Of a stretch of DNA of 64,000 nt, positions 1-64,000 are shown one piece after another. Every line of letters starts with the position of its first letter. The stretch's first letter is position 1. The translations under genes were made by a program, and so were the position numbers. The DNA lies in NCBI GenBank assembly GCA_025655455.1, contig JAHXIV010000051.1, forward strand, positions 1-64,000. The letters run 5' to 3'. The notes beneath the pieces were generated by a model. That model saw only the letters and a program-made list of their open reading frames with translations, ran no database searches and was not told where the DNA came from. Source of the stretch: a gamma proteobacterium symbiont of Taylorina sp. (GTDB taxonomy: Bacteria; Pseudomonadota; Gammaproteobacteria; GRL18).

Positions 1-154
1 TTTTGCATTGAGTATTCTTTTTAGTGAGTCTCGTACTTTATCATTAAGCTTTTATTTTGTATAGATAGCAATGAGCCTCACTTAGGATGAGCTCAGTCCC
101 CGTGAGTGTCGATAAAAAAAAAGAACTCATAGGAAATTTATTTCGTGATGAACC

Positions 155-1396
155 TTAAATGAAGGTTGATGGAATTTGAATAATATTTTCACTAATAAGG
201 CTTATATCATCTGAATTATTAACAACAATCCCGTAAGGAAGTTTATTATCATTGATAAATTTTTGTAAGCCTGTCAGTTGTTTTCTTCTTGTATCTGTAC
301 CATATTTTATTTCTATAGGTAGTGTTCCAAATTCTCCACTCAGAATAAGGTCAACTTCAGAGCCAGACTTAGTTCTAAAATAGGAATAATCCCAACGTGT
401 TGCATTGCTTGCCTGAACGCCCCTAATAACTTCTTCAATAATAAATGATTCAAAATTTTGCCCCACAAGAGGAGAATTATTTAACTTCTCAAAGCTCGTT
501 AAGCTTTGTAAATAATTATTTAAGCCACTATCACGGAAGATTCCTTTAGGCATTTTTATGATTGATTTAATTTTAGAACGATCAAAACTGGGAATATTTC
601 TCCATATCAGTGTACCATGAGCAATATCTAAATAATTTTTAATCGTACTTTCATTAACATCAAGAGAGCGACCTAATTGAGAACGATTTATAATTGTTCC
701 GGATAATCCAGTTAGCATTGAGCAAAATCGTCTAAACTTTATAGAGTCCATTTTTGGAAATAAATTTTTAATATCTCTTAAAATATAATTTAAAAAATAC
801 TATTCCATCCAATTCTTATGAACGACTTTATTGTTTGATAGCAATGGTGTAGGGTATCCTCCTTCAAGAAAATGAGTGAACAACTTTTGCTGCGATACAA
901 TTGGTTTGAGTTTGTTAAAAAAATTGAGATTATCAGTAGAAAGCTCATTATCAAAAATAGAATAAAATATGGGTAAAGGGCTTTCTTGTAATTCATTAAC
1001 TTTGAATGGAGAAAGTTCAACCATTGCCACTCTACCCGCCAGTGTCTCTGTGGTATTTTTTAATAACTCAGGAGAACTTGAACCAGTCAGGATAAATCGA
1101 TTATTAAGTTCTCTTTTTTCATCAATCACTCCCCTTAATACCTGGAATAGTTTAGATGACAATTGTGCTTCATCAATAATAATATCAGTATTATTTTGAT
1201 TAAAGAAAAAATTCATATCCTCATGGATTTTATCAAATGTTTGTGGATTCTCTAGATCAAAGTATTTCCACTTAGGTCTAAGCATGGTTGATAGAATCGT
1301 TTTTCCACATTGCCTGGGTCCCCATATCACTAAACAGGGGAAATAACCAAGTAGTTCATTCATTTTATTGTGAAGATTTCTTTTTATATATGCCAT
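155..1396 (-). pseudogene. AAA_14/DUF4143-type ATPase split by an in-frame amber codon
   Basis: This is one ATPase gene read as two halves. The first 198 codons (1396 down to 800) carry a Walker A (GPRQCGKT, about residue 27) and a Walker B-like IIDEAQ, followed by the sensor stretch FILTGSS. A TAG at 800-802 then stops translation. The next 16 codons (799-752) and the 198 codons from 751 to 155 stay in exactly the same frame. They encode the expected continuation, including YILRDIKNL and the DUF4143 nuclease-like core (SEVDLIL, then PIEIKYG). Only this nonsense codon separates the halves, so the loss looks recent; read-through cannot be excluded. An 8-bp inverted repeat (1392-1399 and 1415-1422) brackets the start codon. 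The family's role is unclear; members are common in accessory DNA. Confidence 0.82.
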
Positions 1397-1498
1397 ATTT
1401 AGAGTCTACCACTGAATATGGCATGCATAAATGTTTAATCCAATAACAACCAGGATATTGATATTTTATTTAAATCATATTCATTAATAGCTGTAAAA

Positions 1499-3376
1499 TT
1501 ATATTTTTATCCCAATAACCGTCACATCATCATTGGTTTCCTCATCTTTCTGGTATCGTTGCAATTCATAAAGCAGTAATTCCTGTTGATCAGCAAATGT
1601 TTCACCTGCATTTTCAATGATAAATTGAGTAAAACGTTTCTTGCCATAAGGGAAGCCTTTTTCACCGCCATTTTGATCAAGATAACCATCGGTAGTCATA
1701 TAAATTTGTGTGGAAGAACTCACATCAATAGTGTGATCGGTAAACACATAGCTGGCATCTGATTTTTTATAACCAATAGAATGTCTATTGCCTTTAATGG
1801 TTTTTAATTCACTATTTTGAATCATAAATAATGGCGTATTCGCTCCGGCAAAGCGAAGGATTTTTTCTTTTTTATTATAGTAAAGAATACCCCCGTCAAA
1901 TCCGGCATTCGAGATAGAATCAACATTTTCCTGTTGCAGAAGGTTTTTAATACTTCTATTAAAAACACTCAACATGTTTGCCGGACTAATCGTTTTGTCC
2001 TTATGAAGATTGGCAGTGAGTTGCCGCTCGATTGCTTTAACCAGCATGGTGACAAAGGCACCAGGCACACCGTGACCGGTACAATCGATAACCATAATAA
2101 TTACTTCATCTTCACTCATTTCTTCTACCAGATAAATATCTCCACCGACAATATCTTTCGGGTGCCAGATGGCAAAATAATCCTGAAAAAACTTTTGAAA
2201 AACTTTATTATCCGGAACTAATGCCCCCTGAATCAGTGCTGCATATTTTATAGAATCACGGGTCTGTTTATGGATTTCCTTGATCTCAAGCTGCTGCTTA
2301 AGCAATAAATTATGGGCATTGATACGCTCAGTAATATCACTGAAAGTCACCACTGAACCAGTAATTTGCTTATCCTTGATAATTGGCTGTGCTTGATATT
2401 CTACTGGAAAATTCGTACCGTCTTTACGCCATAAGACTTCATCATCAATATGACTGACCTTGCCTTCACTAAAAGCATGGTACATTGGACATTGCTCAAC
2501 AGGATAGTGTCTACCATCCGTCCGTGTATGGTGAATGACAGAATGAATTTTTTGCCCTAAAATCTCACTTTCATTATATTGCAGCATCTCCAGAGCCGCA
2601 GGATTGATAAAATTGACCAGACCATCACTACCGACACCAAAAATTCCCTCTCCTGCTGAAGTCAGTAATAGTCGTGATCTTTCTTCTGCAGTTTGTACAA
2701 TTTGTTGTTGATGTTCCAGTTCTTTTGTTCTTTGTTTAACCTTTATTTCAAGACTGCTGCTAAATTTTTTAAGAATTTTAGTAGAGGAAATATTTTTTAA
2801 AATTATACCTATTTGATTAGAGATAATTTCAAAACTAGTTAGATGAGTTTCGGTGATTGTTTCAAAGGTTCCAAGCATTTCTCTGGAATTGTATGCAATA
2901 ATAGCACTTTTATTGATCCCGTTATCATAAAATGCCATCATACCATTTGCATTTTGTAATAATTCACAATTCTTAAATATTTGTTGATTATCAATAAGTC
3001 GTATATATTCACTTTTACTTTGAACAATTTCAAGTATCTTTATTTCAAACAAATCAGAAAAGTCATAAGCTACTTCCCATTGGTTTGAACTAATATAACT
3101 AAGAAAGAGTGCATTTTCACATTGATAAGCTTCAATCAGCGTTTCTATTGTTAATTCATAAACGTCTTTTTCACTATTAAGCTTTAGAGCTTCACCGATA
3201 AACTCCTGGATTGATTTAATTCGTGTATTCTCAATTTCAAGCTGCTTATGAGCCTGGGATAAAACCATATCCGACTTAAGCCGCTTATTCCGCTCATCTT
3301 TAAGGAATTTAAATTCTTTAATGAGCTCATCTTTTGAAAGGTTTTCTAAAATATTTTTTTCATTAGAATAAGCCAT
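1499..3376 (-). CDS. GAF-like/PAS/SpoIIE-type PP2C serine phosphatase
   Basis: This is a soluble signalling phosphatase of 625 residues. It begins with a coiled coil (about 10-50) and a GAF-like region (about 50-200). A second coiled coil leads to a PAS domain (about 225-350, ending ITERINAH) and a C-terminal SpoIIE/PP2C domain (about 375-625). Metal-binding signatures GGDIYLVEE, VIDCTGHGVPGAF and NDDVTVIGI are intact, so it should be active. The family usually dephosphorylates a STAS-domain anti-sigma antagonist, but no such partner lies in the window. It starts 6 bases after the FIST gene upstream on the same strand, which points to one operon with FIST as the sensor. Its PAS-SpoIIE half is nearly the same as that of the 1664-residue receptor at 4870-9864. 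Confidence 0.9.
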   Translation of the reverse strand: MAYSNEKNILENLSKDELIKEFKFLKDERNKRLKSDMVLSQAHKQLEIENTRIKSIQEFIGEALKLNSEKDVYELTIETLIEAYQCENALFLSYISSNQWEVAYDFSDLFEIKILEIVQSKSEYIRLIDNQQIFKNCELLQNANGMMAFYDNGINKSAIIAYNSREMLGTFETITETHLTSFEIISNQIGIILKNISSTKILKKFSSSLEIKVKQRTKELEHQQQIVQTAEERSRLLLTSAGEGIFGVGSDGLVNFINPAALEMLQYNESEILGQKIHSVIHHTRTDGRHYPVEQCPMYHAFSEGKVSHIDDEVLWRKDGTNFPVEYQAQPIIKDKQITGSVVTFSDITERINAHNLLLKQQLEIKEIHKQTRDSIKYAALIQGALVPDNKVFQKFFQDYFAIWHPKDIVGGDIYLVEEMSEDEVIIMVIDCTGHGVPGAFVTMLVKAIERQLTANLHKDKTISPANMLSVFNRSIKNLLQQENVDSISNAGFDGGILYYNKKEKILRFAGANTPLFMIQNSELKTIKGNRHSIGYKKSDASYVFTDHTIDVSSSTQIYMTTDGYLDQNGGEKGFPYGKKRFTQFIIENAGETFADQQELLLYELQRYQKDEETNDDVTVIGIKI

Positions 3377-3382
3377 AATTTA

Positions 3383-4573
3383 TTAGCGCAGAAGGACAGA
3401 AATTGATGTTGTATAGTTATGATAATGATTTTTGCCGTCTAATTGTGCAAACTCACCAAATGCGTACATCCCCAACCATGCAATAGGAAAATCTTTTATA
3501 ATCCCAGTTTGAAGATTATTGGTAATTTCTTCTTTTTTAATAACACCGTTTGACATTCTACCACGAGCCATACAATCTGTTTGAAAAACAGCTACAGGAT
3601 CTTTTTTATCATATTGAACAATTAATCTTTCAATTAAGCCGTTAACACCACTCATTAAGTATTCTTCATCTCTTTGACAGGAGGTTAATTCTGTTCCAAC
3701 AGCAACCCGTGACTGCAATGCCATTGCTTTTCCATCTTCACTTAATATCAATGGTGCTCGAAGTTTATATTTATTATCATAGGCAGATTTTTCTGATTCT
3801 GTTAGATTTGTACCTAAAGCTAATAAAGAAATAACCTCTGTTGGAAGTGTTGATGCAGGAAGATCAAAAGATGCCATCAATGTTGGCCATGCTGGTTTAT
3901 TATCTAATTCACATATAAATTCATTATCTACTTTAGTGGCAATAAATTTTTGATTCTCTTGTGGTAAATAGCCATGGTGAGAAGCTTGGGCAACGGCAAG
4001 TGAGGGGTCAAAAAAACCAACCATCACGATAGCTTGTTCGAGCACTTCTTGATTATAAAATAAAAAAGTATTAGGCACTGAACCATTAAAACCGGCTAAT
4101 CCACCTAAGATAGGGACTTGATGACTAAAAACATCACTAATTCCTTTAGTAATTTCTTCACCATTAACGACTAAGCCAGGTGCAAATGCCATGAGCATAT
4201 TAATGGATAAATTATTGTTTTTTAGTTCCTGTGCAGCTAATTTTGATAATTCATAACAATTATTCTGTGTAACATCTTCTACCTTTGAAAGAACAAATTC
4301 ATGACCTGTCACTAAAGTTAAAGCCACAGCTCTCAGGTTTTCGCTGACATATTCATTGCTGATTACGCCACTTCCTGTACAACCAATGATAGATGCATTT
4401 GGTAAATTTTCTTGAATTGAAACTAATAATTGATTTAGATTATGGCCTGATGTGCTATGGAGAATAACAAGCGTTACTTCCTCATTAGTTTTGCTTTTTG
4501 CAATATTAATAGATTCTTTAATTGCTTTCTTTGGGTTAACAGATTTACTACTGCCAGAATAAAAATTTAACAT
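3383..4573 (-). CDS. FIST-domain sensory protein
   Basis: The 396 residues match the FIST N plus FIST C architecture. The N-terminal half contains the typical stretch SIIGCTGSGVIS and the later glycine-rich LGGLAGFNG. The C-terminal half has the SVAVGTEL-like and FQTDCMARG-like segments, the latter common in FIST C. FIST proteins are thought to bind small ligands, possibly amino acids, and are often coded beside signalling proteins. There is no signal peptide or membrane segment, so it is cytoplasmic. It precedes the PAS-SpoIIE phosphatase by only 6 bases, so the two are very likely co-transcribed and may form a ligand-controlled phosphatase pair. The family call is strong; the ligand is unknown. 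Confidence 0.85.
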   Translation of the reverse strand: MLNFYSGSSKSVNPKKAIKESINIAKSKTNEEVTLVILHSTSGHNLNQLLVSIQENLPNASIIGCTGSGVISNEYVSENLRAVALTLVTGHEFVLSKVEDVTQNNCYELSKLAAQELKNNNLSINMLMAFAPGLVVNGEEITKGISDVFSHQVPILGGLAGFNGSVPNTFLFYNQEVLEQAIVMVGFFDPSLAVAQASHHGYLPQENQKFIATKVDNEFICELDNKPAWPTLMASFDLPASTLPTEVISLLALGTNLTESEKSAYDNKYKLRAPLILSEDGKAMALQSRVAVGTELTSCQRDEEYLMSGVNGLIERLIVQYDKKDPVAVFQTDCMARGRMSNGVIKKEEITNNLQTGIIKDFPIAWLGMYAFGEFAQLDGKNHYHNYTTSISVLLR

Positions 4574-4675
4574 ATAACTAACCTATAGTAAGTTTAGTAG
4601 TAATACTTATGACTAGCAACTTAGTTATTTAAGCGATTAAGTTGGTAATTGTAACATAAAGTACAAAAACAAGAG

Positions 4676-4853
4676 CCTTCAGCCAACATAAATTTGGCCA
4701 CCATCATTTGTAGTAACATAAAATTTCTATAAATGATGGAGGACAAATTTTTGTTACTTAGAAGTGCCCATAGCCAAAAAAATTGGCACGAATCATTTTT
4801 AGTAACATTAAAATGGCTTAAAATTATTTGTGCCAATTTTTTGTTACTCAAGA
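4676..4853. repeat. Tandem hairpin repeat, two units of about 75 bp
   Basis: Two related units follow each other between the FIST gene and the large receptor phosphatase. Unit one (about 4694-4770) contains the inverted repeat CCATCATTT (4701-4709) and AAATGATGG (4731-4739). Unit two (about 4783-4853) is closed by a perfect 13-bp inverted repeat, AAAAAATTGGCAC (4777-4789) and GTGCCAATTTTTT (4830-4842). Both units have AGTAACAT in the left half and TTGTTACT at the right end. The leading 36 bases (4676-4711) recur with one mismatch at 12011-12046, and 4763-4800 recurs in changed form at 41291-41336. It is a dispersed palindromic repeat, possibly MITE- or REP-like. Confidence 0.75.
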
Positions 4854-4869
4854 GTCGTTAATAATTTTT

Positions 4870-7800
4870 TTATATATTTAAGCCTATTACCGTCACATCA
4901 TCATTGCGTTCCTCACCGTTTTCATACTTTTGTAATTCATAAAGCAAGAGTTCTTGCTGATCAGCAAATGTTTCACCCGCATTTTCAAGAATAAATTGAG
5001 TAAAACGTTTCTTGCCATACGGGAAACCTTTTTCACCGCCATTTTGATCAATATAACCATCTGTGGTGATATAAACTTGTGTGGGAGAACTCACATCAAT
5101 AGTATGTTCGGTAAACTTATAGTCGGCATCTGATTTTTTATAACCAATGGAATGTCTATTGCTTTTAATGGTTATTAATTCACTATTTTGAATCACAAAT
5201 AATGGCGTATTCGCTCCTGCAAAGCGAATGATTTTTTCTTTTTTATTATAGTAAAGGATGCCCCCGTCAAACCCGGCATTGGAGATAGAATCAATATTAT
5301 CCTGTTGCAGAAGGTGTTTAATACTTTTATTAAAAATACTCAACATGTTTGCCGGACTGATCGTTTTGTCCTTGTGAATATTAGCGGTGAGTTGACGCTC
5401 GACTGCTTTAACCAGCATGGTTACAAATGCACCAGGTACACCGTGACCAGTGCAATCGATGACCATAATTATTACTTCATTTTCACTCACTTCTTCAACA
5501 AGATAAATATCTCCGCCAACAATATCTTTAGGGTGCCAGATGGCAAAAAAATCCTGGAAAAACTTTTGAAAAACGGTACTATCCGGAACTAATGCCCCCT
5601 GAATCAGAGCCGCATATTTTATAGAATCACGAGTTTGTTTATGGATCTCCCGGATTTCAAGCTGCTGCTTAAGCAATAAATCATGGGCATTGATACGCTC
5701 AGTAATATCACTGAAAGTAACCACTGAACCAGCAACTTGCCCTTCTTTAATCACTGGGCGTGCTTTATATTCAACATGAAAACTACTGCCATCTTTTCGC
5801 CACAGCACTTCATTATCAATCCGGCTAATTTTACCTTGAGTGAGTGCATGATGCATGGGGCATTCTTCTACAGGATAATGACTGCCATCGGCATGAGAAT
5901 GATGAATAATTGCGTGTATCTTTTGCCCTAAGATTTCTGCCTGCTGGTATTGCAGCATTTCCAATGCCGCAGGATTAATAAAGTTAACTAATCCATTACT
6001 GCCAACACCAAAAATACCTTCTCCTACAGAGGTCAGCAACAGCCGTGTTTTTTCTTCGGCTGTTTGTGTGATCGCGGCTTGTTCATTAATCTGAACTATG
6101 AGTTCCTGTTGTTTTCTATCTGCAACCTTACTGATTCTAAGTTGTCGTTTAAGTTCTTTTTCATTATCTTGAAGTACTGCTTTCATAGCAAAGAATTCTT
6201 TATTCATCTGGCCTAATTCATCATCATAAAATAATTTTTGTTTAATTTTTTTATTGCCTGATTTAAACGCCTGAATGCTGCTGATTAAAAAATGTAACGG
6301 CTCTCTAATCTTTTTGATTAACATCAAATAAATGAGATAATTTCCCAGGATAAATAAAACACTGGCGAACAGAATCGTTTGATAAACATTACTAATATTT
6401 CTTTCTATTAATTTTATTTTCAGCTCACTACGTTCATTAATACTACTTAGGAAAATATCAAGAGGATACATAATTTTAAATTTAGCTTTATCATAGTCAC
6501 TGGAATGCAGCAATTTAATCGCCAAGGCTTGATTATTCTCCTGCATAGCCTTAAATGCCCTGACTTCAAGATTCACTAAATCATTAGAGTTACCTTCTGA
6601 TTGCTTTAATAAATCAAATTCTTCATCTGAAAAATGTTCTCTCTGTATTAATTCTTTTAGTGGGACTTTTTCAGTGTCAGGGTGCAGTTTCTTTCTGATT
6701 TTTTTGTCTAAATCCCAGTAAATGCCCTGATAATTTTCAGGTCTTGCTGTTGTTCCATTTCTAATGGCTAAAATATCGAGATAATTTTGTTTATACTCCT
6801 GATTATTGGTTACTACATAGCTTTTTGCATAATGGCTTAAATCATCGGAACTTTGTCTCAGGATGTCGGCAACTTTAAGCATTTCATGTTCATCTTCATG
6901 CACATGTGTCAGTGATTTTTCCAGCTTGTCCATGTTCAATAATTCATAGAGAATAAAGCTGATCATTAAAAATTCGAAGCCTACAATCACAAGAATAAAA
7001 CGGTTAAAATTAATATTTAAAAATCGTGATTGACTATAATTCTGATATAAGAAATAAGCGAATAATACAGCAACAAAAGCGGCGAGCAACATTTCTTCCA
7101 GCGCAAATAATTCAAAAACAGAAAGTTCATTAATTTGTTCACCCAACTGACTATAATCCAGCTGTATTGACAAGGCTTCTTCATTTTTAGCCCATTTCTT
7201 ATATATTTCATTCAGCTTTTCACTACCGATAGTACTAATTGTTTTGTTAATAATTGAAAGTACTTCCGGCGGCCAGTCATTACGCACTGCAATATGTAAA
7301 TTGAGTTGATAATCTGTGTTATAGCTTATTTTCAGATTTTTATAGTGCGCTTTATTGATATAGTATTTAGCAGTCACAGAATTGACTAAAAAAACATCAA
7401 TTTCTTTTGATAAGAGTTTATTAAAACCTTCATTGGTCCCCTTGAGTAAAGTCAGAGGTACATTGGGATTATTTTTTTTCATAATTCCGTGAATGGTATA
7501 ATTACCCACCACGGCTATTTTTTTAGTAGATTGTTCATTATTAAACAATTCAAAGCCATCAGCAAAACTTTCTCCCTGTCTACTGACAAAGACATAGGGT
7601 GTTGAAAAAAGTGTTTTCTCAGAAAAATTCATATAACTTTGTCTTTCTTCTGTTATACCAACAGCACTATACATATCTGCTTGCCGATTTTTTGTAAACC
7701 CGGTTGCCTGCTCCCATGATTCTGTTTTGGTATAAATCAGGTTTAAACCACTTTTAGTCTTTATGAGCCTTAATATATCTGAAATAAATCCTGCATGTTG

Positions 7801-9864
7801 CCCTACATCATTAGTCCATTCAAAAGGTGCCCAATCCTGATTATAGACATATCGAATCGGTTTTGTTTCATCTATCCAGGCTTGTTCTTTCTTACTAAAG
7901 TTAAGGCTGTCATTACCAGAGAGCCATCGATTAACAATGGCACTTTTTTCTTCTCTGGAAATAGCCTCCAGGCCTTTTTGTAATATGGAATGTAAAATAG
8001 GGTGATCTAATCGACTCAGAAAATGTAACTTATTACCTTCAAGTGAAAATTGTGGTACTCCTTTTAAATCAAACACACCTTTTTCCTGAAAAAAATATTC
8101 TGAAGAAATCGGGGTATCCAGTAAAGCATCAACTTCACCACTCAATACCATTTTTACAGATTTTTCAAAACTGGCTGTCTCAACAATGTTAATATTCGGA
8201 AACATTTCTCTAACAAAAGGGATTGTTGCAAATCCTTTGACAATGGCTAAGGACTTATGTGACAGATCTTCAAATGAATGAATATCAAAGTTGCTGTTTT
8301 TGATATAAATATTTTCTCGAACTGTAAAGTATGATTCACTAAAGTAACCAAATTCTATTCTGTCTTTGCTATAATAAGCATCAGGTAAGAGATCAATTTT
8401 TTTATTTTTAAATCCATTGAGCAGCTCATCCCAGGTACCACTGACAAGTGCTACATTTAAGCCCGTTTTTTTAATCACTAAATTTAATATATCAGCAGAA
8501 AACCCTTTAGCTTTATTATCTTCAAAATAAATAATGGGTGCCCATGGTTCAATACCTACTTTAACTGTATTAGAATGAATCCAGGATTTTTCTTCAGGAT
8601 TCAGGTCGGCTTTTTTATCAGCTGAATTAATGTCATCAACCCATGATAAAGTAATTTTATGTCTTTCTTTTTCCGTTATGCTATCCAGTCCTTTTTGTAT
8701 AATTGACTTTAGCAGTGGTTCGTCAATCCTTGAAAAGAAATGCAGGCCAGGTGCTTTAAAGCTGGTTTGTGCGATACCTTTTAAACCGGAAATCAATTCT
8801 TCATTGATTTTCTTTTTAACAGCAACTTGTCCTTCATATAAAGCATCAACGGAACCATTTAAAACCCGATTGATTGAATCATCTAAGTCTTTTGTATAAA
8901 CCAATTGTATGCCGGGAAATTTTTCTTTAATTTTATCTATGGTGCCATATCCTTCAACAATCGCTAATTTCCCGGGTTGTTGGGAATTATCCAGATCGCT
9001 CATAGAGTGAATATTGTTATTATCTTCTTTTACATAAAGATAATCTTTCATTTTAAAATAGTCTGTGGAGTACAATCCGTACTTTGCTCTTTCATTGGTA
9101 TAATAAGTGGCAGGAAGAATATCTATTTTTTTATCTTTAAAGTCAGTTAATAAGATATTCCAACGTTCATTGATTATTTTTGTTTTTAAACCGGTCAGTT
9201 TAATAATTTTTTTTAAAACATCACCTGCAATACCATCAATATCAGAACCATTATTTGAAAAAACCACTGGATCCCATTGCTCAACCCCGACTTTAATCGT
9301 ATGTGCTGCAATCCAGTTTTTTTCCTCATGTGTTAAGTCTATACGCTGTTTACTTGCATAATATAGCGTGACTTGTCCTATCAATTCTTCATCATATTTA
9401 ATGCTGGCATTAAAATGTTCATATGCTTTTATACTTTCAGGAATTTTATTATTGTAAATTTTTTTATCTGTTAAACGATAAAAGCTAATTAGTGTTTCAT
9501 TACCAATAGTATCAATGATTTCTATTGCTTTAATCGTATTATTTTCTTCCATTAAAGGTTGCAAAATACGAATCAACTGGTCTGTATCCAGGTTATAGAC
9601 GGGAAAACTTGTGATGACAGCAATTGTTTGCGCAAATTGTTGTCCAGGGTGTACTAATTCTGGATTTTGTTTTGAAGAAGCAAAAACAGCAGTTGACATC
9701 ATGCAGAGAAAAGACAAAATAATCAGCGGAAAACTTATAGGTCTATAATTTAGATATTTCAAAGCCCTGCCGTTCAGATCAAATTGATTGAATAAAAAAC
9801 TCTCCAAAGCTATCATTACAAAGTTGAAATAAAATTTCACATTAAAAAGAGCTCTTTCAATCAA
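4870..9864 (-). CDS. Receptor phosphatase: three tandem SBP_bac_3 domains, helical sensor, PAS, SpoIIE
   Basis: This is a 1664-residue transmembrane sensor. After an N-terminal hydrophobic segment (about 45-63) come three bacterial solute-binding family 3 domains at about 185-410, 425-655 and 660-900. Each is introduced by an EEK.W-like or KEQAW linker and a VG(V/I)E.W.P-like first strand. Two membrane segments (about 917-940 and 955-977), a helical periplasmic region (978-1150), a third membrane segment (1160-1183) and a HAMP-like stretch follow. PAS (about 1275-1395) and SpoIIE phosphatase (about 1410-1664) complete it, with intact GGDIYLVEE, DCTGHGVPGAF and DDVTVIG motifs. Such SBP domains bind amino acids or similar small solutes. 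The start is uncertain: position 9864 is a TTG without a clear ribosome-binding site, an ATG lies at 9816, and a TTG near 9762 would give a normal-length signal peptide. Confidence 0.88.
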   Translation of the reverse strand: MIERALFNVKFYFNFVMIALESFLFNQFDLNGRALKYLNYRPISFPLIILSFLCMMSTAVFASSKQNPELVHPGQQFAQTIAVITSFPVYNLDTDQLIRILQPLMEENNTIKAIEIIDTIGNETLISFYRLTDKKIYNNKIPESIKAYEHFNASIKYDEELIGQVTLYYASKQRIDLTHEEKNWIAAHTIKVGVEQWDPVVFSNNGSDIDGIAGDVLKKIIKLTGLKTKIINERWNILLTDFKDKKIDILPATYYTNERAKYGLYSTDYFKMKDYLYVKEDNNNIHSMSDLDNSQQPGKLAIVEGYGTIDKIKEKFPGIQLVYTKDLDDSINRVLNGSVDALYEGQVAVKKKINEELISGLKGIAQTSFKAPGLHFFSRIDEPLLKSIIQKGLDSITEKERHKITLSWVDDINSADKKADLNPEEKSWIHSNTVKVGIEPWAPIIYFEDNKAKGFSADILNLVIKKTGLNVALVSGTWDELLNGFKNKKIDLLPDAYYSKDRIEFGYFSESYFTVRENIYIKNSNFDIHSFEDLSHKSLAIVKGFATIPFVREMFPNINIVETASFEKSVKMVLSGEVDALLDTPISSEYFFQEKGVFDLKGVPQFSLEGNKLHFLSRLDHPILHSILQKGLEAISREEKSAIVNRWLSGNDSLNFSKKEQAWIDETKPIRYVYNQDWAPFEWTNDVGQHAGFISDILRLIKTKSGLNLIYTKTESWEQATGFTKNRQADMYSAVGITEERQSYMNFSEKTLFSTPYVFVSRQGESFADGFELFNNEQSTKKIAVVGNYTIHGIMKKNNPNVPLTLLKGTNEGFNKLLSKEIDVFLVNSVTAKYYINKAHYKNLKISYNTDYQLNLHIAVRNDWPPEVLSIINKTISTIGSEKLNEIYKKWAKNEEALSIQLDYSQLGEQINELSVFELFALEEMLLAAFVAVLFAYFLYQNYSQSRFLNINFNRFILVIVGFEFLMISFILYELLNMDKLEKSLTHVHEDEHEMLKVADILRQSSDDLSHYAKSYVVTNNQEYKQNYLDILAIRNGTTARPENYQGIYWDLDKKIRKKLHPDTEKVPLKELIQREHFSDEEFDLLKQSEGNSNDLVNLEVRAFKAMQENNQALAIKLLHSSDYDKAKFKIMYPLDIFLSSINERSELKIKLIERNISNVYQTILFASVLFILGNYLIYLMLIKKIREPLHFLISSIQAFKSGNKKIKQKLFYDDELGQMNKEFFAMKAVLQDNEKELKRQLRISKVADRKQQELIVQINEQAAITQTAEEKTRLLLTSVGEGIFGVGSNGLVNFINPAALEMLQYQQAEILGQKIHAIIHHSHADGSHYPVEECPMHHALTQGKISRIDNEVLWRKDGSSFHVEYKARPVIKEGQVAGSVVTFSDITERINAHDLLLKQQLEIREIHKQTRDSIKYAALIQGALVPDSTVFQKFFQDFFAIWHPKDIVGGDIYLVEEVSENEVIIMVIDCTGHGVPGAFVTMLVKAVERQLTANIHKDKTISPANMLSIFNKSIKHLLQQDNIDSISNAGFDGGILYYNKKEKIIRFAGANTPLFVIQNSELITIKSNRHSIGYKKSDADYKFTEHTIDVSSPTQVYITTDGYIDQNGGEKGFPYGKKRFTQFILENAGETFADQQELLLYELQKYENGEERNDDVTVIGLNI

Positions 9865-9897
9865 TCATAACATCTAATGATGTAAGAATATTACTAT

Positions 9898-10063
9898 CTA
9901 GGAGCCTGTCCGAGAATAGAAATTCTACCAAAGAAAACCTGATTTTGGCCATTTTTCTCCATAATTTTCGTTAAATATGCCTATATTCGCCTCAAATTAT
10001 GAAAAAAACTGACTCAAAACAGATTTCCTTTGCTACGGTGTCCATTCTCGGACAGGCTCCTAG
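9898..10063. mobile_element. MITE-like element with 20-bp terminal inverted repeats
   Basis: The element is about 166 bp and has no coding capacity. Its ends are perfect inverted repeats: CTAGGAGCCTGTCCGAGAAT at 9898-9917 and its exact reverse complement at 10044-10063. If the outermost CTAG on each side is the duplicated target, the inverted repeat proper begins GAGCCTGTCC. A diverged relative sits at 20337-20460. It lies between two divergently transcribed signalling genes, so it may affect both promoters. The transposase that moves it is not in the window. Confidence 0.85.
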
Positions 10064-10098
10064 TTTTGTTAATTGTCGTTCAATCAAGGTAAAGATTA

Positions 10099-11967
10099 AT
10101 GAATAAAAATATTTTTTTGAGTAAAAAGTACTATTTTATTTTTTCACTTTATTTTCTTGGTTTTGGCATTATTATTGCCCTTTTAACATTATTAATCAAT
10201 TATAATTCAAGCTTGACCGATGTAGATAATAAATTAAAAATAATGGCAAAGACTGAGGTAGAGTTTAAGCGAAACTTTTTATCTAATTATATCTCCAATA
10301 TGGAGAGATTACTTTCTTCAATCACAAAAAATGACATAGCATTACAATATACCGAAACAGGCGATAAAAATAATATAAATAACCTTTTCTATGCTTTAGG
10401 ATATTCTAATAATGAGATTATGCAATTACGCTATATCAATGCATCCGGGCATGAGGAAGTAAGAATTGATCGAAATAGAATAAATAATGAATTACAAATA
10501 GTTGATCAAACAAAACTACAGGATAAGAGTCAACGTTATTACTTTAAAGAAACTTCACGTCTCATGGCTAACCAATTTTGGCACTCAAATATTGATTTAA
10601 ATATTGAGTATGGAAAAATAGAAATTCCTTACCGACCTACCTTTAGAGTTGCAACCCCTTTTTTTATTGACAATCAATTTAAAGGTATATTTATTGTCAA
10701 TCTAAGTTTTAAAAATATTCTTAAAATATTAGCTCAGTCTTCTAATTTCAATGTCTATTTATTTGATGTCTCAGGTGAAATTATCCATCACCCTGGTGCT
10801 AAAGATTCATGGAGCAAATATCTTGAAAATAAACAATCATTAGGTGAAATATATCCGGAATATATTAATGATTTTCTGAATAATAACAGTTTTAATTCTA
10901 TTAATTTATATTCAAACTATTTGGGTGATTTATTTAATAATACTGAAAACTTAAAGATTCTATTTGTTCCAAAGTCCCAGGTAGTAGATAAGATGAAATA
11001 TAACAATATTTATGCTGCATTACTTATTGCCGGAACAATTTTATTTATTTCTATACCACTTTCATGGATTGCAAGTATCGCTCCTTCTAAATTACAGACA
11101 AGACTTGCTGATGCATATGATAAAATTAAACATAGTACTGATCTAATCAATAACAATGTTATGATTTCAGTGACTGATAAAGATGGTGTGATAGTAAAGA
11201 TTAGTTCTTATTTTAGCAAATTAACAGGTTATACTCCCCAAGATCTAGTTGGAAATAGTCATAATGTGTTAAAACATCCTGGTACACCAAAAGAAACACA
11301 TCAAAATTTATGGCAAACAATTAAGAGCGGTCAAATTTGGACAGGAGAAATTCAAAACGTAAAGAAAAATGGTGAAGCATTTTGGATTGAATCCGTTATA
11401 ACACCAGAATTTTATAATGGAAAAATTGAAGGATTTACTGCTATAGATCATGATATTACAGATAAAAAAATGATTGAAAAAATGTCTATCACTGATAGCT
11501 TAACAGGACTTTATAATCGAAATAAATTAAAAGATATCTTGTCTCAAGAAATGTGCCGTTTTGACCGCTACAATACTAATTTTTCAGTGATATTTTTTGA
11601 TATTGATTTCTTTAAGAAAATTAACGATACCTATGGACACCCGGTTGGTGATGATATTTTGATACAGTTAGCTATAATTATAAAAGGAAATATTAGAGAA
11701 ACAGATATCGTTAGTCGTTGGGGAGGAGAGGAATTCCTGATTGTTGCCTCTGAATCAGCACTTGAAATGACTTTTAGTTTTGCAGAAAAAATTAGAATTT
11801 ATATTGAAAAATATCAATTTCCAGACGTTGGTCAAGTGACAATAAGTTGTGGTGTTGCACAGTACAGGAAAGGTGAAGCAACATCTGATTTAGTTTCCAG
11901 AGCCGATAAGGCTTTGTATGAAGCAAAAAATTTAGGTCGAAATAGAGTTGTTAAAGCTCTATCTTAA
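10099..11967 (+). CDS. Cache-PAS-GGDEF diguanylate cyclase
   Basis: This 622-residue membrane protein makes c-di-GMP. It has a membrane segment at about 12-34, a periplasmic dCache-like sensor (about 35-300), a second membrane segment (about 303-325), a PAS domain (about 345-455, with a HPGTPKE-type loop as in aerotaxis-type PAS domains) and a GGDEF domain (about 461-620). The active-site motif is GGEEF at about 541. An RETD inhibitory site lies five residues before it, so product feedback is expected. It is transcribed away from the large receptor phosphatase, with the MITE-like element in between. The start codon has AAGG about ten bases upstream. Confidence 0.92.
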   Translation: MNKNIFLSKKYYFIFSLYFLGFGIIIALLTLLINYNSSLTDVDNKLKIMAKTEVEFKRNFLSNYISNMERLLSSITKNDIALQYTETGDKNNINNLFYALGYSNNEIMQLRYINASGHEEVRIDRNRINNELQIVDQTKLQDKSQRYYFKETSRLMANQFWHSNIDLNIEYGKIEIPYRPTFRVATPFFIDNQFKGIFIVNLSFKNILKILAQSSNFNVYLFDVSGEIIHHPGAKDSWSKYLENKQSLGEIYPEYINDFLNNNSFNSINLYSNYLGDLFNNTENLKILFVPKSQVVDKMKYNNIYAALLIAGTILFISIPLSWIASIAPSKLQTRLADAYDKIKHSTDLINNNVMISVTDKDGVIVKISSYFSKLTGYTPQDLVGNSHNVLKHPGTPKETHQNLWQTIKSGQIWTGEIQNVKKNGEAFWIESVITPEFYNGKIEGFTAIDHDITDKKMIEKMSITDSLTGLYNRNKLKDILSQEMCRFDRYNTNFSVIFFDIDFFKKINDTYGHPVGDDILIQLAIIIKGNIRETDIVSRWGGEEFLIVASESALEMTFSFAEKIRIYIEKYQFPDVGQVTISCGVAQYRKGEATSDLVSRADKALYEAKNLGRNRVVKALS

Positions 11968-12010
11968 CAAAATAAATACAATATGGCGTGTACGGGTTGG
12001 TGATCAAGAT

Positions 12011-12046
12011 CCTTCAGCCAACATGAATTTGGCCACCATCATTTGT
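12011..12046. repeat. Dispersed 36-bp repeat, copy of 4676-4711
   Basis: The sequence beginning CCTTCAGCCAACATGAATTT differs from 4676-4711 at one of 36 positions. It lies just downstream of the diguanylate cyclase gene and upstream of a transposase remnant. The copy lacks the hairpin tail seen at 4700-4853, so it may be a partial copy or the repeat may be modular. Confidence 0.7.
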
Positions 12047-12054
12047 TAATATCA

Positions 12055-12271
12055 CAAGCTAATTCAGGATTATATGTTTCACCTTCAGCTAAAATTTCCC
12101 AGGCAATATAGCCAGTGCAATCCTGACCTTATTAGCTGATTTTTATTCTAATAATTTTCTTAACCACTTGCTTTGTTGGATTGGATTTATTCCCCCAGTG
12201 CATTAATAATTGCCACTTGGAAAACTGACTTAGCTCTATCTATACTTAATTGTGTTACACTTTTTCATCAT
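12055..12271 (-). pseudogene. Decayed 5' end of an IS110-type transposase
   Basis: Reading down from an ATG at 12271, preceded by a good ribosome-binding site (AAGGAG, four to five bases away), the frame begins MKKCNTIK. It then breaks and resumes in a shifted frame as AKSVFQVAIINALGE. The AKSVFQV stretch near the N-terminus is typical of IS110-family transposases. Further stops and shifts follow, and nothing of the catalytic or Tnp_20 regions remains. The rest of the gap 11968-12302 contains only the 36-bp repeat and no other gene. The family call rests on one short motif, so it is tentative. Confidence 0.4.
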
Positions 12272-12302
12272 GGACTCCTTAAATTGAATCAAAGGAATAG
12301 TT

Positions 12303-13307
12303 ATGAGACTACATAGAAAACCAAACTATTGTAGTGGGGGCAAAGCAACTCTTCTCGTATTATTGATACTATCACTATTATTAATTTCCTGTGATAGCTC
12401 TGACAATATACCAATTCAGCAGGTTGATAGCAGTGATCGTCTCAGTGATAATGATTTGCAGCTTGAAAATAAAAAGATACAATCTCTGCGACAAGAAAAT
12501 AGTAAATTACCTCAACATAATAATTTTTACTTCGGTTTTGATTTGCGAAGTTCACCACAGGAGGATGCAGCACAATACCAACCTTTCTTAAACTATCTTG
12601 AAAGTGCAACTGGTTATCAATTTAAACTCCATTTCACTCCTCTAAATGGTTCTACTGTTGATGATTTGGGTCAAAATAAGACTCAGTTTGCTGCAATGGG
12701 TGCCGATAGTTTTCTCAAAGCTCAGTCGTTATATGGTGCAAAATCTTTAGTTCGTGGTCTTAATCTTCAGGGCAAAGCTGAATACCGATCTTTCTTTATC
12801 GTAAAACCAAATAGCCATATTCTGAGTATTAAGGATATCAAAGGGCATACACTCGCCTTTGGCAATCGTAATTCGACTCAAGGACATCTTATTCCTCGTA
12901 TTATACTTTCAGAAAATGGGATTTCTCTGGATGATTTAAGTAGTTATAGCTATACAGGATCGCATCAAAATTGTGCAGAATCGGTCGTCTCTGGTCAATC
13001 AGATGTCTGTGGTTTACAGGATAAACTGGCAAAAAATCTGGTCACACAGGGTATTGTCAATATTATACACAGTTCACATTATTATCCCTCCAGCGGTATC
13101 GTAGTAAACCAATTTGTGCCTGCTGATGTCATTGCTAAAGTTAAGCAAGCATTAATTGATTTCAAACCTCAGGGTGAACATCATACTGGTTTGTACCATT
13201 GGGATAAAACAGAGATGCCCAATGGTTTTATTGCAGCTAAAGAAAGTGATTATACTGAGTTACGCCAGTGGTCTATCCGGCTTGGATTTTTGGAGAAAGT
13301 CCATTAG
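12303..13307 (+). CDS. PhnD-like periplasmic solute-binding lipoprotein
   Basis: The 334-residue product has a lipoprotein signal ending LLLISCDSS, with the lipidated cysteine at about residue 30. A PhnD/phosphonate-type binding fold starts at about 75. The segments FGFDLRSSPQEDAAQYQPFL, FAAMGADSFLKA and LAFGNRNSTQGHL are typical of this superfamily. No ABC permease or ATPase lies nearby. Instead a membrane sensor gene follows after 10 bases, so this protein more likely feeds a ligand signal to that sensor than to a transporter. The actual ligand cannot be read from the sequence. Confidence 0.8.
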   Translation: MRLHRKPNYCSGGKATLLVLLILSLLLISCDSSDNIPIQQVDSSDRLSDNDLQLENKKIQSLRQENSKLPQHNNFYFGFDLRSSPQEDAAQYQPFLNYLESATGYQFKLHFTPLNGSTVDDLGQNKTQFAAMGADSFLKAQSLYGAKSLVRGLNLQGKAEYRSFFIVKPNSHILSIKDIKGHTLAFGNRNSTQGHLIPRIILSENGISLDDLSSYSYTGSHQNCAESVVSGQSDVCGLQDKLAKNLVTQGIVNIIHSSHYYPSSGIVVNQFVPADVIAKVKQALIDFKPQGEHHTGLYHWDKTEMPNGFIAAKESDYTELRQWSIRLGFLEKVH

Positions 13308-13317
13308 TGGAGCAACA

Positions 13318-14385
13318 ATGATGACAATTTCTAATCGTATTTTTTTATTAATACTCATAACGACATCACTGAGCACCCTGGCAAATTTTATACTCACGCA
13401 ACATCAAAGCATGAGCTTGCATCATGATTCAGAAAAAATCCTGGCTCGCACACTTGTTCGATCATTACGTGATGCCTTGATACAAGATGTTATCAATGAT
13501 AATCAACTGCGAATCACTAACTTACTAAAAAGTTTAAAAAGCCACGATAATCCCATCGAATATCTTTATATCACTAAAGGTATACATAATACCGTTTTTG
13601 CACACTCTTTTGAAAAGGGTATTCCACGTTTTCTTGTCCATTCCAATAATCCTGCTATCAAACAGTCAGGCGTCCATCTGGTGCATAAATATCAGACAGA
13701 ACATGGCCTTATTTATGATTATAGTGAGACATTACTCACAGGATTAGATGCCAGTTTGCATATCGGGATCAACCAGACAAAAATTATAGAACAGCTGAAA
13801 AAAAACAATCAATATATACTAACTATCAGTATTATTATATTATTATCTGCCCTCTTGATCGCTTTTTTATTAGGCCGGCAAGTATCAAAACCATTAACTC
13901 AGTTTGTTCATCAAATTAAGCTCTATGGTCAGGGAAATATAATAAAATTAAATAAATTAAAAAATACGTCACCAGAAATCAAACAACTCACTACAGCCTT
14001 TCAATGTGCAATAGTTGAACGCCAACAGGCTGAGAGTTCTTTAAAAAGTAGTGAAGCCAGATTGAGAGGACTTCTTAATACCTTACCTGATCTGGTCTGG
14101 CTTAAAGATAAAAATGGTATTTTTCTTTCCTGCAATGCTAAATTTGGAACATTCTATGGAGCAAAAGAAGTCAATATTATTGGCAAAACTGATTATGACT
14201 TTGTCTCTAAAGACATAGCTGATGTTTTTAGAAAAAATGATAAGGCGGCTGAAGCATTAGGACAGCCAAGAACCAATGAAGAACAGTTAACTTATGCAAG
14301 TGATGGGCATAAGGAATGGGTTGAAACAATTAAAGCCCCAATGTATGAACTCAATGGTGACTATATTGGTGTATTGGGTATCTGA
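13318..14385 (+). CDS. Membrane sensor truncated after its PAS domain
   Basis: The product is 355 residues long from the ATG at 13318, which has GGAG just upstream; the open frame extends further back into the preceding gene. It has a membrane segment (about 7-25), a periplasmic part, a second membrane segment (about 160-182), a HAMP-like linker and a PAS domain (about 240-355). The PAS domain closely resembles those at 48052-50478 and 26144-29251. Those continue GIGRDIT and then an output domain, but this one stops right at YIGVLGI. No kinase, GGDEF or other output follows in any frame, so the 3' part seems deleted. It may be a dead receptor or act through a partner. It follows the PhnD-like gene in one operon. 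Confidence 0.78.
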   Translation: MMTISNRIFLLILITTSLSTLANFILTQHQSMSLHHDSEKILARTLVRSLRDALIQDVINDNQLRITNLLKSLKSHDNPIEYLYITKGIHNTVFAHSFEKGIPRFLVHSNNPAIKQSGVHLVHKYQTEHGLIYDYSETLLTGLDASLHIGINQTKIIEQLKKNNQYILTISIIILLSALLIAFLLGRQVSKPLTQFVHQIKLYGQGNIIKLNKLKNTSPEIKQLTTAFQCAIVERQQAESSLKSSEARLRGLLNTLPDLVWLKDKNGIFLSCNAKFGTFYGAKEVNIIGKTDYDFVSKDIADVFRKNDKAAEALGQPRTNEEQLTYASDGHKEWVETIKAPMYELNGDYIGVLGI

Positions 14386-14715
14386 AGAAAAAATTATAAT
14401 GTGTTATACAGTTGGCAGGAATTATCCTTAACTGAAGTGTCCATGTCTATTAAACCATGTAATAACTCACCCTATAGTGACATTGCGGGTATTGACGATG
14501 GTTGACTAAATTTTAGTTAATTTTTCTATAGCTTTTAACCTGACAATCACATAGACTCTGAAGTTTAAGCTGAGTACTAATTATCGATATCTTGATAAAG
14601 TAAATAATGCTTCAAGTAGAACTGATTTTAGTTATGTTAATTATGATTTAAAAAAAGTATTACAGTGGAGTTGTTCATTATAGAATAATTTTTACATAAG
14701 GTTTGTGGAAAAATA
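14386..14715 (+). other. Gap with a decayed beta-barrel-like remnant
   Basis: No intact gene lies here. The frame ending near 14682 reads TLKFKLSTNYRYLDKVNNAS and continues with alternating aromatic and polar residues to a stop, like the last strands of an outer-membrane barrel. An in-frame TAG and further stops interrupt it upstream. This, with the truncated sensor just before, suggests a deletion joined two unrelated genes. The last part must hold the promoter of the YfiR-TonB-GGDEF operon. Confidence 0.3.
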
Positions 14716-15246
14716 GTGAAAAAAATTATATTTATATTTATATTTATATTTATATTTATATCTATATTTTATAATAATTTATATGCTTATGAAGTAGAAG
14801 ATAAACTAAAATCTATTATTGTTGGTAAGATTGCTAAATTTATAAATTGGGAAAATTCAGACTCAAATGAATTCATAATAACCGTATATAAAAATCAACT
14901 TGGTAATTATTTTAATTCTATACATAAAGGTAAAAAGATTAATGATAAAAAAATCCGTATAAAGTATATAAATAATATTGAAAATTTAAAATTTACAAAT
15001 ATTTTATACATATCTAAAGCTACATCATCTGAGCTATCATCCATACTTAACTATATCCATGAGAAAAACATTTTAACAATCAGTGATTTGCGTGGTTTCG
15101 CTCAAAAAGGTGGAATAATTCAAATTTATTCACTATCTCAAAAGCTTAAATTAAATATAAACCTCAAAAAAGCCAAAAAAGAAAATATCAAAATAAAGGC
15201 ATCTCTTTTAAGAATGGCGAATATAGTAGAAGGGGGTAGGCCATGA
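14716..15246 (+). CDS. YfiR-like (DUF4154) periplasmic regulator
   Basis: The 176-residue protein starts at a GTG and has an unusually repetitive signal peptide. It is coded by about five ATATTT hexamers (14725-14760), giving an alternating Ile-Phe core. The mature part fits the YfiR/DUF4154 family: KIAKFINWEN near the start, ILTISDLRGFAQKGG in the middle and LKASLLRMA-like IKASLLRMANIV at the end. In Pseudomonas, YfiR holds the cyclase YfiN inactive in the periplasm. Here a cyclase of similar layout is third in the same operon. The stop codon overlaps the next start as ATGA, so translation is coupled. Confidence 0.82.
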   Translation: MKKIIFIFIFIFIFISIFYNNLYAYEVEDKLKSIIVGKIAKFINWENSDSNEFIITVYKNQLGNYFNSIHKGKKINDKKIRIKYINNIENLKFTNILYISKATSSELSSILNYIHEKNILTISDLRGFAQKGGIIQIYSLSQKLKLNINLKKAKKENIKIKASLLRMANIVEGGRP

Positions 15247-17534
15247 AGTTACTTAAATATATATCAATAATTAGCACTACGCTATTAGTTACTTCATTAC
15301 ATGCTACAGATGATTTAGATGATAAAAGTTTAGCAAGTATTTTAAATGAAACAATTGAGCTTAAATCAGAAATTGGTTCAAGAGAACAAGCAAAAAACTT
15401 TTTAGATTCAAAATCACCAGTAGATGTTATATCAGCAAAACAAATCGAAGAGTCTGGACAAACAAAGCTAACAAATGTACTTAAATATTTTGTTCCTGGA
15501 TTTAATACTATCGAAACTTCAGTCTCAGATGGAACTGACCATATTAATGGTTTTACTTTAAGAGGGATGAGTTCAGATCAAATTCTCGTACTAGTTAATG
15601 GAAAAAGGCTGCATACCTCTGCACTAATGAATGAGATACCGAATATATCTGGTGGAACAACCCATGTTGATTTAAATACTATTCCTGTTGTAGCAATAGA
15701 AAAGATTGAAATATTAAGAGATGGTGCCGCCGCTCAATATGGTACAGATGCAATTTCTGGTGTTATAAGCATTATCTTAAAAGGGAAAAGTGATAAAAAT
15801 ACGATAAGTCTGCATGCTGGACAGAGAAAAGAAGGTGATGGTGAACAAGTTCAACTGGATTCATTTTTATCAGTTCCTTTAGATTATGATGGTTTTGCAA
15901 ATCTAACTCTATCAGCTAATCTACAAAATAGGACACAAAGAGCCGGAGAAGATAGAAGGCTTGACCCACCAAGTGTGCAAACATGGATGGGACTTCCAGA
16001 TTCAAAAAATATATCAGGCGTTTTAAATACAGAAATAGCTCAATATAATGATAGCGTAATTTATTCAAATGCTATTGTTAGCTATAGAGATAGTGAGTCA
16101 AGTACGTTTTATAGAGTACCTGATGAAAATCGAGCTATTTATCCAAATGGATTTTTACCAATAATGAATGCAAAAATACTCGATTATTCATTTACTCTTG
16201 GAGTAAAAGGAAGGTTTAGTGATGATACACAGTGGGACATAAGCAATGTATATGGGTATAACAATTTTGATTATTCTCTAAATGATACGATGAATTACAC
16301 ATTAGGAGCGGTCTCTCCTACCAGTTTTGATAATGGTAATTTGACATTTATACAAAATACTACTAATTTAGATTTGAAAAAAAATATTGGACAATTTAAT
16401 CTTGCAGCTGGTTTAGAGTATCGATATGAAAATTATAAAATAGAAGCTGGTGATGAAACATCTTATGCAGGCACAGGAACTCAAGGTTTTTCAGGATTTA
16501 GTTCAGAAGATGAGACTGATAGTAGTCGTGAAAATTATGCAGCCTATATAGATACAGTTTATAATGTTAATAAAGATCTTTCCATAGAAGGTGCCCTAAG
16601 GTTCGAAGATTATAGTGATTTTGGTTCAACACAAAATATTAAAATTTCCTCAGGTTATAAAATAATAGAAAAATTATTACTTAGAACTACTGCAAGTACT
16701 GGCTTTAGAGCTCCATCATTAGCGCAATCAAATTTTTCACATACTTCACACTTTGTAACAAATGATCAGCTATCTTTAAAAGGGATTTTTACACCAGACC
16801 ATGCTGTATCTCAGATACTTGGTGCGCAAGAACTTGAATCTGAAAGTTCAGTTCATTTTACAACGGGTGCTGTTTATCAATTTTCAAATAAAACATCATT
16901 AATGATTGATTATTTTTATACAAAAGTGGATGACAGAATATTATTATCTGATAAAAAATCAGCTTCTACACCGGAAGAACAAGCTATATTTGATGAATAT
17001 GGTGTTTCAAATGCCAGTTACTTTACAAATGCAATCAATACAAAAACTCAAGGTATTGATATTAAGTTTAATTCCGAATATACATTTGATAATGGTTCTA
17101 AATTGAATTCTACAATTTGGTATTACTATGGTGAAACTGAAATTATAGGATTTAATGAAGATGTATCATTGAATAAAATAAATGATATAGAAAATGGGCA
17201 ACCAAAATCAAACTTCAGGATTTTAAATAACTATAAAGTAGATAAATATAATATTACATTAAATATTAGCCGATTTGGTTCTTTTTCATCTTCTCTTGGT
17301 AGTGGTGTATATGATATTGATCCAGTAATAACAACAGACTTAGATATAAATTATGAAGTAAATAATAATCTTGATATTTCTATAGGTGGAACTAATATTT
17401 TTGATGAAACACTAGACAAATGGGGTAGATCCAATATATTTTTGGGGTATGACGGAATTTTGACGACTACAAATAATTCACCAATTGGTGTTAGTGGAGC
17501 GTATTACTATATTAAAGCTTCAATAAAATTTTAA
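15243..17534 (+). CDS. TonB-dependent outer-membrane receptor
   Basis: The 763-residue protein has a signal peptide ending at about residue 20 (SLHA). The plug domain is at about 50-180, containing the typical GFTLRGMSSDQILVLVNGKR, VEKIEILRDG-like IEKIEILRDGAAAQYGTDAI and GVISI. The rest is a 22-strand-type barrel with a final strand ending in phenylalanine (YYIKASIKF). The substrate is unknown. Lying between a YfiR-like gene (4-base overlap) and a GGDEF gene (2-base gap), it may be part of the signal path or its synthesis may follow the same cue. Codon use is very AT-rich, as in both operon partners. Confidence 0.92.
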   Translation: MKLLKYISIISTTLLVTSLHATDDLDDKSLASILNETIELKSEIGSREQAKNFLDSKSPVDVISAKQIEESGQTKLTNVLKYFVPGFNTIETSVSDGTDHINGFTLRGMSSDQILVLVNGKRLHTSALMNEIPNISGGTTHVDLNTIPVVAIEKIEILRDGAAAQYGTDAISGVISIILKGKSDKNTISLHAGQRKEGDGEQVQLDSFLSVPLDYDGFANLTLSANLQNRTQRAGEDRRLDPPSVQTWMGLPDSKNISGVLNTEIAQYNDSVIYSNAIVSYRDSESSTFYRVPDENRAIYPNGFLPIMNAKILDYSFTLGVKGRFSDDTQWDISNVYGYNNFDYSLNDTMNYTLGAVSPTSFDNGNLTFIQNTTNLDLKKNIGQFNLAAGLEYRYENYKIEAGDETSYAGTGTQGFSGFSSEDETDSSRENYAAYIDTVYNVNKDLSIEGALRFEDYSDFGSTQNIKISSGYKIIEKLLLRTTASTGFRAPSLAQSNFSHTSHFVTNDQLSLKGIFTPDHAVSQILGAQELESESSVHFTTGAVYQFSNKTSLMIDYFYTKVDDRILLSDKKSASTPEEQAIFDEYGVSNASYFTNAINTKTQGIDIKFNSEYTFDNGSKLNSTIWYYYGETEIIGFNEDVSLNKINDIENGQPKSNFRILNNYKVDKYNITLNISRFGSFSSSLGSGVYDIDPVITTDLDINYEVNNNLDISIGGTNIFDETLDKWGRSNIFLGYDGILTTTNNSPIGVSGAYYYIKASIKF

Positions 17535-17536
17535 TT

Positions 17537-18784
17537 ATGAAAAATAAAATACTTGGTTCAATACGAAAAAAACTGATTTTCATACTTAGTATAATTGCCG
17601 TAATAGCAATTACATTAACCACTACGACTATGTTTACATATATTTCTAAAAAAAGAATATCTGTAGACAAAAGTAGATTAGTTAATTTATCTAATATAAT
17701 GGGAGAGAATTTACTTGCTTCTTTGTCTTTTGATGATAGACAAAGTGCTGTAAATACACTGTACGCACTTAAAGTTGACAATAGTATTGATGGGGCATTT
17801 TTACTTAAAAATGAAAAAAGTGAATTTGCAATTTATATAAAAAACAAGATAAATAAAACTAAATTCAAAAGTAAACTTTTCAATATGATGGATACGAAAA
17901 ACTTTATTTTTAGCCAATCAAATACATATATAGACGATGAGAATATAATAGTTTCTAAGCCACTATATTTAGAAGGTGAGTATATAGGCTCTTTATTTAT
18001 TGTTTCAAATAAGGATGAAATCAAAAAAACTTTAAAGGAAATAATATATGTTCTTTCTTTAGTATTTATTATTTTAATATTAATAACACTTCTTATGGCC
18101 TCTAAATTGCAAAAAATATTTACAGATCCTATCTTCGTATTAACTACCGTTATGAAAGATATTGAAACAAATTATAATTATGAACAAAATATAAGTATAA
18201 GTAGGAATGATGAATTTCAAATACTTTTTGATGGTTTTAATAAAATGATTAAAACCATACAAGAACAAAATACAAGATTAAAACTATTAGCTGATACAGA
18301 CCCAATGACTCACCTATATAATAGACGATACCTTACTAAGGTATCCGAATCTATTTTAGACTTAGCAAAAAGGAATGAAACAGATTTATCTGTACTTATG
18401 CTGGATATTGATAAATTTAAAAATATAAATGATACTTATGGTCACAACGTTGGTGATGATGCGATTATATCTCTTGCTATAATACTGCAAGAGGAAAGTA
18501 GAAAAAGTGATATTTTAAGTAGATGGGGTGGTGAAGAGTTTGTGATATTATTACCAGCGACAAATATTGATGGTGCATTGGTAATATCTGAAAAAATTAG
18601 GACTGTTGTCGAAGAGTTAGTCATTAAGATAGAAGATGTGCAGGAACTTAAATTTACAGTGAGTATTGGTGTATCTCAAATTAATAAAGAAAGAGATGTT
18701 AGTATTGAAAATTCTATTAATAGAGCTGATAAAGCACTGTATGAAGCTAAAGAGAGTGGTAGAAATAAGGTTTGTATAAATTAA
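17537..18784 (+). CDS. YfiN-like HAMP-GGDEF diguanylate cyclase
   Basis: The 415-residue inner-membrane protein has a membrane segment (about 14-34), a small CHASE8-like periplasmic domain (about 35-160), a second membrane segment (about 168-190), a HAMP region and a GGDEF domain (from about 250). The active site is GGEEF (about 330) with an RKSD inhibitory site five residues before it, so it should be active and feedback-controlled. Size and layout match YfiN/TpbB. It is the third gene of a tight operon with a YfiR-like protein and a TonB receptor. YfiR-type repression through the periplasmic domain is the likely control. Confidence 0.9.
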   Translation: MKNKILGSIRKKLIFILSIIAVIAITLTTTTMFTYISKKRISVDKSRLVNLSNIMGENLLASLSFDDRQSAVNTLYALKVDNSIDGAFLLKNEKSEFAIYIKNKINKTKFKSKLFNMMDTKNFIFSQSNTYIDDENIIVSKPLYLEGEYIGSLFIVSNKDEIKKTLKEIIYVLSLVFIILILITLLMASKLQKIFTDPIFVLTTVMKDIETNYNYEQNISISRNDEFQILFDGFNKMIKTIQEQNTRLKLLADTDPMTHLYNRRYLTKVSESILDLAKRNETDLSVLMLDIDKFKNINDTYGHNVGDDAIISLAIILQEESRKSDILSRWGGEEFVILLPATNIDGALVISEKIRTVVEELVIKIEDVQELKFTVSIGVSQINKERDVSIENSINRADKALYEAKESGRNKVCIN

Positions 18785-18964
18785 TGTTATGAAAACCCCG
18801 CTAAAAACTGAAATTTACTTAATACTAAAAATAATGATCACAGTTTTATAAAATACATAGATAATGACCGCAATAAAGTGATTCGTGTGTATGATTCAAT
18901 AATAAGATTAAAGTTAAGTCTGGTATAGCCGCTAAAAACAGAAGAATATAACCAGGGGAATTTT

Positions 18965-20131
18965 ATGAAACACATACTAGCAATATTTGTTATTAGCACG
19001 CTATTTTCTCATACAGTATTGGCTGAAACAGCTGCCACATATACCTTAAACAAAGAATTATCAAATGTGCATAATCGTTGTATTGTGAGTTTTCATGATG
19101 ATTTAGAAAGTGTAAAGGTTAAGGGACTTGCAAAAGCAATGTCTGTGCAGGCAAATGCTAGTTTAAAACATATTTACCAACATTCTATTAAAGGTTTCAC
19201 CATCAATATCCCCTGTTTTGCTGCTTATACTGTTTTTGGTGATGATTCTGCTATTAGTTCAATGGAACCTGACGGCATTATTTCGATTAACAAGGGAAAA
19301 CCTGTTAAAGATGGAGGTGATACAAATTCTCCTAAGCAAGAAATTTCTTATGGTACTGAAAGAATAGGCGGTGGGGGAGTAGTAGTGGATATTGATGATT
19401 ATACCGCCTGGGTTATTGATTCTGGTATTGATTTAAAACATCCTGATTTAAATATTGACGAAAGCAATGGCTTTTCTGTTTTTAAAAATAGAAAAACAGG
19501 GGAAGATGATATGGACGATCAAAATGGACATGGTACTCATGTGGCTGGCATCATAGGTGCTATTGATAATACAACAGGTTCATTAGGTGTTGCACCTGGA
19601 GTCACTGTTATTCCAGTAAGAGTACTTGATCGTCGTGGTTCTGGCTCTTATTCTGGAGTTATTGCAGGTATTGACCATGTTGCTGAGAATGCATCAGCGG
19701 GAGACTGTGTTAATTTGAGCTTGGGTGGTGGTGTAAGCCAGACTCTGGATGATGCGGTTATTGCAGCCTCAAATAAAAGTGGTGCATTTTTTGTTCTTGC
19801 TGCTGGTAATGATGGTGATGATGCGAATAATCATTCTCCTGCAAGGGCAAATGGTGAAAATATATGGACAATATCAGCAATAGATCAAAATGATTCTATG
19901 CCATCATGGTCTAATTATGGTAATCCAACTGTTGATTTTTCTGCGCCTGGAGTTAATATTATTTCCCTTTGGAAAGATGGCGGTACCAATACAATATCTG
20001 GGACATCAATGGCAGCTCCCCATGCATGTGCAGTTATTATGTTGAGTCATGGTAATCCTTCTTTTGATGGAACAGCAATGAATGATCCTGATAATTTTGC
20101 TGATCCAATTGTTTTTTATAGTCCATTGTAA
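18965..20131 (+). CDS. Secreted subtilisin-family serine protease (S8)
   Basis: The 388-residue preproprotein starts after a strong AGGGGA ribosome-binding site. The signal peptide ends at about residue 20 (VLA-ET). An I9-type propeptide covers about 30-115. The catalytic domain shows the full triad: aspartate in WVIDSGIDLKHPDL, histidine in NGHGTHVAGI, and serine in SGTSMAAPHA. The oxyanion-hole asparagine is in AAGNDGDD. The layout is like proteinase K-type enzymes with no extra C-terminal domain. It is probably exported and self-processed, for nutrient release or envelope work. It stands alone between two gaps. Confidence 0.92.
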   Translation: MKHILAIFVISTLFSHTVLAETAATYTLNKELSNVHNRCIVSFHDDLESVKVKGLAKAMSVQANASLKHIYQHSIKGFTINIPCFAAYTVFGDDSAISSMEPDGIISINKGKPVKDGGDTNSPKQEISYGTERIGGGGVVVDIDDYTAWVIDSGIDLKHPDLNIDESNGFSVFKNRKTGEDDMDDQNGHGTHVAGIIGAIDNTTGSLGVAPGVTVIPVRVLDRRGSGSYSGVIAGIDHVAENASAGDCVNLSLGGGVSQTLDDAVIAASNKSGAFFVLAAGNDGDDANNHSPARANGENIWTISAIDQNDSMPSWSNYGNPTVDFSAPGVNIISLWKDGGTNTISGTSMAAPHACAVIMLSHGNPSFDGTAMNDPDNFADPIVFYSPL

Positions 20132-20336
20132 TATATGTATTTTTACACCCTCTGACCCTGCTCAGAAAGTAACTCCTTTCAAGAAAAATATTATATTTGG
20201 TTGATTTGATAAATGAGTTTTTCGACCCAAAATAGTCGTGAATGAAATGTAATTATTTTATTTTTGTTATCCCTATCTATGTTATGATTCCAATATAAAA
20301 ATAATTACATTAATTTCACCATGATTATTCAATATA

Positions 20337-20460
20337 CCCAGGACTTGTCTGAGAATAGAAACCTTTCAAAATCAACCACAACATATAGAGCTTAATATTT
20401 TATAACTACAATATAATGTACCTATATTTAAAAGTATTTTATTCTCAGACAGGCTCATAG
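20337..20460. mobile_element. Diverged MITE-like element related to 9898-10063
   Basis: The left end reads GGACTTGTCTGAGAATA and the right end TATTCTCAGACAGGCTC, an imperfect inverted repeat matching the ends of the element at 9898-10063. The middle is AT-rich and shares a CCTATATT stretch. It lies in the 364-base gap 20132-20495 between the protease and the FadL-type porin. The remainder of that gap holds no gene I can support. Confidence 0.65.
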
Positions 20461-20495
20461 TAATTTGATGAACTAATTATTCTGAGAGTAAACAT

Positions 20496-21743
20496 ATGCT
20501 TAGTAATATATTTTGTATCATTATTTTATATATCTCATATACTAATATTAGTTATGCTTCTGGATTTAGTATTCCAGGAGGGCTCTCTATTGCGGGGCTT
20601 GGTACTGCTGATACTCTTGTTGCTAATCCTGTAGAGTCTGGAGCCTTTGCATATAACCCTGCTGCAATGTCTTTTCATGAAGGCAGTATCATTTCACTGG
20701 GACTGGAGGCTGTATATCCCAACTCTAGTGTTACCCCTGAAGGTGAGACTAAACTAATATCAGATAATGTAGATTCACCTCTTTTTGTCCCAAATTTATA
20801 CTTGATGAGTTCTGTTGCAGATAATTGGAGTTTAGGACTTGCTGTTAATTCACCATTTGGATTAGAAACTAACTGGATGGAAGGTACATTCTCTGGATTT
20901 GCAGGAGCTCTAGCCCCTTTTCATCCCACAAAAACAGGGCTGGAGATGTTTAATGTTAATCCAAATATCTCCTACAAAATTAATAAACATTTTAGTTTTG
21001 CTACAGGTATTGATTATTATAGGGTAATGGAGACTACTTCTGATACACAAGGTTTTAGTCTTGGTGGTGATGGTGATGGTCTGGGGTGGAATATTGCTTT
21101 AATGTCTGTTTATAATCAGTGGAGCTTTGGATTTTCGTACCAGTCTACGGTTAAAACAAATATTAATGGTGAATTTGATGCTACCCAGATTCTTGGTTTC
21201 AAGGTCAACTCAGAAACAATAATTGAATTTCCTGATATTCTTCGTCTAGGTGTACGTTATCAGGTAAATGATCAATTTGCCATCGAATTTGATTTTGACC
21301 AAACAGGATGGAGTAGTTTTGATGAAATCGTGGTAAAGAGTCGTGATAGCCTACTAGTGGCTGGTATCTCTTCGGGCAGCGTGCTCGCAAAAACAACTAA
21401 TAACTGGAATGACACAAACTCCTATCATCTTGGAGCTACTTACCAATTAATATCTAATTTACAGTTACGTTTTGGTTATACGTTAAATCAAAACCCACAA
21501 CCAGAACAAAATTTCACACCACAATATCCAAACTCCAGGCGTCATCTTTTCACTATTGGATTTAAACATGAAAATAAAGGCTGGGATCTAGAAGGTGGAA
21601 TAATGTATGCAAAATGGGAAGATAGAACAATAAATAATAGTAAGCCGTTTACAGGGGGGGATGCAAACGGTACATCTATCTACAATGGAAAATATGAACT
21701 TGATGGTATTTTGGCAGGAGTTGGTATTAATTTCCATTTTTGA
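20496..21743 (+). CDS. FadL/OmpP1-type outer-membrane protein
   Basis: The 415-residue barrel has a signal peptide ending near residue 21 (ISYA-SGF). The mature start contains GLSIAGLGTADTLVANPVES and FAYNPAAMSF, the classic FadL hatch features. The chain ends with a phenylalanine (GINFHF), as outer-membrane barrels do. FadL-family proteins pass long-chain fatty acids or other hydrophobic molecules across the outer membrane. No fatty-acid genes adjoin it; an adenylate cyclase gene follows 58 bases downstream on the same strand. The substrate cannot be inferred. Confidence 0.9.
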   Translation: MLSNIFCIIILYISYTNISYASGFSIPGGLSIAGLGTADTLVANPVESGAFAYNPAAMSFHEGSIISLGLEAVYPNSSVTPEGETKLISDNVDSPLFVPNLYLMSSVADNWSLGLAVNSPFGLETNWMEGTFSGFAGALAPFHPTKTGLEMFNVNPNISYKINKHFSFATGIDYYRVMETTSDTQGFSLGGDGDGLGWNIALMSVYNQWSFGFSYQSTVKTNINGEFDATQILGFKVNSETIIEFPDILRLGVRYQVNDQFAIEFDFDQTGWSSFDEIVVKSRDSLLVAGISSGSVLAKTTNNWNDTNSYHLGATYQLISNLQLRFGYTLNQNPQPEQNFTPQYPNSRRHLFTIGFKHENKGWDLEGGIMYAKWEDRTINNSKPFTGGDANGTSIYNGKYELDGILAGVGINFHF

Positions 21744-21801
21744 GAACGTCATATGTAACTAAATGCTGTAAACCTAACTAACCATAAAGAATTAATATCC
21801 G

Positions 21802-23055
21802 ATGGCGTATGCAATATATTTAATGCCTCTTTTTCAACTTTGGGAGTGGCTTTCTAATTTAGGTATCTCTGATCAGGGTGATATGGAAGTTCGCCGTATC
21901 AAAATGACAAACAGAATGGTTACTTTAGTTATAATTTCTACATTATGTTTTAACGTGCTTTACTCAGTTTATGACTTAAGAGGTCTTTTACCCGCTATAC
22001 TACTCAATATAGGCTGTATTGTAGTCTATATGCTTATACTCTTTATTAACTACAGGGGATTTCACCTATTAGCAAAGTTAATGGGAGTAATTATACCCAA
22101 TCTGCAATTATTTTTCCTATGCTGGATGCTTGGTACTCAGAGTGGGCTAGGTATGTTTTTTCTAGGCACCCCATTAGTCTCTGTCATAATATTTTCAGCT
22201 AAAGAAAGGATTGCGATATATGCTTTACCGTTGATGTCTATCATACTCTATCTATTGGCTTATTTTTTATTTTCAACAGGTACTGGAATCTTGAATCCTG
22301 TAAATTCACTATTAGTGATAGTTCATGTGTCCAGTTTTATTGGATGCATATTAATAATTGGAACGATTGTATTAGTTTATTATAAAGATATCGTACATGC
22401 TGAAAAACTTTTGAAAATTGAGCACAAACGATCTGAGTCACTTTTACAAAATATTCTTCCAAAAGTCATTATAAATCGATTAAAAGAAGGTGAAAAAACG
22501 ATAGCTGATCGTTATGATGGAATTACAGTAGTATTTGCCGATATCGTAGGATTTACAGTGCTGTCTAATGTACTATCTCCTAAAGAACTGGTATCAAAGT
22601 TGAACCATATATTTTCCATCTTTGATAAACTTGTAGATAGGTATGAATTGGAAAAGATTAAGACCATTGGGGATGCTTATATGGCTGCAAGTGGTCTTCC
22701 AGAAGCTAGAGATGACCATGCAGCAATTGCGGCTGATTTTGCCTTGCATTTGCAGGATGAAATGAACAATCTTGATGATAATTTAGGTAAGATATTTAAA
22801 ATCCGTATTGGTATACATTCGGGAGAAGCCGTAGCAGGTATTATTGGTACACGCAAATTTTCATATGATGTATGGGGTGATACAGTGAATACGGCTAGTA
22901 GAATGGAATCTCATGGTATTTCTGGAGAAATACAGGTTTCACAAAGCACATATCATCTGTTGAAAAAAACATACATATTTGAAGAGCGTGGTATGCTGGA
23001 GATTAAAGGAAAAGGTCAAATGCATACCTACTTATTGAAAGAAAAAATAAACTGA
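21802..23055 (+). CDS. Membrane-bound class III adenylate cyclase
   Basis: The 417-residue protein has an N-terminal membrane domain with about six hydrophobic segments (about 30-200) and a C-terminal class III nucleotide cyclase domain (about 230-415). Metal-binding aspartates are in VVFADIVGFT and the following KTIGDAYM. The lysine of EKIKTIGDAYM and the aspartate of DVWGDTVNTASRM are the residues that select ATP in adenylate cyclases. Substrate choice therefore points to cAMP. The transition-state asparagine and arginine are also in NTASRM. The membrane part is probably a sensor of unknown stimulus. Confidence 0.9.
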   Translation: MAYAIYLMPLFQLWEWLSNLGISDQGDMEVRRIKMTNRMVTLVIISTLCFNVLYSVYDLRGLLPAILLNIGCIVVYMLILFINYRGFHLLAKLMGVIIPNLQLFFLCWMLGTQSGLGMFFLGTPLVSVIIFSAKERIAIYALPLMSIILYLLAYFLFSTGTGILNPVNSLLVIVHVSSFIGCILIIGTIVLVYYKDIVHAEKLLKIEHKRSESLLQNILPKVIINRLKEGEKTIADRYDGITVVFADIVGFTVLSNVLSPKELVSKLNHIFSIFDKLVDRYELEKIKTIGDAYMAASGLPEARDDHAAIAADFALHLQDEMNNLDDNLGKIFKIRIGIHSGEAVAGIIGTRKFSYDVWGDTVNTASRMESHGISGEIQVSQSTYHLLKKTYIFEERGMLEIKGKGQMHTYLLKEKIN

Positions 23056-23292
23056 AACTTTTGACCTATTATGCATTAGTCTCTTAATGATCCATTTCGG
23101 TCAATTAGCACTGTCGTCCATGTGCTGTAATATTAACTGAACATAAAATTCATTTCAAAACTAGTGTCTTTTGTACTTAGCGAAATAATGAGCATTTTTT
23201 TATTTAATTGCCATACTTAAATAAAAAAATTCTATGAGTTAGATAAATAATTCTACATTAGAATTTACTCACACTTCTTTAAGGAGATATAC

Positions 23293-23352
23293 TTGCATAT
23301 TATGATAAATTATCATGATAATAGATTCAGGAGAAATTTCTTGTTTTTTTGA
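23293..23352 (+). other. Possible 19-codon leader reading frame and hairpin before a GGDEF-EAL gene
   Basis: In the 348-base gap 23056-23403 the only marked feature is AAGGAG (23281-23286) followed by a TTG at 23293. That TTG opens a short frame (MHIMINYHDNRFRRNFLFF) ending at 23352, 51 bases before the next gene. The frame overlaps a near-palindrome, ATGATAAATTATCAT (23302-23316). It could be a leader peptide, or the ribosome-binding site could be fortuitous. No other gene is seen in the gap. Confidence 0.3.
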
Positions 23353-23403
23353 ATTAATGTAAATTAGATATTGTGATTGATTAATCCCGAAGAGAATTTT
23401 TTA

Positions 23404-25917
23404 ATGAAAAATAAGCCAACTTATGAAGAGCTATTAAAAAAAAATCAGTTACTTGAATTAAAGCTTATCCATCAAAAATCAAATTCAACTAGCCAATCTA
23501 TTGATATGCTTTGTATTGCAAGTATAGATGGCTATTTTACACAGGTAAACACAGATTTTAAAACAACATTAGGTTATAGTGAAGAAGAGCTAACAAAACA
23601 TCCCTATCTCTATTTTATTCATCCAGATGATCTGGAATCTACTAAAGCGGCAATGAAACAATTGTCTTCTGGGCAGTCTGTCATCAATTTTAAAATTCGT
23701 TATCGTTGTCATGATGGTTCTTATAAATGGTTTCACTGGACATCAATACCAATCATTTCTGAAAACCTGACCTATGCTATTGCAATAAATATTACGGAGC
23801 AAAAGCAGACAAATGAAGAACTCCAGAAAAATCATTTTTACCTTGAAAGTATTTTTCGGGCATCACCTACAGGGATTGGATTGGTTAAAGATCGCATGCT
23901 CAAAGAGGTGAATGAAAAAGTTTGTCAAATTACAGGCTATTCTCGAGAAGAGCTTATTGATAATAGTTCCCGAATGCTTTATCCCAGTGATGAAGCGTAT
24001 GATTTTGTTGGACAAGAGAAATATCGCCAAATACAAAAAAATGGCACAGGTACTGTTGAAACTCAATTTAAATGTAAAGATGGGCATATTATTGATATAT
24101 TATTAAGCTCTACTCCTTTAGATATCAATAATTTTTCCAAAGGTGTTACGTTTACATTATTGGATATATCAGAAAGAAAATTAAAAGAACGAGAGTTAAA
24201 AGAGAAAAACAAATTTATTCAAATGGTCATTGACGGCATTACTGATGTGGTCATTGTTATCAATAGTGATTACAGCATCTCCATGATGAATTTATCTGCT
24301 CAAGCTTTAATAGATAAAAGTTTTATAAAAGACATCAATTCACCTAAATGTTATGAAGTTTCACACCATTTCAGTAGTCCTTGTAGTGGTAACCATTACC
24401 CATGCCCTTTACAACAGGTACTGAGAAGTCATAGAACACACACCGTAATACACCATCATGTTATTGGTGTTGATAAAGCCAGACAATTGGAATTAACTGC
24501 AAGTCCGTTAAAAGGTGATAATGGAAAGGTTTATGCCATTATCGAATCCATTCATGATATCACCATGCTATTACAAGCACAGAAGGAACTGAATGAAAGC
24601 TCATTAGCTCTTGATCATTTAGCCCATCATGATGAACTCACAAAACTACCCAATCGCTTATTGTTTTCAGACAGACTGAATCAGAAAATCAAGTTTGCCT
24701 ATCGTAATAAGAAAAAAGTTGCTCTTCTGATTATTGATTTGGATAATTTCAAGAAAATTAACGATTCATTAGGCCATGCTGTGGGGGATATTATTCTGAA
24801 AGAAACAGCTCAAAGACTTCAGCATTGTGTTTGTGATACTGACACCGTGGCTCGTTTGGGTGGAGATGAATTTAGCATTATTATGGATGATATTGAAGAT
24901 AATGATACGGTAACTGAAATTGTGACAAAGATTATTCAAGATCTGCAGGAAGTATTTACATTTGCAGATCATAAACTCTATGTGACAAGCAGTATTGGTA
25001 TCAGTATCTACCCCAGTGATGCTGAATCAGTAGAAGATTTGCTTAGAAATGCCGACTCCGCTATGTATAAAGCCAAAGATAATGGACGTAATACCTATCA
25101 ATATTACACTGAAGATATGACACAAAAAGCCTTTGAACATATTTTAATGGAAAGTAGCCTGCGTCATGCCTTGCAAAATAATGAATTAACCGTTTATTAT
25201 CAGCCTCAGGTAAATGCTAAGCATAACCAGATTGTTGGTATGGAAGCATTAGTACGCTGGCAGCATCCTGAATTGGGCATTATATCTCCTGCCAAGTTTA
25301 TCCCTTTAGCAGAAAAAACAGGTTTAATTCTTCAATTAGGTGAACAGGTATTTGATATAGCAACAAAACAAATGGTAATCTGGATGAAAGATTATCAACT
25401 GGATGGGAATATGTCTATTAATTTGTCTGGAAAACAGTTTCAACAACCTCAACTGGTTGAAGTTTTATCTGATAAACTTCAAGAGAATGGTTGTAAACCT
25501 GAATGGATTGAGCTTGAAATTACAGAAAATCATGTGATGGATAATCCAGAACAAGCTATTATTATCTTACAAAAATTTCAGGATATGGGAATAAACATAG
25601 CAGTAGATGATTTTGGTACAGGATACTCTTCTCTATCCTATTTAAAACGATTGCCGATTAATAAGCTTAAAATTGATCAATCTTTTGTCCAAGATATCGA
25701 GACTGATGAAGATGATCGAGTGATTATTAATTCCACGATTTCATTAGCCAAAAATATGAATCTGAGTGTTATAGCGGAAGGAGTGGAAACAAAAGTACAA
25801 AAAAATTTCTTATTAGAGCAGAAATGTGAATTGATTCAAGGCTATTATTATTGTCGACCTGTTGCGGCTGATGAAATGACAGAATTATTAAATTCTTATG
25901 ATTGGAAAAATTTATGA
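23404..25917 (+). CDS. Soluble PAS-PAS-PAS-GGDEF-EAL c-di-GMP protein
   Basis: The 837-residue protein starts at the ATG at 23404, which has AGAG about nine bases upstream; a TTG at 23377 is possible but less likely. Three PAS domains (about 25-140, 145-260, 270-395) precede GGDEF (about 409-570) and EAL (about 590-835). The third PAS carries a Cys/His pattern, CYEVSHHFSSPCSGNHYPCP. The GGDEF motif is intact (about 485) but the inhibitory RxxD is CDTD. EAL catalytic residues are all visible: EALVRW, ELEITE, VDDFGTGYSS, KLKIDQSF and AEGVET. So a phosphodiesterase, perhaps with cyclase activity, is expected. No membrane segment is seen. Confidence 0.92.
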   Translation: MKNKPTYEELLKKNQLLELKLIHQKSNSTSQSIDMLCIASIDGYFTQVNTDFKTTLGYSEEELTKHPYLYFIHPDDLESTKAAMKQLSSGQSVINFKIRYRCHDGSYKWFHWTSIPIISENLTYAIAINITEQKQTNEELQKNHFYLESIFRASPTGIGLVKDRMLKEVNEKVCQITGYSREELIDNSSRMLYPSDEAYDFVGQEKYRQIQKNGTGTVETQFKCKDGHIIDILLSSTPLDINNFSKGVTFTLLDISERKLKERELKEKNKFIQMVIDGITDVVIVINSDYSISMMNLSAQALIDKSFIKDINSPKCYEVSHHFSSPCSGNHYPCPLQQVLRSHRTHTVIHHHVIGVDKARQLELTASPLKGDNGKVYAIIESIHDITMLLQAQKELNESSLALDHLAHHDELTKLPNRLLFSDRLNQKIKFAYRNKKKVALLIIDLDNFKKINDSLGHAVGDIILKETAQRLQHCVCDTDTVARLGGDEFSIIMDDIEDNDTVTEIVTKIIQDLQEVFTFADHKLYVTSSIGISIYPSDAESVEDLLRNADSAMYKAKDNGRNTYQYYTEDMTQKAFEHILMESSLRHALQNNELTVYYQPQVNAKHNQIVGMEALVRWQHPELGIISPAKFIPLAEKTGLILQLGEQVFDIATKQMVIWMKDYQLDGNMSINLSGKQFQQPQLVEVLSDKLQENGCKPEWIELEITENHVMDNPEQAIIILQKFQDMGINIAVDDFGTGYSSLSYLKRLPINKLKIDQSFVQDIETDEDDRVIINSTISLAKNMNLSVIAEGVETKVQKNFLLEQKCELIQGYYYCRPVAADEMTELLNSYDWKNL

Positions 25918-26048
25918 TTATTGCACTGCCCTGAATTTTTAGTACTTTTTTGATTTATCATTTTCTTGAATAGATTTCTGGAATATTACAGGCTGCTATA
26001 TCAGACTTTTTCAAAAAAACTGAAACAATCAGTTGTGACAATCTAGCC

Positions 26049-26072
26049 ATTATGTGGATCTCCACATAATGA
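26049..26072. promoter_or_regulatory. 24-bp palindrome upstream of a GGDEF-EAL gene
   Basis: CATTATGTGGA and TCCACATAATG form perfect 11-base arms around a 2-base centre. The site lies 72 bases before the start at 26144. It lacks a T-run, so it is not a simple terminator. A binding site for a dimeric regulator is the likeliest reading, but this is inference. Confidence 0.5.
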
Positions 26073-26143
26073 ATTATTACTGTTACTATTATTTATATTA
26101 GATTAATAGTATATTTATCTTTTTTATCAGTCGTTTATAATAA

Positions 26144-29100
26144 ATGAAACTAAAACTTTATCAAACTAAATTACTCATTATTTTTGCCTTATTAGGAGTC
26201 TATTTAATAGGCTATTATAGTGCTGTTTTTGAAGGAAAAATTCTTAGTTGGTGGTCTGATCTCTTTTGGACACTTGCATCCTTAGTTGCTGCCTTACGAA
26301 GTTGGTTGACAGCTAAAAGTTGTCCTAATAGACATGAAGGTACTGCTTGGCTGTTTTTTTCATTGGCCGCTTTTTCCTGGTTTATAGGTATGTTAATTTG
26401 GGATTATTATGAAATTTTTGGCGGCAAACTAATTCCATTCCCCTCCGTTGGTGACTGGTTTTTTATGGGCTATGCTCTCTTTTTTATTGTAGGAATTTTT
26501 TATTATCATTCTCAATCCAGATCACTTCATAATTTTATGATTCGAGCGGCAAACCTGGGGATCATTATAAGTACCGTTATCATTTTTTGTTTTTTTCTAT
26601 TATCTTCTGTACTGGAACAGTCAGAAAATCCATTTTCATACAAAATATACGCTCTGTCGCATTCTATTTTAACTATAGCAGCCTTTCTTTTTGGTTTGTA
26701 TTGCTATTGGTTTTATATTTGGAAAAAAAATAAACAGAGTTTTCAATTATTGCTCATCTCTTTATTTATTTTTGCCATCACGGATACACTTTATGCTTTT
26801 CAATTACTGGGACAAACTTTTAATGCCAGCAGTTATTTAAATGTGTATTGGCTACTGGCTTTTGCTTTACATTATTTAGGTGCAGTAGTACAAGATCAGG
26901 TTAATTATGATGAGAGTAAAAAGCATATTTATGATGAGCCTTTAACAGGCATGATCCATTTTGCTAAGTATGAAGCCATCATGCCAGCAATTTGCCTTAT
27001 TAGTATTTTTATTTTTTATTATTTCTTTAAAGAAAATTTAAATCACCTTTCAAATACTTTTATTTTAGTAATAAGTGCAACTTTTATCTTTTTTTTGGGT
27101 ATGAGAGAGTGGTATAGCAATCAACTTGAAACTGCTTTAATTAAAGAAGTAAGAGATAGTGAATTGCACATTAAAACAATAATAAATACTCTTCCTGATT
27201 TGGTTTGGCTCAAAGATATACAAGGTATTTATCTTAATTGTAATTCAAAGTTCGAACATTTATTTGGGAAAAAGGAATCAGAAATTATTGGAAAATCTGA
27301 TTATGATTTTGTCAATAAAGAGTTAGCTGATTTTTTTAGAGAAAATGACAAAATCACTATGGCTATGGCTATGGGTAACTCCAATACAAATGAAGAAGAA
27401 GTGGTTTATGCCGATGATGGACATAAAGAAATTTTAGAGACTATTAAAACCCCCTTTTTCTCATCTAATGGCGGCCTGCTGGGTACTTTGGGGATTGGGC
27501 GTGATATTACTTCTCGTAAGCAAAGTGAAGAAACACTAAAAGAGCAACATGAATATCTACAATCCATTATTGATGGTGTTTATGATCCTATAATGGTCAT
27601 AAAAGAAGACTATAGTATTGATCTGATGAGTAGTCGTCTTTTTGAGACTATCAAGGATAGTCTGACTAACAATTCTGATCATCCAAAATGCTATGAAGTC
27701 TCCCATCATCGCACAACACCTTGTGATGGAATAGATCATCCCTGTCCTTTAAATCAAACCCTAAAAAGTAAAAATCATACGGTTATGGTACATGAGCATT
27801 TTGGTTTAGATGGAAAAAAATGCTATGTCGAAATTTCAGCATCTCCTCTTTTTGATAAGGATAAAAATTGTATTGGTATTATTGAATCTTCCAGAGATAT
27901 TACTACTCACCTAAAGGTACAAGATGAACTACGGGAACAGAAAAAATCATTAGCCTTTCAGGCTCATCATGATGCACTGACAGGTCTGCCCAACCGTGTT
28001 TTGTTTAATGACCGATTGAAACAAGGGATAGAAAAATCTAAGCGAAACCGTACTAAAATGGCACTTCTTTTTATTGATCTTGACCACTTTAAAGAAATTA
28101 ATGATTCACTGGGGCATGATATTGGTGATAAAGTGCTCAAAATTGCTACTCAGAGGCTCAATGATGTCATTAGAAATGAAGACACACTGGCTCGATTGGG
28201 GGGGGATGAATTCACTATTCTTATGGAAGAATTAATACAAGGACAAGATGCTTCAATACTGGCGGGGAAAATTGTTAAAATTATTGCTCAGCCGATTATC
28301 ATTGAAGATCATTGTTTGTATATTTCCAGTAGTATCGGCATCAGCTTATATCCTGATGATGGCTGTTCAGCTCATGACCTTTTAAAATATGCTGATACTG
28401 CGATGTATAAAGCAAAAGATGAAGGTAGAAATAACTTCCAGTATTACAGGTCAGAGATGACAGAGTTAGCTTTTGAACGGGTTGTGATGGAGGCTAATCT
28501 TCGTGCGGCACTTAAAGAAGAAGAGTTTGTAGTTTATTATCAGCCCCAGATGAATGGCAACACTAATAAATTGACAGGTATGGAAGCCCTGGTAAGATGG
28601 CAACACCCGATAATGGGATTAGTATCTCCCGCCAAGTTTATTCCTTTAGCTGAATCAACAGGGATTATTATTGAGCTTGACCAATTTGTGATGAAAACGG
28701 CGATGATGCGTCTGGTTGATTGGTGCAGTCAGGGACTAAACCCAGGCAGATTAGCACTAAATCTTGCCATAAAACAACTTCAGCAAAAGGACTTTATTAA
28801 TATTTTAAAGAATTTAATTAATGAAACTCAATGTAAACCAGAGTGGCTTGAGTTTGAAGTGACTGAAGGTCAGATTATGACTAACCCAGAAGCTGCTATA
28901 AAAGTCTTGAAACAAATTAGTGAACTGGGTATAGAGTTGTCCGTTGATGATTTTGGAACGGGTTATTCTTCACTTTCCTATCTTAAAAAACTGCCTATCA
29001 ATAAGTTAAAAATTGACCAGTCATTTGTACGAAACTTACCTGAAGATGAAGAAGATGCTGCTATTGCAAAATCTGTTATTGCCCTGTCGCAAAGTTTAAA

Positions 29101-29251
29101 TCTTAAAATCATTGCAGAAGGTGTTGAGACTAATGAGCAAAAACACTTTTTAATTAATAATGGTTGTGAGAATATTCAAGGCTATTTTTATAGCAAACCA
29201 ATGCCTGATCAGGAAATGGAAAAATATATTAAGAAAAATAACCTCGTTTAG
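26144..29251 (+). CDS. Membrane PAS-PAS-GGDEF-EAL c-di-GMP protein
   Basis: The 1035-residue protein starts with a hydrophobic module of about nine to ten membrane segments (about 1-325) not assigned to a known MASE type. The first PAS (about 335-455) is of the kind shared with 13318-14385 and 48052-50478. The second PAS (about 465-590) has the CYEVSHHRTTPCDGIDHPCP motif. GGDEF (about 600-760) has motif GGDEF at about 686 with an RNED inhibitory site. EAL (about 785-1030) keeps EALVRW, FEVTEG, VDDFGTGYSS, KLKIDQSF and AEGVET. It is closely related to the preceding gene and probably arose from it by duplication with a new sensor. Both catalytic domains look active. Confidence 0.92.
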   Translation: MKLKLYQTKLLIIFALLGVYLIGYYSAVFEGKILSWWSDLFWTLASLVAALRSWLTAKSCPNRHEGTAWLFFSLAAFSWFIGMLIWDYYEIFGGKLIPFPSVGDWFFMGYALFFIVGIFYYHSQSRSLHNFMIRAANLGIIISTVIIFCFFLLSSVLEQSENPFSYKIYALSHSILTIAAFLFGLYCYWFYIWKKNKQSFQLLLISLFIFAITDTLYAFQLLGQTFNASSYLNVYWLLAFALHYLGAVVQDQVNYDESKKHIYDEPLTGMIHFAKYEAIMPAICLISIFIFYYFFKENLNHLSNTFILVISATFIFFLGMREWYSNQLETALIKEVRDSELHIKTIINTLPDLVWLKDIQGIYLNCNSKFEHLFGKKESEIIGKSDYDFVNKELADFFRENDKITMAMAMGNSNTNEEEVVYADDGHKEILETIKTPFFSSNGGLLGTLGIGRDITSRKQSEETLKEQHEYLQSIIDGVYDPIMVIKEDYSIDLMSSRLFETIKDSLTNNSDHPKCYEVSHHRTTPCDGIDHPCPLNQTLKSKNHTVMVHEHFGLDGKKCYVEISASPLFDKDKNCIGIIESSRDITTHLKVQDELREQKKSLAFQAHHDALTGLPNRVLFNDRLKQGIEKSKRNRTKMALLFIDLDHFKEINDSLGHDIGDKVLKIATQRLNDVIRNEDTLARLGGDEFTILMEELIQGQDASILAGKIVKIIAQPIIIEDHCLYISSSIGISLYPDDGCSAHDLLKYADTAMYKAKDEGRNNFQYYRSEMTELAFERVVMEANLRAALKEEEFVVYYQPQMNGNTNKLTGMEALVRWQHPIMGLVSPAKFIPLAESTGIIIELDQFVMKTAMMRLVDWCSQGLNPGRLALNLAIKQLQQKDFINILKNLINETQCKPEWLEFEVTEGQIMTNPEAAIKVLKQISELGIELSVDDFGTGYSSLSYLKKLPINKLKIDQSFVRNLPEDEEDAAIAKSVIALSQSLNLKIIAEGVETNEQKHFLINNGCENIQGYFYSKPMPDQEMEKYIKKNNLV

Positions 29252-29520
29252 AATCACTGTTAATCTGATAAAGTAAATCTAAGAGATGCTAGTAGAATGA
29301 CTCTTAAAGGGTGGAGGGCGACGACTAAGTTATGCCTTATCCTGGATATGTTGTAAATTTTACTTTATTTTAGAATGTCCTTTTTCAAGAAATAAGATAA
29401 AATCAAAAGCTCTATCACCATTTTCCTGATCTAAGACAAAAATGCTAAACTTATAGATTGAAAAGTGTTATTGAACTTCCTATCCTTTAATTATAGATGT
29501 CATCACAAAGGTAAAATTAA

Positions 29521-30237
29521 ATGTTTGCAAATGGAAAATTTAATGCGTTAATTTTAGGCTTTTTTTTATTTTTGGGATTAACTTCACTGGGCTATCAATT
29601 AGCTGATTCTGTCATTAAGTTTAAAGAATATGAACGTACGGTAACCGTTAAAGGGCTATCTGAGAGAGAATTTGAAGCAGACATTGTAATATGGCCCATC
29701 CAATTTACAGAAGCTAGTAATAAACTGGGTGACTTATACACATCAATAGATAAGAGCACAAAAAACATACAGACTTTTCTGGAAAAAAATGGTATCAGTA
29801 AAAAAGATATTTCCATTACAAGCCCGTCTATCACAGATAAATCAGCACAACAATATGGTAATCAAAAGGCTGAATTTCGCTATACAGCCATGCAAACAGT
29901 CACCGTATATTCTAAAGATATTCAAACCGTAAGAAAGGTGATGAGTTCGTTATCTTCATTGGGTAAACAAGGAATAGTCTTCACTGCTGCTAACTACCGT
30001 TCGCAAACTGAATATCTTTTTACCCGACTCAATTCTGTTAAGCCAGAAATGATTGAAGAGGCTACAAGAAAAGCCAGAGAAGTCGCTGAAAAATTTGCTT
30101 CTGATTCAAAAAGTACCCTGGGAAAAATAAAAAAAGCCTCACAAGGACAATTTAGTATCAGTGCAAGAGATAAAAATAACCCGCATATAAAGAAAATCAG
30201 GGTGGTTTCAACACTAGCCTATTATTTATCAGATTAG
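29521..30237 (+). CDS. SIMPL-domain (DUF541) periplasmic protein
   Basis: The 238-residue protein has one N-terminal hydrophobic segment (about 8-25), probably a membrane anchor, and a SIMPL domain. Typical features are ERTVTVKGLSEREFEADIV near the start, a central SITSPSITD-like segment, and a late EATRKAREVAEKFA helix. Family members are periplasmic or outer-membrane proteins linked to oxidative or envelope stress in some species, but the biochemical role is not settled. It stands alone; a weak terminator-like hairpin follows. The family call is firm, the function is not. Confidence 0.85.
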   Translation: MFANGKFNALILGFFLFLGLTSLGYQLADSVIKFKEYERTVTVKGLSEREFEADIVIWPIQFTEASNKLGDLYTSIDKSTKNIQTFLEKNGISKKDISITSPSITDKSAQQYGNQKAEFRYTAMQTVTVYSKDIQTVRKVMSSLSSLGKQGIVFTAANYRSQTEYLFTRLNSVKPEMIEEATRKAREVAEKFASDSKSTLGKIKKASQGQFSISARDKNNPHIKKIRVVSTLAYYLSD

Positions 30238-30261
30238 ATACCCCCGATGTTAGACTAGTTG

Positions 30262-30289
30262 TCGCCTCTATTTCTAAAAATTGAGGCGA
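30262..30289 (+). terminator. Weak terminator-like hairpin after the SIMPL gene
   Basis: TCGCCTC (30262-30268) pairs with GAGGCGA (30283-30289). The T-rich stretch after it is short and broken, so termination is only probable. Confidence 0.4.
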
Positions 30290-30408
30290 TTTCGGTCATT
30301 TTAGTTAGATGAAAATCAGTTAATTGACCATCTGAAATTGGGTAAAATCCAAATTTTAATTCATGTTAATATTAATTAAAAAACACAAACTTCTTTCTTA
30401 CCAACAAT

Positions 30409-30906
30409 TTATTCTTTGTTAAACCATTTATACATTATCAATGCATCAACATAGCCTTTTTTGGGATGATGAAATGCTTTAGGTAAATGACCAACCGTAT
30501 CAAAACCTAATTTGTTCCATAGTCCTACAGCTCCTTCGTTACTAGATGCCACAAAATTGAATTGCATGGCTTTATAACCTAACTTAATTGCTTGTTTTTG
30601 AGAATGCTGGCACATTGCTGTAGCAAGCCCTTTACCTCTTGCTTTTGATGAAACCATATACCCACAATTACAAACATGACATCCTGGACCAACTTGATTT
30701 GTCTTGAGATAATAAGTACCCAATATATGGCCATCTTCCACAAAAACATAAGTATTTCTTGGTGTTTCAATCCAGATTTTTAATGCTTGTTCTTTTGTCG
30801 TTTCTTGAGGGTAAGCATAAGTTTCACCTGCTGAAACAATCTCATGAAATATTGGCCAAATTTCATCAAAATCTTCTAATAAAGCTTCTCTAATTTTCTT
30901 AGTCAT
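30409..30906 (-). CDS. GNAT-family N-acetyltransferase
   Basis: The product is 165 residues from the ATG at 30906; an ATG at 30945 would add 13 residues that do not fit the family. The GNAT fold is clear: IREALLEDFDEIWPIF at the start, YVFVEDGHILGTYYL, the acetyl-CoA loop KARGKGLATAMCQHSQKQA, and NEGAVGLWNKLGF near the end. It resembles acetyltransferases of the phosphinothricin or L-amino-acid type, but the substrate is not determined. Its start overlaps the stop of the upstream ABM gene by eight bases, so the two are co-translated. Confidence 0.85.
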   Translation of the reverse strand: MTKKIREALLEDFDEIWPIFHEIVSAGETYAYPQETTKEQALKIWIETPRNTYVFVEDGHILGTYYLKTNQVGPGCHVCNCGYMVSSKARGKGLATAMCQHSQKQAIKLGYKAMQFNFVASSNEGAVGLWNKLGFDTVGHLPKAFHHPKKGYVDALIMYKWFNKE

Positions 30907-31243
30907 GTATTTTTTTACTATCAGCTGGAGCTTCTTCTCGATCATTCATTCCATAATCTCTGTTCACATCAGCAACTCTTAATCTATAGTTGCTGAAAAT
31001 ACCTCCACGCCCTTTTTCTTGGGCAAAGCGATGAGACTCTAGATTCCTCCACTGTTTTATTGCTTGTTCATCACGCCAGAATGAAAGAGAGAGAACTTTA
31101 CCCTCTTCAACAAGACTAGAAAAGCGTTCTATAGAGATAAAGCCGTCAATTTTTTCTAATTGTAGTTTTAATTCAGCAGCTATATCTAAATATTCTTGTT
31201 TTTTTCCTTCTACCAGAAAAACTTCAAAAATCACAGCAATCAT
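30899..31243 (-). CDS. Antibiotic-biosynthesis-monooxygenase (ABM) domain protein
   Basis: The start is set at 31243 because AAGGAC lies five bases before that ATG; a start at 31261 has none. The 114-residue product has the ABM dimeric ferredoxin-like fold: IAVIFEVFLVEGKKQEYLDI, a central DGFISIERFSS, and the LSLSFWRDEQAIKQWRN helix typical of this family. Related proteins are small oxygenases or haem-degrading or stress proteins. It lacks a marker for haem degradation. It is co-transcribed with a GNAT gene and lies next to a TetR regulator, so it may belong to a detoxification response. Confidence 0.82.
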   Translation of the reverse strand: MIAVIFEVFLVEGKKQEYLDIAAELKLQLEKIDGFISIERFSSLVEEGKVLSLSFWRDEQAIKQWRNLESHRFAQEKGRGGIFSNYRLRVADVNRDYGMNDREEAPADSKKIHD

Positions 31244-31274
31244 AATTGTCCTTTTATTCAAATTTTAGTAATCT

Positions 31275-31376
31275 ATACAAACATGTCCTTTCTGTGGAGC
31301 CTTAATGCAAGAAATAGAAAATAATGATTTCAATGTGTGCCATGATTGCATGGTTGCCTATCCAATAGGCAAGTAA
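31275..31376 (+). other. Tiny CxxC-CxxC zinc-ribbon-like reading frame
   Basis: Between the ABM gene and the TetR gene, on the opposite strand, a 33-codon frame reads TCPFCGALMQ, then EIENNDFNVCHDC, then MVAYPIGK and a stop. Two CxxC pairs spaced by 18 residues are the pattern of a zinc ribbon. No ATG, GTG or TTG precedes the first pair; only an ATA at 31275 is available after upstream stops. It may be a remnant of a longer gene, or a gene with an unusual start. Confidence 0.35.
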
Positions 31377-31406
31377 CACAAATTTATTCTGCTTTAATAC
31401 AGCATA

Positions 31407-31994
31407 TTAGGATGCATCTAACAGACTGATCGTAGTTGCAACCATATTCTGCAAAGCCGATTTGCTAAACCCTGCCTTTCCCATAACTGCAATTCCTACA
31501 ACGGTTGTTGCAATGGCCAAAGAAACACTTTTAACATCAACAGCAGTACTGATTTGTTCCTCATTTTGAGCCTCAGATATTTTTTTTGTTAAGAATTTTT
31601 CCATCTTCTTGACTATAGATTCAAGTAATTTGGTTGATTCATCCCCATGCTGTGCTTTTTCTAAAACAGATAATACAATCAAGCAACCACCAGGATTATT
31701 TTTATTAAAATGTAAATTAATTTCACCATTAAGCATTTTTGACATGGATTTTCTTATATCAGACTCTTTTTCAACAGACATCATTAATTGTGTAATAACG
31801 GTTTTCTCATAATGAGAAATGACGGTGTTAAACAGCTTGCGTTTATTTCCATAGGTATTATAAATACTGCTTCTTACTAAACCCATTGCTTTTTCAAGCA
31901 TTTGTAAAGAAGTCCCATCATAGCCGTGATTCCAAAACAGATGCATTGCTTTTTCTAATGCCTTGACTTCATCAAACTCTTTGACTCTTGCCAT
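31407..31994 (-). CDS. TetR/AcrR-family transcriptional regulator
   Basis: The ATG at 31994 is chosen because TGGAA lies six bases before it; an ATG four codons earlier overlaps that site. The 195-residue repressor has an N-terminal helix-turn-helix (about 5-60): ALEKAMHLFWNHGYDGTSLQ, then SSIYNTYGNKRKLF. The C-terminal ligand domain includes NPGGCLIVLSVLE, as in YcdC/AcrR-like members. It lies between the ABM/GNAT pair and the AhpD-like gene, all on the same strand. Similar operator-like sequences precede it and the AhpD-like gene, so it probably represses both and itself. Confidence 0.9.
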   Translation of the reverse strand: MARVKEFDEVKALEKAMHLFWNHGYDGTSLQMLEKAMGLVRSSIYNTYGNKRKLFNTVISHYEKTVITQLMMSVEKESDIRKSMSKMLNGEINLHFNKNNPGGCLIVLSVLEKAQHGDESTKLLESIVKKMEKFLTKKISEAQNEEQISTAVDVKSVSLAIATTVVGIAVMGKAGFSKSALQNMVATTISLLDAS

Positions 31995-32021
31995 TGAAGA
32001 TTCCAAAAATTAATTTTAATA

Positions 32022-32042
32022 CTATACTGTTCGTTATAATAT
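32022..32042. promoter_or_regulatory. Putative TetR operator before the TetR gene
   Basis: The sequence CTATACTGTTCGTTATAATA lies about 30 bases before the TetR start. Its core TACTGTTC followed by TA.AATA is shared with 32963-32982, upstream of the AhpD-like gene. It overlaps the likely promoter, which suits autorepression. Confidence 0.5.
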
Positions 32043-32090
32043 TATACATAAATATAGATTATTTTAATATCTAACCGCAATGTACATATA

Positions 32091-32118
32091 AAAAAAGGGC
32101 ACTAAAAGCCCCTTTTTT
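32091..32118 (-). terminator. Rho-independent terminator of the AhpD-like gene
   Basis: A-rich arm plus GGGC (about 32091-32100) pairs with GCCC plus T-run (about 32108-32117) around an ACTAAAA loop. It lies 90 bases downstream of the AhpD-like gene and before the TetR promoter. Confidence 0.7.
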
Positions 32119-32207
32119 AATCAGTTCAATTGTTCACTGTCTATGAGCATTCAAAATTGCTCCTCTTTGAGACTAAATACTGGATAAATATTTAAGTCAT
32201 CGAGTTA

Positions 32208-32840
32208 TTAAGCAAATGCACCTTGTCCATCGATTTTATATGCTTTCAATAGAAGATCTACAGCAAGATTACGAACCGCATAATTTGCAGTTTCGTAAAT
32301 GTCTGTATCTGTCCAGCCCTGTTTATATGCTTTTTCAAGATCACTTTTTTCAACATCATCTGGCTCTAAAACCATTTTTAAAACAAGAAGTAGAAGTATT
32401 TTCTCTTTTTCTGGGAAAGGGAATGTCGTTGGATCTTCCTGAGCATTACGAAGGTCATCTAGCTCTATATTCATTTGAGAGATCATAATTGCCTCACTAG
32501 TAGTAACACAATATCTACAATCCTTTTTTGCTGCCACTAAATACCTTAAAACAGCTAATAGGTTTGAATTCAAGCGTGGATGTGATTCATATTCACTTAA
32601 AAACTCAGCAAATTCCTGAAGAATTTTAGGACTCATTGCCATAACCAATAATGGATCAGGAAGAAACCCCATAACCTCTTCAGCATGTTTACACATTAAC
32701 TTAACAAATTCTTCTTCACCTTCAGGGGGCTTTGGAATAATTAAAGGTGTTCGCATTCCTGTTGCTTTAAATACAGGAGTTTCTGGCTTAGGGACTTTTT
32801 TACGAAAAAATAGAAATATTTTCATCAATAAAATTTTCAT
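32208..32840 (-). CDS. AhpD-like/carboxymuconolactone decarboxylase family protein
   Basis: The ATG at 32840 is preferred because AAAAGGA lies about six bases before it. The 210-residue product has a basic and hydrophobic N-terminus and an AhpD-like core with the redox pair CRYC in RYLVAAKKDCRYCVT. Members of this family act as alkyl-hydroperoxidase partners or decarboxylases; the paired cysteines favour a thiol redox role. It is preceded by two TetR-operator-like sites and is probably induced when the TetR protein meets its ligand. It is longer than standalone AhpD, with an extra C-terminal part. Confidence 0.8.
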   Translation of the reverse strand: MKILLMKIFLFFRKKVPKPETPVFKATGMRTPLIIPKPPEGEEEFVKLMCKHAEEVMGFLPDPLLVMAMSPKILQEFAEFLSEYESHPRLNSNLLAVLRYLVAAKKDCRYCVTTSEAIMISQMNIELDDLRNAQEDPTTFPFPEKEKILLLLVLKMVLEPDDVEKSDLEKAYKQGWTDTDIYETANYAVRNLAVDLLLKAYKIDGQGAFA

Positions 32841-32962
32841 TGTTAATCCTTTTATAAGAGTATTATTAATGCTCATAATCTATTTGTGTCAAAAAACACA
32901 TCATAAATACAAACATCTATTAGTGCCGTATGAACTAATAGCTAATTAATTCACCTGGCCTT

Positions 32963-33032
32963 ATTGTACTGTTCAATACAATATAAACCAGTCGGATTGA
33001 TTTTGTCAATGTATTTATACCAATCAGTACAA
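32963..33032. promoter_or_regulatory. Two putative TetR operators upstream of the AhpD-like gene
   Basis: The first site (32963-32982) is the near-palindrome ATTGTACTGTTCAATACAAT. The second (33014-33032), read on the minus strand, is TTGTACTGATTGGTATAAA. Both resemble the sequence before the TetR gene. The rest of the 510-base gap 32841-33350 holds the pilC terminator and no gene I can support. Confidence 0.5.
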
Positions 33033-33282
33033 ATAAGTATAAATTGTTAAAATATTGAATAGTTTTTTAAAGTAGATTAAGTGGTATAGGGGAGATTTCA
33101 GGTAAGAAAAGTTTATAACTAGTAAACGCTCATAGGTAGGTACTTAAGGAAATTATCTTTATATTTCATATAAATACCATCGTTTTTATTGTCATATATC
33201 AGCATAAAATGCTGGCTCTAATGCATATTGTAAAATACCAGATTGCTTATCACGTTTTGGGTGTTTCCGTTGTGCTAAGTGA

Positions 33283-33320
33283 TTGAAAAAAAAGGACTCA
33301 AGAGAGTCCTTTTTATTTTT
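33283..33320. terminator. Bidirectional terminator downstream of pilC
   Basis: AAAGGACTC (33291-33299) and GAGTCCTTT (33304-33312) form a perfect 9-bp stem around AAGA. A-runs and T-runs on both sides allow termination in either direction; pilC ends at 33351 and reads toward it. Confidence 0.8.
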
Positions 33321-33350
33321 GAAACGTTATTTGTCCGCTCTTTAGTTAGA

Positions 33351-34592
33351 TTATACCACCTGACCCATCTGGAAAATTGGCAGATACATAGAGACAACAA
33401 TTCCTCCGATAACGGTACCTAAAATAGCCATAATCATAGGTTCAAGGAGACTGGTCAAAGCATCAATCATATTGTCCACCTCCTCTTCATAGAAATCTGC
33501 AACCTTACCCAGCATAGTGTCAAGAGCTCCAGATTCCTCACCAATTGCAACCATTTGAATCATCATACTGGGAAATACACCGGTATTACTCATTGATTTA
33601 TTCAACTGGGTACCCGTAGCTACTTCCTGCTGAATTGAGATAACCGCTTTTTCAAAAACAATATTACCGACAGCGCCTGCTACAGATTCAAGGGCTTCAA
33701 CTAATGGTGTACCTGCAGCAAACATGGTCTGTAATGTACGGGCATAACGGGAAAGAGAAGCCTTTTCCATGATAGGACCGATAACGGCCACTTTTAAAAT
33801 GAGTCGGTCTAATACCTCACGCATTTTTCTGGAGCGTTTTTTAAAATAGGAAAATACAAATATTGCCAGACCAATTGAACCAAAAATTAGCCACCACCAT
33901 TCCTGAAGAGCCCTTGAAGCATCCACTACGAATTGAGTTGGTGCCGGCAGATCGGCTCCAAAGTTTTTAAACATATCTTCAAACACGGGAATAACAAATA
34001 AGAGTAAAATAGTGACAACGATAACAGCCATAATAATAACGGCAGTGGGATAAAACAGAGCTTTTTTGATCTTGGCCTTCATTGACTCTGCTTTTTCTTT
34101 GTAGGTGGCTACATTATCTAAAATAGCTTCCAGAATACCGGCATGTTCTCCTGCCTGAATCAGACTGCAGTATAAGTCATCAAAATATAAGGGGAATTTT
34201 CTTAGGGCTTCAGTTAAGGAGCTTCCTCCCTCTACATCTGCCTTAATGGCCAATATCAGCTCTGACATATTGGCATTTTCATGTCCATTACCGACAATTT
34301 CAAATGACTGAACCAGCGGCACGCCTGCTTTCATCATGGTGGCCAGTTGACGTGAGAAAATAGCAATGTCCAGAGGGCTTATGGCTTTTCTTCTAGGTCC
34401 GCCCATGCCGAATAAGGGCTTGGGTTTTACCTTGATTTTAAGGATGTTAATACCATCGCGGCGTAACTGAGCTTTAGCCAGTGCGAGATTTTGAGCCTGA
34501 AGTTCTCCTTTCTTTCGGGTGCCGCTTCTATCAGCACCTTCCCAGATAAATGTAGGATTGACTTTTTGTTTTTGTATTTTTTTTGCAGCCAT
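33351..34592 (-). CDS. pilC: Type IV pilus inner-membrane platform protein PilC
   Basis: The 413-residue protein has the usual N-terminal cytoplasmic part (FIWEGADRSGTRKKGE) and two T2SSF domains (about 75-198 and 278-400). Each ends in membrane segments, and the family sequence FSRQLATMMKAGVPL is present. PilC is the platform that the PilB and PilT motors act on. It lies 57 bases downstream of pilB in the same direction. The prepilin peptidase gene pilD, often next in line, is absent; an AhpD-like gene follows instead. Confidence 0.95.
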   Translation of the reverse strand: MAAKKIQKQKVNPTFIWEGADRSGTRKKGELQAQNLALAKAQLRRDGINILKIKVKPKPLFGMGGPRRKAISPLDIAIFSRQLATMMKAGVPLVQSFEIVGNGHENANMSELILAIKADVEGGSSLTEALRKFPLYFDDLYCSLIQAGEHAGILEAILDNVATYKEKAESMKAKIKKALFYPTAVIIMAVIVVTILLLFVIPVFEDMFKNFGADLPAPTQFVVDASRALQEWWWLIFGSIGLAIFVFSYFKKRSRKMREVLDRLILKVAVIGPIMEKASLSRYARTLQTMFAAGTPLVEALESVAGAVGNIVFEKAVISIQQEVATGTQLNKSMSNTGVFPSMMIQMVAIGEESGALDTMLGKVADFYEEEVDNMIDALTSLLEPMIMAILGTVIGGIVVSMYLPIFQMGQVV

Positions 34593-34649
34593 AATCTGTC
34601 CTTAACTATTTGCTTATAACAGCCTGATCACTGGGATAATGACTTTTCC

Positions 34650-36368
34650 CTAATCTTTCGTGACCCTGTTAATTTCTTCAAGGCTGGTGATTCCACTCAC
34701 TGCCTTTGCTAAACCAGATTGCCTTAAATCTGGAATCCCCTCTTTTTGGGCTTGATCCGCCAGATCTATTGCGTTACCACCTTCCATAATAATGCGTCCC
34801 ATTGGATCAGAGATTTTCATCACCTGGTAAATACCAACACGTCCCTTATAACCGCCATTACAATTTGAACAGCCCACCGGTTTGTAGAGCGTAAAATTAC
34901 TGGCGATATCTTCCTCTGTAAATCCCTCTTCCAGTAGAGCTTCTTTAGGTACTTCATCGACTTCTTTACAATTGTCACATAAACGTCGAGCCAGGCGCTG
35001 GGCTATAATTAAACTGACTGCAGAGGCAATGTTATAGGGAGGAACCCCCATATTCATCAGACGCCCCAAAGTTTGTGGTGCATCATTGGTATGTAAGGTA
35101 GAAAGAACCATGTGACCGGTCTGGGCGGCCTTAATAGCAATCTCAGCTGTTTCAAGATCCCGTATTTCTCCTACCATAACAATATCCGGATCCTGACGCA
35201 AAAATGAGCGCAGGGCTGCAGCAAATGTGAGTCCGGTTTTGGGATTGACATTAACCTGATTAACGCCGGGTAAATTAATCTCAGCCGGATCCTCTGCTGT
35301 AGAGATATTAACCCCTTCTGTATTTAAAATATTTAAACCGGTGTAAAGAGAAACAGTTTTACCTGAGCCTGTGGGGCCAGTCACTAATATCATACCCTGG
35401 GGTTTGGCTAATGCATCCATATAAAGTTCTTTTTGAAAGCCTTCATAACCCAGAGCATCGATTCCTAATTTTGCACTACTGGGATCCAGGATACGTAATA
35501 CTGCTTTTTCACCAAATAAGGTGGGGCAGGTACTGACACGGAAGTCAATGGCTCTGTTTTTGGATATTTTCATCCTCATACGACCATCCTGGGGAATACG
35601 TCTTTCAGAAATATCCAGTCTTGAGAGGACTTTAATGCGGGCTAAAATTCTGGGGGTTAAGCTCACGGGAGGTTTTGCCACCTCCTGCAAAATCCCATCC
35701 ATTCTTAAACGGACTCTAAAAAACTTTTCATAAGGCTCAAAATGGACATCAGAAGCACCTTTTTTAATGGCATCTAATAAAATTTTATTGACAAATTTAA
35801 CAACCGGGGCATCGTCAGCATCACTGCCGCCTTCATCTTTTTCATTTTTTTCTGTATCTTCATAATCCAGCCCCTCAAGCTCATCATCATCAAAATCTGA
35901 CATATCCATACCACCGTCAGCTTCAGAAAGGGCTTTTTCAATGGCAATTTCTAATTTATCTGCTTCTACCAGAATTGCTTCAGTGCTTAAACCCGACTGG
36001 AATTTAATTTCGTCCAGAGCTCTTACATTGGTTGGATCGGCAATGGCTATAAATAATTTATGGCCTCTTTTGAATATTGGTAATGCAAGGTGTTTGGTGA
36101 TTAAAGCTTCTTTAATGGTGGTAACGGTATCCTTATCAATTTCAATTGCATTGATATCAAGTAATGGTGCGCCAAATTCACTTGAAGCAATAATTGCAAT
36201 ATCAATGGCTTTGACTAATTCCTTTCGAGAAAGATAATGGACAAGAGGAATTTTTTCTTTGTTTGCATCTTTAACAGCATTCTGGACTTCATCTTCCTGA
36301 AGAAAATTCTGCAGGACAAATTGTCGTGCCAGTCCTGTTAACATCGGAGATTGTTTAGCTGCTACCAT
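34650..36368 (-). CDS. pilB: Type IV pilus assembly ATPase PilB
   Basis: The 572-residue hexameric motor drives pilus extension. It has the N-terminal MshE/GspE-N domain (about 10-150), then an acidic linker (about 155-185), and the ATPase. Walker A is GPTGSGKTVS (about 327-336), the Asp box is near FRVSTCPTLFGEKAVLR, and Walker B is VMVGEIRD followed by the His box STLHTNDA. Two CxxC pairs (CDNCK and CSNCNGGYKGR) form the zinc site of PilB/GspE enzymes. The N-terminal domain could bind c-di-GMP, which would suit the many GGDEF proteins here. Confidence 0.95.
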   Translation of the reverse strand: MVAAKQSPMLTGLARQFVLQNFLQEDEVQNAVKDANKEKIPLVHYLSRKELVKAIDIAIIASSEFGAPLLDINAIEIDKDTVTTIKEALITKHLALPIFKRGHKLFIAIADPTNVRALDEIKFQSGLSTEAILVEADKLEIAIEKALSEADGGMDMSDFDDDELEGLDYEDTEKNEKDEGGSDADDAPVVKFVNKILLDAIKKGASDVHFEPYEKFFRVRLRMDGILQEVAKPPVSLTPRILARIKVLSRLDISERRIPQDGRMRMKISKNRAIDFRVSTCPTLFGEKAVLRILDPSSAKLGIDALGYEGFQKELYMDALAKPQGMILVTGPTGSGKTVSLYTGLNILNTEGVNISTAEDPAEINLPGVNQVNVNPKTGLTFAAALRSFLRQDPDIVMVGEIRDLETAEIAIKAAQTGHMVLSTLHTNDAPQTLGRLMNMGVPPYNIASAVSLIIAQRLARRLCDNCKEVDEVPKEALLEEGFTEEDIASNFTLYKPVGCSNCNGGYKGRVGIYQVMKISDPMGRIIMEGGNAIDLADQAQKEGIPDLRQSGLAKAVSGITSLEEINRVTKD

Positions 36369-36564
36369 AATTACCTGGATTTAATTGAGTATGAGGTTTA
36401 ATTATATATGCTTTTAAGTTAAAGATAGTAAATTATTTATTGAAATCAATAATGATATAAATAAGAGAAATAAGTCTAATACTCTGTCTATTAAACCAGA
36501 GGTCTTGGTATAATGTCTACTCTTCTAAGTAAAAAAATTTAATAAGTACTATATTCAGGACTTT

Positions 36565-37467
36565 ATGGTGTTATTTATGTTTGATAAAAGCAATGGAGGT
36601 CTAAATGTTCTGGAACAAATAGGCCATGCTTTAATTGGTGAAGTAAAAGATAAACCCCAGCTCGTGAAACTATTACGTGATGCCCAACTACGTGACGTGA
36701 TCAGCAGTGAAACTTTATCTATGATTGAAGGTGTCATGGAAGTAACGGATACACAGGTTCGGGAAGTGATGGTACCCCGTTCACAGATGACTATTATTGA
36801 ACGACATGACAATGTGGAGAAAATACTCTCTATAATTATTGAGTCCGCACACTCACGTTTTCCAGTTATTGGTGATAATCGAGATGACATTGAAGGTATT
36901 CTCCTTGCCAAGGATATGCTGACCATTTTTCTTAACAGGAAAAACAACAATAGCCAAACGGACAAGCAGTTTTTAAATGAAGAATTTCAAACCATGGATT
37001 TGCGGGAATATATGCGTCCGGCTGTTTTTATCCCGGAAAGTAAGCGTCTGAATGTATTATTAAGAGATTTTCGTTCTAATCGTAACCATATGGCAATGGT
37101 GGTCGATGAATACGGCGGGGTTTCCGGTCTGGTAACTATTGAAGATGTTTTGGAAGAAATTGTTGGTGAAATTGAAGATGAACATGATGTTGATGAAGAT
37201 AGTGATATTGTTTCTCACGGAAAAGGTGCTTACTCTGTCCAGGCTCTGACTGAAGTCAATGAGTTTAATGATTTTTTTGGTTCTGATATCAGTCATGACA
37301 GATTTGATACAATTGGTGGTGTTATTATGAATGCTTTTGGTTATATCCCCCAGCGCGGGGAAGAGGTGGAACTGAAAGGCTTTCTGTTTAAAGTGACTCA
37401 TGCGGATCATCGCCGTATTCTTAGTTTGAGGTTAATTATTGCTGCTGATACAGTGGAAAATGGGTAA
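36565..37467 (+). CDS. corC: CorC-type CBS-domain/transporter-associated protein
   Basis: The 300-residue cytoplasmic protein starts at 36565, with AGGA five bases upstream. Two CBS domains (about 70-190) follow an N-terminal helical part, with the signature VREVMVPRSQM and the MVVDEYGGVSGLVTIEDVLEE loop. The C-terminal CorC/HlyC domain contains NDFFG and FDTIGGV. E. coli CorC (YbeX) is linked to magnesium and cobalt efflux and is also coded next to lnt. The corC-lnt order is conserved here, with 115 bases between them. Confidence 0.92.
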   Translation: MVLFMFDKSNGGLNVLEQIGHALIGEVKDKPQLVKLLRDAQLRDVISSETLSMIEGVMEVTDTQVREVMVPRSQMTIIERHDNVEKILSIIIESAHSRFPVIGDNRDDIEGILLAKDMLTIFLNRKNNNSQTDKQFLNEEFQTMDLREYMRPAVFIPESKRLNVLLRDFRSNRNHMAMVVDEYGGVSGLVTIEDVLEEIVGEIEDEHDVDEDSDIVSHGKGAYSVQALTEVNEFNDFFGSDISHDRFDTIGGVIMNAFGYIPQRGEEVELKGFLFKVTHADHRRILSLRLIIAADTVENG

Positions 37468-37582
37468 TAACTTTTATGTTTGATAAGAGCCATCGGCCAA
37501 TAAACTTGTCAGCTGTTGTTTTGCAAACATATTTTTCCTTGCAAATAAGACAGTGCTACTCTTGATTAGCTCAAGGCTGTTT

Positions 37583-39196
37583 ATGTCAGATAAGAGCCTG
37601 CTTGACTATTTACCAGGGGGAGTTCAGGATCAAATAACAATAAAACAGACTTCTTACTGGGTTAGTCTACTGTCAGGAGCAATGATACCTTTATCTTTTG
37701 CTCCCTTTAATACCCTGAATAGCCTGTTTTCATATTTAATTTTTTTCCCACTGGCTTTATTTTTCTTTCAGCTGCTGAATACTCATTCAGTTAAAGAGGC
37801 TTTTTTTAAAGGTTGGCTTTTTGGTTTGGGATTATTTGGTGTCGGTGTTTCCTGGCTTTATATTGCTATTCATGACTTTGGTTCTGCACATTGGCTTCTG
37901 GCAGGTTTTCTGACGGCTCTGTTTATTTCAGCAATGGCGTTGTACTATGCTGTATTTGCCTGGTTTATCTATAAATTAAGAATTAATATTGGGCTTAAAA
38001 CAGAAAATCCATACAAGACTGATGAAGGTGGTTCTGTTGAACCGAAAATTTTTATTGTTCAAAAAAGATTAATATTATTTTATTTACCACTATTGTGGGT
38101 TTTTTTTGAGTGGTTAAGGAGCTGGCTTTTAACAGGCTTTCCCTGGATATTAGTTGGATATCCACTTATTGAAACGCCATTGTCAGCCTATGCTCCTGTC
38201 TTTGGTATTTACGGCCTGTCTCTTTTAGTTGTTTTTATAGCATCACTATTCATTGTCAGAATCAAATTGATTTATAGTGTTGCCATTATTGTAATACTAA
38301 TGATATCAGGCACCCTTATCGGAAAAATCCACTGGGGTGAGGATCAGGGTAAAGTATTAAAAGTGGCGTTAATACAGGGGAATATTGCTCAATCGGTCAA
38401 GTGGGATCGGCAGCAGCTGGAAAAAACAAAAGAGATTTATACTGGACTCAGCCAACAGCAATGGTTGAGCAATGATATTATCATCTGGCCTGAAAATGCA
38501 ATTCCGGTGTTTTACCATAGTCTGGAAAGTAGTTTTTATCATGATTTAAAATTACAGGCTGAAAAAACACAGACAGAGCTGGTGACTGGTCTGCCTGTGT
38601 TTGATGATAGTAGTCAGCAATATTACAATGCAATGACTAATTTTGGTGGTGAGCAGGGTTTTTACTATAAAACTCATCTGGTTCCTTTCGGAGAATATGT
38701 CCCTTTGACTTCTTTATTAAGGGGCTTAATTCGCTTCTTTGATATGCCGATGTCAGGTTTCAGTGCGGGAAAAGCACAACAGGATTTACCTTCTATTAAA
38801 GGAAATAAAGTGCTGGTGACGTTATGCTATGAAGATGTTTATGCTCAGGATGTCATGCAGCAGATTCCACAGGCTCAATGGATGCTTAATTTGTCTAATA
38901 ACGGTTGGTATGGTAATTCCCTGGCACCCCATCAACACCTTGAAATGGCCAGAATGAGAGCATTGGAAAGCAGTCGTGAACTGGTTCGGAGTACAACCAG
39001 TGGTATTTCAGCTATTATTGATTATAAAGGCGGCATTCGTGTCAAAGGGCCACAATTCAAATCTGCGGTAATTAATGGTACTATTCAGCCAAGAACAGGT
39101 ACAACCCCTTATGTTTCTTGGGGTAATTATCCAATATTCTTTTTATTTATTATTGCGAGCATTTTTTTCTTTTTAAAAGATAACCAAGACGACTGA
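37583..39196 (+). CDS. lnt: Apolipoprotein N-acyltransferase
   Basis: The ATG at 37583, with AAGG seven bases upstream, is preferred over a GTG at 37553. The 537-residue membrane enzyme adds the third acyl chain to lipoproteins. It has several N-terminal membrane segments (about 30-240) and a nitrilase domain (about 265-500). The catalytic Glu is in IIWPENAIP, the Lys in YYKTHLVPFGEY and the Cys in VTLCYEDVYA. The final membrane segment is at about 515-533. It supports lipoproteins such as BamE and the PqiC-like protein nearby. A short hydrophilic insertion (about 145-165) is unusual. Confidence 0.95.
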   Translation: MSDKSLLDYLPGGVQDQITIKQTSYWVSLLSGAMIPLSFAPFNTLNSLFSYLIFFPLALFFFQLLNTHSVKEAFFKGWLFGLGLFGVGVSWLYIAIHDFGSAHWLLAGFLTALFISAMALYYAVFAWFIYKLRINIGLKTENPYKTDEGGSVEPKIFIVQKRLILFYLPLLWVFFEWLRSWLLTGFPWILVGYPLIETPLSAYAPVFGIYGLSLLVVFIASLFIVRIKLIYSVAIIVILMISGTLIGKIHWGEDQGKVLKVALIQGNIAQSVKWDRQQLEKTKEIYTGLSQQQWLSNDIIIWPENAIPVFYHSLESSFYHDLKLQAEKTQTELVTGLPVFDDSSQQYYNAMTNFGGEQGFYYKTHLVPFGEYVPLTSLLRGLIRFFDMPMSGFSAGKAQQDLPSIKGNKVLVTLCYEDVYAQDVMQQIPQAQWMLNLSNNGWYGNSLAPHQHLEMARMRALESSRELVRSTTSGISAIIDYKGGIRVKGPQFKSAVINGTIQPRTGTTPYVSWGNYPIFFLFIIASIFFFLKDNQDD

Positions 39197-39203
39197 AAAA
39201 CGG

Positions 39204-40331
39204 ATGATACCAGAATTTAAGCTGAAAATTACAGACTCTGAATTATGGGTTGAACTGAGAGGTGACTGGACACGTGATGCTGAGTTTCCTGATGACTTTG
39301 ATGATGAATTAGAAAAACTGCTGCAGCAGGATCAGGTAAAGATTGTATTAATTAATATGCGGCAGCTGACACAGTGGAATTCGGCTCTGCTGACCGTTGT
39401 TCTTTCATTGATTGAATTGTGCAATAAATATCAGATAGCTTTTGACCTATCACAGTTACCATCGGAAATGAATCGATTAATCAAGCTTGCACATCGCCAC
39501 CCGGCAAAAAAAATTACTCAGGCACTCAAATATAAACAGTCATTTTTACATAATGTAGGTAGTAACACTATTGCTGCATTGCAAGATGTTGCAGATGTAT
39601 TTACATTTCTCGCTGATGCGGGAGCTGCTTTTATACATATGCTGCGCGGCAATGCAATTTATCGGACTTCTGATACCCGAGTCATTATGCAGCAAACCGG
39701 TGCTGAAGCACTGCCTATTGTCAGTCTGCTTAATTTCCTGGTAGGTGCTATTCTGGGCTATATCGGGGCTTTACAATTGGAAAAATTTGGCGCAGAAGTC
39801 TTCATTGGAGATATGGTTGGAGTGGCTATGACACGGGAAATTACTGCAATTATTACCGGTATTATTATGGCGGGTCGTTCCGGGGCAGCATTTGCTGCAC
39901 AATTGGGCACGATGAAAGTTAATGAAGAGATTGATGCGCTTAAAAGTATGGGAATTTCTCCCATGGAATTTCTGGTTTTACCGCGTATGATTGCTCTTAT
40001 GTTAATGATGCCGCTATTGGCAATTTATGCTAATTTTATGGGTATCTTTGGTGGCGCTCTAGTGGCGTATGCGGTTTTAGATATCGGTTTAGTCCAATAT
40101 CTGGATGTAGTGATTAAGTCGGTTAGTCTTAATGATGTAGCTGCCGGTGTTTCGATGGCTATTGTATTTGGTATTATTGTTGCCGTAGTGGGTTGTCAAA
40201 AAGGAATGAGTTGTGGTAAAAGTGCAGAGGCTGTGGGAGTTTCTACAACATCTGCAGTGGTGACTGCCACTGTTTTAATTTTTGTTGCGGCTGCAATAAT
40301 GACGATTATATACAGCCTGTTGGGGATTTAA
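39204..40331 (+). CDS. STAS-MlaE fusion ABC permease (lipid transport)
   Basis: The 375-residue permease joins an N-terminal STAS-like domain (about 1-100; VLINMRQLTQWNSALLTVVL) to an MlaE domain (about 125-375). The MlaE part has the family sequences GAILGYIGALQLEKFGA, EITAIITGIIMAGRSGAAFA and GTMKVNEEIDAL. In E. coli the STAS protein MlaB is separate and binds MlaF; here it is fused. It is the first of four genes (permease, ATPase, MCE protein, lipoprotein) that together form a phospholipid or lipid transport system between the membranes. The gene starts 7 bases after lnt. Confidence 0.9.
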   Translation: MIPEFKLKITDSELWVELRGDWTRDAEFPDDFDDELEKLLQQDQVKIVLINMRQLTQWNSALLTVVLSLIELCNKYQIAFDLSQLPSEMNRLIKLAHRHPAKKITQALKYKQSFLHNVGSNTIAALQDVADVFTFLADAGAAFIHMLRGNAIYRTSDTRVIMQQTGAEALPIVSLLNFLVGAILGYIGALQLEKFGAEVFIGDMVGVAMTREITAIITGIIMAGRSGAAFAAQLGTMKVNEEIDALKSMGISPMEFLVLPRMIALMLMMPLLAIYANFMGIFGGALVAYAVLDIGLVQYLDVVIKSVSLNDVAAGVSMAIVFGIIVAVVGCQKGMSCGKSAEAVGVSTTSAVVTATVLIFVAAAIMTIIYSLLGI

Positions 40332-40332
40332 T

Positions 40333-41289
40333 TTGACCTTAGCTCGGCCTTTGTCCGGAAAATACTCATCTGATGCTGTGATTGTTGTTGAAAATTTATC
40401 AATGTCTTATGATGGTTGTATTATTCAGGAACAACTTAATTTCACTGTTAATCATAACGATATTTTTATTATTATGGGTAATAGCGGTAGCGGTAAAAGT
40501 ACCTTATTAAGGGCGATGACCGGCTTGAAGCAACCTGATCAGGGTGATATCTTTTATGCCTGTAACTCATATAGAAGCGGATCTAAGCCATCTGCTTCAG
40601 GTGATAGTCAATATTCTTACAGTGACAGTGAGCAAAAATCTCGTGCACCTGAAGCTTCTTCTCGTCATACGGATGAGAAAGACAAATATGAATCTCATAG
40701 TGACTATCAGAGCTACTGGCAGTCACCCAATGCGATAAAACATAAAATAATGCAGCAATTTGGTGTTATGTTTCAAAATGGGGCATTATTTAGTTCTATG
40801 ACACTATTGGAAAATGTTTCTCTTAGATTATCTGAAACAACAAAGTATAGTGCGATGAGGATTCGCAAGATTGCTTCATTGAAATTGGCTTTGGTGGGCT
40901 TGAAAGGTTTTGAGTACTACTACCCTGCACAGATAAGTGGTGGTATGCAGAAAAGAGTATCTATTGCGCGGGCAATGGTAATGGATCCGCCCATTTTATT
41001 TTTTGATGAGCCTTCTGCAGGACTGGATCCTGTCAGTTCCCGATTATTGGACGATTTATTATTGGAGCTAAGAGATAGTATGGGCATTACTATGATTATT
41101 GTGACTCATGAGTTAGATAGTATTTTCTCCATTGCAAATAATTCAATTTTTCTTGATCATGAACAACAAACTATTATTGCCAGTGGTGATCCTCATAGTC
41201 TATTACAGGAAAATACCCATCCTCATGTGCAGGCCTTCCTTTCCAGAGGTAAAGAGTTACCCGGAGATTTTCTACAGATGAAGAATTAA
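40333..41289 (+). CDS. MlaF-like ABC ATPase with a serine-rich insertion
   Basis: The 318-residue ATPase starts at a TTG one base after the permease stop, with GGGG seven bases upstream. Walker A is GNSGSGKST, the signature is ISGGMQKRVSIARAM, and Walker B is ILFFDEPSAGL; the H-loop is TMIIVTHEL. Between Walker A and the Q-loop (FQNGALF) lies an insertion of about 55 residues (about 78-135), rich in Ser, Asp, Glu, Lys and Tyr, which MlaF lacks. The insertion is in frame and uninterrupted. The enzyme drives the MlaE-type permease. Confidence 0.9.
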   Translation: MTLARPLSGKYSSDAVIVVENLSMSYDGCIIQEQLNFTVNHNDIFIIMGNSGSGKSTLLRAMTGLKQPDQGDIFYACNSYRSGSKPSASGDSQYSYSDSEQKSRAPEASSRHTDEKDKYESHSDYQSYWQSPNAIKHKIMQQFGVMFQNGALFSSMTLLENVSLRLSETTKYSAMRIRKIASLKLALVGLKGFEYYYPAQISGGMQKRVSIARAMVMDPPILFFDEPSAGLDPVSSRLLDDLLLELRDSMGITMIIVTHELDSIFSIANNSIFLDHEQQTIIASGDPHSLLQENTHPHVQAFLSRGKELPGDFLQMKN

Positions 41290-41290
41290 G

Positions 41291-41336
41291 AGTGCCAACA
41301 GCCAAAAAAATTGGCTTGAATTATTTGTTAATCAAG
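41291..41336. repeat. Dispersed repeat copy within the lipid-transport operon
   Basis: The sequence begins AGTGCCAACAGCCAAAAAAA and contains the inverted repeat GCCAA/TTGGC. It resembles 4763-4800 between the FIST and receptor genes. It occupies the space between the ATPase stop and the ribosome-binding site (AGAAGG) of the next gene, so it sits inside the message. Confidence 0.65.
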
Positions 41337-41349
41337 AAGGTAAAACACA

Positions 41350-42372
41350 ATGAGTGTGAAAGCAAACCCGGTGGTTGTGGGTGGATTTGTTATGGGGGCA
41401 ATTATCCTGATTATTATCAGCCTTCTGGTGCTGGGTTCAGGACGTTTTTTTAAAGATGATCTGCGCCTGATGGCTGTCTTCCCTGGTACTGTTAAGGGCT
41501 TGCATATTGGATCTCCTGTTCTATTCCGTGGTGTTAATATTGGTTCAGTGACTAAAATTAAACTCTACCATGATCCTGAAACCAGACAAAGCCTGGTGCC
41601 CGTCTATATTGATTTAAAACAGGAAATATTAGAATTAATTAACTCAGATGCAGAAAATACACAGTTAACAAAAGAGCAGGAACTTGAATTTATGGTTGCA
41701 ATGGTTAAATCAGGACTGCATGCCCGTTTAACAATGGAAAGTCTGGTATCAGGGCGACAACTGGTTGAATTTGAAATTGATGCGGATATTCCCATCAAAT
41801 TAACGGGTATTGATAAGCAATTTCTGGAAATTCCTACAACTGAATCAGACATCAACAAGCTACAAAATTTACTAAAATCAATACCTATGACTGAGTTAAC
41901 AAAAAGTCTGGTGATTACAGTAAGAGAAATCAATAAATTATTTGCTGATAAAGATTCAAAAATAATTTTTGATAATATTAATGCTACTATCAGAGAAAGT
42001 CAGGCCTTGTTTGAAAATCTCAATCAACAAGTAATACCTTTGGCGCAGTCAACGCAGAAAAATTTAGATGAAATTGGTGTCTTATTAAATAATACTGATA
42101 CACAATTATCAGGCACACTTGGAGAATTCCTACGCCTGACAAAAAATTTAAACCAGCAGCTGAAATTATTAACAGATTCAGGCACCCGGGCTTTTGTAAA
42201 AACAGAGCAAACATTTAATAATATTAATCAGATGGTGGATCAGGAAAGTATTACGCGTAATAAATTAGAAGAAAGCCTGAATGAATTATCAAAAGCAGCT
42301 AAATCCTTTCGTATTTTTACTGAATATTTAGAGCGACATCCTGAAGCCCTGATACAAGGCAAAAAGTATTAG
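41350..42372 (+). CDS. MCE-domain protein (MlaD/PqiB type)
   Basis: The 340-residue protein has one N-terminal membrane helix (about 8-30) and a single MCE domain (about 38-150; VKGLHIGSPVLFRGVNIGSV). A long helical region (about 165-320) follows. MCE proteins form hexameric rings that carry lipid through the periplasm. The single MCE domain is like MlaD, while the long helical tail is closer to PqiB or YebT-like needles. The ribosome-binding site is AGAAGG, contributed partly by the repeat upstream. Confidence 0.9.
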   Translation: MSVKANPVVVGGFVMGAIILIIISLLVLGSGRFFKDDLRLMAVFPGTVKGLHIGSPVLFRGVNIGSVTKIKLYHDPETRQSLVPVYIDLKQEILELINSDAENTQLTKEQELEFMVAMVKSGLHARLTMESLVSGRQLVEFEIDADIPIKLTGIDKQFLEIPTTESDINKLQNLLKSIPMTELTKSLVITVREINKLFADKDSKIIFDNINATIRESQALFENLNQQVIPLAQSTQKNLDEIGVLLNNTDTQLSGTLGEFLRLTKNLNQQLKLLTDSGTRAFVKTEQTFNNINQMVDQESITRNKLEESLNELSKAAKSFRIFTEYLERHPEALIQGKKY

Positions 42373-42425
42373 TAAGGTTTCTTCAAGCTGGCAAATTATG
42401 AAGTACAACTTTGGAAAAAAATACA

Positions 42426-43043
42426 ATGAATATTATTAAAAAAAATTATATGCGATTTTATCTGCTTGGTCTTCTTTCAGGGTTACTATTTTTGTCTGGC
42501 TGTGCCAGCACACAACAATCCAACTTTTATCATTTTGAAGAATCTGTTGATATTGCTTTAACAGGTGTTGAAAAGGGATATGTTGTCGGTGTGGGTCCTA
42601 TTCAATTACCTGAATATCTTAATCGACCTCAAATTGTGACCCGGAACTCTGAATATCATCTGAATGTTTCAGAGTTTAACCGCTGGTTAGAGCCATTAAA
42701 TGACAGTATTATTCGTTTATTAGTCGTCAATCTTTCCAATAATTTACAATCGAACAGAGTGTACTGGATACCAAGACAGGATAGAAACATCCCGCTGGAT
42801 ATCAGAATTGTGATTGATATTGGACGTTTTGATGGAAAATTGGGAAAAAATGTCTCTCTGGAATCACGCTGGACAATTTTCAATCATAACAATCAACCAG
42901 CATTAACCAGGGTTTCTCTGATTAATCAAAAGGTTAATGGGCCGGCCTATGAAGATTTAGTAATTGCCATGAGTCAGGCTTTAAAATCATTGGGAAAAGA
43001 AATATCAATAGCATCAATTCCCTTTCTTGAAGCTCCCAGGTGA
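42426..43043 (+). CDS. PqiC-like ABC-transport auxiliary lipoprotein
   Basis: The ATG at 42426 is preferred over a TTG at 42411 and has GGA nine to ten bases before it. The 205-residue protein has a lipoprotein signal ending LLFLSGCAS. The body fits the ABC_trans_aux (DUF330) family: VGVGPIQLPEYLNRPQIVTR near the start and FNRWLEPLNDSIIRLLVVNL in the middle. PqiC sits in the outer membrane and contacts the MCE tunnel. It is last in the permease-ATPase-MCE operon, so that operon resembles a mix of Mla and Pqi systems. Confidence 0.9.
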   Translation: MNIIKKNYMRFYLLGLLSGLLFLSGCASTQQSNFYHFEESVDIALTGVEKGYVVGVGPIQLPEYLNRPQIVTRNSEYHLNVSEFNRWLEPLNDSIIRLLVVNLSNNLQSNRVYWIPRQDRNIPLDIRIVIDIGRFDGKLGKNVSLESRWTIFNHNNQPALTRVSLINQKVNGPAYEDLVIAMSQALKSLGKEISIASIPFLEAPR

Positions 43044-43062
43044 CAGGTTTCTTAGTAATTTA

Positions 43063-44322
43063 TTAATCTTTCCACCAGATTGTTAGGTACGGGAAGTAAG
43101 TAATTATTAATAGCCAGATGAGCATAATCATTAAAAACGGGAAGGTTGAACGGAATAATTTTAAGATGGGTTGTTCAAAACGCTGACTGGCAATAAACAG
43201 GTTGATACCAACAGGTGGTGTCATATAGCCGATTTCAAGGTTAGCAAGAAAAATAATACCCAGATGTGCCGGATCAATATTGTAACGTATGGCTAAGGGC
43301 ATAATCAGGGGAACAACAACAACAGTGGCAGAAAAGATATCCATCATGGCACCGACAAGCAGAAGAAACAAATTAAGTAGTAATAAAAACTTTAACTGAC
43401 TATCAATATTTTGTTCAACTATTGCTAATAACTTCATCGGGAGCTGTGAATCAATGAGTAGATTAGTTAAGCCCATAGCAATCCCTAAAATAATTAATAT
43501 ACTGCCAACCAGAGTGACGGTGTCGATGAGAATTTTAGGCAAATCCTTTATAAGATGAATTTCTTTTGCAATGACGCTTTCTACAAACATGGCATAAGCT
43601 GCAGTGAGTGCAGCCACTTCAGTGATGGTGACAAAGCCGCCAAAAATTCCAGTAAATATTAAAATCGGCAGCATGATATCCCAGGCACAACAGCGTAAAG
43701 CCGTGGTAATCTTCTGCGGGGAAAATTCATAGGCAGGAATATGAAACTTTTGCGCGGAAAAAATACTATAAACAGAAAGCATAATGAGTAGTAATATCCC
43801 TGGAGCCATACCGGAAAAAAAAAGTTCATCAATACTGACACCAGAGACAATCCCATAAAGCAAGATGGCCATACTAGGGGGGAAAAGCAAGCCGAGAGAG
43901 CCGGAAGTGGTGAGTAAGCCCAGGCAAAATCTATCATGATAATGTGCGTGTTTCAGCATTGGATAGAGCAAGCCGCCCAGTGCTATTATGGTGACACCGG
44001 AGGCTCCGGTAAAAGCAGTAAACGCTGAACAGCTTACAATTGTCACTATTGCCAGTCCTCCGGGCAGCCAGCTTAATAAAACATTGAATAGCTGGACTAA
44101 GCGTTTACTACCACCACCGGCAGCCATTGTCATACCGGCAAAAGTAAAAAGCGGTATTGCCATCAGATTAGGTTGAGAACTCAGACGATACATTTCAATA
44201 ATTAAAATGCTGGGTTCCAGATCCGCAGAATAACTGGCTAAAAGGCCACCGGCTCCTAATACTGCAAAAAGTGGTGTACCAAGAATGGCGAGAAAAATAA
44301 AAATAAGAATAAAAATGATCAT
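43063..44322 (-). CDS. TRAP transporter large membrane subunit (DctM type)
   Basis: The 419-residue protein has about twelve membrane segments. It shows the DctM sequences FTFAGMTMAAGGGSKRLVQL, GLLTTSGSLGLLFPPSMAIL and LANLEIGYMTPPVGINLFIA. It carries sodium-coupled import together with the small subunit. It is the last gene of a four-gene operon read from 46845 down to 43063. Its end lies 20 bases from the end of the PqiC-like gene. The substrate is unknown. Confidence 0.92.
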   Translation of the reverse strand: MIIFILIFIFLAILGTPLFAVLGAGGLLASYSADLEPSILIIEMYRLSSQPNLMAIPLFTFAGMTMAAGGGSKRLVQLFNVLLSWLPGGLAIVTIVSCSAFTAFTGASGVTIIALGGLLYPMLKHAHYHDRFCLGLLTTSGSLGLLFPPSMAILLYGIVSGVSIDELFFSGMAPGILLLIMLSVYSIFSAQKFHIPAYEFSPQKITTALRCCAWDIMLPILIFTGIFGGFVTITEVAALTAAYAMFVESVIAKEIHLIKDLPKILIDTVTLVGSILIILGIAMGLTNLLIDSQLPMKLLAIVEQNIDSQLKFLLLLNLFLLLVGAMMDIFSATVVVVPLIMPLAIRYNIDPAHLGIIFLANLEIGYMTPPVGINLFIASQRFEQPILKLFRSTFPFLMIMLIWLLIITYFPYLTIWWKD

Positions 44323-44336
44323 ATAAAGGGTAATGA

Positions 44337-44885
44337 TTATGTGCGCTTGGAAAAGCGTCGATCGATTTTGTTATTCACTAATATGGTTTCTAGTGTTGAT
44401 GTCTGTGATATTTCAAATCCACTGATAGTGAGCAGCAGCAAATGTAATGCAAGAATAAAGAAGCCAATGGGCAGAATCAGAGCAAGATAAACAGACCATA
44501 ATTCATTGACGGGAGCATATTGCCATTCATCCAGCCAGAAAATAATCGAATACCAGCAGAAAACAGCGCTGATAATTGAGCTGAAAAGAAAGATTGGGGT
44601 AATTAGTTTTTGTTGCTGTTCAGTACTGAGAAATGGAGTGAGTATATCAATTTTTATGTGCCTGTTTTGTTCAGAAACCAGTGCGGCACCCATAAAAATA
44701 ATGAACAATATTAAGTGTCTTGCCACAGTATCCAGCTGAGAAAATCCCAGCTCAAAAAAGTTGCGCGCGAAGAATTGAAAGATAGCCAGTGTTAACAACA
44801 ACAACAGGCTGGATGCTGCTATTATTTTTTCAAGAAAAATTAATCCATGTTTAATTTTTATTATAAATTCTAACCAGTCCTGCAT
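44337..44885 (-). CDS. TRAP transporter small membrane subunit (DctQ type)
   Basis: The 182-residue protein has four hydrophobic segments and the DctQ-like core RHLILFIIFMGAALVSEQNR followed by HIKID. It pairs with the large DctM subunit, whose gene starts 14 bases downstream. The binding-protein gene ends 20 bases upstream, so all are one operon. Confidence 0.88.
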   Translation of the reverse strand: MQDWLEFIIKIKHGLIFLEKIIAASSLLLLLTLAIFQFFARNFFELGFSQLDTVARHLILFIIFMGAALVSEQNRHIKIDILTPFLSTEQQQKLITPIFLFSSIISAVFCWYSIIFWLDEWQYAPVNELWSVYLALILPIGFFILALHLLLLTISGFEISQTSTLETILVNNKIDRRFSKRT

Positions 44886-44905
44886 TATAGTCGATGATCC
44901 TGATT

Positions 44906-45970
44906 CTAATTATTGCTATTATGTTTTGCACGATAGTCATTCAATATGGCTTTGGTACGATTAAACATTTTTTTTGAAATATAACCGGATTTAATTAATT
45001 CAGCAGCGGCATTATCACGAATAAGCAACATTTCCTGTTTTTCCTGTGGATTCCAGTCCCACATAAATTGAATACCATTTTCTTTTAATAGTGCAATGCT
45101 TTGTTGGTTATCTCTGCGGGTAATTTTATTAATATTTTCACCTGCTTTCCAGCCGCTTGTCTTTAGTAATTGTTTTAAGTCTTGCGGAAGTTTATTAAAA
45201 AAACACTGACTGACAACCAGACTGCCTATGGCATTAGTCATAGAAATGTTAGTGGCATAAGACAATTTGGTATACCACTGCATGGTGAGAGCACCAAAAG
45301 TTGAATTATAAACTGTATCAATACTGCCGTGTCGGGCACTGAGTTGAGTATAGACATCAATAATGGATAAGGGGATAGGAGAAACTCCAGAGGCTTCAGC
45401 AAAAGCTTCTCCAACGGGATCACCCTGCCATAGCCAGACATGTCGAGTTTTGAGTTCGGCTAATGAATTGATTGGATGCTTGGAAAAAAAATGTATTGTT
45501 CCAATCTCCGGCCAGCCCAATAATTCAAAGCCTTTATAACGAAAACCAGCTTTAATCTCAGGCATCAATTTCTCACGTACAAAATCAGATTCATCTATAT
45601 TTTGAAATAGGAAGGGCATTTCTAATACCCGGGCAGATGAATAAATGCGGCCAACACCATAGCCGGTAAAAAAAGCACCTTGTAATTGGCGACTGCGGAT
45701 TTTTCTTAATACATCGGGTTCATCACCCATTACACCTCCGGGATAAATTTTAAATTTTAGCCGTCCATTACTTTTCTGATAAACTTCTTCCGCCCAGCGA
45801 TTGACTTCTTTCATCCAGGCGGTACCGGATGGAACCAGAGTGGCAAATTTGAAAATATATTGTTCAGCGGCATTAGCACTACTGCACAATAATAAGCTGC
45901 TGAGTAAAAAACTGCCGAGTGATCGTAATGATGTATTTAATAGTTTTTTTAAGGTCATTGTTAAAACCAT
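44906..45970 (-). CDS. TRAP transporter substrate-binding protein (DctP type)
   Basis: The 354-residue protein has a signal peptide ending SANA-AEQ (about residue 34) and a DctP fold. Typical features are FKFATLVPSGTAWMKEVNRW, IYPGGVMGDE and the second-lobe KTRHVWLWQGDPVGEAF. AAG-rich bases precede the ATG at 45970. Its 5' end overlaps the TatT gene by 10 bases. The substrate is unknown, and the sequence lacks the canonical dicarboxylate-site pattern I could vouch for. Confidence 0.9.
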   Translation of the reverse strand: MVLTMTLKKLLNTSLRSLGSFLLSSLLLCSSANAAEQYIFKFATLVPSGTAWMKEVNRWAEEVYQKSNGRLKFKIYPGGVMGDEPDVLRKIRSRQLQGAFFTGYGVGRIYSSARVLEMPFLFQNIDESDFVREKLMPEIKAGFRYKGFELLGWPEIGTIHFFSKHPINSLAELKTRHVWLWQGDPVGEAFAEASGVSPIPLSIIDVYTQLSARHGSIDTVYNSTFGALTMQWYTKLSYATNISMTNAIGSLVVSQCFFNKLPQDLKQLLKTSGWKAGENINKITRRDNQQSIALLKENGIQFMWDWNPQEKQEMLLIRDNAAAELIKSGYISKKMFNRTKAILNDYRAKHNSNN

Positions 45971-46845
45971 AGATCTTCTTTCTGTATGAGCAGGGAGGCT
46001 TTATGTTTGGATATTTGATTGATTAGTGCCTGTTCCGGATATAGTTCATCACTGGCTTGTATGACATTGTTCAGCAGCTTATGAAATTTTTGCTGTGCAA
46101 ACCTTTGGCGTTCCAGATACTGTGCGCGCAACAGATTAACTACGAGTAATTTATTATGGTTCGCCTGATTAGCCAGTTCAAAATGCTGCTCTGAGAGTTG
46201 ATAATTACCACCCAGCATGGGGGATTTACTGCCATAATAAACACCAAAGAAAATATGTGCACCACTCATATAAAAATGTTCATCCAGATCAAGAACACGC
46301 TGCATTAACATGACAGCTTTGGGTAGTTGAGCTAGACTCTGAGCTTTGTCACGATTTAAATCAATAAATTTTGCCAGACATGAAGCTGTCCAGAATAAAG
46401 CAGGTACTTCCTTTTTATCAAGCTGAAGGAGTCCATCCTGCAGATCTTTTAGGGAGGCATCAAACAGATGCCTGTCTAAGCCCTGTTGAATTAATACCTG
46501 TTTGGCATGAAGAAAGCCTCGTTGATAGAATCCGGCAGCCCGATCCTGATCCCCTTCACTATTAAAGCCATCTTCTACAAAGCCAAAGGCATAACCATAA
46601 TAAGCCTCGGCAGCATAAAGGCGCAAAGTCTCATTGTCGGGATCTTGAACTAACATTCCCTCAATAAGGCTGATATTAGCTGGAATTGACAGGCTGGCAA
46701 GCTTGAGATCACTTTCCCTGTTCATTGCAATGATACCGCCATCAATTAGCGGCATTGCTGCACGGACAGTAATTTGTGATACTGAACAGGCACTTATCTG
46801 TAAAAGTAAATATAGGAACAGGCTGAGTCTGAGAAACTTTTTCAT
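45961..46845 (-). CDS. TatT-type TPR lipoprotein of a TRAP system
   Basis: The 294-residue protein has a lipoprotein signal ending LLQISACSV. The mature part is helical: LIEGMLVQDPDNETLRLYAA, then YGYAFGFVEDG and further TPR-like helices, as in the TRAP-associated TatT family (Treponema Tp0956). TatT forms a trimer with pores that contacts the DctP protein, perhaps passing hydrophobic ligands. It is first in the operon TatT-DctP-DctQ-DctM. The promoter lies in the AT-rich stretch upstream of 46845. Confidence 0.85.
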   Translation of the reverse strand: MKKFLRLSLFLYLLLQISACSVSQITVRAAMPLIDGGIIAMNRESDLKLASLSIPANISLIEGMLVQDPDNETLRLYAAEAYYGYAFGFVEDGFNSEGDQDRAAGFYQRGFLHAKQVLIQQGLDRHLFDASLKDLQDGLLQLDKKEVPALFWTASCLAKFIDLNRDKAQSLAQLPKAVMLMQRVLDLDEHFYMSGAHIFFGVYYGSKSPMLGGNYQLSEQHFELANQANHNKLLVVNLLRAQYLERQRFAQQKFHKLLNNVIQASDELYPEQALINQISKHKASLLIQKEDLWF

Positions 46846-47520
46846 ACTTGATAGGTACTATTATTGGCTTGTATAATTATTTATTAGAAAAGTGTTATAT
46901 TCTAATAAGATGTATTCGAAAATACTAATATAACATATTGTTTTAAAAGTAAAAAAACTTGCAGGTCATTGTACATTATTTATTTTATATTATCTTTAAT
47001 TTTTATTATTTTTGTTTGCTCTGCATATTATTGTGGAAGAGATTTTGTGCTCGACCTCCATTTGCTTTAGAGAAAATAAAAAATTGTCTGACGGAATCCT
47101 GTGATTAAAAAAATACTGAATTCTGTGGGTGAAGCAACCGAACCACCTACATTATTTCCAGCCATTCTGTCGATTACCCTGCGAGGCTGCTGGACGTAGT
47201 CTGGAATGGCAGCCAGTATCCGGGGTCTGGAGACAATGGTATTGACTGGCAGGAACTGGAATTTGATGTGGATTCCTGGTATCAGTTTCGAGAGATTAGT
47301 TTTAATGGCTTTTTGCACCACAGAATCATGAAGATGATACTGCCTGTATTTCTGGCTGGCTGCAACCAGAGTGAGTGTGGGCACGGCGAAAACCATTGTC
47401 AGACATATTCTTTTGCAGCATTCTTATATTTTATCTCCAATTGATCTGGTAGAAATGTCCCAGAGAAATTGGCTTTAATATCCGTTTCATAAAGTGCCGC
47501 CGGTTTTTGTATTTGCCTTT
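46846..47520. other. Gap with an unrecognised, somewhat GC-richer block
   Basis: The first 200 bases are very AT-rich and carry the TatT promoter. From about 47070 to 47450 base composition is less AT-rich than around it. On the minus strand 47067-47396 is open for 109 codons, and the plus strand is open in one frame over about the same span. Neither product is recognised or has a convincing start. It could be a decayed mobile element or gene fragment; nothing firm can be said. Confidence 0.3.
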
Positions 47521-47820
47521 TTAAGAAGATTTGTCTTCTAGTCTTTCAACACCGACATCCCATGCATATTTAACACCTATGCCTACAGCTAAGGCAAAAA
47601 GCAGACTACTCCCAACAGCACCGGCAACCGCCGCTGATACACCTGTTGCGACTCCGGTGCCTATAGCCTCTTTTCCAACGCAAATACTCGCATCAGTCGC
47701 GTTAATTTTACCTTTTCTGTAATCTTTAATATTTGCTGCCCCTGAGACCATAATCCCAACGAGTACACCTATTACACCCGAATTAACAGATGATCTGAAA
47801 AAATAACGTGTTGCATTCAT
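47521..47820 (-). CDS. Small glycine-zipper membrane protein
   Basis: The 99-residue protein has two hydrophobic stretches (about 14-30 and 52-88). They are rich in small residues, with GxxxG-like spacing (SGVIGVLVGIMVSG and GTGVATGVSAAVAGAVGSS). A short polar loop (IKDYRKGKINATDAS) separates them, and a KYAWDVGVERLED tail follows. It probably inserts in the inner membrane and may oligomerise. I do not recognise the family. It stands alone between the unassigned gap and the kinase gene. Confidence 0.6.
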   Translation of the reverse strand: MNATRYFFRSSVNSGVIGVLVGIMVSGAANIKDYRKGKINATDASICVGKEAIGTGVATGVSAAVAGAVGSSLLFALAVGIGVKYAWDVGVERLEDKSS

Positions 47821-48051
47821 AAATAACTCTTCCAGTTAAAATTTTTAATTAAGTATTTTTTATTCATCTTTCTTACTTAATCATTAACGCTTAACCCTTT
47901 AATGACTCCAGAGAGAGCTAAGCCCCGATCACTTCTTATTAAACAAGTGCTTCATTAATAATCATGTGTTGCTCACTTCTATGCTAATTTACTTTTCCCT
48001 GCTGGTTTTGTCAACAGCCAGCCTTGTCTAATATGAAATGATTCTATCCTG

Positions 48052-50478
48052 TCATACATTGTCCATCTTTCTCTGAAATGGAATCAATATCGTAAAGCAG
48101 ACCCCATGTTTAGTGTTCTCTACTGTCATTGTGCCTTGTAGATGCTTCTCAACAATCGTCTTGCTCATATAAAGCCCTAAGCCTGTCCCGGAACTTACCG
48201 CTTTAGTGGTGAAGTAGGGTTCAAATATTTTCAAAATGATTGCATCATCGATACCACCACCATTATCGCAGATAGTGGTGATAACACTATCTGTATTATC
48301 ACTGAACATAATATCAATTCTGCGTTCTTTAAGGCAGTGTTCCAGAAGCGCCTCCTTTGCATTATTCAGCAGGTTGATGTAAACCTGCAACAGTTCACGT
48401 GAATAGGTATTAACCTTGTGGCCATTTCCATATTTGATGGAAAGTGTAATATTGTTGTGCTCAAGAGTTTTGCCAATGATCTTTTCAGCTTCATCCATGA
48501 CTTCTTCAAGACTGACTTCATCCATCGGTTTGTTTGGCCGGAAAAAGTTTCTAAAGTCCTCTATAGTTTGTGAAAGGTGTTCGGTCTGCTTTAAAATACT
48601 CTGAGCATATAATTTAACACTTGATTCACTTATAGCGTCTAACTCAATATCTACCAGCATGTTGTTTGCGCCCATGGCAATAACTGTAATAGGCTGTCGC
48701 CATTGATGAGCAATCATCCCGATCATCTCACCCATAGCTGCATGACGGGATTGAGACAGCATAATCTCTTCTTTATCGAGCAGCTCTTGTTGAAGCTCTT
48801 TAAGTTCGCTGATATCAGTATGTGTACCAGTCATACGGATTGCTTTACCTTCATCATCATAGAGTGTTTTTCCACGATCAAGAATCCATACCCAGTGACC
48901 ATCTTTATGTTTAATACGATGAGTATTTTCATAGTAGTCTGTCTGACCATTAATATTTGCTTGAATGTCAGCAATAGCATTTTCCAAATCATCAGGATAA
49001 ACTTGAGTTTCCCAGTTGGAAAATTCATTAGCAAATTCATTATCACTATAACCCAACAACTTTTTCCACTGAGGAGAAAAATAAATTTCATTGGAAATAA
49101 GATCCCAATCCCATAGACCACCATTACTGCCTAAAAGAGCTAATTCCATACGTTCTTTTAATATTGCAATTTCATGGATATCTTCTTTACGTTTAGTAAT
49201 ATCACGACCTATACCTAATACGCCAATATAGTCCCCATTTACTTCATACATGGGGGCTTTAATTGTTTCTATCCATTCTTCATGCCCATCACTGGCAAAA
49301 GTTATTTGCTCTTCATTTATTCTTGCTTTACCCAACTCTTCGGCCGCTTTATCATTTTTTCTAAAAAAATCAGCAAGTTCTTTTGAAACGAAGTCATAAT
49401 CACTTTTTCCTATAATATCGACTTCTTTGTGGCCATAAAATGCCTCAAATTTTTGGTTGCATGCTAAATAAATCCCATCGTGATCTTTAAGCCAAATCAA
49501 ATCAGGTAAGGTATTAATGAGAGTTTTTAATCTGGCCTCACTATTTCTTAAGTGATTTTCAGCTTGATTTTTTTGAATAAGTGTACTGAGTAATTTTTTA
49601 TTTATTTTAATGAGTGAAAAGTATCGCCATGTAATTGAGATAACAAGAAAAAGAATGAACAAACCCAGTGTAAGCAAAAAGACACGCATGTTTGTCCAGT
49701 ATGGTTTAGGGCTTTTATGCCATTTGGCATATATTTGCTGATATTTTGGGGATGCTATAAATTGTTTGATAGCAAGATTCAACTTTTTCAGTAATTCTGG
49801 ATTTCCCTTTTGAATGGCAATGGCTCTTTTGACTTCTAATACAGTCTCACCAACAACCTTGATTTGGTTTTCTACTCCAATACTCTGTGCCAGGGAAAGA
49901 AGTACAGGTTTTGGAAAGATAAATGCATCCACTTCACTGGAAAGTAATGCAAATAGAGCATCACGAGGGTTATCATAGATAAGAAGTTCAAAGTCTGTAC
50001 GAGATTGCATAATAGGCACAGCGGCATTTTTTTTAACCATAGCCACCTTATGTCCTGCCAGTTCCAGATTGTTTGTTATCTTTGTGGATGATTCACGAAC
50101 AAAGATTGAGATAGGAAATGTTTCAATAGGCTGTGTAAAATCATATAACTTCAGGCGTTTAGCACTAATACCCAGGTTAGGAATTAAATCAATGTTTTTA
50201 TCATTCATAGACTGAAAGACATCAAGCCATGAACCTTTATTGACATAAGTAAAGTTTATCCCTGCAAGAGAGCTGATTTCATTAAATAAGTCGATAGCTA
50301 AACCAGTATAATTTCCTTTTTCGTCTAGATAATAAGGAGGGAACTCACTGGGTATGCCTGCTATAAGTTCATTTGAGTTGGGGTTAGAGTTAATGTCTTT
50401 AGCAGCAAAGCTTGGTGCTGTTAACAGGCTGAGTAATAAAAGAGAGAAGAGTACTATAAAAAGTTTGTAATAAGTCAT
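48052..50478 (-). CDS. Solute-binding-domain PAS-PAS sensor histidine kinase
   Basis: The 808-residue protein has a signal peptide ending at about residue 25 (SFAA) and a periplasmic SBP_bac_3 domain (about 35-265). After a membrane segment (about 272-295) come PAS (about 320-430), a second PAS_3-type domain (about 450-565) and a kinase core. The phosphorylated histidine is in MIAHQWRQPI (about 588), the N-box is LLNNAKEAL, G1 is DNGGGID and G2 is GTGLGLYMSK. So amino-acid-like ligands in the periplasm probably control phosphorylation. No response regulator lies nearby. The first PAS is a sibling of those at 13318-14385 and 26144-29251. Confidence 0.92.
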   Translation of the reverse strand: MTYYKLFIVLFSLLLLSLLTAPSFAAKDINSNPNSNELIAGIPSEFPPYYLDEKGNYTGLAIDLFNEISSLAGINFTYVNKGSWLDVFQSMNDKNIDLIPNLGISAKRLKLYDFTQPIETFPISIFVRESSTKITNNLELAGHKVAMVKKNAAVPIMQSRTDFELLIYDNPRDALFALLSSEVDAFIFPKPVLLSLAQSIGVENQIKVVGETVLEVKRAIAIQKGNPELLKKLNLAIKQFIASPKYQQIYAKWHKSPKPYWTNMRVFLLTLGLFILFLVISITWRYFSLIKINKKLLSTLIQKNQAENHLRNSEARLKTLINTLPDLIWLKDHDGIYLACNQKFEAFYGHKEVDIIGKSDYDFVSKELADFFRKNDKAAEELGKARINEEQITFASDGHEEWIETIKAPMYEVNGDYIGVLGIGRDITKRKEDIHEIAILKERMELALLGSNGGLWDWDLISNEIYFSPQWKKLLGYSDNEFANEFSNWETQVYPDDLENAIADIQANINGQTDYYENTHRIKHKDGHWVWILDRGKTLYDDEGKAIRMTGTHTDISELKELQQELLDKEEIMLSQSRHAAMGEMIGMIAHQWRQPITVIAMGANNMLVDIELDAISESSVKLYAQSILKQTEHLSQTIEDFRNFFRPNKPMDEVSLEEVMDEAEKIIGKTLEHNNITLSIKYGNGHKVNTYSRELLQVYINLLNNAKEALLEHCLKERRIDIMFSDNTDSVITTICDNGGGIDDAIILKIFEPYFTTKAVSSGTGLGLYMSKTIVEKHLQGTMTVENTKHGVCFTILIPFQRKMDNV

Positions 50479-50629
50479 CTAAATTTTCAAGTAGTCAAAG
50501 AAAAATGCAGCATATCGCTAAATCACATTAATCTGGCACAATAAATAATATGACGTTTCGATATATAAACTGCTTATGATGCATGCTTGGTATGCCAATA
50601 TAAAAATACGTAATTTTGTATTGAACTGT

Positions 50630-51103
50630 TTAAGTCAGTTTTGCGATACGGGCTTTTTCACGATTCCAGTCGCGTTCTTTTTCAGATGCCCGTTTATCAA
50701 ATTGTTGTTTGCCCTTTGCCAGTGCAATTTTGCATTTGACATGGCTTTTTTTCCAGTAGAGAGATAGCGGTACAATAGTATAGCCTTTGCGTTCTACTGC
50801 ACCAATGAGTCTGGATAATTCATAAGCATGCAGTAATAATTTTCGACTTCGCTGTTGCTCAGGATGAATATGAGTGGATGCAGATAATAATGGACTAATA
50901 ATTGCACCAAATAAAAAGGCTTCGCCATTTTTTAATAAAATATAGGCATCTCTAATCTGAGCTTTACCTGCACGGATGCTTTTAACCTCCCAACCCTCAA
51001 GGACTAAGCCGGCTTCAAACTCATTTTCCAGGTGATAATCATGCCGAGCTTTTTTATTAGTGGCAATGGTATTAGACGGTGCTTTCTTTTTCTTTTTTCC
51101 CAT
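50630..51103 (-). CDS. smpB: SsrA-binding protein SmpB
   Basis: The 157-residue protein carries tmRNA to stalled ribosomes. It shows [20 protein letters not shown], the [13 protein letters not shown] segment and the basic tail of the family ([19 protein letters not shown]). The tmRNA gene itself is not near. It is read away from the sodium-symporter gene, with 73 bases between the two starts. Confidence 0.97.
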
Positions 51104-51176
51104 AAAATCAATTATACTAAAAAATGTTATAATAGGGTGAATAATATAAAAAAAAATAATTATAGGGAAACATCTA

Positions 51177-52616
51177 ATGCCTGATTCCGCATCTGTTGAT
51201 ACTTATGCCGTAAAAAAGGAACAATGGTCATCACGTTTTACTTTCATTTTAGCTGCTACCGGCTCTGCTGTTGGGCTGGGTAATATCTGGAAATTTCCTT
51301 ATATTACGGGTGAAAATGGAGGTGGAGCCTTTGTGCTGATTTATCTGTTTTGCATTGCGGCTATCGGAATCCCGATTATGATGGCGGAGATCATGCTGGG
51401 ACGCAGGGGAGGACATGATCCGGTCACGACAATGAAACTACTGGCAAAAGAATCAGGTCATTCCAGTTCATGGGGAATTTTAGGCTGGCTGGGTGTGATT
51501 GCCGGTTTTTTAATTCTTTCTTACTATAGCGTGATTGCCGGATGGGCACTAGCCTATGTGCCTATGATGAGCCTGGGCAATTTTTCCGGCCTGGATGCAC
51601 AGGAGGTGAATGCAGTTTTTGGTGAGCTGGTTTCTAATCCGATCACCTTAATGATCTGGCATTCCCTGTTTATTATAATGACGATGTTTGTGGTAGCCAG
51701 AGGGGTTCGGGGCGGGTTGGAAAAAGCTGTGACCTATCTTATGCCGCTGCTTTTTATGTTGTTAATTATTTTGATTTTGTATGCAATTGGTACCGGTGCT
51801 TTTCAACAGGGCTTATCTTATTTATTTAATCCGGATTTTAGTAAAATCACTACAGAAGGTGTACTCAGTGCAATGGGGCATGCTTTCTTTACTTTAAGTC
51901 TTGGCATGGGAGCTATCATGGTTTATGGTTCATATCTGCCAAAAAAGACCTCAATTGCCCAAGCTTCAATTGCTGTTGCTATGATGGATACACTAGTGGC
52001 TCTTCTGGCAGGCATGGTTATATTTCCAATTGTTTTTGCCAATGGTCTGGAACCCGGTGCCGGGCCGGGTCTTATTTTTAAAACCCTGCCATTGGCATTT
52101 GGTAATATGTCTTATGGGACTTTATTTGGTACCTTATTTTTTATTTTACTGGTGTTTGCTGCCTGGACTTCAAGTATTTCTTTAATTGAACCGGCAGTGA
52201 CCTGGAGTATGAAAACATTTCAGCTTTCACGGATCAAAACATCAGTAATTTTAGGACTATTAGTCTGGCTGATGGGGTTAATGACTGTTTTTTCATTTAA
52301 TCTGGCCAGTGATTTTACTATTTCAACGAGTATATCGACCCAGTATGGTGAATTTGTTATTCTTAAAGATGCAACGGCATTTGATTTTCTTGATTATCTG
52401 ACCTCTAATATTATGCTGCCTCTGGGTGGTTTAATGATTGCCATTTATGCCGGCTGGTTAATGAAAAAAGAGTTTTCTGCTGAAGAGCTGAAAATCAATC
52501 CTTTGTGGTTTTCTATCTGGTTATTTTTAGTTCGCTATATTGCTCCGTTGATGGTCATTATTGTATTTCTTAATGCCCTGGGTATTGTGGCATTTGTTCG
52601 CCATATTATAAATTAA
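51177..52616 (+). CDS. Sodium-dependent NSS/SNF-family transporter
   Basis: The 479-residue protein has about eleven to twelve membrane segments. The N-terminus has the family signature [20 protein letters not shown] and the following [17 protein letters not shown]. Bacterial members import amino acids or related solutes with sodium. The substrate is not clear. GGGAAA lies a few bases before the start. The ratA gene follows after 13 bases. Confidence 0.92.
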
Positions 52617-52629
52617 AGAGGTTGTTGAT

Positions 52630-53064
52630 GTGACCTGTATTAGCAAATCAGCTTTGATTCCTTTTAGTGCGGACAAAATGTATGATTTGGTCGCTGATGT
52701 GGACAACTACCAGTATTTTTTACCCTGGTGCAGTGGTTCAAAAATATTAGAACGGACTGAAGATGAAATAAAAGGACAGGTTGACATTCAGCATTTAGGC
52801 ATGAATAAAACTTTTACTACCTTGAATCGCATGCAAAAAAATAAAATGATTGAAATGCGTTTAATTAATGGCCCATTTAAGCAATTACATGGTTTTTGGC
52901 GATTTAATGCACTGGATGAAAATGGCTGTAAAATATCTCTTGATTTGGAATTTGAGTTTTCCAATAAGGTTATGAGCTTGGCTTTCGGCCCGGTCTTTAG
53001 TCAGATAGCCAATAGTATGGTAGATGCTTTTTGCCAGAGGGCAATGGATATTTATGGAAAATGA
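52630..53064 (+). CDS. ratA: RatA-type START/COQ10 domain protein
   Basis: The 144-residue protein starts at a GTG with AGAGG eight bases before it. It has the START/polyketide-cyclase fold: SALIPFSADKMYDLVADVDN, YQYFLPWCSGSKI and the C-terminal SQIANSMVDAFCQRA. In E. coli, RatA (PasT) was described as binding the 50S subunit; in other work the family is linked to ubiquinone binding (COQ10-like). The neighbouring ratB gene overlaps it by 11 bases, the usual pair next to smpB and bamE. Confidence 0.93.
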   Translation: MTCISKSALIPFSADKMYDLVADVDNYQYFLPWCSGSKILERTEDEIKGQVDIQHLGMNKTFTTLNRMQKNKMIEMRLINGPFKQLHGFWRFNALDENGCKISLDLEFEFSNKVMSLAFGPVFSQIANSMVDAFCQRAMDIYGK

Positions 53065-53407
53065 GTCAGTTGTCAGTGAGAAGCCGTTAGCTAATACTCT
53101 AGTGGATGTGTCTATGATTACAGTAGAAGTTGCCTATGCTGCTACAGCTTTACAGGTGATACTGCCTGTTGAGGTGAATAAACATACGACAGTTGAGGAA
53201 GCTATTATTGCTTCCGGTATTCTTATGGATTTTCCGGAAATTGATCTTAAAAAAAACAAAGTGGGTATTTTTAGTCAATTAACTCAACTGACTCATTTGC
53301 TGAATCATAAAGATAGAATTGAAATCTATCGCAAGCTCATTGCCGATCCAAAAGAAATCAGAAAACAGCGTGCCCTGGAAGGTAAAAAGATGAAAAAGGG
53401 TTCCTGA
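53054..53407 (+). CDS. ratB: RnfH/RatB-family ubiquitin-like protein
   Basis: The 117-residue product begins inside the end of ratA; an ATG at 53114 (MITVEVAYA) is the alternative start. The family segments are all present: ITVEVAYA, TTVEEAIIASGIL, FPEIDLKKNKVGIF, and the end DRIEIYRKLIADPKEIRKQR. Its beta-grasp fold is known from structures of the family, but its role is not settled. It converges on bamE with 24 bases between the ends. Confidence 0.9.
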   Translation: MENESVVSEKPLANTLVDVSMITVEVAYAATALQVILPVEVNKHTTVEEAIIASGILMDFPEIDLKKNKVGIFSQLTQLTHLLNHKDRIEIYRKLIADPKEIRKQRALEGKKMKKGS

Positions 53408-53431
53408 TTACAGACAGTCCTGGAAGAAGAA

Positions 53432-54013
53432 TCATTCACCACTGGTTTGAGGTGATGTTTCCATCGTACCCGGTCTGATTTCACCTTCGCCTTGCGAGAC
53501 AGCGGGGACATCACCGCTCTCCGGGATCCCTTTGTGCTCATCCGTCCAGCGGAAGAAATCAACAAAACGTCCCCAGCTGCTTGTTGAATCACCATTGTCT
53601 TCATAGTCCTCTAAAGGAACAACAACGACTTCAGTTGTTTTATGCTTGTCTTCCGCCTCATCTCCAGGACGATAAGTTCCTTGAATATTAATGAGTTTTC
53701 CTGAGGGGCTAAAATAAAGTGTGGCCTGTTTTGCTTCAACTTCACCATAGCCGGGCTTGAAACGAAAAATATAATCCCAGCGGTTAGCATGAAATGAATC
53801 ATCCAGCATGGGAGTCCCCATAATAAAACGAACCTGTTCTTTGGTCATATTGGGTCGTAACTGATTAATCTGATCCTGTTCAATCACATTGCCTTGTTGA
53901 ATATCTATTTTGTGTACTCTGGGTAGACCAATACCTGAAAGATCAGGTGCCCATGAACAAGCAGATTGAAGTAAAGTGACAGTGATGAAGCTGATAATGA
54001 TAATATTTCGCAT
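53432..54013 (-). CDS. bamE: Outer-membrane assembly lipoprotein BamE
   Basis: The 193-residue lipoprotein has a signal ending LLQSACSWA. The BamE (SmpA/OmlA) core has HKIDIQQGNVIEQDQINQLR, the MTKEQVRFIMGTP motif and RWDYIFRF. BamE supports the BAM complex in inserting outer-membrane barrels. The C-terminal 80 residues or so are an acidic, proline- and glycine-rich tail beyond the usual length. It is divergent from fur, as in many Gammaproteobacteria. Confidence 0.95.
   Translation of the reverse strand: MRNIIIISFITVTLLQSACSWAPDLSGIGLPRVHKIDIQQGNVIEQDQINQLRPNMTKEQVRFIMGTPMLDDSFHANRWDYIFRFKPGYGEVEAKQATLYFSPSGKLINIQGTYRPGDEAEDKHKTTEVVVVPLEDYEDNGDSTSSWGRFVDFFRWTDEHKGIPESGDVPAVSQGEGEIRPGTMETSPQTSGE
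53993..54011. promoter_or_regulatory. Possible Fur box in the bamE-fur divergent region
   Basis: GATAATGATAATATTTCGC matches the 19-base Fur-box consensus at 15 positions, with the first 12 identical. It lies inside the first codons of bamE, 130 bases before the fur start. The match partly reflects the codons for NIIIIS, so it may be chance. Confidence 0.3.
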
Positions 54014-54142
54014 TTCTATAATGATTTCTTTGTTAATTTCTGTATACTGGCGGAGTTAGACTAAATATTAATAGTTGTGATTGCGATAATACAATATTAT
54101 GACTATAAAAGCACCTGCCATGACTATGAATATGAAGTTTTT

Positions 54143-54616
54143 ATGAATGATGTTGTTAAAAGATCGAATGGGGCATTGAACAACGTGGGATTGAAAAATA
54201 CAGAGCTGAAAAAAGCGGGTTTAAAGGCAACTCTTCCGCGCCTGAAAATACTGGAATTGATGGAAAATTCAGAGGGACGGCACATGAGTGCCGAAGATAT
54301 ATATAAAAAGTTACTGGAACTTGGGGAAGATGTCGGCCTGGCAACTGTGTATCGTGTTATGACTCAATTTGAAGCGGTTAATCTGGTTTCACGACATCAC
54401 TTTGATAGTGGACTTTCAGTCTTTGAGCTGAATGAAGGTAGTCATCATGACCATCTGGTGTGTGAAAAATGTGGCAAAGTAGAAGAGTTTGTTGAAGAAT
54501 CCATTGAAAGAACACAACATAAAATTGCCAAAAAGTTTGGCTTTAAAATGACTGATCACAGCCTCTATATCTATGGTATCTGCCCGGCCTGCCAGGAAGA
54601 AAGCTCCAGAACTTAA
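54143..54616 (+). CDS. fur: Ferric uptake regulator Fur
   Basis: The ATG at 54143 (GAAG seven bases upstream) fits the family start better than a GTG at 54077. The 157-residue repressor has a winged-helix DNA-binding domain (GLKATLPRLKILELME, then AEDIYKKLLELGEDVGLATV). The dimerisation domain holds the metal-binding HHDHLVCEKCGKVEEF and a final CPAC pair. It controls iron uptake. Its stop overlaps that of recN by four bases on the opposite strand. Confidence 0.96.
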   Translation: MNDVVKRSNGALNNVGLKNTELKKAGLKATLPRLKILELMENSEGRHMSAEDIYKKLLELGEDVGLATVYRVMTQFEAVNLVSRHHFDSGLSVFELNEGSHHDHLVCEKCGKVEEFVEESIERTQHKIAKKFGFKMTDHSLYIYGICPACQEESSRT

Positions 54617-56286
54617 TTACTCCTGGCCTGTTGGCGCATTTCATGGGCATGAGAACGGGTCTGTTCTGTGATGTTTACACCACCCATCATTCGAGCGAGT
54701 TCTTCAATTTTGTCCTGTTCACTCAGTGAATTAATAAAAGTACTGGTGTTATTATCTATTGTTTGTTTGTAGACATTAAGATGTTGATGAGCATTGCATG
54801 CGACCTGTGCCTGATGGGTAACGCACAAGATTTGCGCATTCTGGCCTAATAAGCTTAATTTTTTGCCTACCATTTCAGCAATACCTCCGCCGATACCAAC
54901 ATCTACCTCATCAAAAATCAGTGTTGGAATATCGCTGAATTGTGCAGTGACGACCTGAATTGCCAGACTGATACGGGACAGTTCACCACCGGAAACCACT
55001 TTGGATAAGGGACGTAATGGCTGCCCGCTATTAGTGCTGACATAAAATTCAATGACTTCCATGCCGTGCAATTGCGGTTGTTCAGATTCAATTGCTAATG
55101 GTTGTATCTCAAAAACACAATGTTCCATACCCAGTTCATGAATATGCTGCATGACTTGCTGAGATAGTAACCTGGAAGCATTACTGCGTTTCTCTGTTAA
55201 TTGATGAGCCAGTAAAAAATAGTCCTTCTGGATTGCCTTAAGCTCCTTAAATAATTCATCAAGATGATTATCTGCATGTTTCAGTTGCTTTAACTCTTGT
55301 TTTAAATGCTCAAGGTGATCATATAGTGAATGAGTTTCTACCCTGTGTTTACGTGATAAATCATGAATGTTGGCAATACGTGTATCCAGCCAGCGTAATC
55401 TTTGTGGATCAATTTCTATAGATTCTAAGTAATGGTGTAACTCAGAACTGGCTTCATCCACCTGAATTAAAGCGCTATTGAGCATTTCCGAAATAGGAAG
55501 CAGGCTGTTATCCAGTTCTGATAAACTGTTTATTTCATTGAGACAATGATTGACTTGATAAGAGATATTACTTTGTTCATCTGCTGATAATTGAGCATAA
55601 ACTGCCTGAGATATTTCAATTAATCGATTAGCATGACTGAGCTTATTATGTTCTTCTTCCAGTATCTTAAATTCATTTTTCTGTAAATCAAGTTCATTCA
55701 GCTCCTGCACCTGAAATTGTAATAAATCCAGTTTAGCCTCACGTTCTACTGAATTATCTTTTAATCGTTGATGCTCAGAGTATTTGCTTTTCCATTGTTG
55801 ATAATGTTGATTAAGGGTTTTACGTAATGACCCCAGATTGGCAAAATTGTCCAGCAGCAGGCGCTGTTCATCTTTTTTTAATAGTGCCTGATGAGTATTT
55901 TGACCGTGAATATTAACCAGTTTTTCACCTAATTCACGTAATACCTGTAGTGGAACGGGGTATCCGTTTATAAAACCCCGGGAACGTCCTTTTGCATTTA
56001 TGGTGCGCCGAATGATACATTGCTCATTGCTGTCCAGCTCATTATCTTTGAGCCATTGTTCAACCAATATTTTCTGACTATCAAATTCTGCTACAATATC
56101 TGCACGCTCAGCACCATAACGAATAGAGGCTGCTTCAGCTCTATCACCCAGGACAAGTCCAAGAGCATCGATTAAAATAGATTTGCCGGCACCGGTTTCA
56201 CCGGTTAACACAGTTAAGCCGGACTCTAATTCCAGTTCAAGGGTATCAACAACAGCCAGGTTACTAATGGTAATATGATTAAGCAT
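54613..56286 (-). CDS. recN: DNA repair protein RecN
   Basis: The 557-residue SMC-like protein acts in double-strand break repair. Walker A is GETGAGKSIL (about 29-38). Two long coiled-coil arms (about 150-340) are separated from the ABC-like end. The signature VVSGGELSRISLAIQ and Walker B LIFDEVDVGIGG follow, and VTHQAQVA is present. It lies between fur and nadK; the gap to nadK is 26 bases, so they may share a message. Confidence 0.96.
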   Translation of the reverse strand: MLNHITISNLAVVDTLELELESGLTVLTGETGAGKSILIDALGLVLGDRAEAASIRYGAERADIVAEFDSQKILVEQWLKDNELDSNEQCIIRRTINAKGRSRGFINGYPVPLQVLRELGEKLVNIHGQNTHQALLKKDEQRLLLDNFANLGSLRKTLNQHYQQWKSKYSEHQRLKDNSVEREAKLDLLQFQVQELNELDLQKNEFKILEEEHNKLSHANRLIEISQAVYAQLSADEQSNISYQVNHCLNEINSLSELDNSLLPISEMLNSALIQVDEASSELHHYLESIEIDPQRLRWLDTRIANIHDLSRKHRVETHSLYDHLEHLKQELKQLKHADNHLDELFKELKAIQKDYFLLAHQLTEKRSNASRLLSQQVMQHIHELGMEHCVFEIQPLAIESEQPQLHGMEVIEFYVSTNSGQPLRPLSKVVSGGELSRISLAIQVVTAQFSDIPTLIFDEVDVGIGGGIAEMVGKKLSLLGQNAQILCVTHQAQVACNAHQHLNVYKQTIDNNTSTFINSLSEQDKIEELARMMGGVNITEQTRSHAHEMRQQARSN

Positions 56287-56312
56287 AATGTGTTCTTTAA
56301 GTATAAAAAAAG

Positions 56313-57230
56313 CTAATTTCTCAGTTTCTCACCCCAATGTAACTTGGCTCTGAGGATATCAAAATAGTCATAGTCTTTAGGATGTAGAATAGTAATGGAT
56401 TTTGGATGACGCATAATTTTTACATGATCGCCTGGTTTAAGATTGAAGTTAATCTGACCATCATAAGTAACCTGTGCATTATTTGAAAAATGATCGCTGA
56501 CCACAACGTCAATTTCACAATCACCGGAAACGACTACAGGCCGGTTACTCATAGTATGGGGACAGATAGGAACCAGTTCCATTACATTGAGGGACGGATA
56601 TAAAATGGGACCCCCGCCGGATAAGGAATAAGCGGTTGAACCAGTGGGTGTCGCAATAATTAAGCCATCAGCATGCATGGAATGCATAAACTTGTTATCA
56701 ATATAAGTTTCAATTTCAATCATACGTGCCACATCAGTTTTATGTACGACGACATCATTAAAGGCATTTCCTCCGCCAAAATAATCGCCATCACGTTCAA
56801 TTTCGCTAATAATTAAAAAGCGATTTTCCTCCGTATATTCCCCATCCATGATTTTATCGAGTTCTTTGTGCACATCAATAGCACATAAATCGACCAGAAA
56901 TCCCAGGTGTCCCAGATTAATGCCTAATAAAGGAACGCCAAAGCCGACCAAACTTCGAGCTGCGCTGAGTAATGATCCATCTCCACCCACAATAATAATC
57001 AGGTCACACTGCTGACCTAACTGGGTTCTGTTCACAACCTCCATATTGTGAGCAGTGAAAACAGAGGCAGTGCTTTCATCCAAAAGTACATCACATTGGT
57101 TGGCAGAAAAATATTCCTGCAAATCAATTAAAGCATCACCGACATTGGGATCGGCATATTTCCCAATGAGACCAATGGTATTAAATTTTTTTGTCAGTTC
57201 ACTATTTATTGTATTATTTTGTTCTGTCAT
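56313..57230 (-). CDS. nadK: NAD kinase
   Basis: The 305-residue enzyme phosphorylates NAD to NADP. The GGDGS motif is in IIIVGGDGSLLSAARSL, the second conserved motif is FNDVVVHK (with ND in place of the usual NE), and the glycine-rich loop is TPTGSTAYSLSGGGPI. It lies upstream of recN in the same direction and is divergent from grpE. A palindromic element sits between the two promoters. Confidence 0.96.
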   Translation of the reverse strand: MTEQNNTINSELTKKFNTIGLIGKYADPNVGDALIDLQEYFSANQCDVLLDESTASVFTAHNMEVVNRTQLGQQCDLIIIVGGDGSLLSAARSLVGFGVPLLGINLGHLGFLVDLCAIDVHKELDKIMDGEYTEENRFLIISEIERDGDYFGGGNAFNDVVVHKTDVARMIEIETYIDNKFMHSMHADGLIIATPTGSTAYSLSGGGPILYPSLNVMELVPICPHTMSNRPVVVSGDCEIDVVVSDHFSNNAQVTYDGQINFNLKPGDHVKIMRHPKSITILHPKDYDYFDILRAKLHWGEKLRN

Positions 57231-57247
57231 TTCAGTTACCAGCCTTT

Positions 57248-57427
57248 AACCTAAATAAATCAGTTGAATCTACTGCGAGCGTCCAATGCACTGAATCTTC
57301 AAGACTTTCCAGAACATTTTGACTGCACCCGTAGGGTGACTACGAATGAAGTCAAAATAACCTGTAACGCCTTGAACCTTCAGCGCTTTGATCGCTCTCG
57401 CTACAATTCAACTGATTTATTTAGGTT
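57248..57427. mobile_element. 180-bp nested palindromic element with 22-bp terminal inverted repeats
   Basis: AACCTAAATAAATCAGTTGA plus AT at 57248-57269 is the exact reverse complement of 57406-57427. The next 12 bases inward are also imperfectly inverted. At the centre ATTTTGACT and AGTCAAAAT, and CACCC and GGGTG, pair again. The whole could fold into one long hairpin. It is non-coding and MITE-like and sits between nadK and grpE; the rest of the gap 57231-57595 holds the grpE promoter. Confidence 0.8.
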
Positions 57428-57523
57428 TAAGCTGAATTTATCAATTATCTCAGGACATCGAACACTTTTGTTAATATTGTACAGGATAAATTTTATATCA
57501 TTAAGTAAATTTCTTATTTCAAC

Positions 57524-57552
57524 CTTGAATCATGAGAATTAACCCTTATTTA
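57524..57552 (+). promoter_or_regulatory. Sigma-32-type heat-shock promoter of grpE
   Basis: CTTGAAT (57524-57530) and CCCTTATTTA (57543-57552) are 12 bases apart. They match the sigma-32 consensus CTTGAAA and CCCCATnTA well. The grpE start is 44 bases downstream. Confidence 0.75.
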
Positions 57553-57595
57553 GTGTGTTAATCAGGATATACCTTTGAAGAATGAGGAATAAAAT

Positions 57596-58195
57596 ATGTC
57601 GGAAGAACAAAAAGTTGATGAGCAGACAGCTGAAGGTGAAATCAAGCAGACTGCAGAAGAAATTGTCAATGAAGATGAAGATAGTGAAGAAGCCGTTGAC
57701 GAACTGGCGGCATTAAAAGCAGAAGAACTTATCTCCCGTATTAAACTGGCTCAGGCAAAGGCAGATGAAAACTGGGATGTTGCCTTACGCACTAAAGCTG
57801 AAATGGAAAATGTACGCCGCCGCACTGAAAAAGAAGTATCGAATGCCAGAAAATTTGGTGTTGAAAAAATGGTGAATGAAATCCTTCCGGTCAAAGATTC
57901 TATGGAATTAGGATTAAAGGCTGCCATTGAACTTGATATTGAAGATGAAGCAGTACATAAAGTTCGTGAAGGTATGGAGCTGACCTTAAAAATGATGAAT
58001 AATGCAATGACTAAAATCGGTGTCAAAGAAGTGGCGTCAGAAGAGGGTGAAGCCTATAGTGCTGATTTTCATCAGGCCATGTCTATGCAGGAAGTAGCGG
58101 GCAAAGAGGCTAATACAATTATAGCTGTGGTGCAAAAAGGTTATATGCTCAACGATCGTCTGATTCGTCCGGCGATGGTGATGGTTGCAAAATAA
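57596..58195 (+). CDS. grpE: Nucleotide exchange factor GrpE
   Basis: The 199-residue cofactor releases ADP from DnaK. It has an acidic N-terminal tail, a long coiled coil and the family core RTKAEMENVRRRTEKEV, VKDSMELGL and the beta domain VVQKGYMLNDRLIRPAMV. AGGA lies about ten bases before the start. Its position before dnaK and its own heat-shock promoter are typical. Confidence 0.96.
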   Translation: MSEEQKVDEQTAEGEIKQTAEEIVNEDEDSEEAVDELAALKAEELISRIKLAQAKADENWDVALRTKAEMENVRRRTEKEVSNARKFGVEKMVNEILPVKDSMELGLKAAIELDIEDEAVHKVREGMELTLKMMNNAMTKIGVKEVASEEGEAYSADFHQAMSMQEVAGKEANTIIAVVQKGYMLNDRLIRPAMVMVAK

Positions 58196-58198
58196 CCC

Positions 58199-58227
58199 CT
58201 TGAAAAGTGGGAATAAAACCCCATAAA
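58199..58227 (+). promoter_or_regulatory. Sigma-32-type heat-shock promoter of dnaK
   Basis: CTTGAAA (58199-58205) and CCCCATAAA (58219-58227) are 13 bases apart, an essentially perfect match to the sigma-32 consensus. The dnaK start lies 54 bases downstream. It begins just after the grpE stop. Confidence 0.85.
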
Positions 58228-58281
58228 TAGAACAAGAACAATTTTAAGTTAGTTAGAAAAAGAAATTTTTAGGAGAATAAA

Positions 58282-60207
58282 ATGGGTAAAATTATCGGTA
58301 TTGATTTAGGAACAACAAACTCATGTGTGGCTGTGATGGATGGTGATAAGCCTAAAGTGATTGAAAATCTGGAAGGTGATCGGACTACACCATCAATTGT
58401 TGCCTATACTGACGATGAAATCCTGGTTGGTCAGCCTGCAAAACGTCAGGCAGTCACAAACCCTACTAATACACTGTATGCTGTCAAGCGTTTAATTGGC
58501 CGTAGCTTTAATGAAGATGCAGTACAAAAAGATATTGATCTGGTTCCCTACAAAATTGTTAAAGCGGACAATGGTGATGCCTGGGTTGAAGCACAAGGCA
58601 AAAAAATGGCACCACCCGAAGTTTCAGCTAAAGTCCTGGCAAAAATGAAGAAAACAGCTGAAGATTATTTAGGTGAAGAAGTCACCGAAGCGGTTATTAC
58701 TGTGCCTGCTTATTTTAATGACTCTCAACGTCAGGCAACTAAAGACGCCGGTAAGATTGCCGGTCTGGAAGTGAAACGTATTATTAATGAACCGACTGCC
58801 GCCGCACTGGCCTATGGCCTGGATAAATCAAAAGGTGATTCAACGATTGCCGTATTTGACCTGGGTGGTGGTACTTTTGATGTGTCTATTATTGAAATTG
58901 CTGAAATTGATGGTGAATATCAGTTTGAAGTATTATCAACCAATGGAGATACCTTCCTGGGTGGTGAAGATTTTGATATGCGTCTGATTGATTATCTTGC
59001 CGATGAATTCAAGAAAGATCAGGGCATGGATTTACGCGGTGATCCACTGGCAATGCAGCGTCTGAAAGAAGGGGCGGAAAAAGCAAAAATTGAACTATCA
59101 TCTACTCAGCAGACTGATGTTAATTTACCTTATATTACTGCAGATGCTTCGGGTCCCAAACATCTTAATGTTAAAATTACCCGTGCTAAATTAGAATCAT
59201 TAGTTGAAGATCTCATTAAGCGTACTATTGATCCTTGTCGTATAGCCATTAATGACGCAGGTCTGTCTGTTGGTGATATTGATGAAGTCATCCTGGTGGG
59301 TGGTCAGATTCGTATGCCTAAGGTGCAGGAAGAAGTTCAGGCTTTCTTTGGTAAAGAGCCTCGTAGAGATGTTAATCCTGACGAAGCAGTTGCTGTGGGT
59401 GCAGCAGTACAGGGTGGTGTTTTAGGCGGCGAGGTTAAAGATGTCCTTTTACTGGATGTCACACCATTGTCTCTGGGTATTGAAACAGCCGGTGGTGTAA
59501 TGACCAAGCTGGTTGAGAAAAATACTACCATTCCAACCAAGGCATCACAAACCTTTACTACTGCAGATGATAATCAGACTGCAGTAACTGTTCATGTCTT
59601 ACAGGGTGAGCGTGAAGTGGCTTCAGGTAATAAGTCATTAGGTCGCTTTGACTTATCTGATATTCCACCTGCACAGCGTGGAACACCTCAGATTGAAGTA
59701 TCTTTTGACCTGGATGCCAATGGTATCTTACATGTATCAGCAAAAGACAAGGCGACTGGCAAGGAACAGTCTATTGTGATTAAAGCGTCCAGTGGTTTAT
59801 CAGATGATGAAGTGGATCGTATGGTTCAGGATGCAGAAGTTCATGCTGAAGATGATAAGAAGTTTCATGAACTGGTCAGTGTACGCAATACTGCTGAAAA
59901 TATGATCCATGCAACCAAAAAATCAATGGAAGATATGGGTGATAAGCTGGAAGATGGTGAGAAAACAGCGATTGAAAGCGCAATTAAAGATTTAGAAGAA
60001 TCTCTTAAGGGCGATGATAAGGATGATATTGAAGCAAAAACTAAAGCTCTGACTGATGCTTCAGCAAAAATGGCGGAACGTATGTATGCTGATCAGGCTG
60101 GTGATGCTGCTGGAGCCGAAGGTGCTCAGGATGCTGCTGCCGAAAATACTGCTGATGATGATGTGGTTGATGCAGAGTTTGAAGAAGTAGACGACGCTAA
60201 GAAGTAA
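58282..60207 (+). CDS. dnaK: Molecular chaperone DnaK (Hsp70)
   Basis: The 641-residue chaperone starts [14 protein letters not shown] and has the nucleotide-binding motifs [12 protein letters not shown] and VGGQIRMP, plus the linker [15 protein letters not shown]. The substrate domain and a lid end with an Ala-rich region and the acidic [10 protein letters not shown] tail. It has a strong AGGAG start site about eight bases upstream. It folds proteins with DnaJ and GrpE, coded on both sides. Confidence 0.98.
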
Positions 60208-60218
60208 TATCTGCTGAA

Positions 60219-60288
60219 GGGGTCGGAGTTAAAATATCAAGGACTTGGAGTTCAGACTCTGACTTCTTGATATTTTAACTCCGACCCC
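60219..60288. repeat. Long REP-like inverted repeat between dnaK and dnaJ
   Basis: A perfect 23-bp stem is formed by 60219-60241 (beginning GGGGTCGGAGTT) and 60266-60288 (ending AACTCCGACCCC). The 24-base loop is itself partly palindromic (GAGTTCAGACTC). A T-run (about 60290-60295) follows, so it can act as a terminator or attenuator. The GGGGTCGGAGT ends resemble REP elements mobilised by RAYT-type transposases in other Gammaproteobacteria. Confidence 0.75.
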
Positions 60289-60320
60289 ATTTTTTGTATA
60301 GCTAGAGAAGAAAAGCCATT

Positions 60321-61466
60321 ATGTCCAAAAAAGATTTTTACCAGGTACTCGGGGTTGATAAAACAGCCAGTGATGCAGAGTTAAAGAAGGCTTATCGTCG
60401 TCTGGCAATGAAGTATCACCCTGACAGAAACCCTGATAATAAAGATGCTGAAGCACACTTCAAAGAAGCTAAAGAAGCCTACGAAATCTTATCCAATGCA
60501 CAAAAGCGGGTGGCCTATGATCAATTTGGTCATGCCGGTGTTGAGCAGGGTGCTGGTATGGGTGGTGGTGCTGGTCATGGTAACTTCAGTGATATTTTTG
60601 GTGATGTTTTTGGTGACATCTTTGGCGGCAGTGGCGGCGGTCGTCAGGGTGGTGAAAGAGTTTATCGCGGTGCTGATCTGCAATACAATCTGGAACTCAG
60701 TCTGGAAGATGCGGTGCATGGAAAGTCAGTAAAAATTCGTATTCCTACCATGGTAGGCTGTAATAAATGTGATGGTTCAGGTGCTAAAAAAGGTTCTAAG
60801 GCGGATACTTGCAGTACCTGTCAGGGCGTTGGTCAGGTACGTATGCAGCAGGGGTTCTTTTCTTTGCAGCAAACCTGCCCTACCTGTCATGGCAGTGGTA
60901 AGGTCATAAAAGATCCTTGTGATGCCTGTCATGGTGAAGGACGTATACAGGAACATAAATCTCTTTCAGTTAAAGTGCCGGCAGGTGTTGATACAGGCGA
61001 TCGTATTCGTCTGTCTAATGAGGGTGAAGCTGGTCAGAATGGAGGTCCTGCGGGTGATTTGTATGTTCACGTCCATGTTAAGCCCCATGAAATTTTTACC
61101 CGTGAAGGAAGTGACCTGTTTTGTGAAGTGCCTATTAATATCACTACGGCTGCACTGGGCGGCAGTTTGGAAATCCCCACTCTGGATGGTCGCATCAGCT
61201 TAAAAGTTCCAGCTGAAACTCAAACCGGAAAAATGTTTCGCATGCGTAACAAGGGTGTTAAATCTGTACGCGGAGGCGCTCAGGGCGATCTGCTCTGTCG
61301 CATTATTGTTGAAACTCCGGTTAGACTGAGTGATAGACAGAAGGAACTATTACAGGAATTTCAGCAGACACTGGTTGAAGGTGGAAAGAGTCATAGCCCC
61401 AAAACTCATGGCTGGCTAGATGGTGTTAAGAAATTTTTTGATGATATGAAGCAAAACATGGGATAG
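60321..61466 (+). CDS. dnaJ: Chaperone DnaJ (Hsp40)
   Basis: The 381-residue co-chaperone has an N-terminal J domain with the essential HPD (YHPDRNPDN). A Gly/Phe-rich region (about 75-115) follows, then four CxxCxGxG zinc repeats ([32 protein letters not shown]) and the C-terminal substrate domain. It stimulates DnaK ATP hydrolysis. A REP-like hairpin separates it from dnaK, so its level may differ. No clear terminator follows. Confidence 0.98.
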
Positions 61467-61643
61467 GCGTTCGGGAATGATGGTAGTAATAATCCCTATT
61501 CACTCCCTCTCTTTCTGCAATTGCGTTAACATCAGCTTATGCTAAAACTTCCAGTTAGCGACCATTTCCGGTTTGTAAAAATAAGGCGTAATAGAATTTA
61601 CAGGTGTCAGTTTTTCCATCATTGATTAGCTTTAGCTTATACA

Positions 61644-61671
61644 TTATCATGTGTATTAATACATATGATAA
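61644..61671. promoter_or_regulatory. 28-bp near-perfect palindrome just before a GGDEF-EAL gene
   Basis: TTATCATGTGTATTAATACA plus TATGATAA is palindromic except for one mismatched pair. It ends 15 bases before the ATG at 61687 and just before its AAGG ribosome-binding site. It could be a repressor site or a hairpin that controls translation. Confidence 0.5.
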
Positions 61672-61686
61672 CTACAAGGTAATAAA

Positions 61687-64000
61687 ATGTTTTTAAAACT
61701 TAGCCTAAAGTTACGTCTGACATTTTTTATTTGTACCTTTACCATCCTTTCTACTATTTTATTAAGTCATTTTGTCAGTCAGTACTCCAGTGAACAAATT
61801 ATTAAAGATCAAGGTCTGTTACTTAAAGAAGTGGCTTTATCCATGGCCAATCGCCTTGGTCAGGATATGAATACTCGTTCAGCAGAAATTGAATTCCTGG
61901 CTCATATGGAGTTAATTCGTAATCCTTCTACACCACTTGAGCAAAAACTTAAAATTTTTGAAGATATGAAACGTGCCTATCCTTATTACGCATGGTTAGG
62001 TATGACAGATGATAAGGGAAATATTTTAACCGGTACTGATGGTTTGCTGATTGGAAAAAATGTTTTTAAACGTACCTGGTTTATTGAGGGCAGTAAAGGA
62101 TTGCACTTTGGTGATGCTCATGATGCCTTTCTTTTAGCTAAATTAATGCCCAAGCCCAAGTGGGATGATTTACCGCTTCGACTGGTTGATGTATCTGCTC
62201 CCATATTAGATAAGCAGGGTAACCTGCTCGGTGTTATCTGTGGTCATTTAAGTGTGGACTGGGCATTTGAAGCACGTATTCGTATGTTAGGTAATCTGTC
62301 AAAAGATTCGGTTGATTTAATTGTTTTAAATAAGGAAGGAAAAGTGTTGATGGGTACACCTTCTCTCCCGTCTCTGGAAGTTGACCTAAGTGCATTACAA
62401 TCATGGCAGGATATTAATAAGGACAATGATGCGATTGTTGAAACCTGGCCTGATAATCAAAATTATTTAACTGCAGGTGTATCAAAAACTGCCTTTCGCT
62501 CAAGATTAAATATGGAATGGTCAATTATTGCTCGAAAATTAGAGCTGGAGGCTTTAGAGCCGGCATTTAAAGTAAAAGAAAGAATTTATTTTATTGGAAT
62601 ATTGACATCTATTGTCTTGGGTATATTAATCTGGTTATTTATAGGAAGACAGCTTAAGCCGCTTGAAAACGTCAGTCGGGCGGCTGAGAAAATCCAGAGG
62701 GCTGATATTAATGCAGACTCTATCCCACATCTGGAAGGTAATGATGAAATTGCCACTTTTGCCCGCTCATTAACAAGTTTGGTTACGTCGCTGCAAAGTC
62801 GCAATGAAGAATTAATGCTGACCAATCGAATTTTTGAAGAAAGCGGACAAGGGATCCTGATTACAGATAAGAACCAGAAAATTATTCGTGTAAATAAATC
62901 ATTTACAGAAATTACAAAATACACGGCTGAGGAGATTAAGGGAAAAACACCAACAGTTTTAGCTTCCGGTAAGCATGATGACGCTTTTTATAAACAAATG
63001 TGGAAATCACTTCTTGAGTATGGGATTTGGAGCGGTGAAGTATGGAATCGTAATAAACAAGGGAAAATATATCCGGAATGGCTGAATCTTAATATATTAA
63101 AAAACGACAAGGGTGAAGTCACTCATTATATTGCTTTATTTGATGATATTACAGAGAAGAAAGAGTATGAACAAAAACTCATTCACCTGGCTAACTATGA
63201 TGTTTTAACCAGCCTGCCCAATCGAAATTTGTTACAGGAACATATCAGAGGCTCTATAGAACAAATTGAAGCCAGTGATGGTGAGTTAGCTCTGCTTTTT
63301 ATTGATCTGGATAAGTTTAAACATATCAATGACACCATGGGACATTCTGCAGGGGATAATATCTTGCAGGAGGTTGCCGGTCGATTTTTAAATGTGATTT
63401 CATCGAGCCAGACTCTGGCTAGATGGGGTGGAGATGAATTTGTTGTCTTATTGCCAGGTGTAGATGCTATTCATGCAAAACAAACAGGGCAAAAACTGAT
63501 TGATACTCTGACCCGATCTTTTATTATCGATTCAGCAAGCTATCATATAACCGCCAGTGTTGGTATTGCTCTATTTCCATCTGATAGCCGTAGTGTTGAT
63601 GGCTTATTACGTTGTGCCGACACAGCAATGTACAAAGCCAAGAAAGAGGCTGAAAATACTTGTCAGTTGTATGAAAGTGAAATGAATGAGAGTGTGCAGC
63701 AGTTTTTGAGAATTGATAATGCAATACGCCAGTCTTTACGTAATAACGGTGAAGGATTAAGCCTTGTTTTCCAGCCCCAGTATACAATTGATGGCAAGCA
63801 AATCATTGGTGCTGAAGCATTGATTCGATATCAGGATCCTGAATTTGGGATAATAAGTCCAGGAGAGTTTATTCCCATTGTTGAAGAAACCAGACAAATA
63901 ATTCAATTAGGTAATTGGATTATTGAGCAGGCTATTAAACAGTTTAAAGAAGTGATCGACCATTGCCATCTCATTACCTTATCGATTAATTGTTCAACTC
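61687..64000 (+). CDS. Cache-HAMP-PAS-GGDEF-EAL protein, cut off by the window end
   Basis: The gene starts at an ATG with AAGG seven bases upstream; about 771 residues are visible and the frame stays open to the last base. It has a membrane segment (about 10-30), a periplasmic Cache-like sensor (about 35-295), a second membrane segment (about 300-322) and HAMP (about 323-375). PAS (about 385-495) precedes GGDEF (about 505-665, motif GGDEF, no inhibitory RxxD: SSSQ instead). The EAL domain begins GAEALIRYQDP and runs to the end; its later catalytic residues are not visible. Confidence 0.92.
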   Translation, partial: MFLKLSLKLRLTFFICTFTILSTILLSHFVSQYSSEQIIKDQGLLLKEVALSMANRLGQDMNTRSAEIEFLAHMELIRNPSTPLEQKLKIFEDMKRAYPYYAWLGMTDDKGNILTGTDGLLIGKNVFKRTWFIEGSKGLHFGDAHDAFLLAKLMPKPKWDDLPLRLVDVSAPILDKQGNLLGVICGHLSVDWAFEARIRMLGNLSKDSVDLIVLNKEGKVLMGTPSLPSLEVDLSALQSWQDINKDNDAIVETWPDNQNYLTAGVSKTAFRSRLNMEWSIIARKLELEALEPAFKVKERIYFIGILTSIVLGILIWLFIGRQLKPLENVSRAAEKIQRADINADSIPHLEGNDEIATFARSLTSLVTSLQSRNEELMLTNRIFEESGQGILITDKNQKIIRVNKSFTEITKYTAEEIKGKTPTVLASGKHDDAFYKQMWKSLLEYGIWSGEVWNRNKQGKIYPEWLNLNILKNDKGEVTHYIALFDDITEKKEYEQKLIHLANYDVLTSLPNRNLLQEHIRGSIEQIEASDGELALLFIDLDKFKHINDTMGHSAGDNILQEVAGRFLNVISSSQTLARWGGDEFVVLLPGVDAIHAKQTGQKLIDTLTRSFIIDSASYHITASVGIALFPSDSRSVDGLLRCADTAMYKAKKEAENTCQLYESEMNESVQQFLRIDNAIRQSLRNNGEGLSLVFQPQYTIDGKQIIGAEALIRYQDPEFGIISPGEFIPIVEETRQIIQLGNWIIEQAIKQFKEVIDHCHLITLSINCST

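Follow-up and report, generated by a model that had tools for sequence, protein, structure and literature searches.

A probable BvgS/EvgS-like flytrap receptor with a SiaA-type phosphatase output in a gamma proteobacterium symbiont of Taylorina sp.

SiaA controls a biofilm switch in Pseudomonas, and SiaC corresponds to DUF1987. In the SiaABC system, residue T68 of SiaC is phosphorylated by SiaB and dephosphorylated by SiaA, and unphosphorylated SiaC, which has a STAS-like fold, binds the stalk of SiaD and thereby activates it (PMC7647112, PMC8457831). SiaD binds SiaC through a motif around R74-D91 (PMC8457831). The SiaA loop with E609, G611, F612 and R618 has been proposed to contact SiaC or to shape the contact, while R652 contacts or holds the phosphate in a published simulation (PMC7647112). 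The literature found on SiaC-type switches describes them in P. aeruginosa and names no extracellular ligand-binding domain on the phosphatase. BvgS, known together with EvgS for tandem periplasmic Venus-flytrap (VFT) domains, has its output switched by VFT1 closure or by nicotinate binding at VFT2 (PMC4352136).

The window analyzed here is a stretch of 64,000 nucleotides from the symbiont (contig JAHXIV010000051.1, positions 1 to 64,000), and it contains a gene that combines parts of both systems. A close paralogue of this gene has a dN/dS of about 0.04-0.14 where dS could be estimated, indicating purifying selection, and the open reading frame is therefore taken as a real gene that encodes an intact receptor phosphatase. 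Translation probably starts at the TTG at nucleotide 9762 (residue 35), a choice suggested by the resulting signal peptide and by a weak purine-rich stretch. The receptor gene and its neighbors are composed of the following features:

4870..9864, minus strand: whole open reading frame, 1664 codons counted from TTG
9679..9762, minus strand: predicted signal peptide or N-terminal hydrophobic segment, residues 35-62, hydropathy peak 43-61
9310..9675, minus strand: N-terminal periplasmic domain, residues 64-185, alignable with front ends elsewhere
8641..9306, minus strand: SBP_bac_3 domain 1, residues 187-408 (Pfam and PDB sequence match)
7915..8571, minus strand: SBP_bac_3 domain 2, residues 432-650, BvgS VFT2-like (Pfam and PDB sequence match)
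7189..7860, minus strand: SBP_bac_3 domain 3, residues 669-892 (Pfam), by sequence nearest the RmcA PBP domain 7EJG
6319..7119, minus strand: membrane module from hydropathy, with TM1 (916-938), TM2 (953-975), helical sensor (976-1160) and TM3 (1164-1182)
6157..6315, minus strand: HAMP-like segment, residues 1184-1236, recognized by sequence pattern without a Pfam match
5689..6063, minus strand: PAS domain, residues 1268-1392 (Pfam)
4873..5676, minus strand: SiaA-type PP2C phosphatase domain, residues 1397-1664 (NCBIfam, 6K4E sequence and fold match, tree)
5002..5067, minus strand: TTDGYIDQNGGEKGFPYGKKRF, metal-binding Asp-Gly and putative SiaC-contact loop (alignment to SiaA)
3383..4573, minus strand: FIST-domain protein, 6 bp from the gene of the 625-aa phosphatase
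1499..3376, minus strand: second SiaA-type PAS-phosphatase, 625 aa, its phosphatase 88% identical to that of the receptor

The 625-aa phosphatase has no membrane segment predicted by hydropathy, and the FIST-domain protein resembles NosP weakly, scoring 63 bits where the cut-off is 450. Three other features of the window were recorded. Between the receptor gene and a divergent GGDEF gene lies a 166-bp palindromic element (9898-10063) with 81-nt arms that looks like a MITE from its sequence; allowing up to one mismatch, the genome has 16 copies of its terminus AGGAGCCTGTCCGAGAAT and 0 of a reversed control. AAA_14 and DUF4143 parts sit on two separate same-strand open reading frames at 155-1396, which may be one broken gene, and a phosphonate-binding reading frame overlaps a PAS reading frame in a different frame at 12303-14385, possibly a frameshift within one receptor gene.

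The receptor is composed, in order, of a signal peptide, an N-terminal domain, SBP1-SBP2-SBP3, TM1, TM2, a helical periplasmic module, TM3, a HAMP-like segment, PAS, and PP2C. Pfam matches were all above cut-offs, with E-values of 3.5e-51 for SBP_bac_3 in three separate stretches, 1e-12 for PAS_9/PAS, and 2e-17 for SpoIIE. The three tandem SBP_bac_3 domains named in a preliminary description of this DNA are thus borne out, each of them matching solved binding domains, and so is the statement that they differ: searched alone against solved structures, domain 1 is nearest to EvgS (1e-13), domain 2 to BvgS (2e-19), and domain 3 to the RmcA PBP domain (7EJG, 4e-18). Hydropathy peaks at 43-61 (signal), 916-934, 957-975, and 1164-1182, together with a helical predicted model (mostly at pLDDT of about 70-87 in this module), agree with the helical module placed earlier behind a second membrane pair. 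Its motifs (LRQSSDDL...IRNG...IYWDL) are kept in the loci L064, L119, and Vibrio L108, with the C-terminal part also in L102, and the module is a candidate for a second input. The N-terminal domain of some 120 residues (about 64-185) was absent from the earlier domain description. A Pfam scan of residues ~64-185 gave no match, while the predicted model has a helix-helix-hairpin-helix-hairpin order at a pLDDT of about 30-44, so that a Cache/PAS-like nature is possible with low confidence; alignable front ends were found in the paralogue L064:14118-17324 and in the related loci L117 and L102.

The flytrap region shares with BvgS and EvgS the arrangement of tandem periplasmic Venus-flytrap domains followed by membrane and PAS, and these two proteins rank first among its fold matches and near the top by sequence. 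The predicted model of residues 64-912 matched BvgS first and then EvgS. A separate fold list, filled mainly by SBP2 and uninformative on other parts, gave Z 27 for SBP domain 2 against BvgS VFT2. The differences are that the receptor has three flytraps rather than two, possesses an extra membrane pair with the helical module, and carries a serine phosphatase (SpoIIE/PP2C) in place of the histidine kinase output. Tandem SBP_bac_3 domains are likewise shared with SBP-array kinase and GGDEF receptors, from which it differs in the output domain. The same genome encodes such arrays in kinases of 2291, 2259, and 1202 aa and in a 1234-aa GGDEF protein; the 2291-aa protein (L068:3137-10012) is a hybrid histidine kinase with six SBP_bac_3 domains, and the other arrays comprise kinases at L069 and L071 and the GGDEF protein at L070.

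The phosphatase output is, as judged by alignment, profile, and tree, SiaA-type and not of the classical RsbU/SpoIIE sigma-factor type. The NCBIfam SiaA model (NF038263) matched with 223 bits over model positions 398-655; as this is the C-terminal part only and lies under the full-length equivalog cut-off of 700 bits, the name used here is SiaA-type phosphatase domain and not SiaA. The sole PDB sequence match of the PP2C domain at E<=0.001 was the SiaA PP2C domain 6K4E (E=1.4e-44), which also headed the fold matches of a moderate-quality predicted model (residues 896-1664, mean pLDDT 66.5, weak in PAS and parts of PP2C, and used for fold matching only). In the 6K4E alignment, the metal-site residues D457, D474, G477, D600, G601, D604, and D653 of SiaA are kept, as are the loop residues E609, G611, F612, and R618, where GEKGFPYGKKRF of the receptor aligns to GEHGFGFGSRRF. 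The R652 position is Asn in the receptor and in aligned clade relatives. The PAS and Pfam SpoIIE/PP2C assignment of the earlier PAS-SpoIIE phosphatase therefore stands with a changed subtype, and the expected partner becomes SiaC and not an RsbV-type anti-sigma antagonist; a STAS anti-sigma antagonist had earlier been suggested as something to look for. In comparison with P. aeruginosa SiaA (PMC7647112, 6K4E), the receptor has in common the PP2C metal-binding residues and SiaC-contact loop, a membrane anchor, a HAMP-like linker, and siaB/siaC beside sibling genes. Published descriptions of SiaA give it two membrane segments and HAMP, while the receptor adds three flytraps, the N-terminal domain, PAS, and a membrane segment pair with the helical module; the SiaC phosphosite is Ser and not Thr, and the receptor gene is an orphan.

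The symbiont genome (4.5 Mb, 104 contigs) was found to have three SiaC genes, on contigs C1, C7, and C48, four matches to SiaB, including one fragment, and nine SiaA-type phosphatases above 200 bits, five of which carry SBP_bac_3 domains. The residue equivalent to T68 is Ser in all three SiaC proteins and in the aligned Sulfurimonas and Vibrio loci, and Thr in L113 and L114. One siaB and one siaC are clustered at 71-87 kb of contig C1 with a short siaA and SBP-phosphatases, all on one strand with short gaps. This cluster begins with an SBP protein and two receptor phosphatases, 2-SBP-PAS-PP2C (1068 aa) and NMT1-SBP-PAS-PAS-PP2C (1142 aa), continues with a hemerythrin-like protein (so named from its sequence), SiaB, SiaC, and the short SiaA, and ends with an NMT1-3xSBP-PAS-PAS-PP2C protein (1915 aa) followed by a partial response-regulator-like protein. 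Among the paralogues, the receptor is closest to the 1915-aa protein, with 61% identity over the SBP1-HAMP region and 81% over PAS-PP2C. Profile matches around the receptor gene and genome-wide revealed no siaB or siaC beside it, and any action of this copy on SiaC would therefore have to be in trans.

Relatives were identified in several other bacteria by a contig scan with narrow patterns, which gave 18 loci and is not a census. In the symbiont's own genus, a 2-SBP phosphatase directly precedes siaB and siaC (L117); in its family, two SBP domains, PP2C, and SiaB are fused in one protein (L119:3736-7584), and there is also a PP2C-SiaB fusion (L116:3699-5258). Similarly, SBP-PP2C proteins followed by siaB and siaC were found in Campylobacterota (L102 and L104, Sulfurimonas), and a Vibrio locus (L108) has a phosphonate-binding-type domain with the same helical module and PP2C, then siaB-siaC. 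The architecture is patchy and, as had been supposed, uncommon: 8 of 274 genomes in the class sample, the symbiont included, have this phosphatase type at E<=1e-60, the other seven have one copy each, and in none of these seven was the phosphatase found in a frame >800 aa. In the family sample, the phosphatase is present in 4 of 24 genomes. It is no one-off, given five SBP-SiaA proteins in the symbiont alone and relatives in other genomes. Literature searches, which fell short of most subscription papers, found no paper on SBP-PP2C fusions. Known parts, a BvgS-like flytrap input and a SiaA-type output, are thus wired together here in a new and uncommon way.

We consider it probable that the protein is a BvgS/EvgS-like transmembrane flytrap receptor phosphatase by which signals from the periplasm reach a SiaA/SiaB/SiaC partner switch. 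Small molecules or other cues in the periplasm would shift the conformation of the three flytrap domains, and perhaps of the N-terminal domain, much as happens in BvgS and EvgS. From there the signal would travel across TM1/TM2, the helical module, and TM3, and then along the HAMP-like segment and PAS into PP2C, which may be dimeric by analogy with SiaA. The phosphatase would set the rate at which phosphate is removed from the conserved Ser of SiaC (Thr68 in P. aeruginosa), opposing the kinase SiaB, and SiaC, once dephosphorylated, would activate an effector by binding its helical stalk; in P. aeruginosa the effector is a diguanylate cyclase. The orphan copy would reach one of the genome's three SiaC proteins in trans, the C1 SiaC being the likeliest; the sign of the response, the ligands, and the effector are likewise matters of inference. 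Direct observations comprise the domain content, the conservation of catalytic residues and contact loop, the presence of SiaB and SiaC genes in the genome, and the sibling links. Of these, the links that tie sibling receptors to SiaB/SiaC by gene cluster or fusion lend the strongest support. The reading is weakest in the isolated position of this copy, the R652N change, the ligands, and the effector; against it also count that the link of the receptor gene to siaB/siaC runs through paralogues, that 223 of 700 bits were reached, and that no clear stalked SiaD was found.

The effector below SiaC is where the nearest alternative arises. In this alternative the receptor also acts on SiaC, with the output being a histidine-kinase or phosphodiesterase pathway, and not a diguanylate cyclase, through proteins that carry the stalk. 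Directly behind the siaC of contig C7 lies a 719-aa HATPase/CheX protein (L065:748-2907; C7:131.7-133.9 kb) with an N-terminal SiaC-docking-like stalk KIIKISDIQQDEL (78 bits), and the same stalk occurs in proteins behind siaC at the relatives' loci L075 and L079. On contig C16 (L137:283-6427), the genes behind a SiaB gene encode an HD-domain protein, two response-regulator proteins, and a hybrid kinase; stalk-like N termini are present in the first and the last of these (the kinase match being weak, 17 bits), and no siaC was seen on this stretch. A stalked GGDEF protein, or a clear SiaD with a SiaC-binding stalk, was not found in the genome, which leaves the c-di-GMP end of the pathway uncertain. 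However, the role of the stalk is predicted by a sequence model built from seven sequences, including both of the strong matches later found in the genome (the C7 HATPase/CheX protein and the C1 short SiaA), and given this composition the informative part is that no third strong match appeared. Moreover, the C1 cluster, the clearest partner, has its sole strong stalk on the short SiaA itself, and a SiaD/GGDEF model gave 76 matches in the 4.5-Mb genome, most of them (about 70) GGDEF domains, among which a short-motif search may miss divergent stalks. The kinase or phosphodiesterase output is accordingly a possibility that we rate somewhat below even.

Held with similar reserve is a wider proposal, that the set of flytrap-receptor phosphatases may converge on a SiaC hub that adds up periplasmic signals, with some receptors clustered with one kinase and one SiaC, and with effectors other than a diguanylate cyclase (the HATPase/CheX kinase, the HD-domain protein, and the hybrid kinase) reached via the shared stalk motif. 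Three further stalk or SiaD candidates were set aside: the GGDEF protein beside the C1 cluster consists of a PAS-like segment and GGDEF with no stalk motif seen; at C16:66546 the motif is absent from a long coiled-coil GGDEF protein; and a SiaC-docking stalk inside the receptor (RISKVADRKQQEL, near residue 1243) is not kept in the paralogue, chance matches being similar.

A lobe-2 Asp is typical of HisJ/LAO-type amino-acid binders. All three SBP domains of the receptor retain the lobe-1 Arg, in the motifs TNER, SKDR, and TEER (R259, R502, and R741 by motif position), while the lobe-2 Asp position is occupied by Gly, Thr, and Asn; in printed alignments it is Thr in BvgS and EvgS and Asp in 7EJG. 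As the Asp is missing in all three domains, amino-acid ligands are not to be assumed, and the amino acids suggested earlier as candidate ligands appear doubtful from these residues. The same absence would suit a second alternative, in which the flytraps form a fixed scaffold without ligand binding and the inputs come from the helical module, PAS, or a partner protein. The active state of BvgS indeed has a closed, unliganded VFT2 (PMC4352136), and in some relatives the phosphatase lacks SBP domains. This scaffold is nevertheless unlikely, considering the retained lobe-1 Arg, the low dN/dS of the SBP domains (0.12-0.14), and the different types and numbers of binding domains among sibling receptors (NMT1, phosphonate-type, SBP_bac_3), which are expected if ligand choice matters.

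The genome also has a separate RsbU-like response-regulator phosphatase, on contig C80, that adjoins a HATPase protein and a STAS-containing protein. Although this set is present, Pfam names the receptor's domain SpoIIE, and SiaC is itself STAS-like in fold (PMC7647112, PMC8457831), it is very improbable that the receptor works as a classical phosphatase of the RsbU/SpoIIE kind, releasing a sigma factor by dephosphorylating an RsbV-type anti-sigma antagonist, since the SiaA model gives the C80 protein 79 bits against 217 for the receptor phosphatase, the C80 protein is on a very long branch of the tree (long branches making its exact position unsure), the PDB sequence search gave SiaA alone, and the SBP-phosphatase relatives adjoin SiaB/SiaC genes in the examined loci. 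The neighbors of the receptor gene are FIST, PAS-PP2C, and GGDEF genes, RsbV/RsbW-type linkage being absent. What the receptor has in common with RsbU/SpoIIE is the PP2C fold and chemistry and the partner-switch logic, while it belongs to another PP2C subfamily with SiaC, not an RsbV-type STAS protein, as the expected partner.

For the SiaA-type receptor, the catalytic tail has a closest relative different from that of the sensory part: the PP2C tail is nearest to the neighboring 625-aa phosphatase (88%), and the SBP part to the 1915-aa protein of the C1 cluster. In most receptor pairs, synonymous differences per site are about 0.14-0.5 over much of the PP2C tail, against about 0.5-0.9 in PAS. 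This lower divergence fits gene conversion among catalytic tails or a constraint on synonymous sites, and it would be compatible with, though no proof of, a single substrate common to several receptors.

Binding-protein domains are thus joined to a SiaA-type phosphatase in two phyla, varying in number and type while the phosphatase tail stays alike. This makes it testable how extracellular small molecules set a serine/threonine partner switch, and it suggests that the SiaC switch can serve several effectors.
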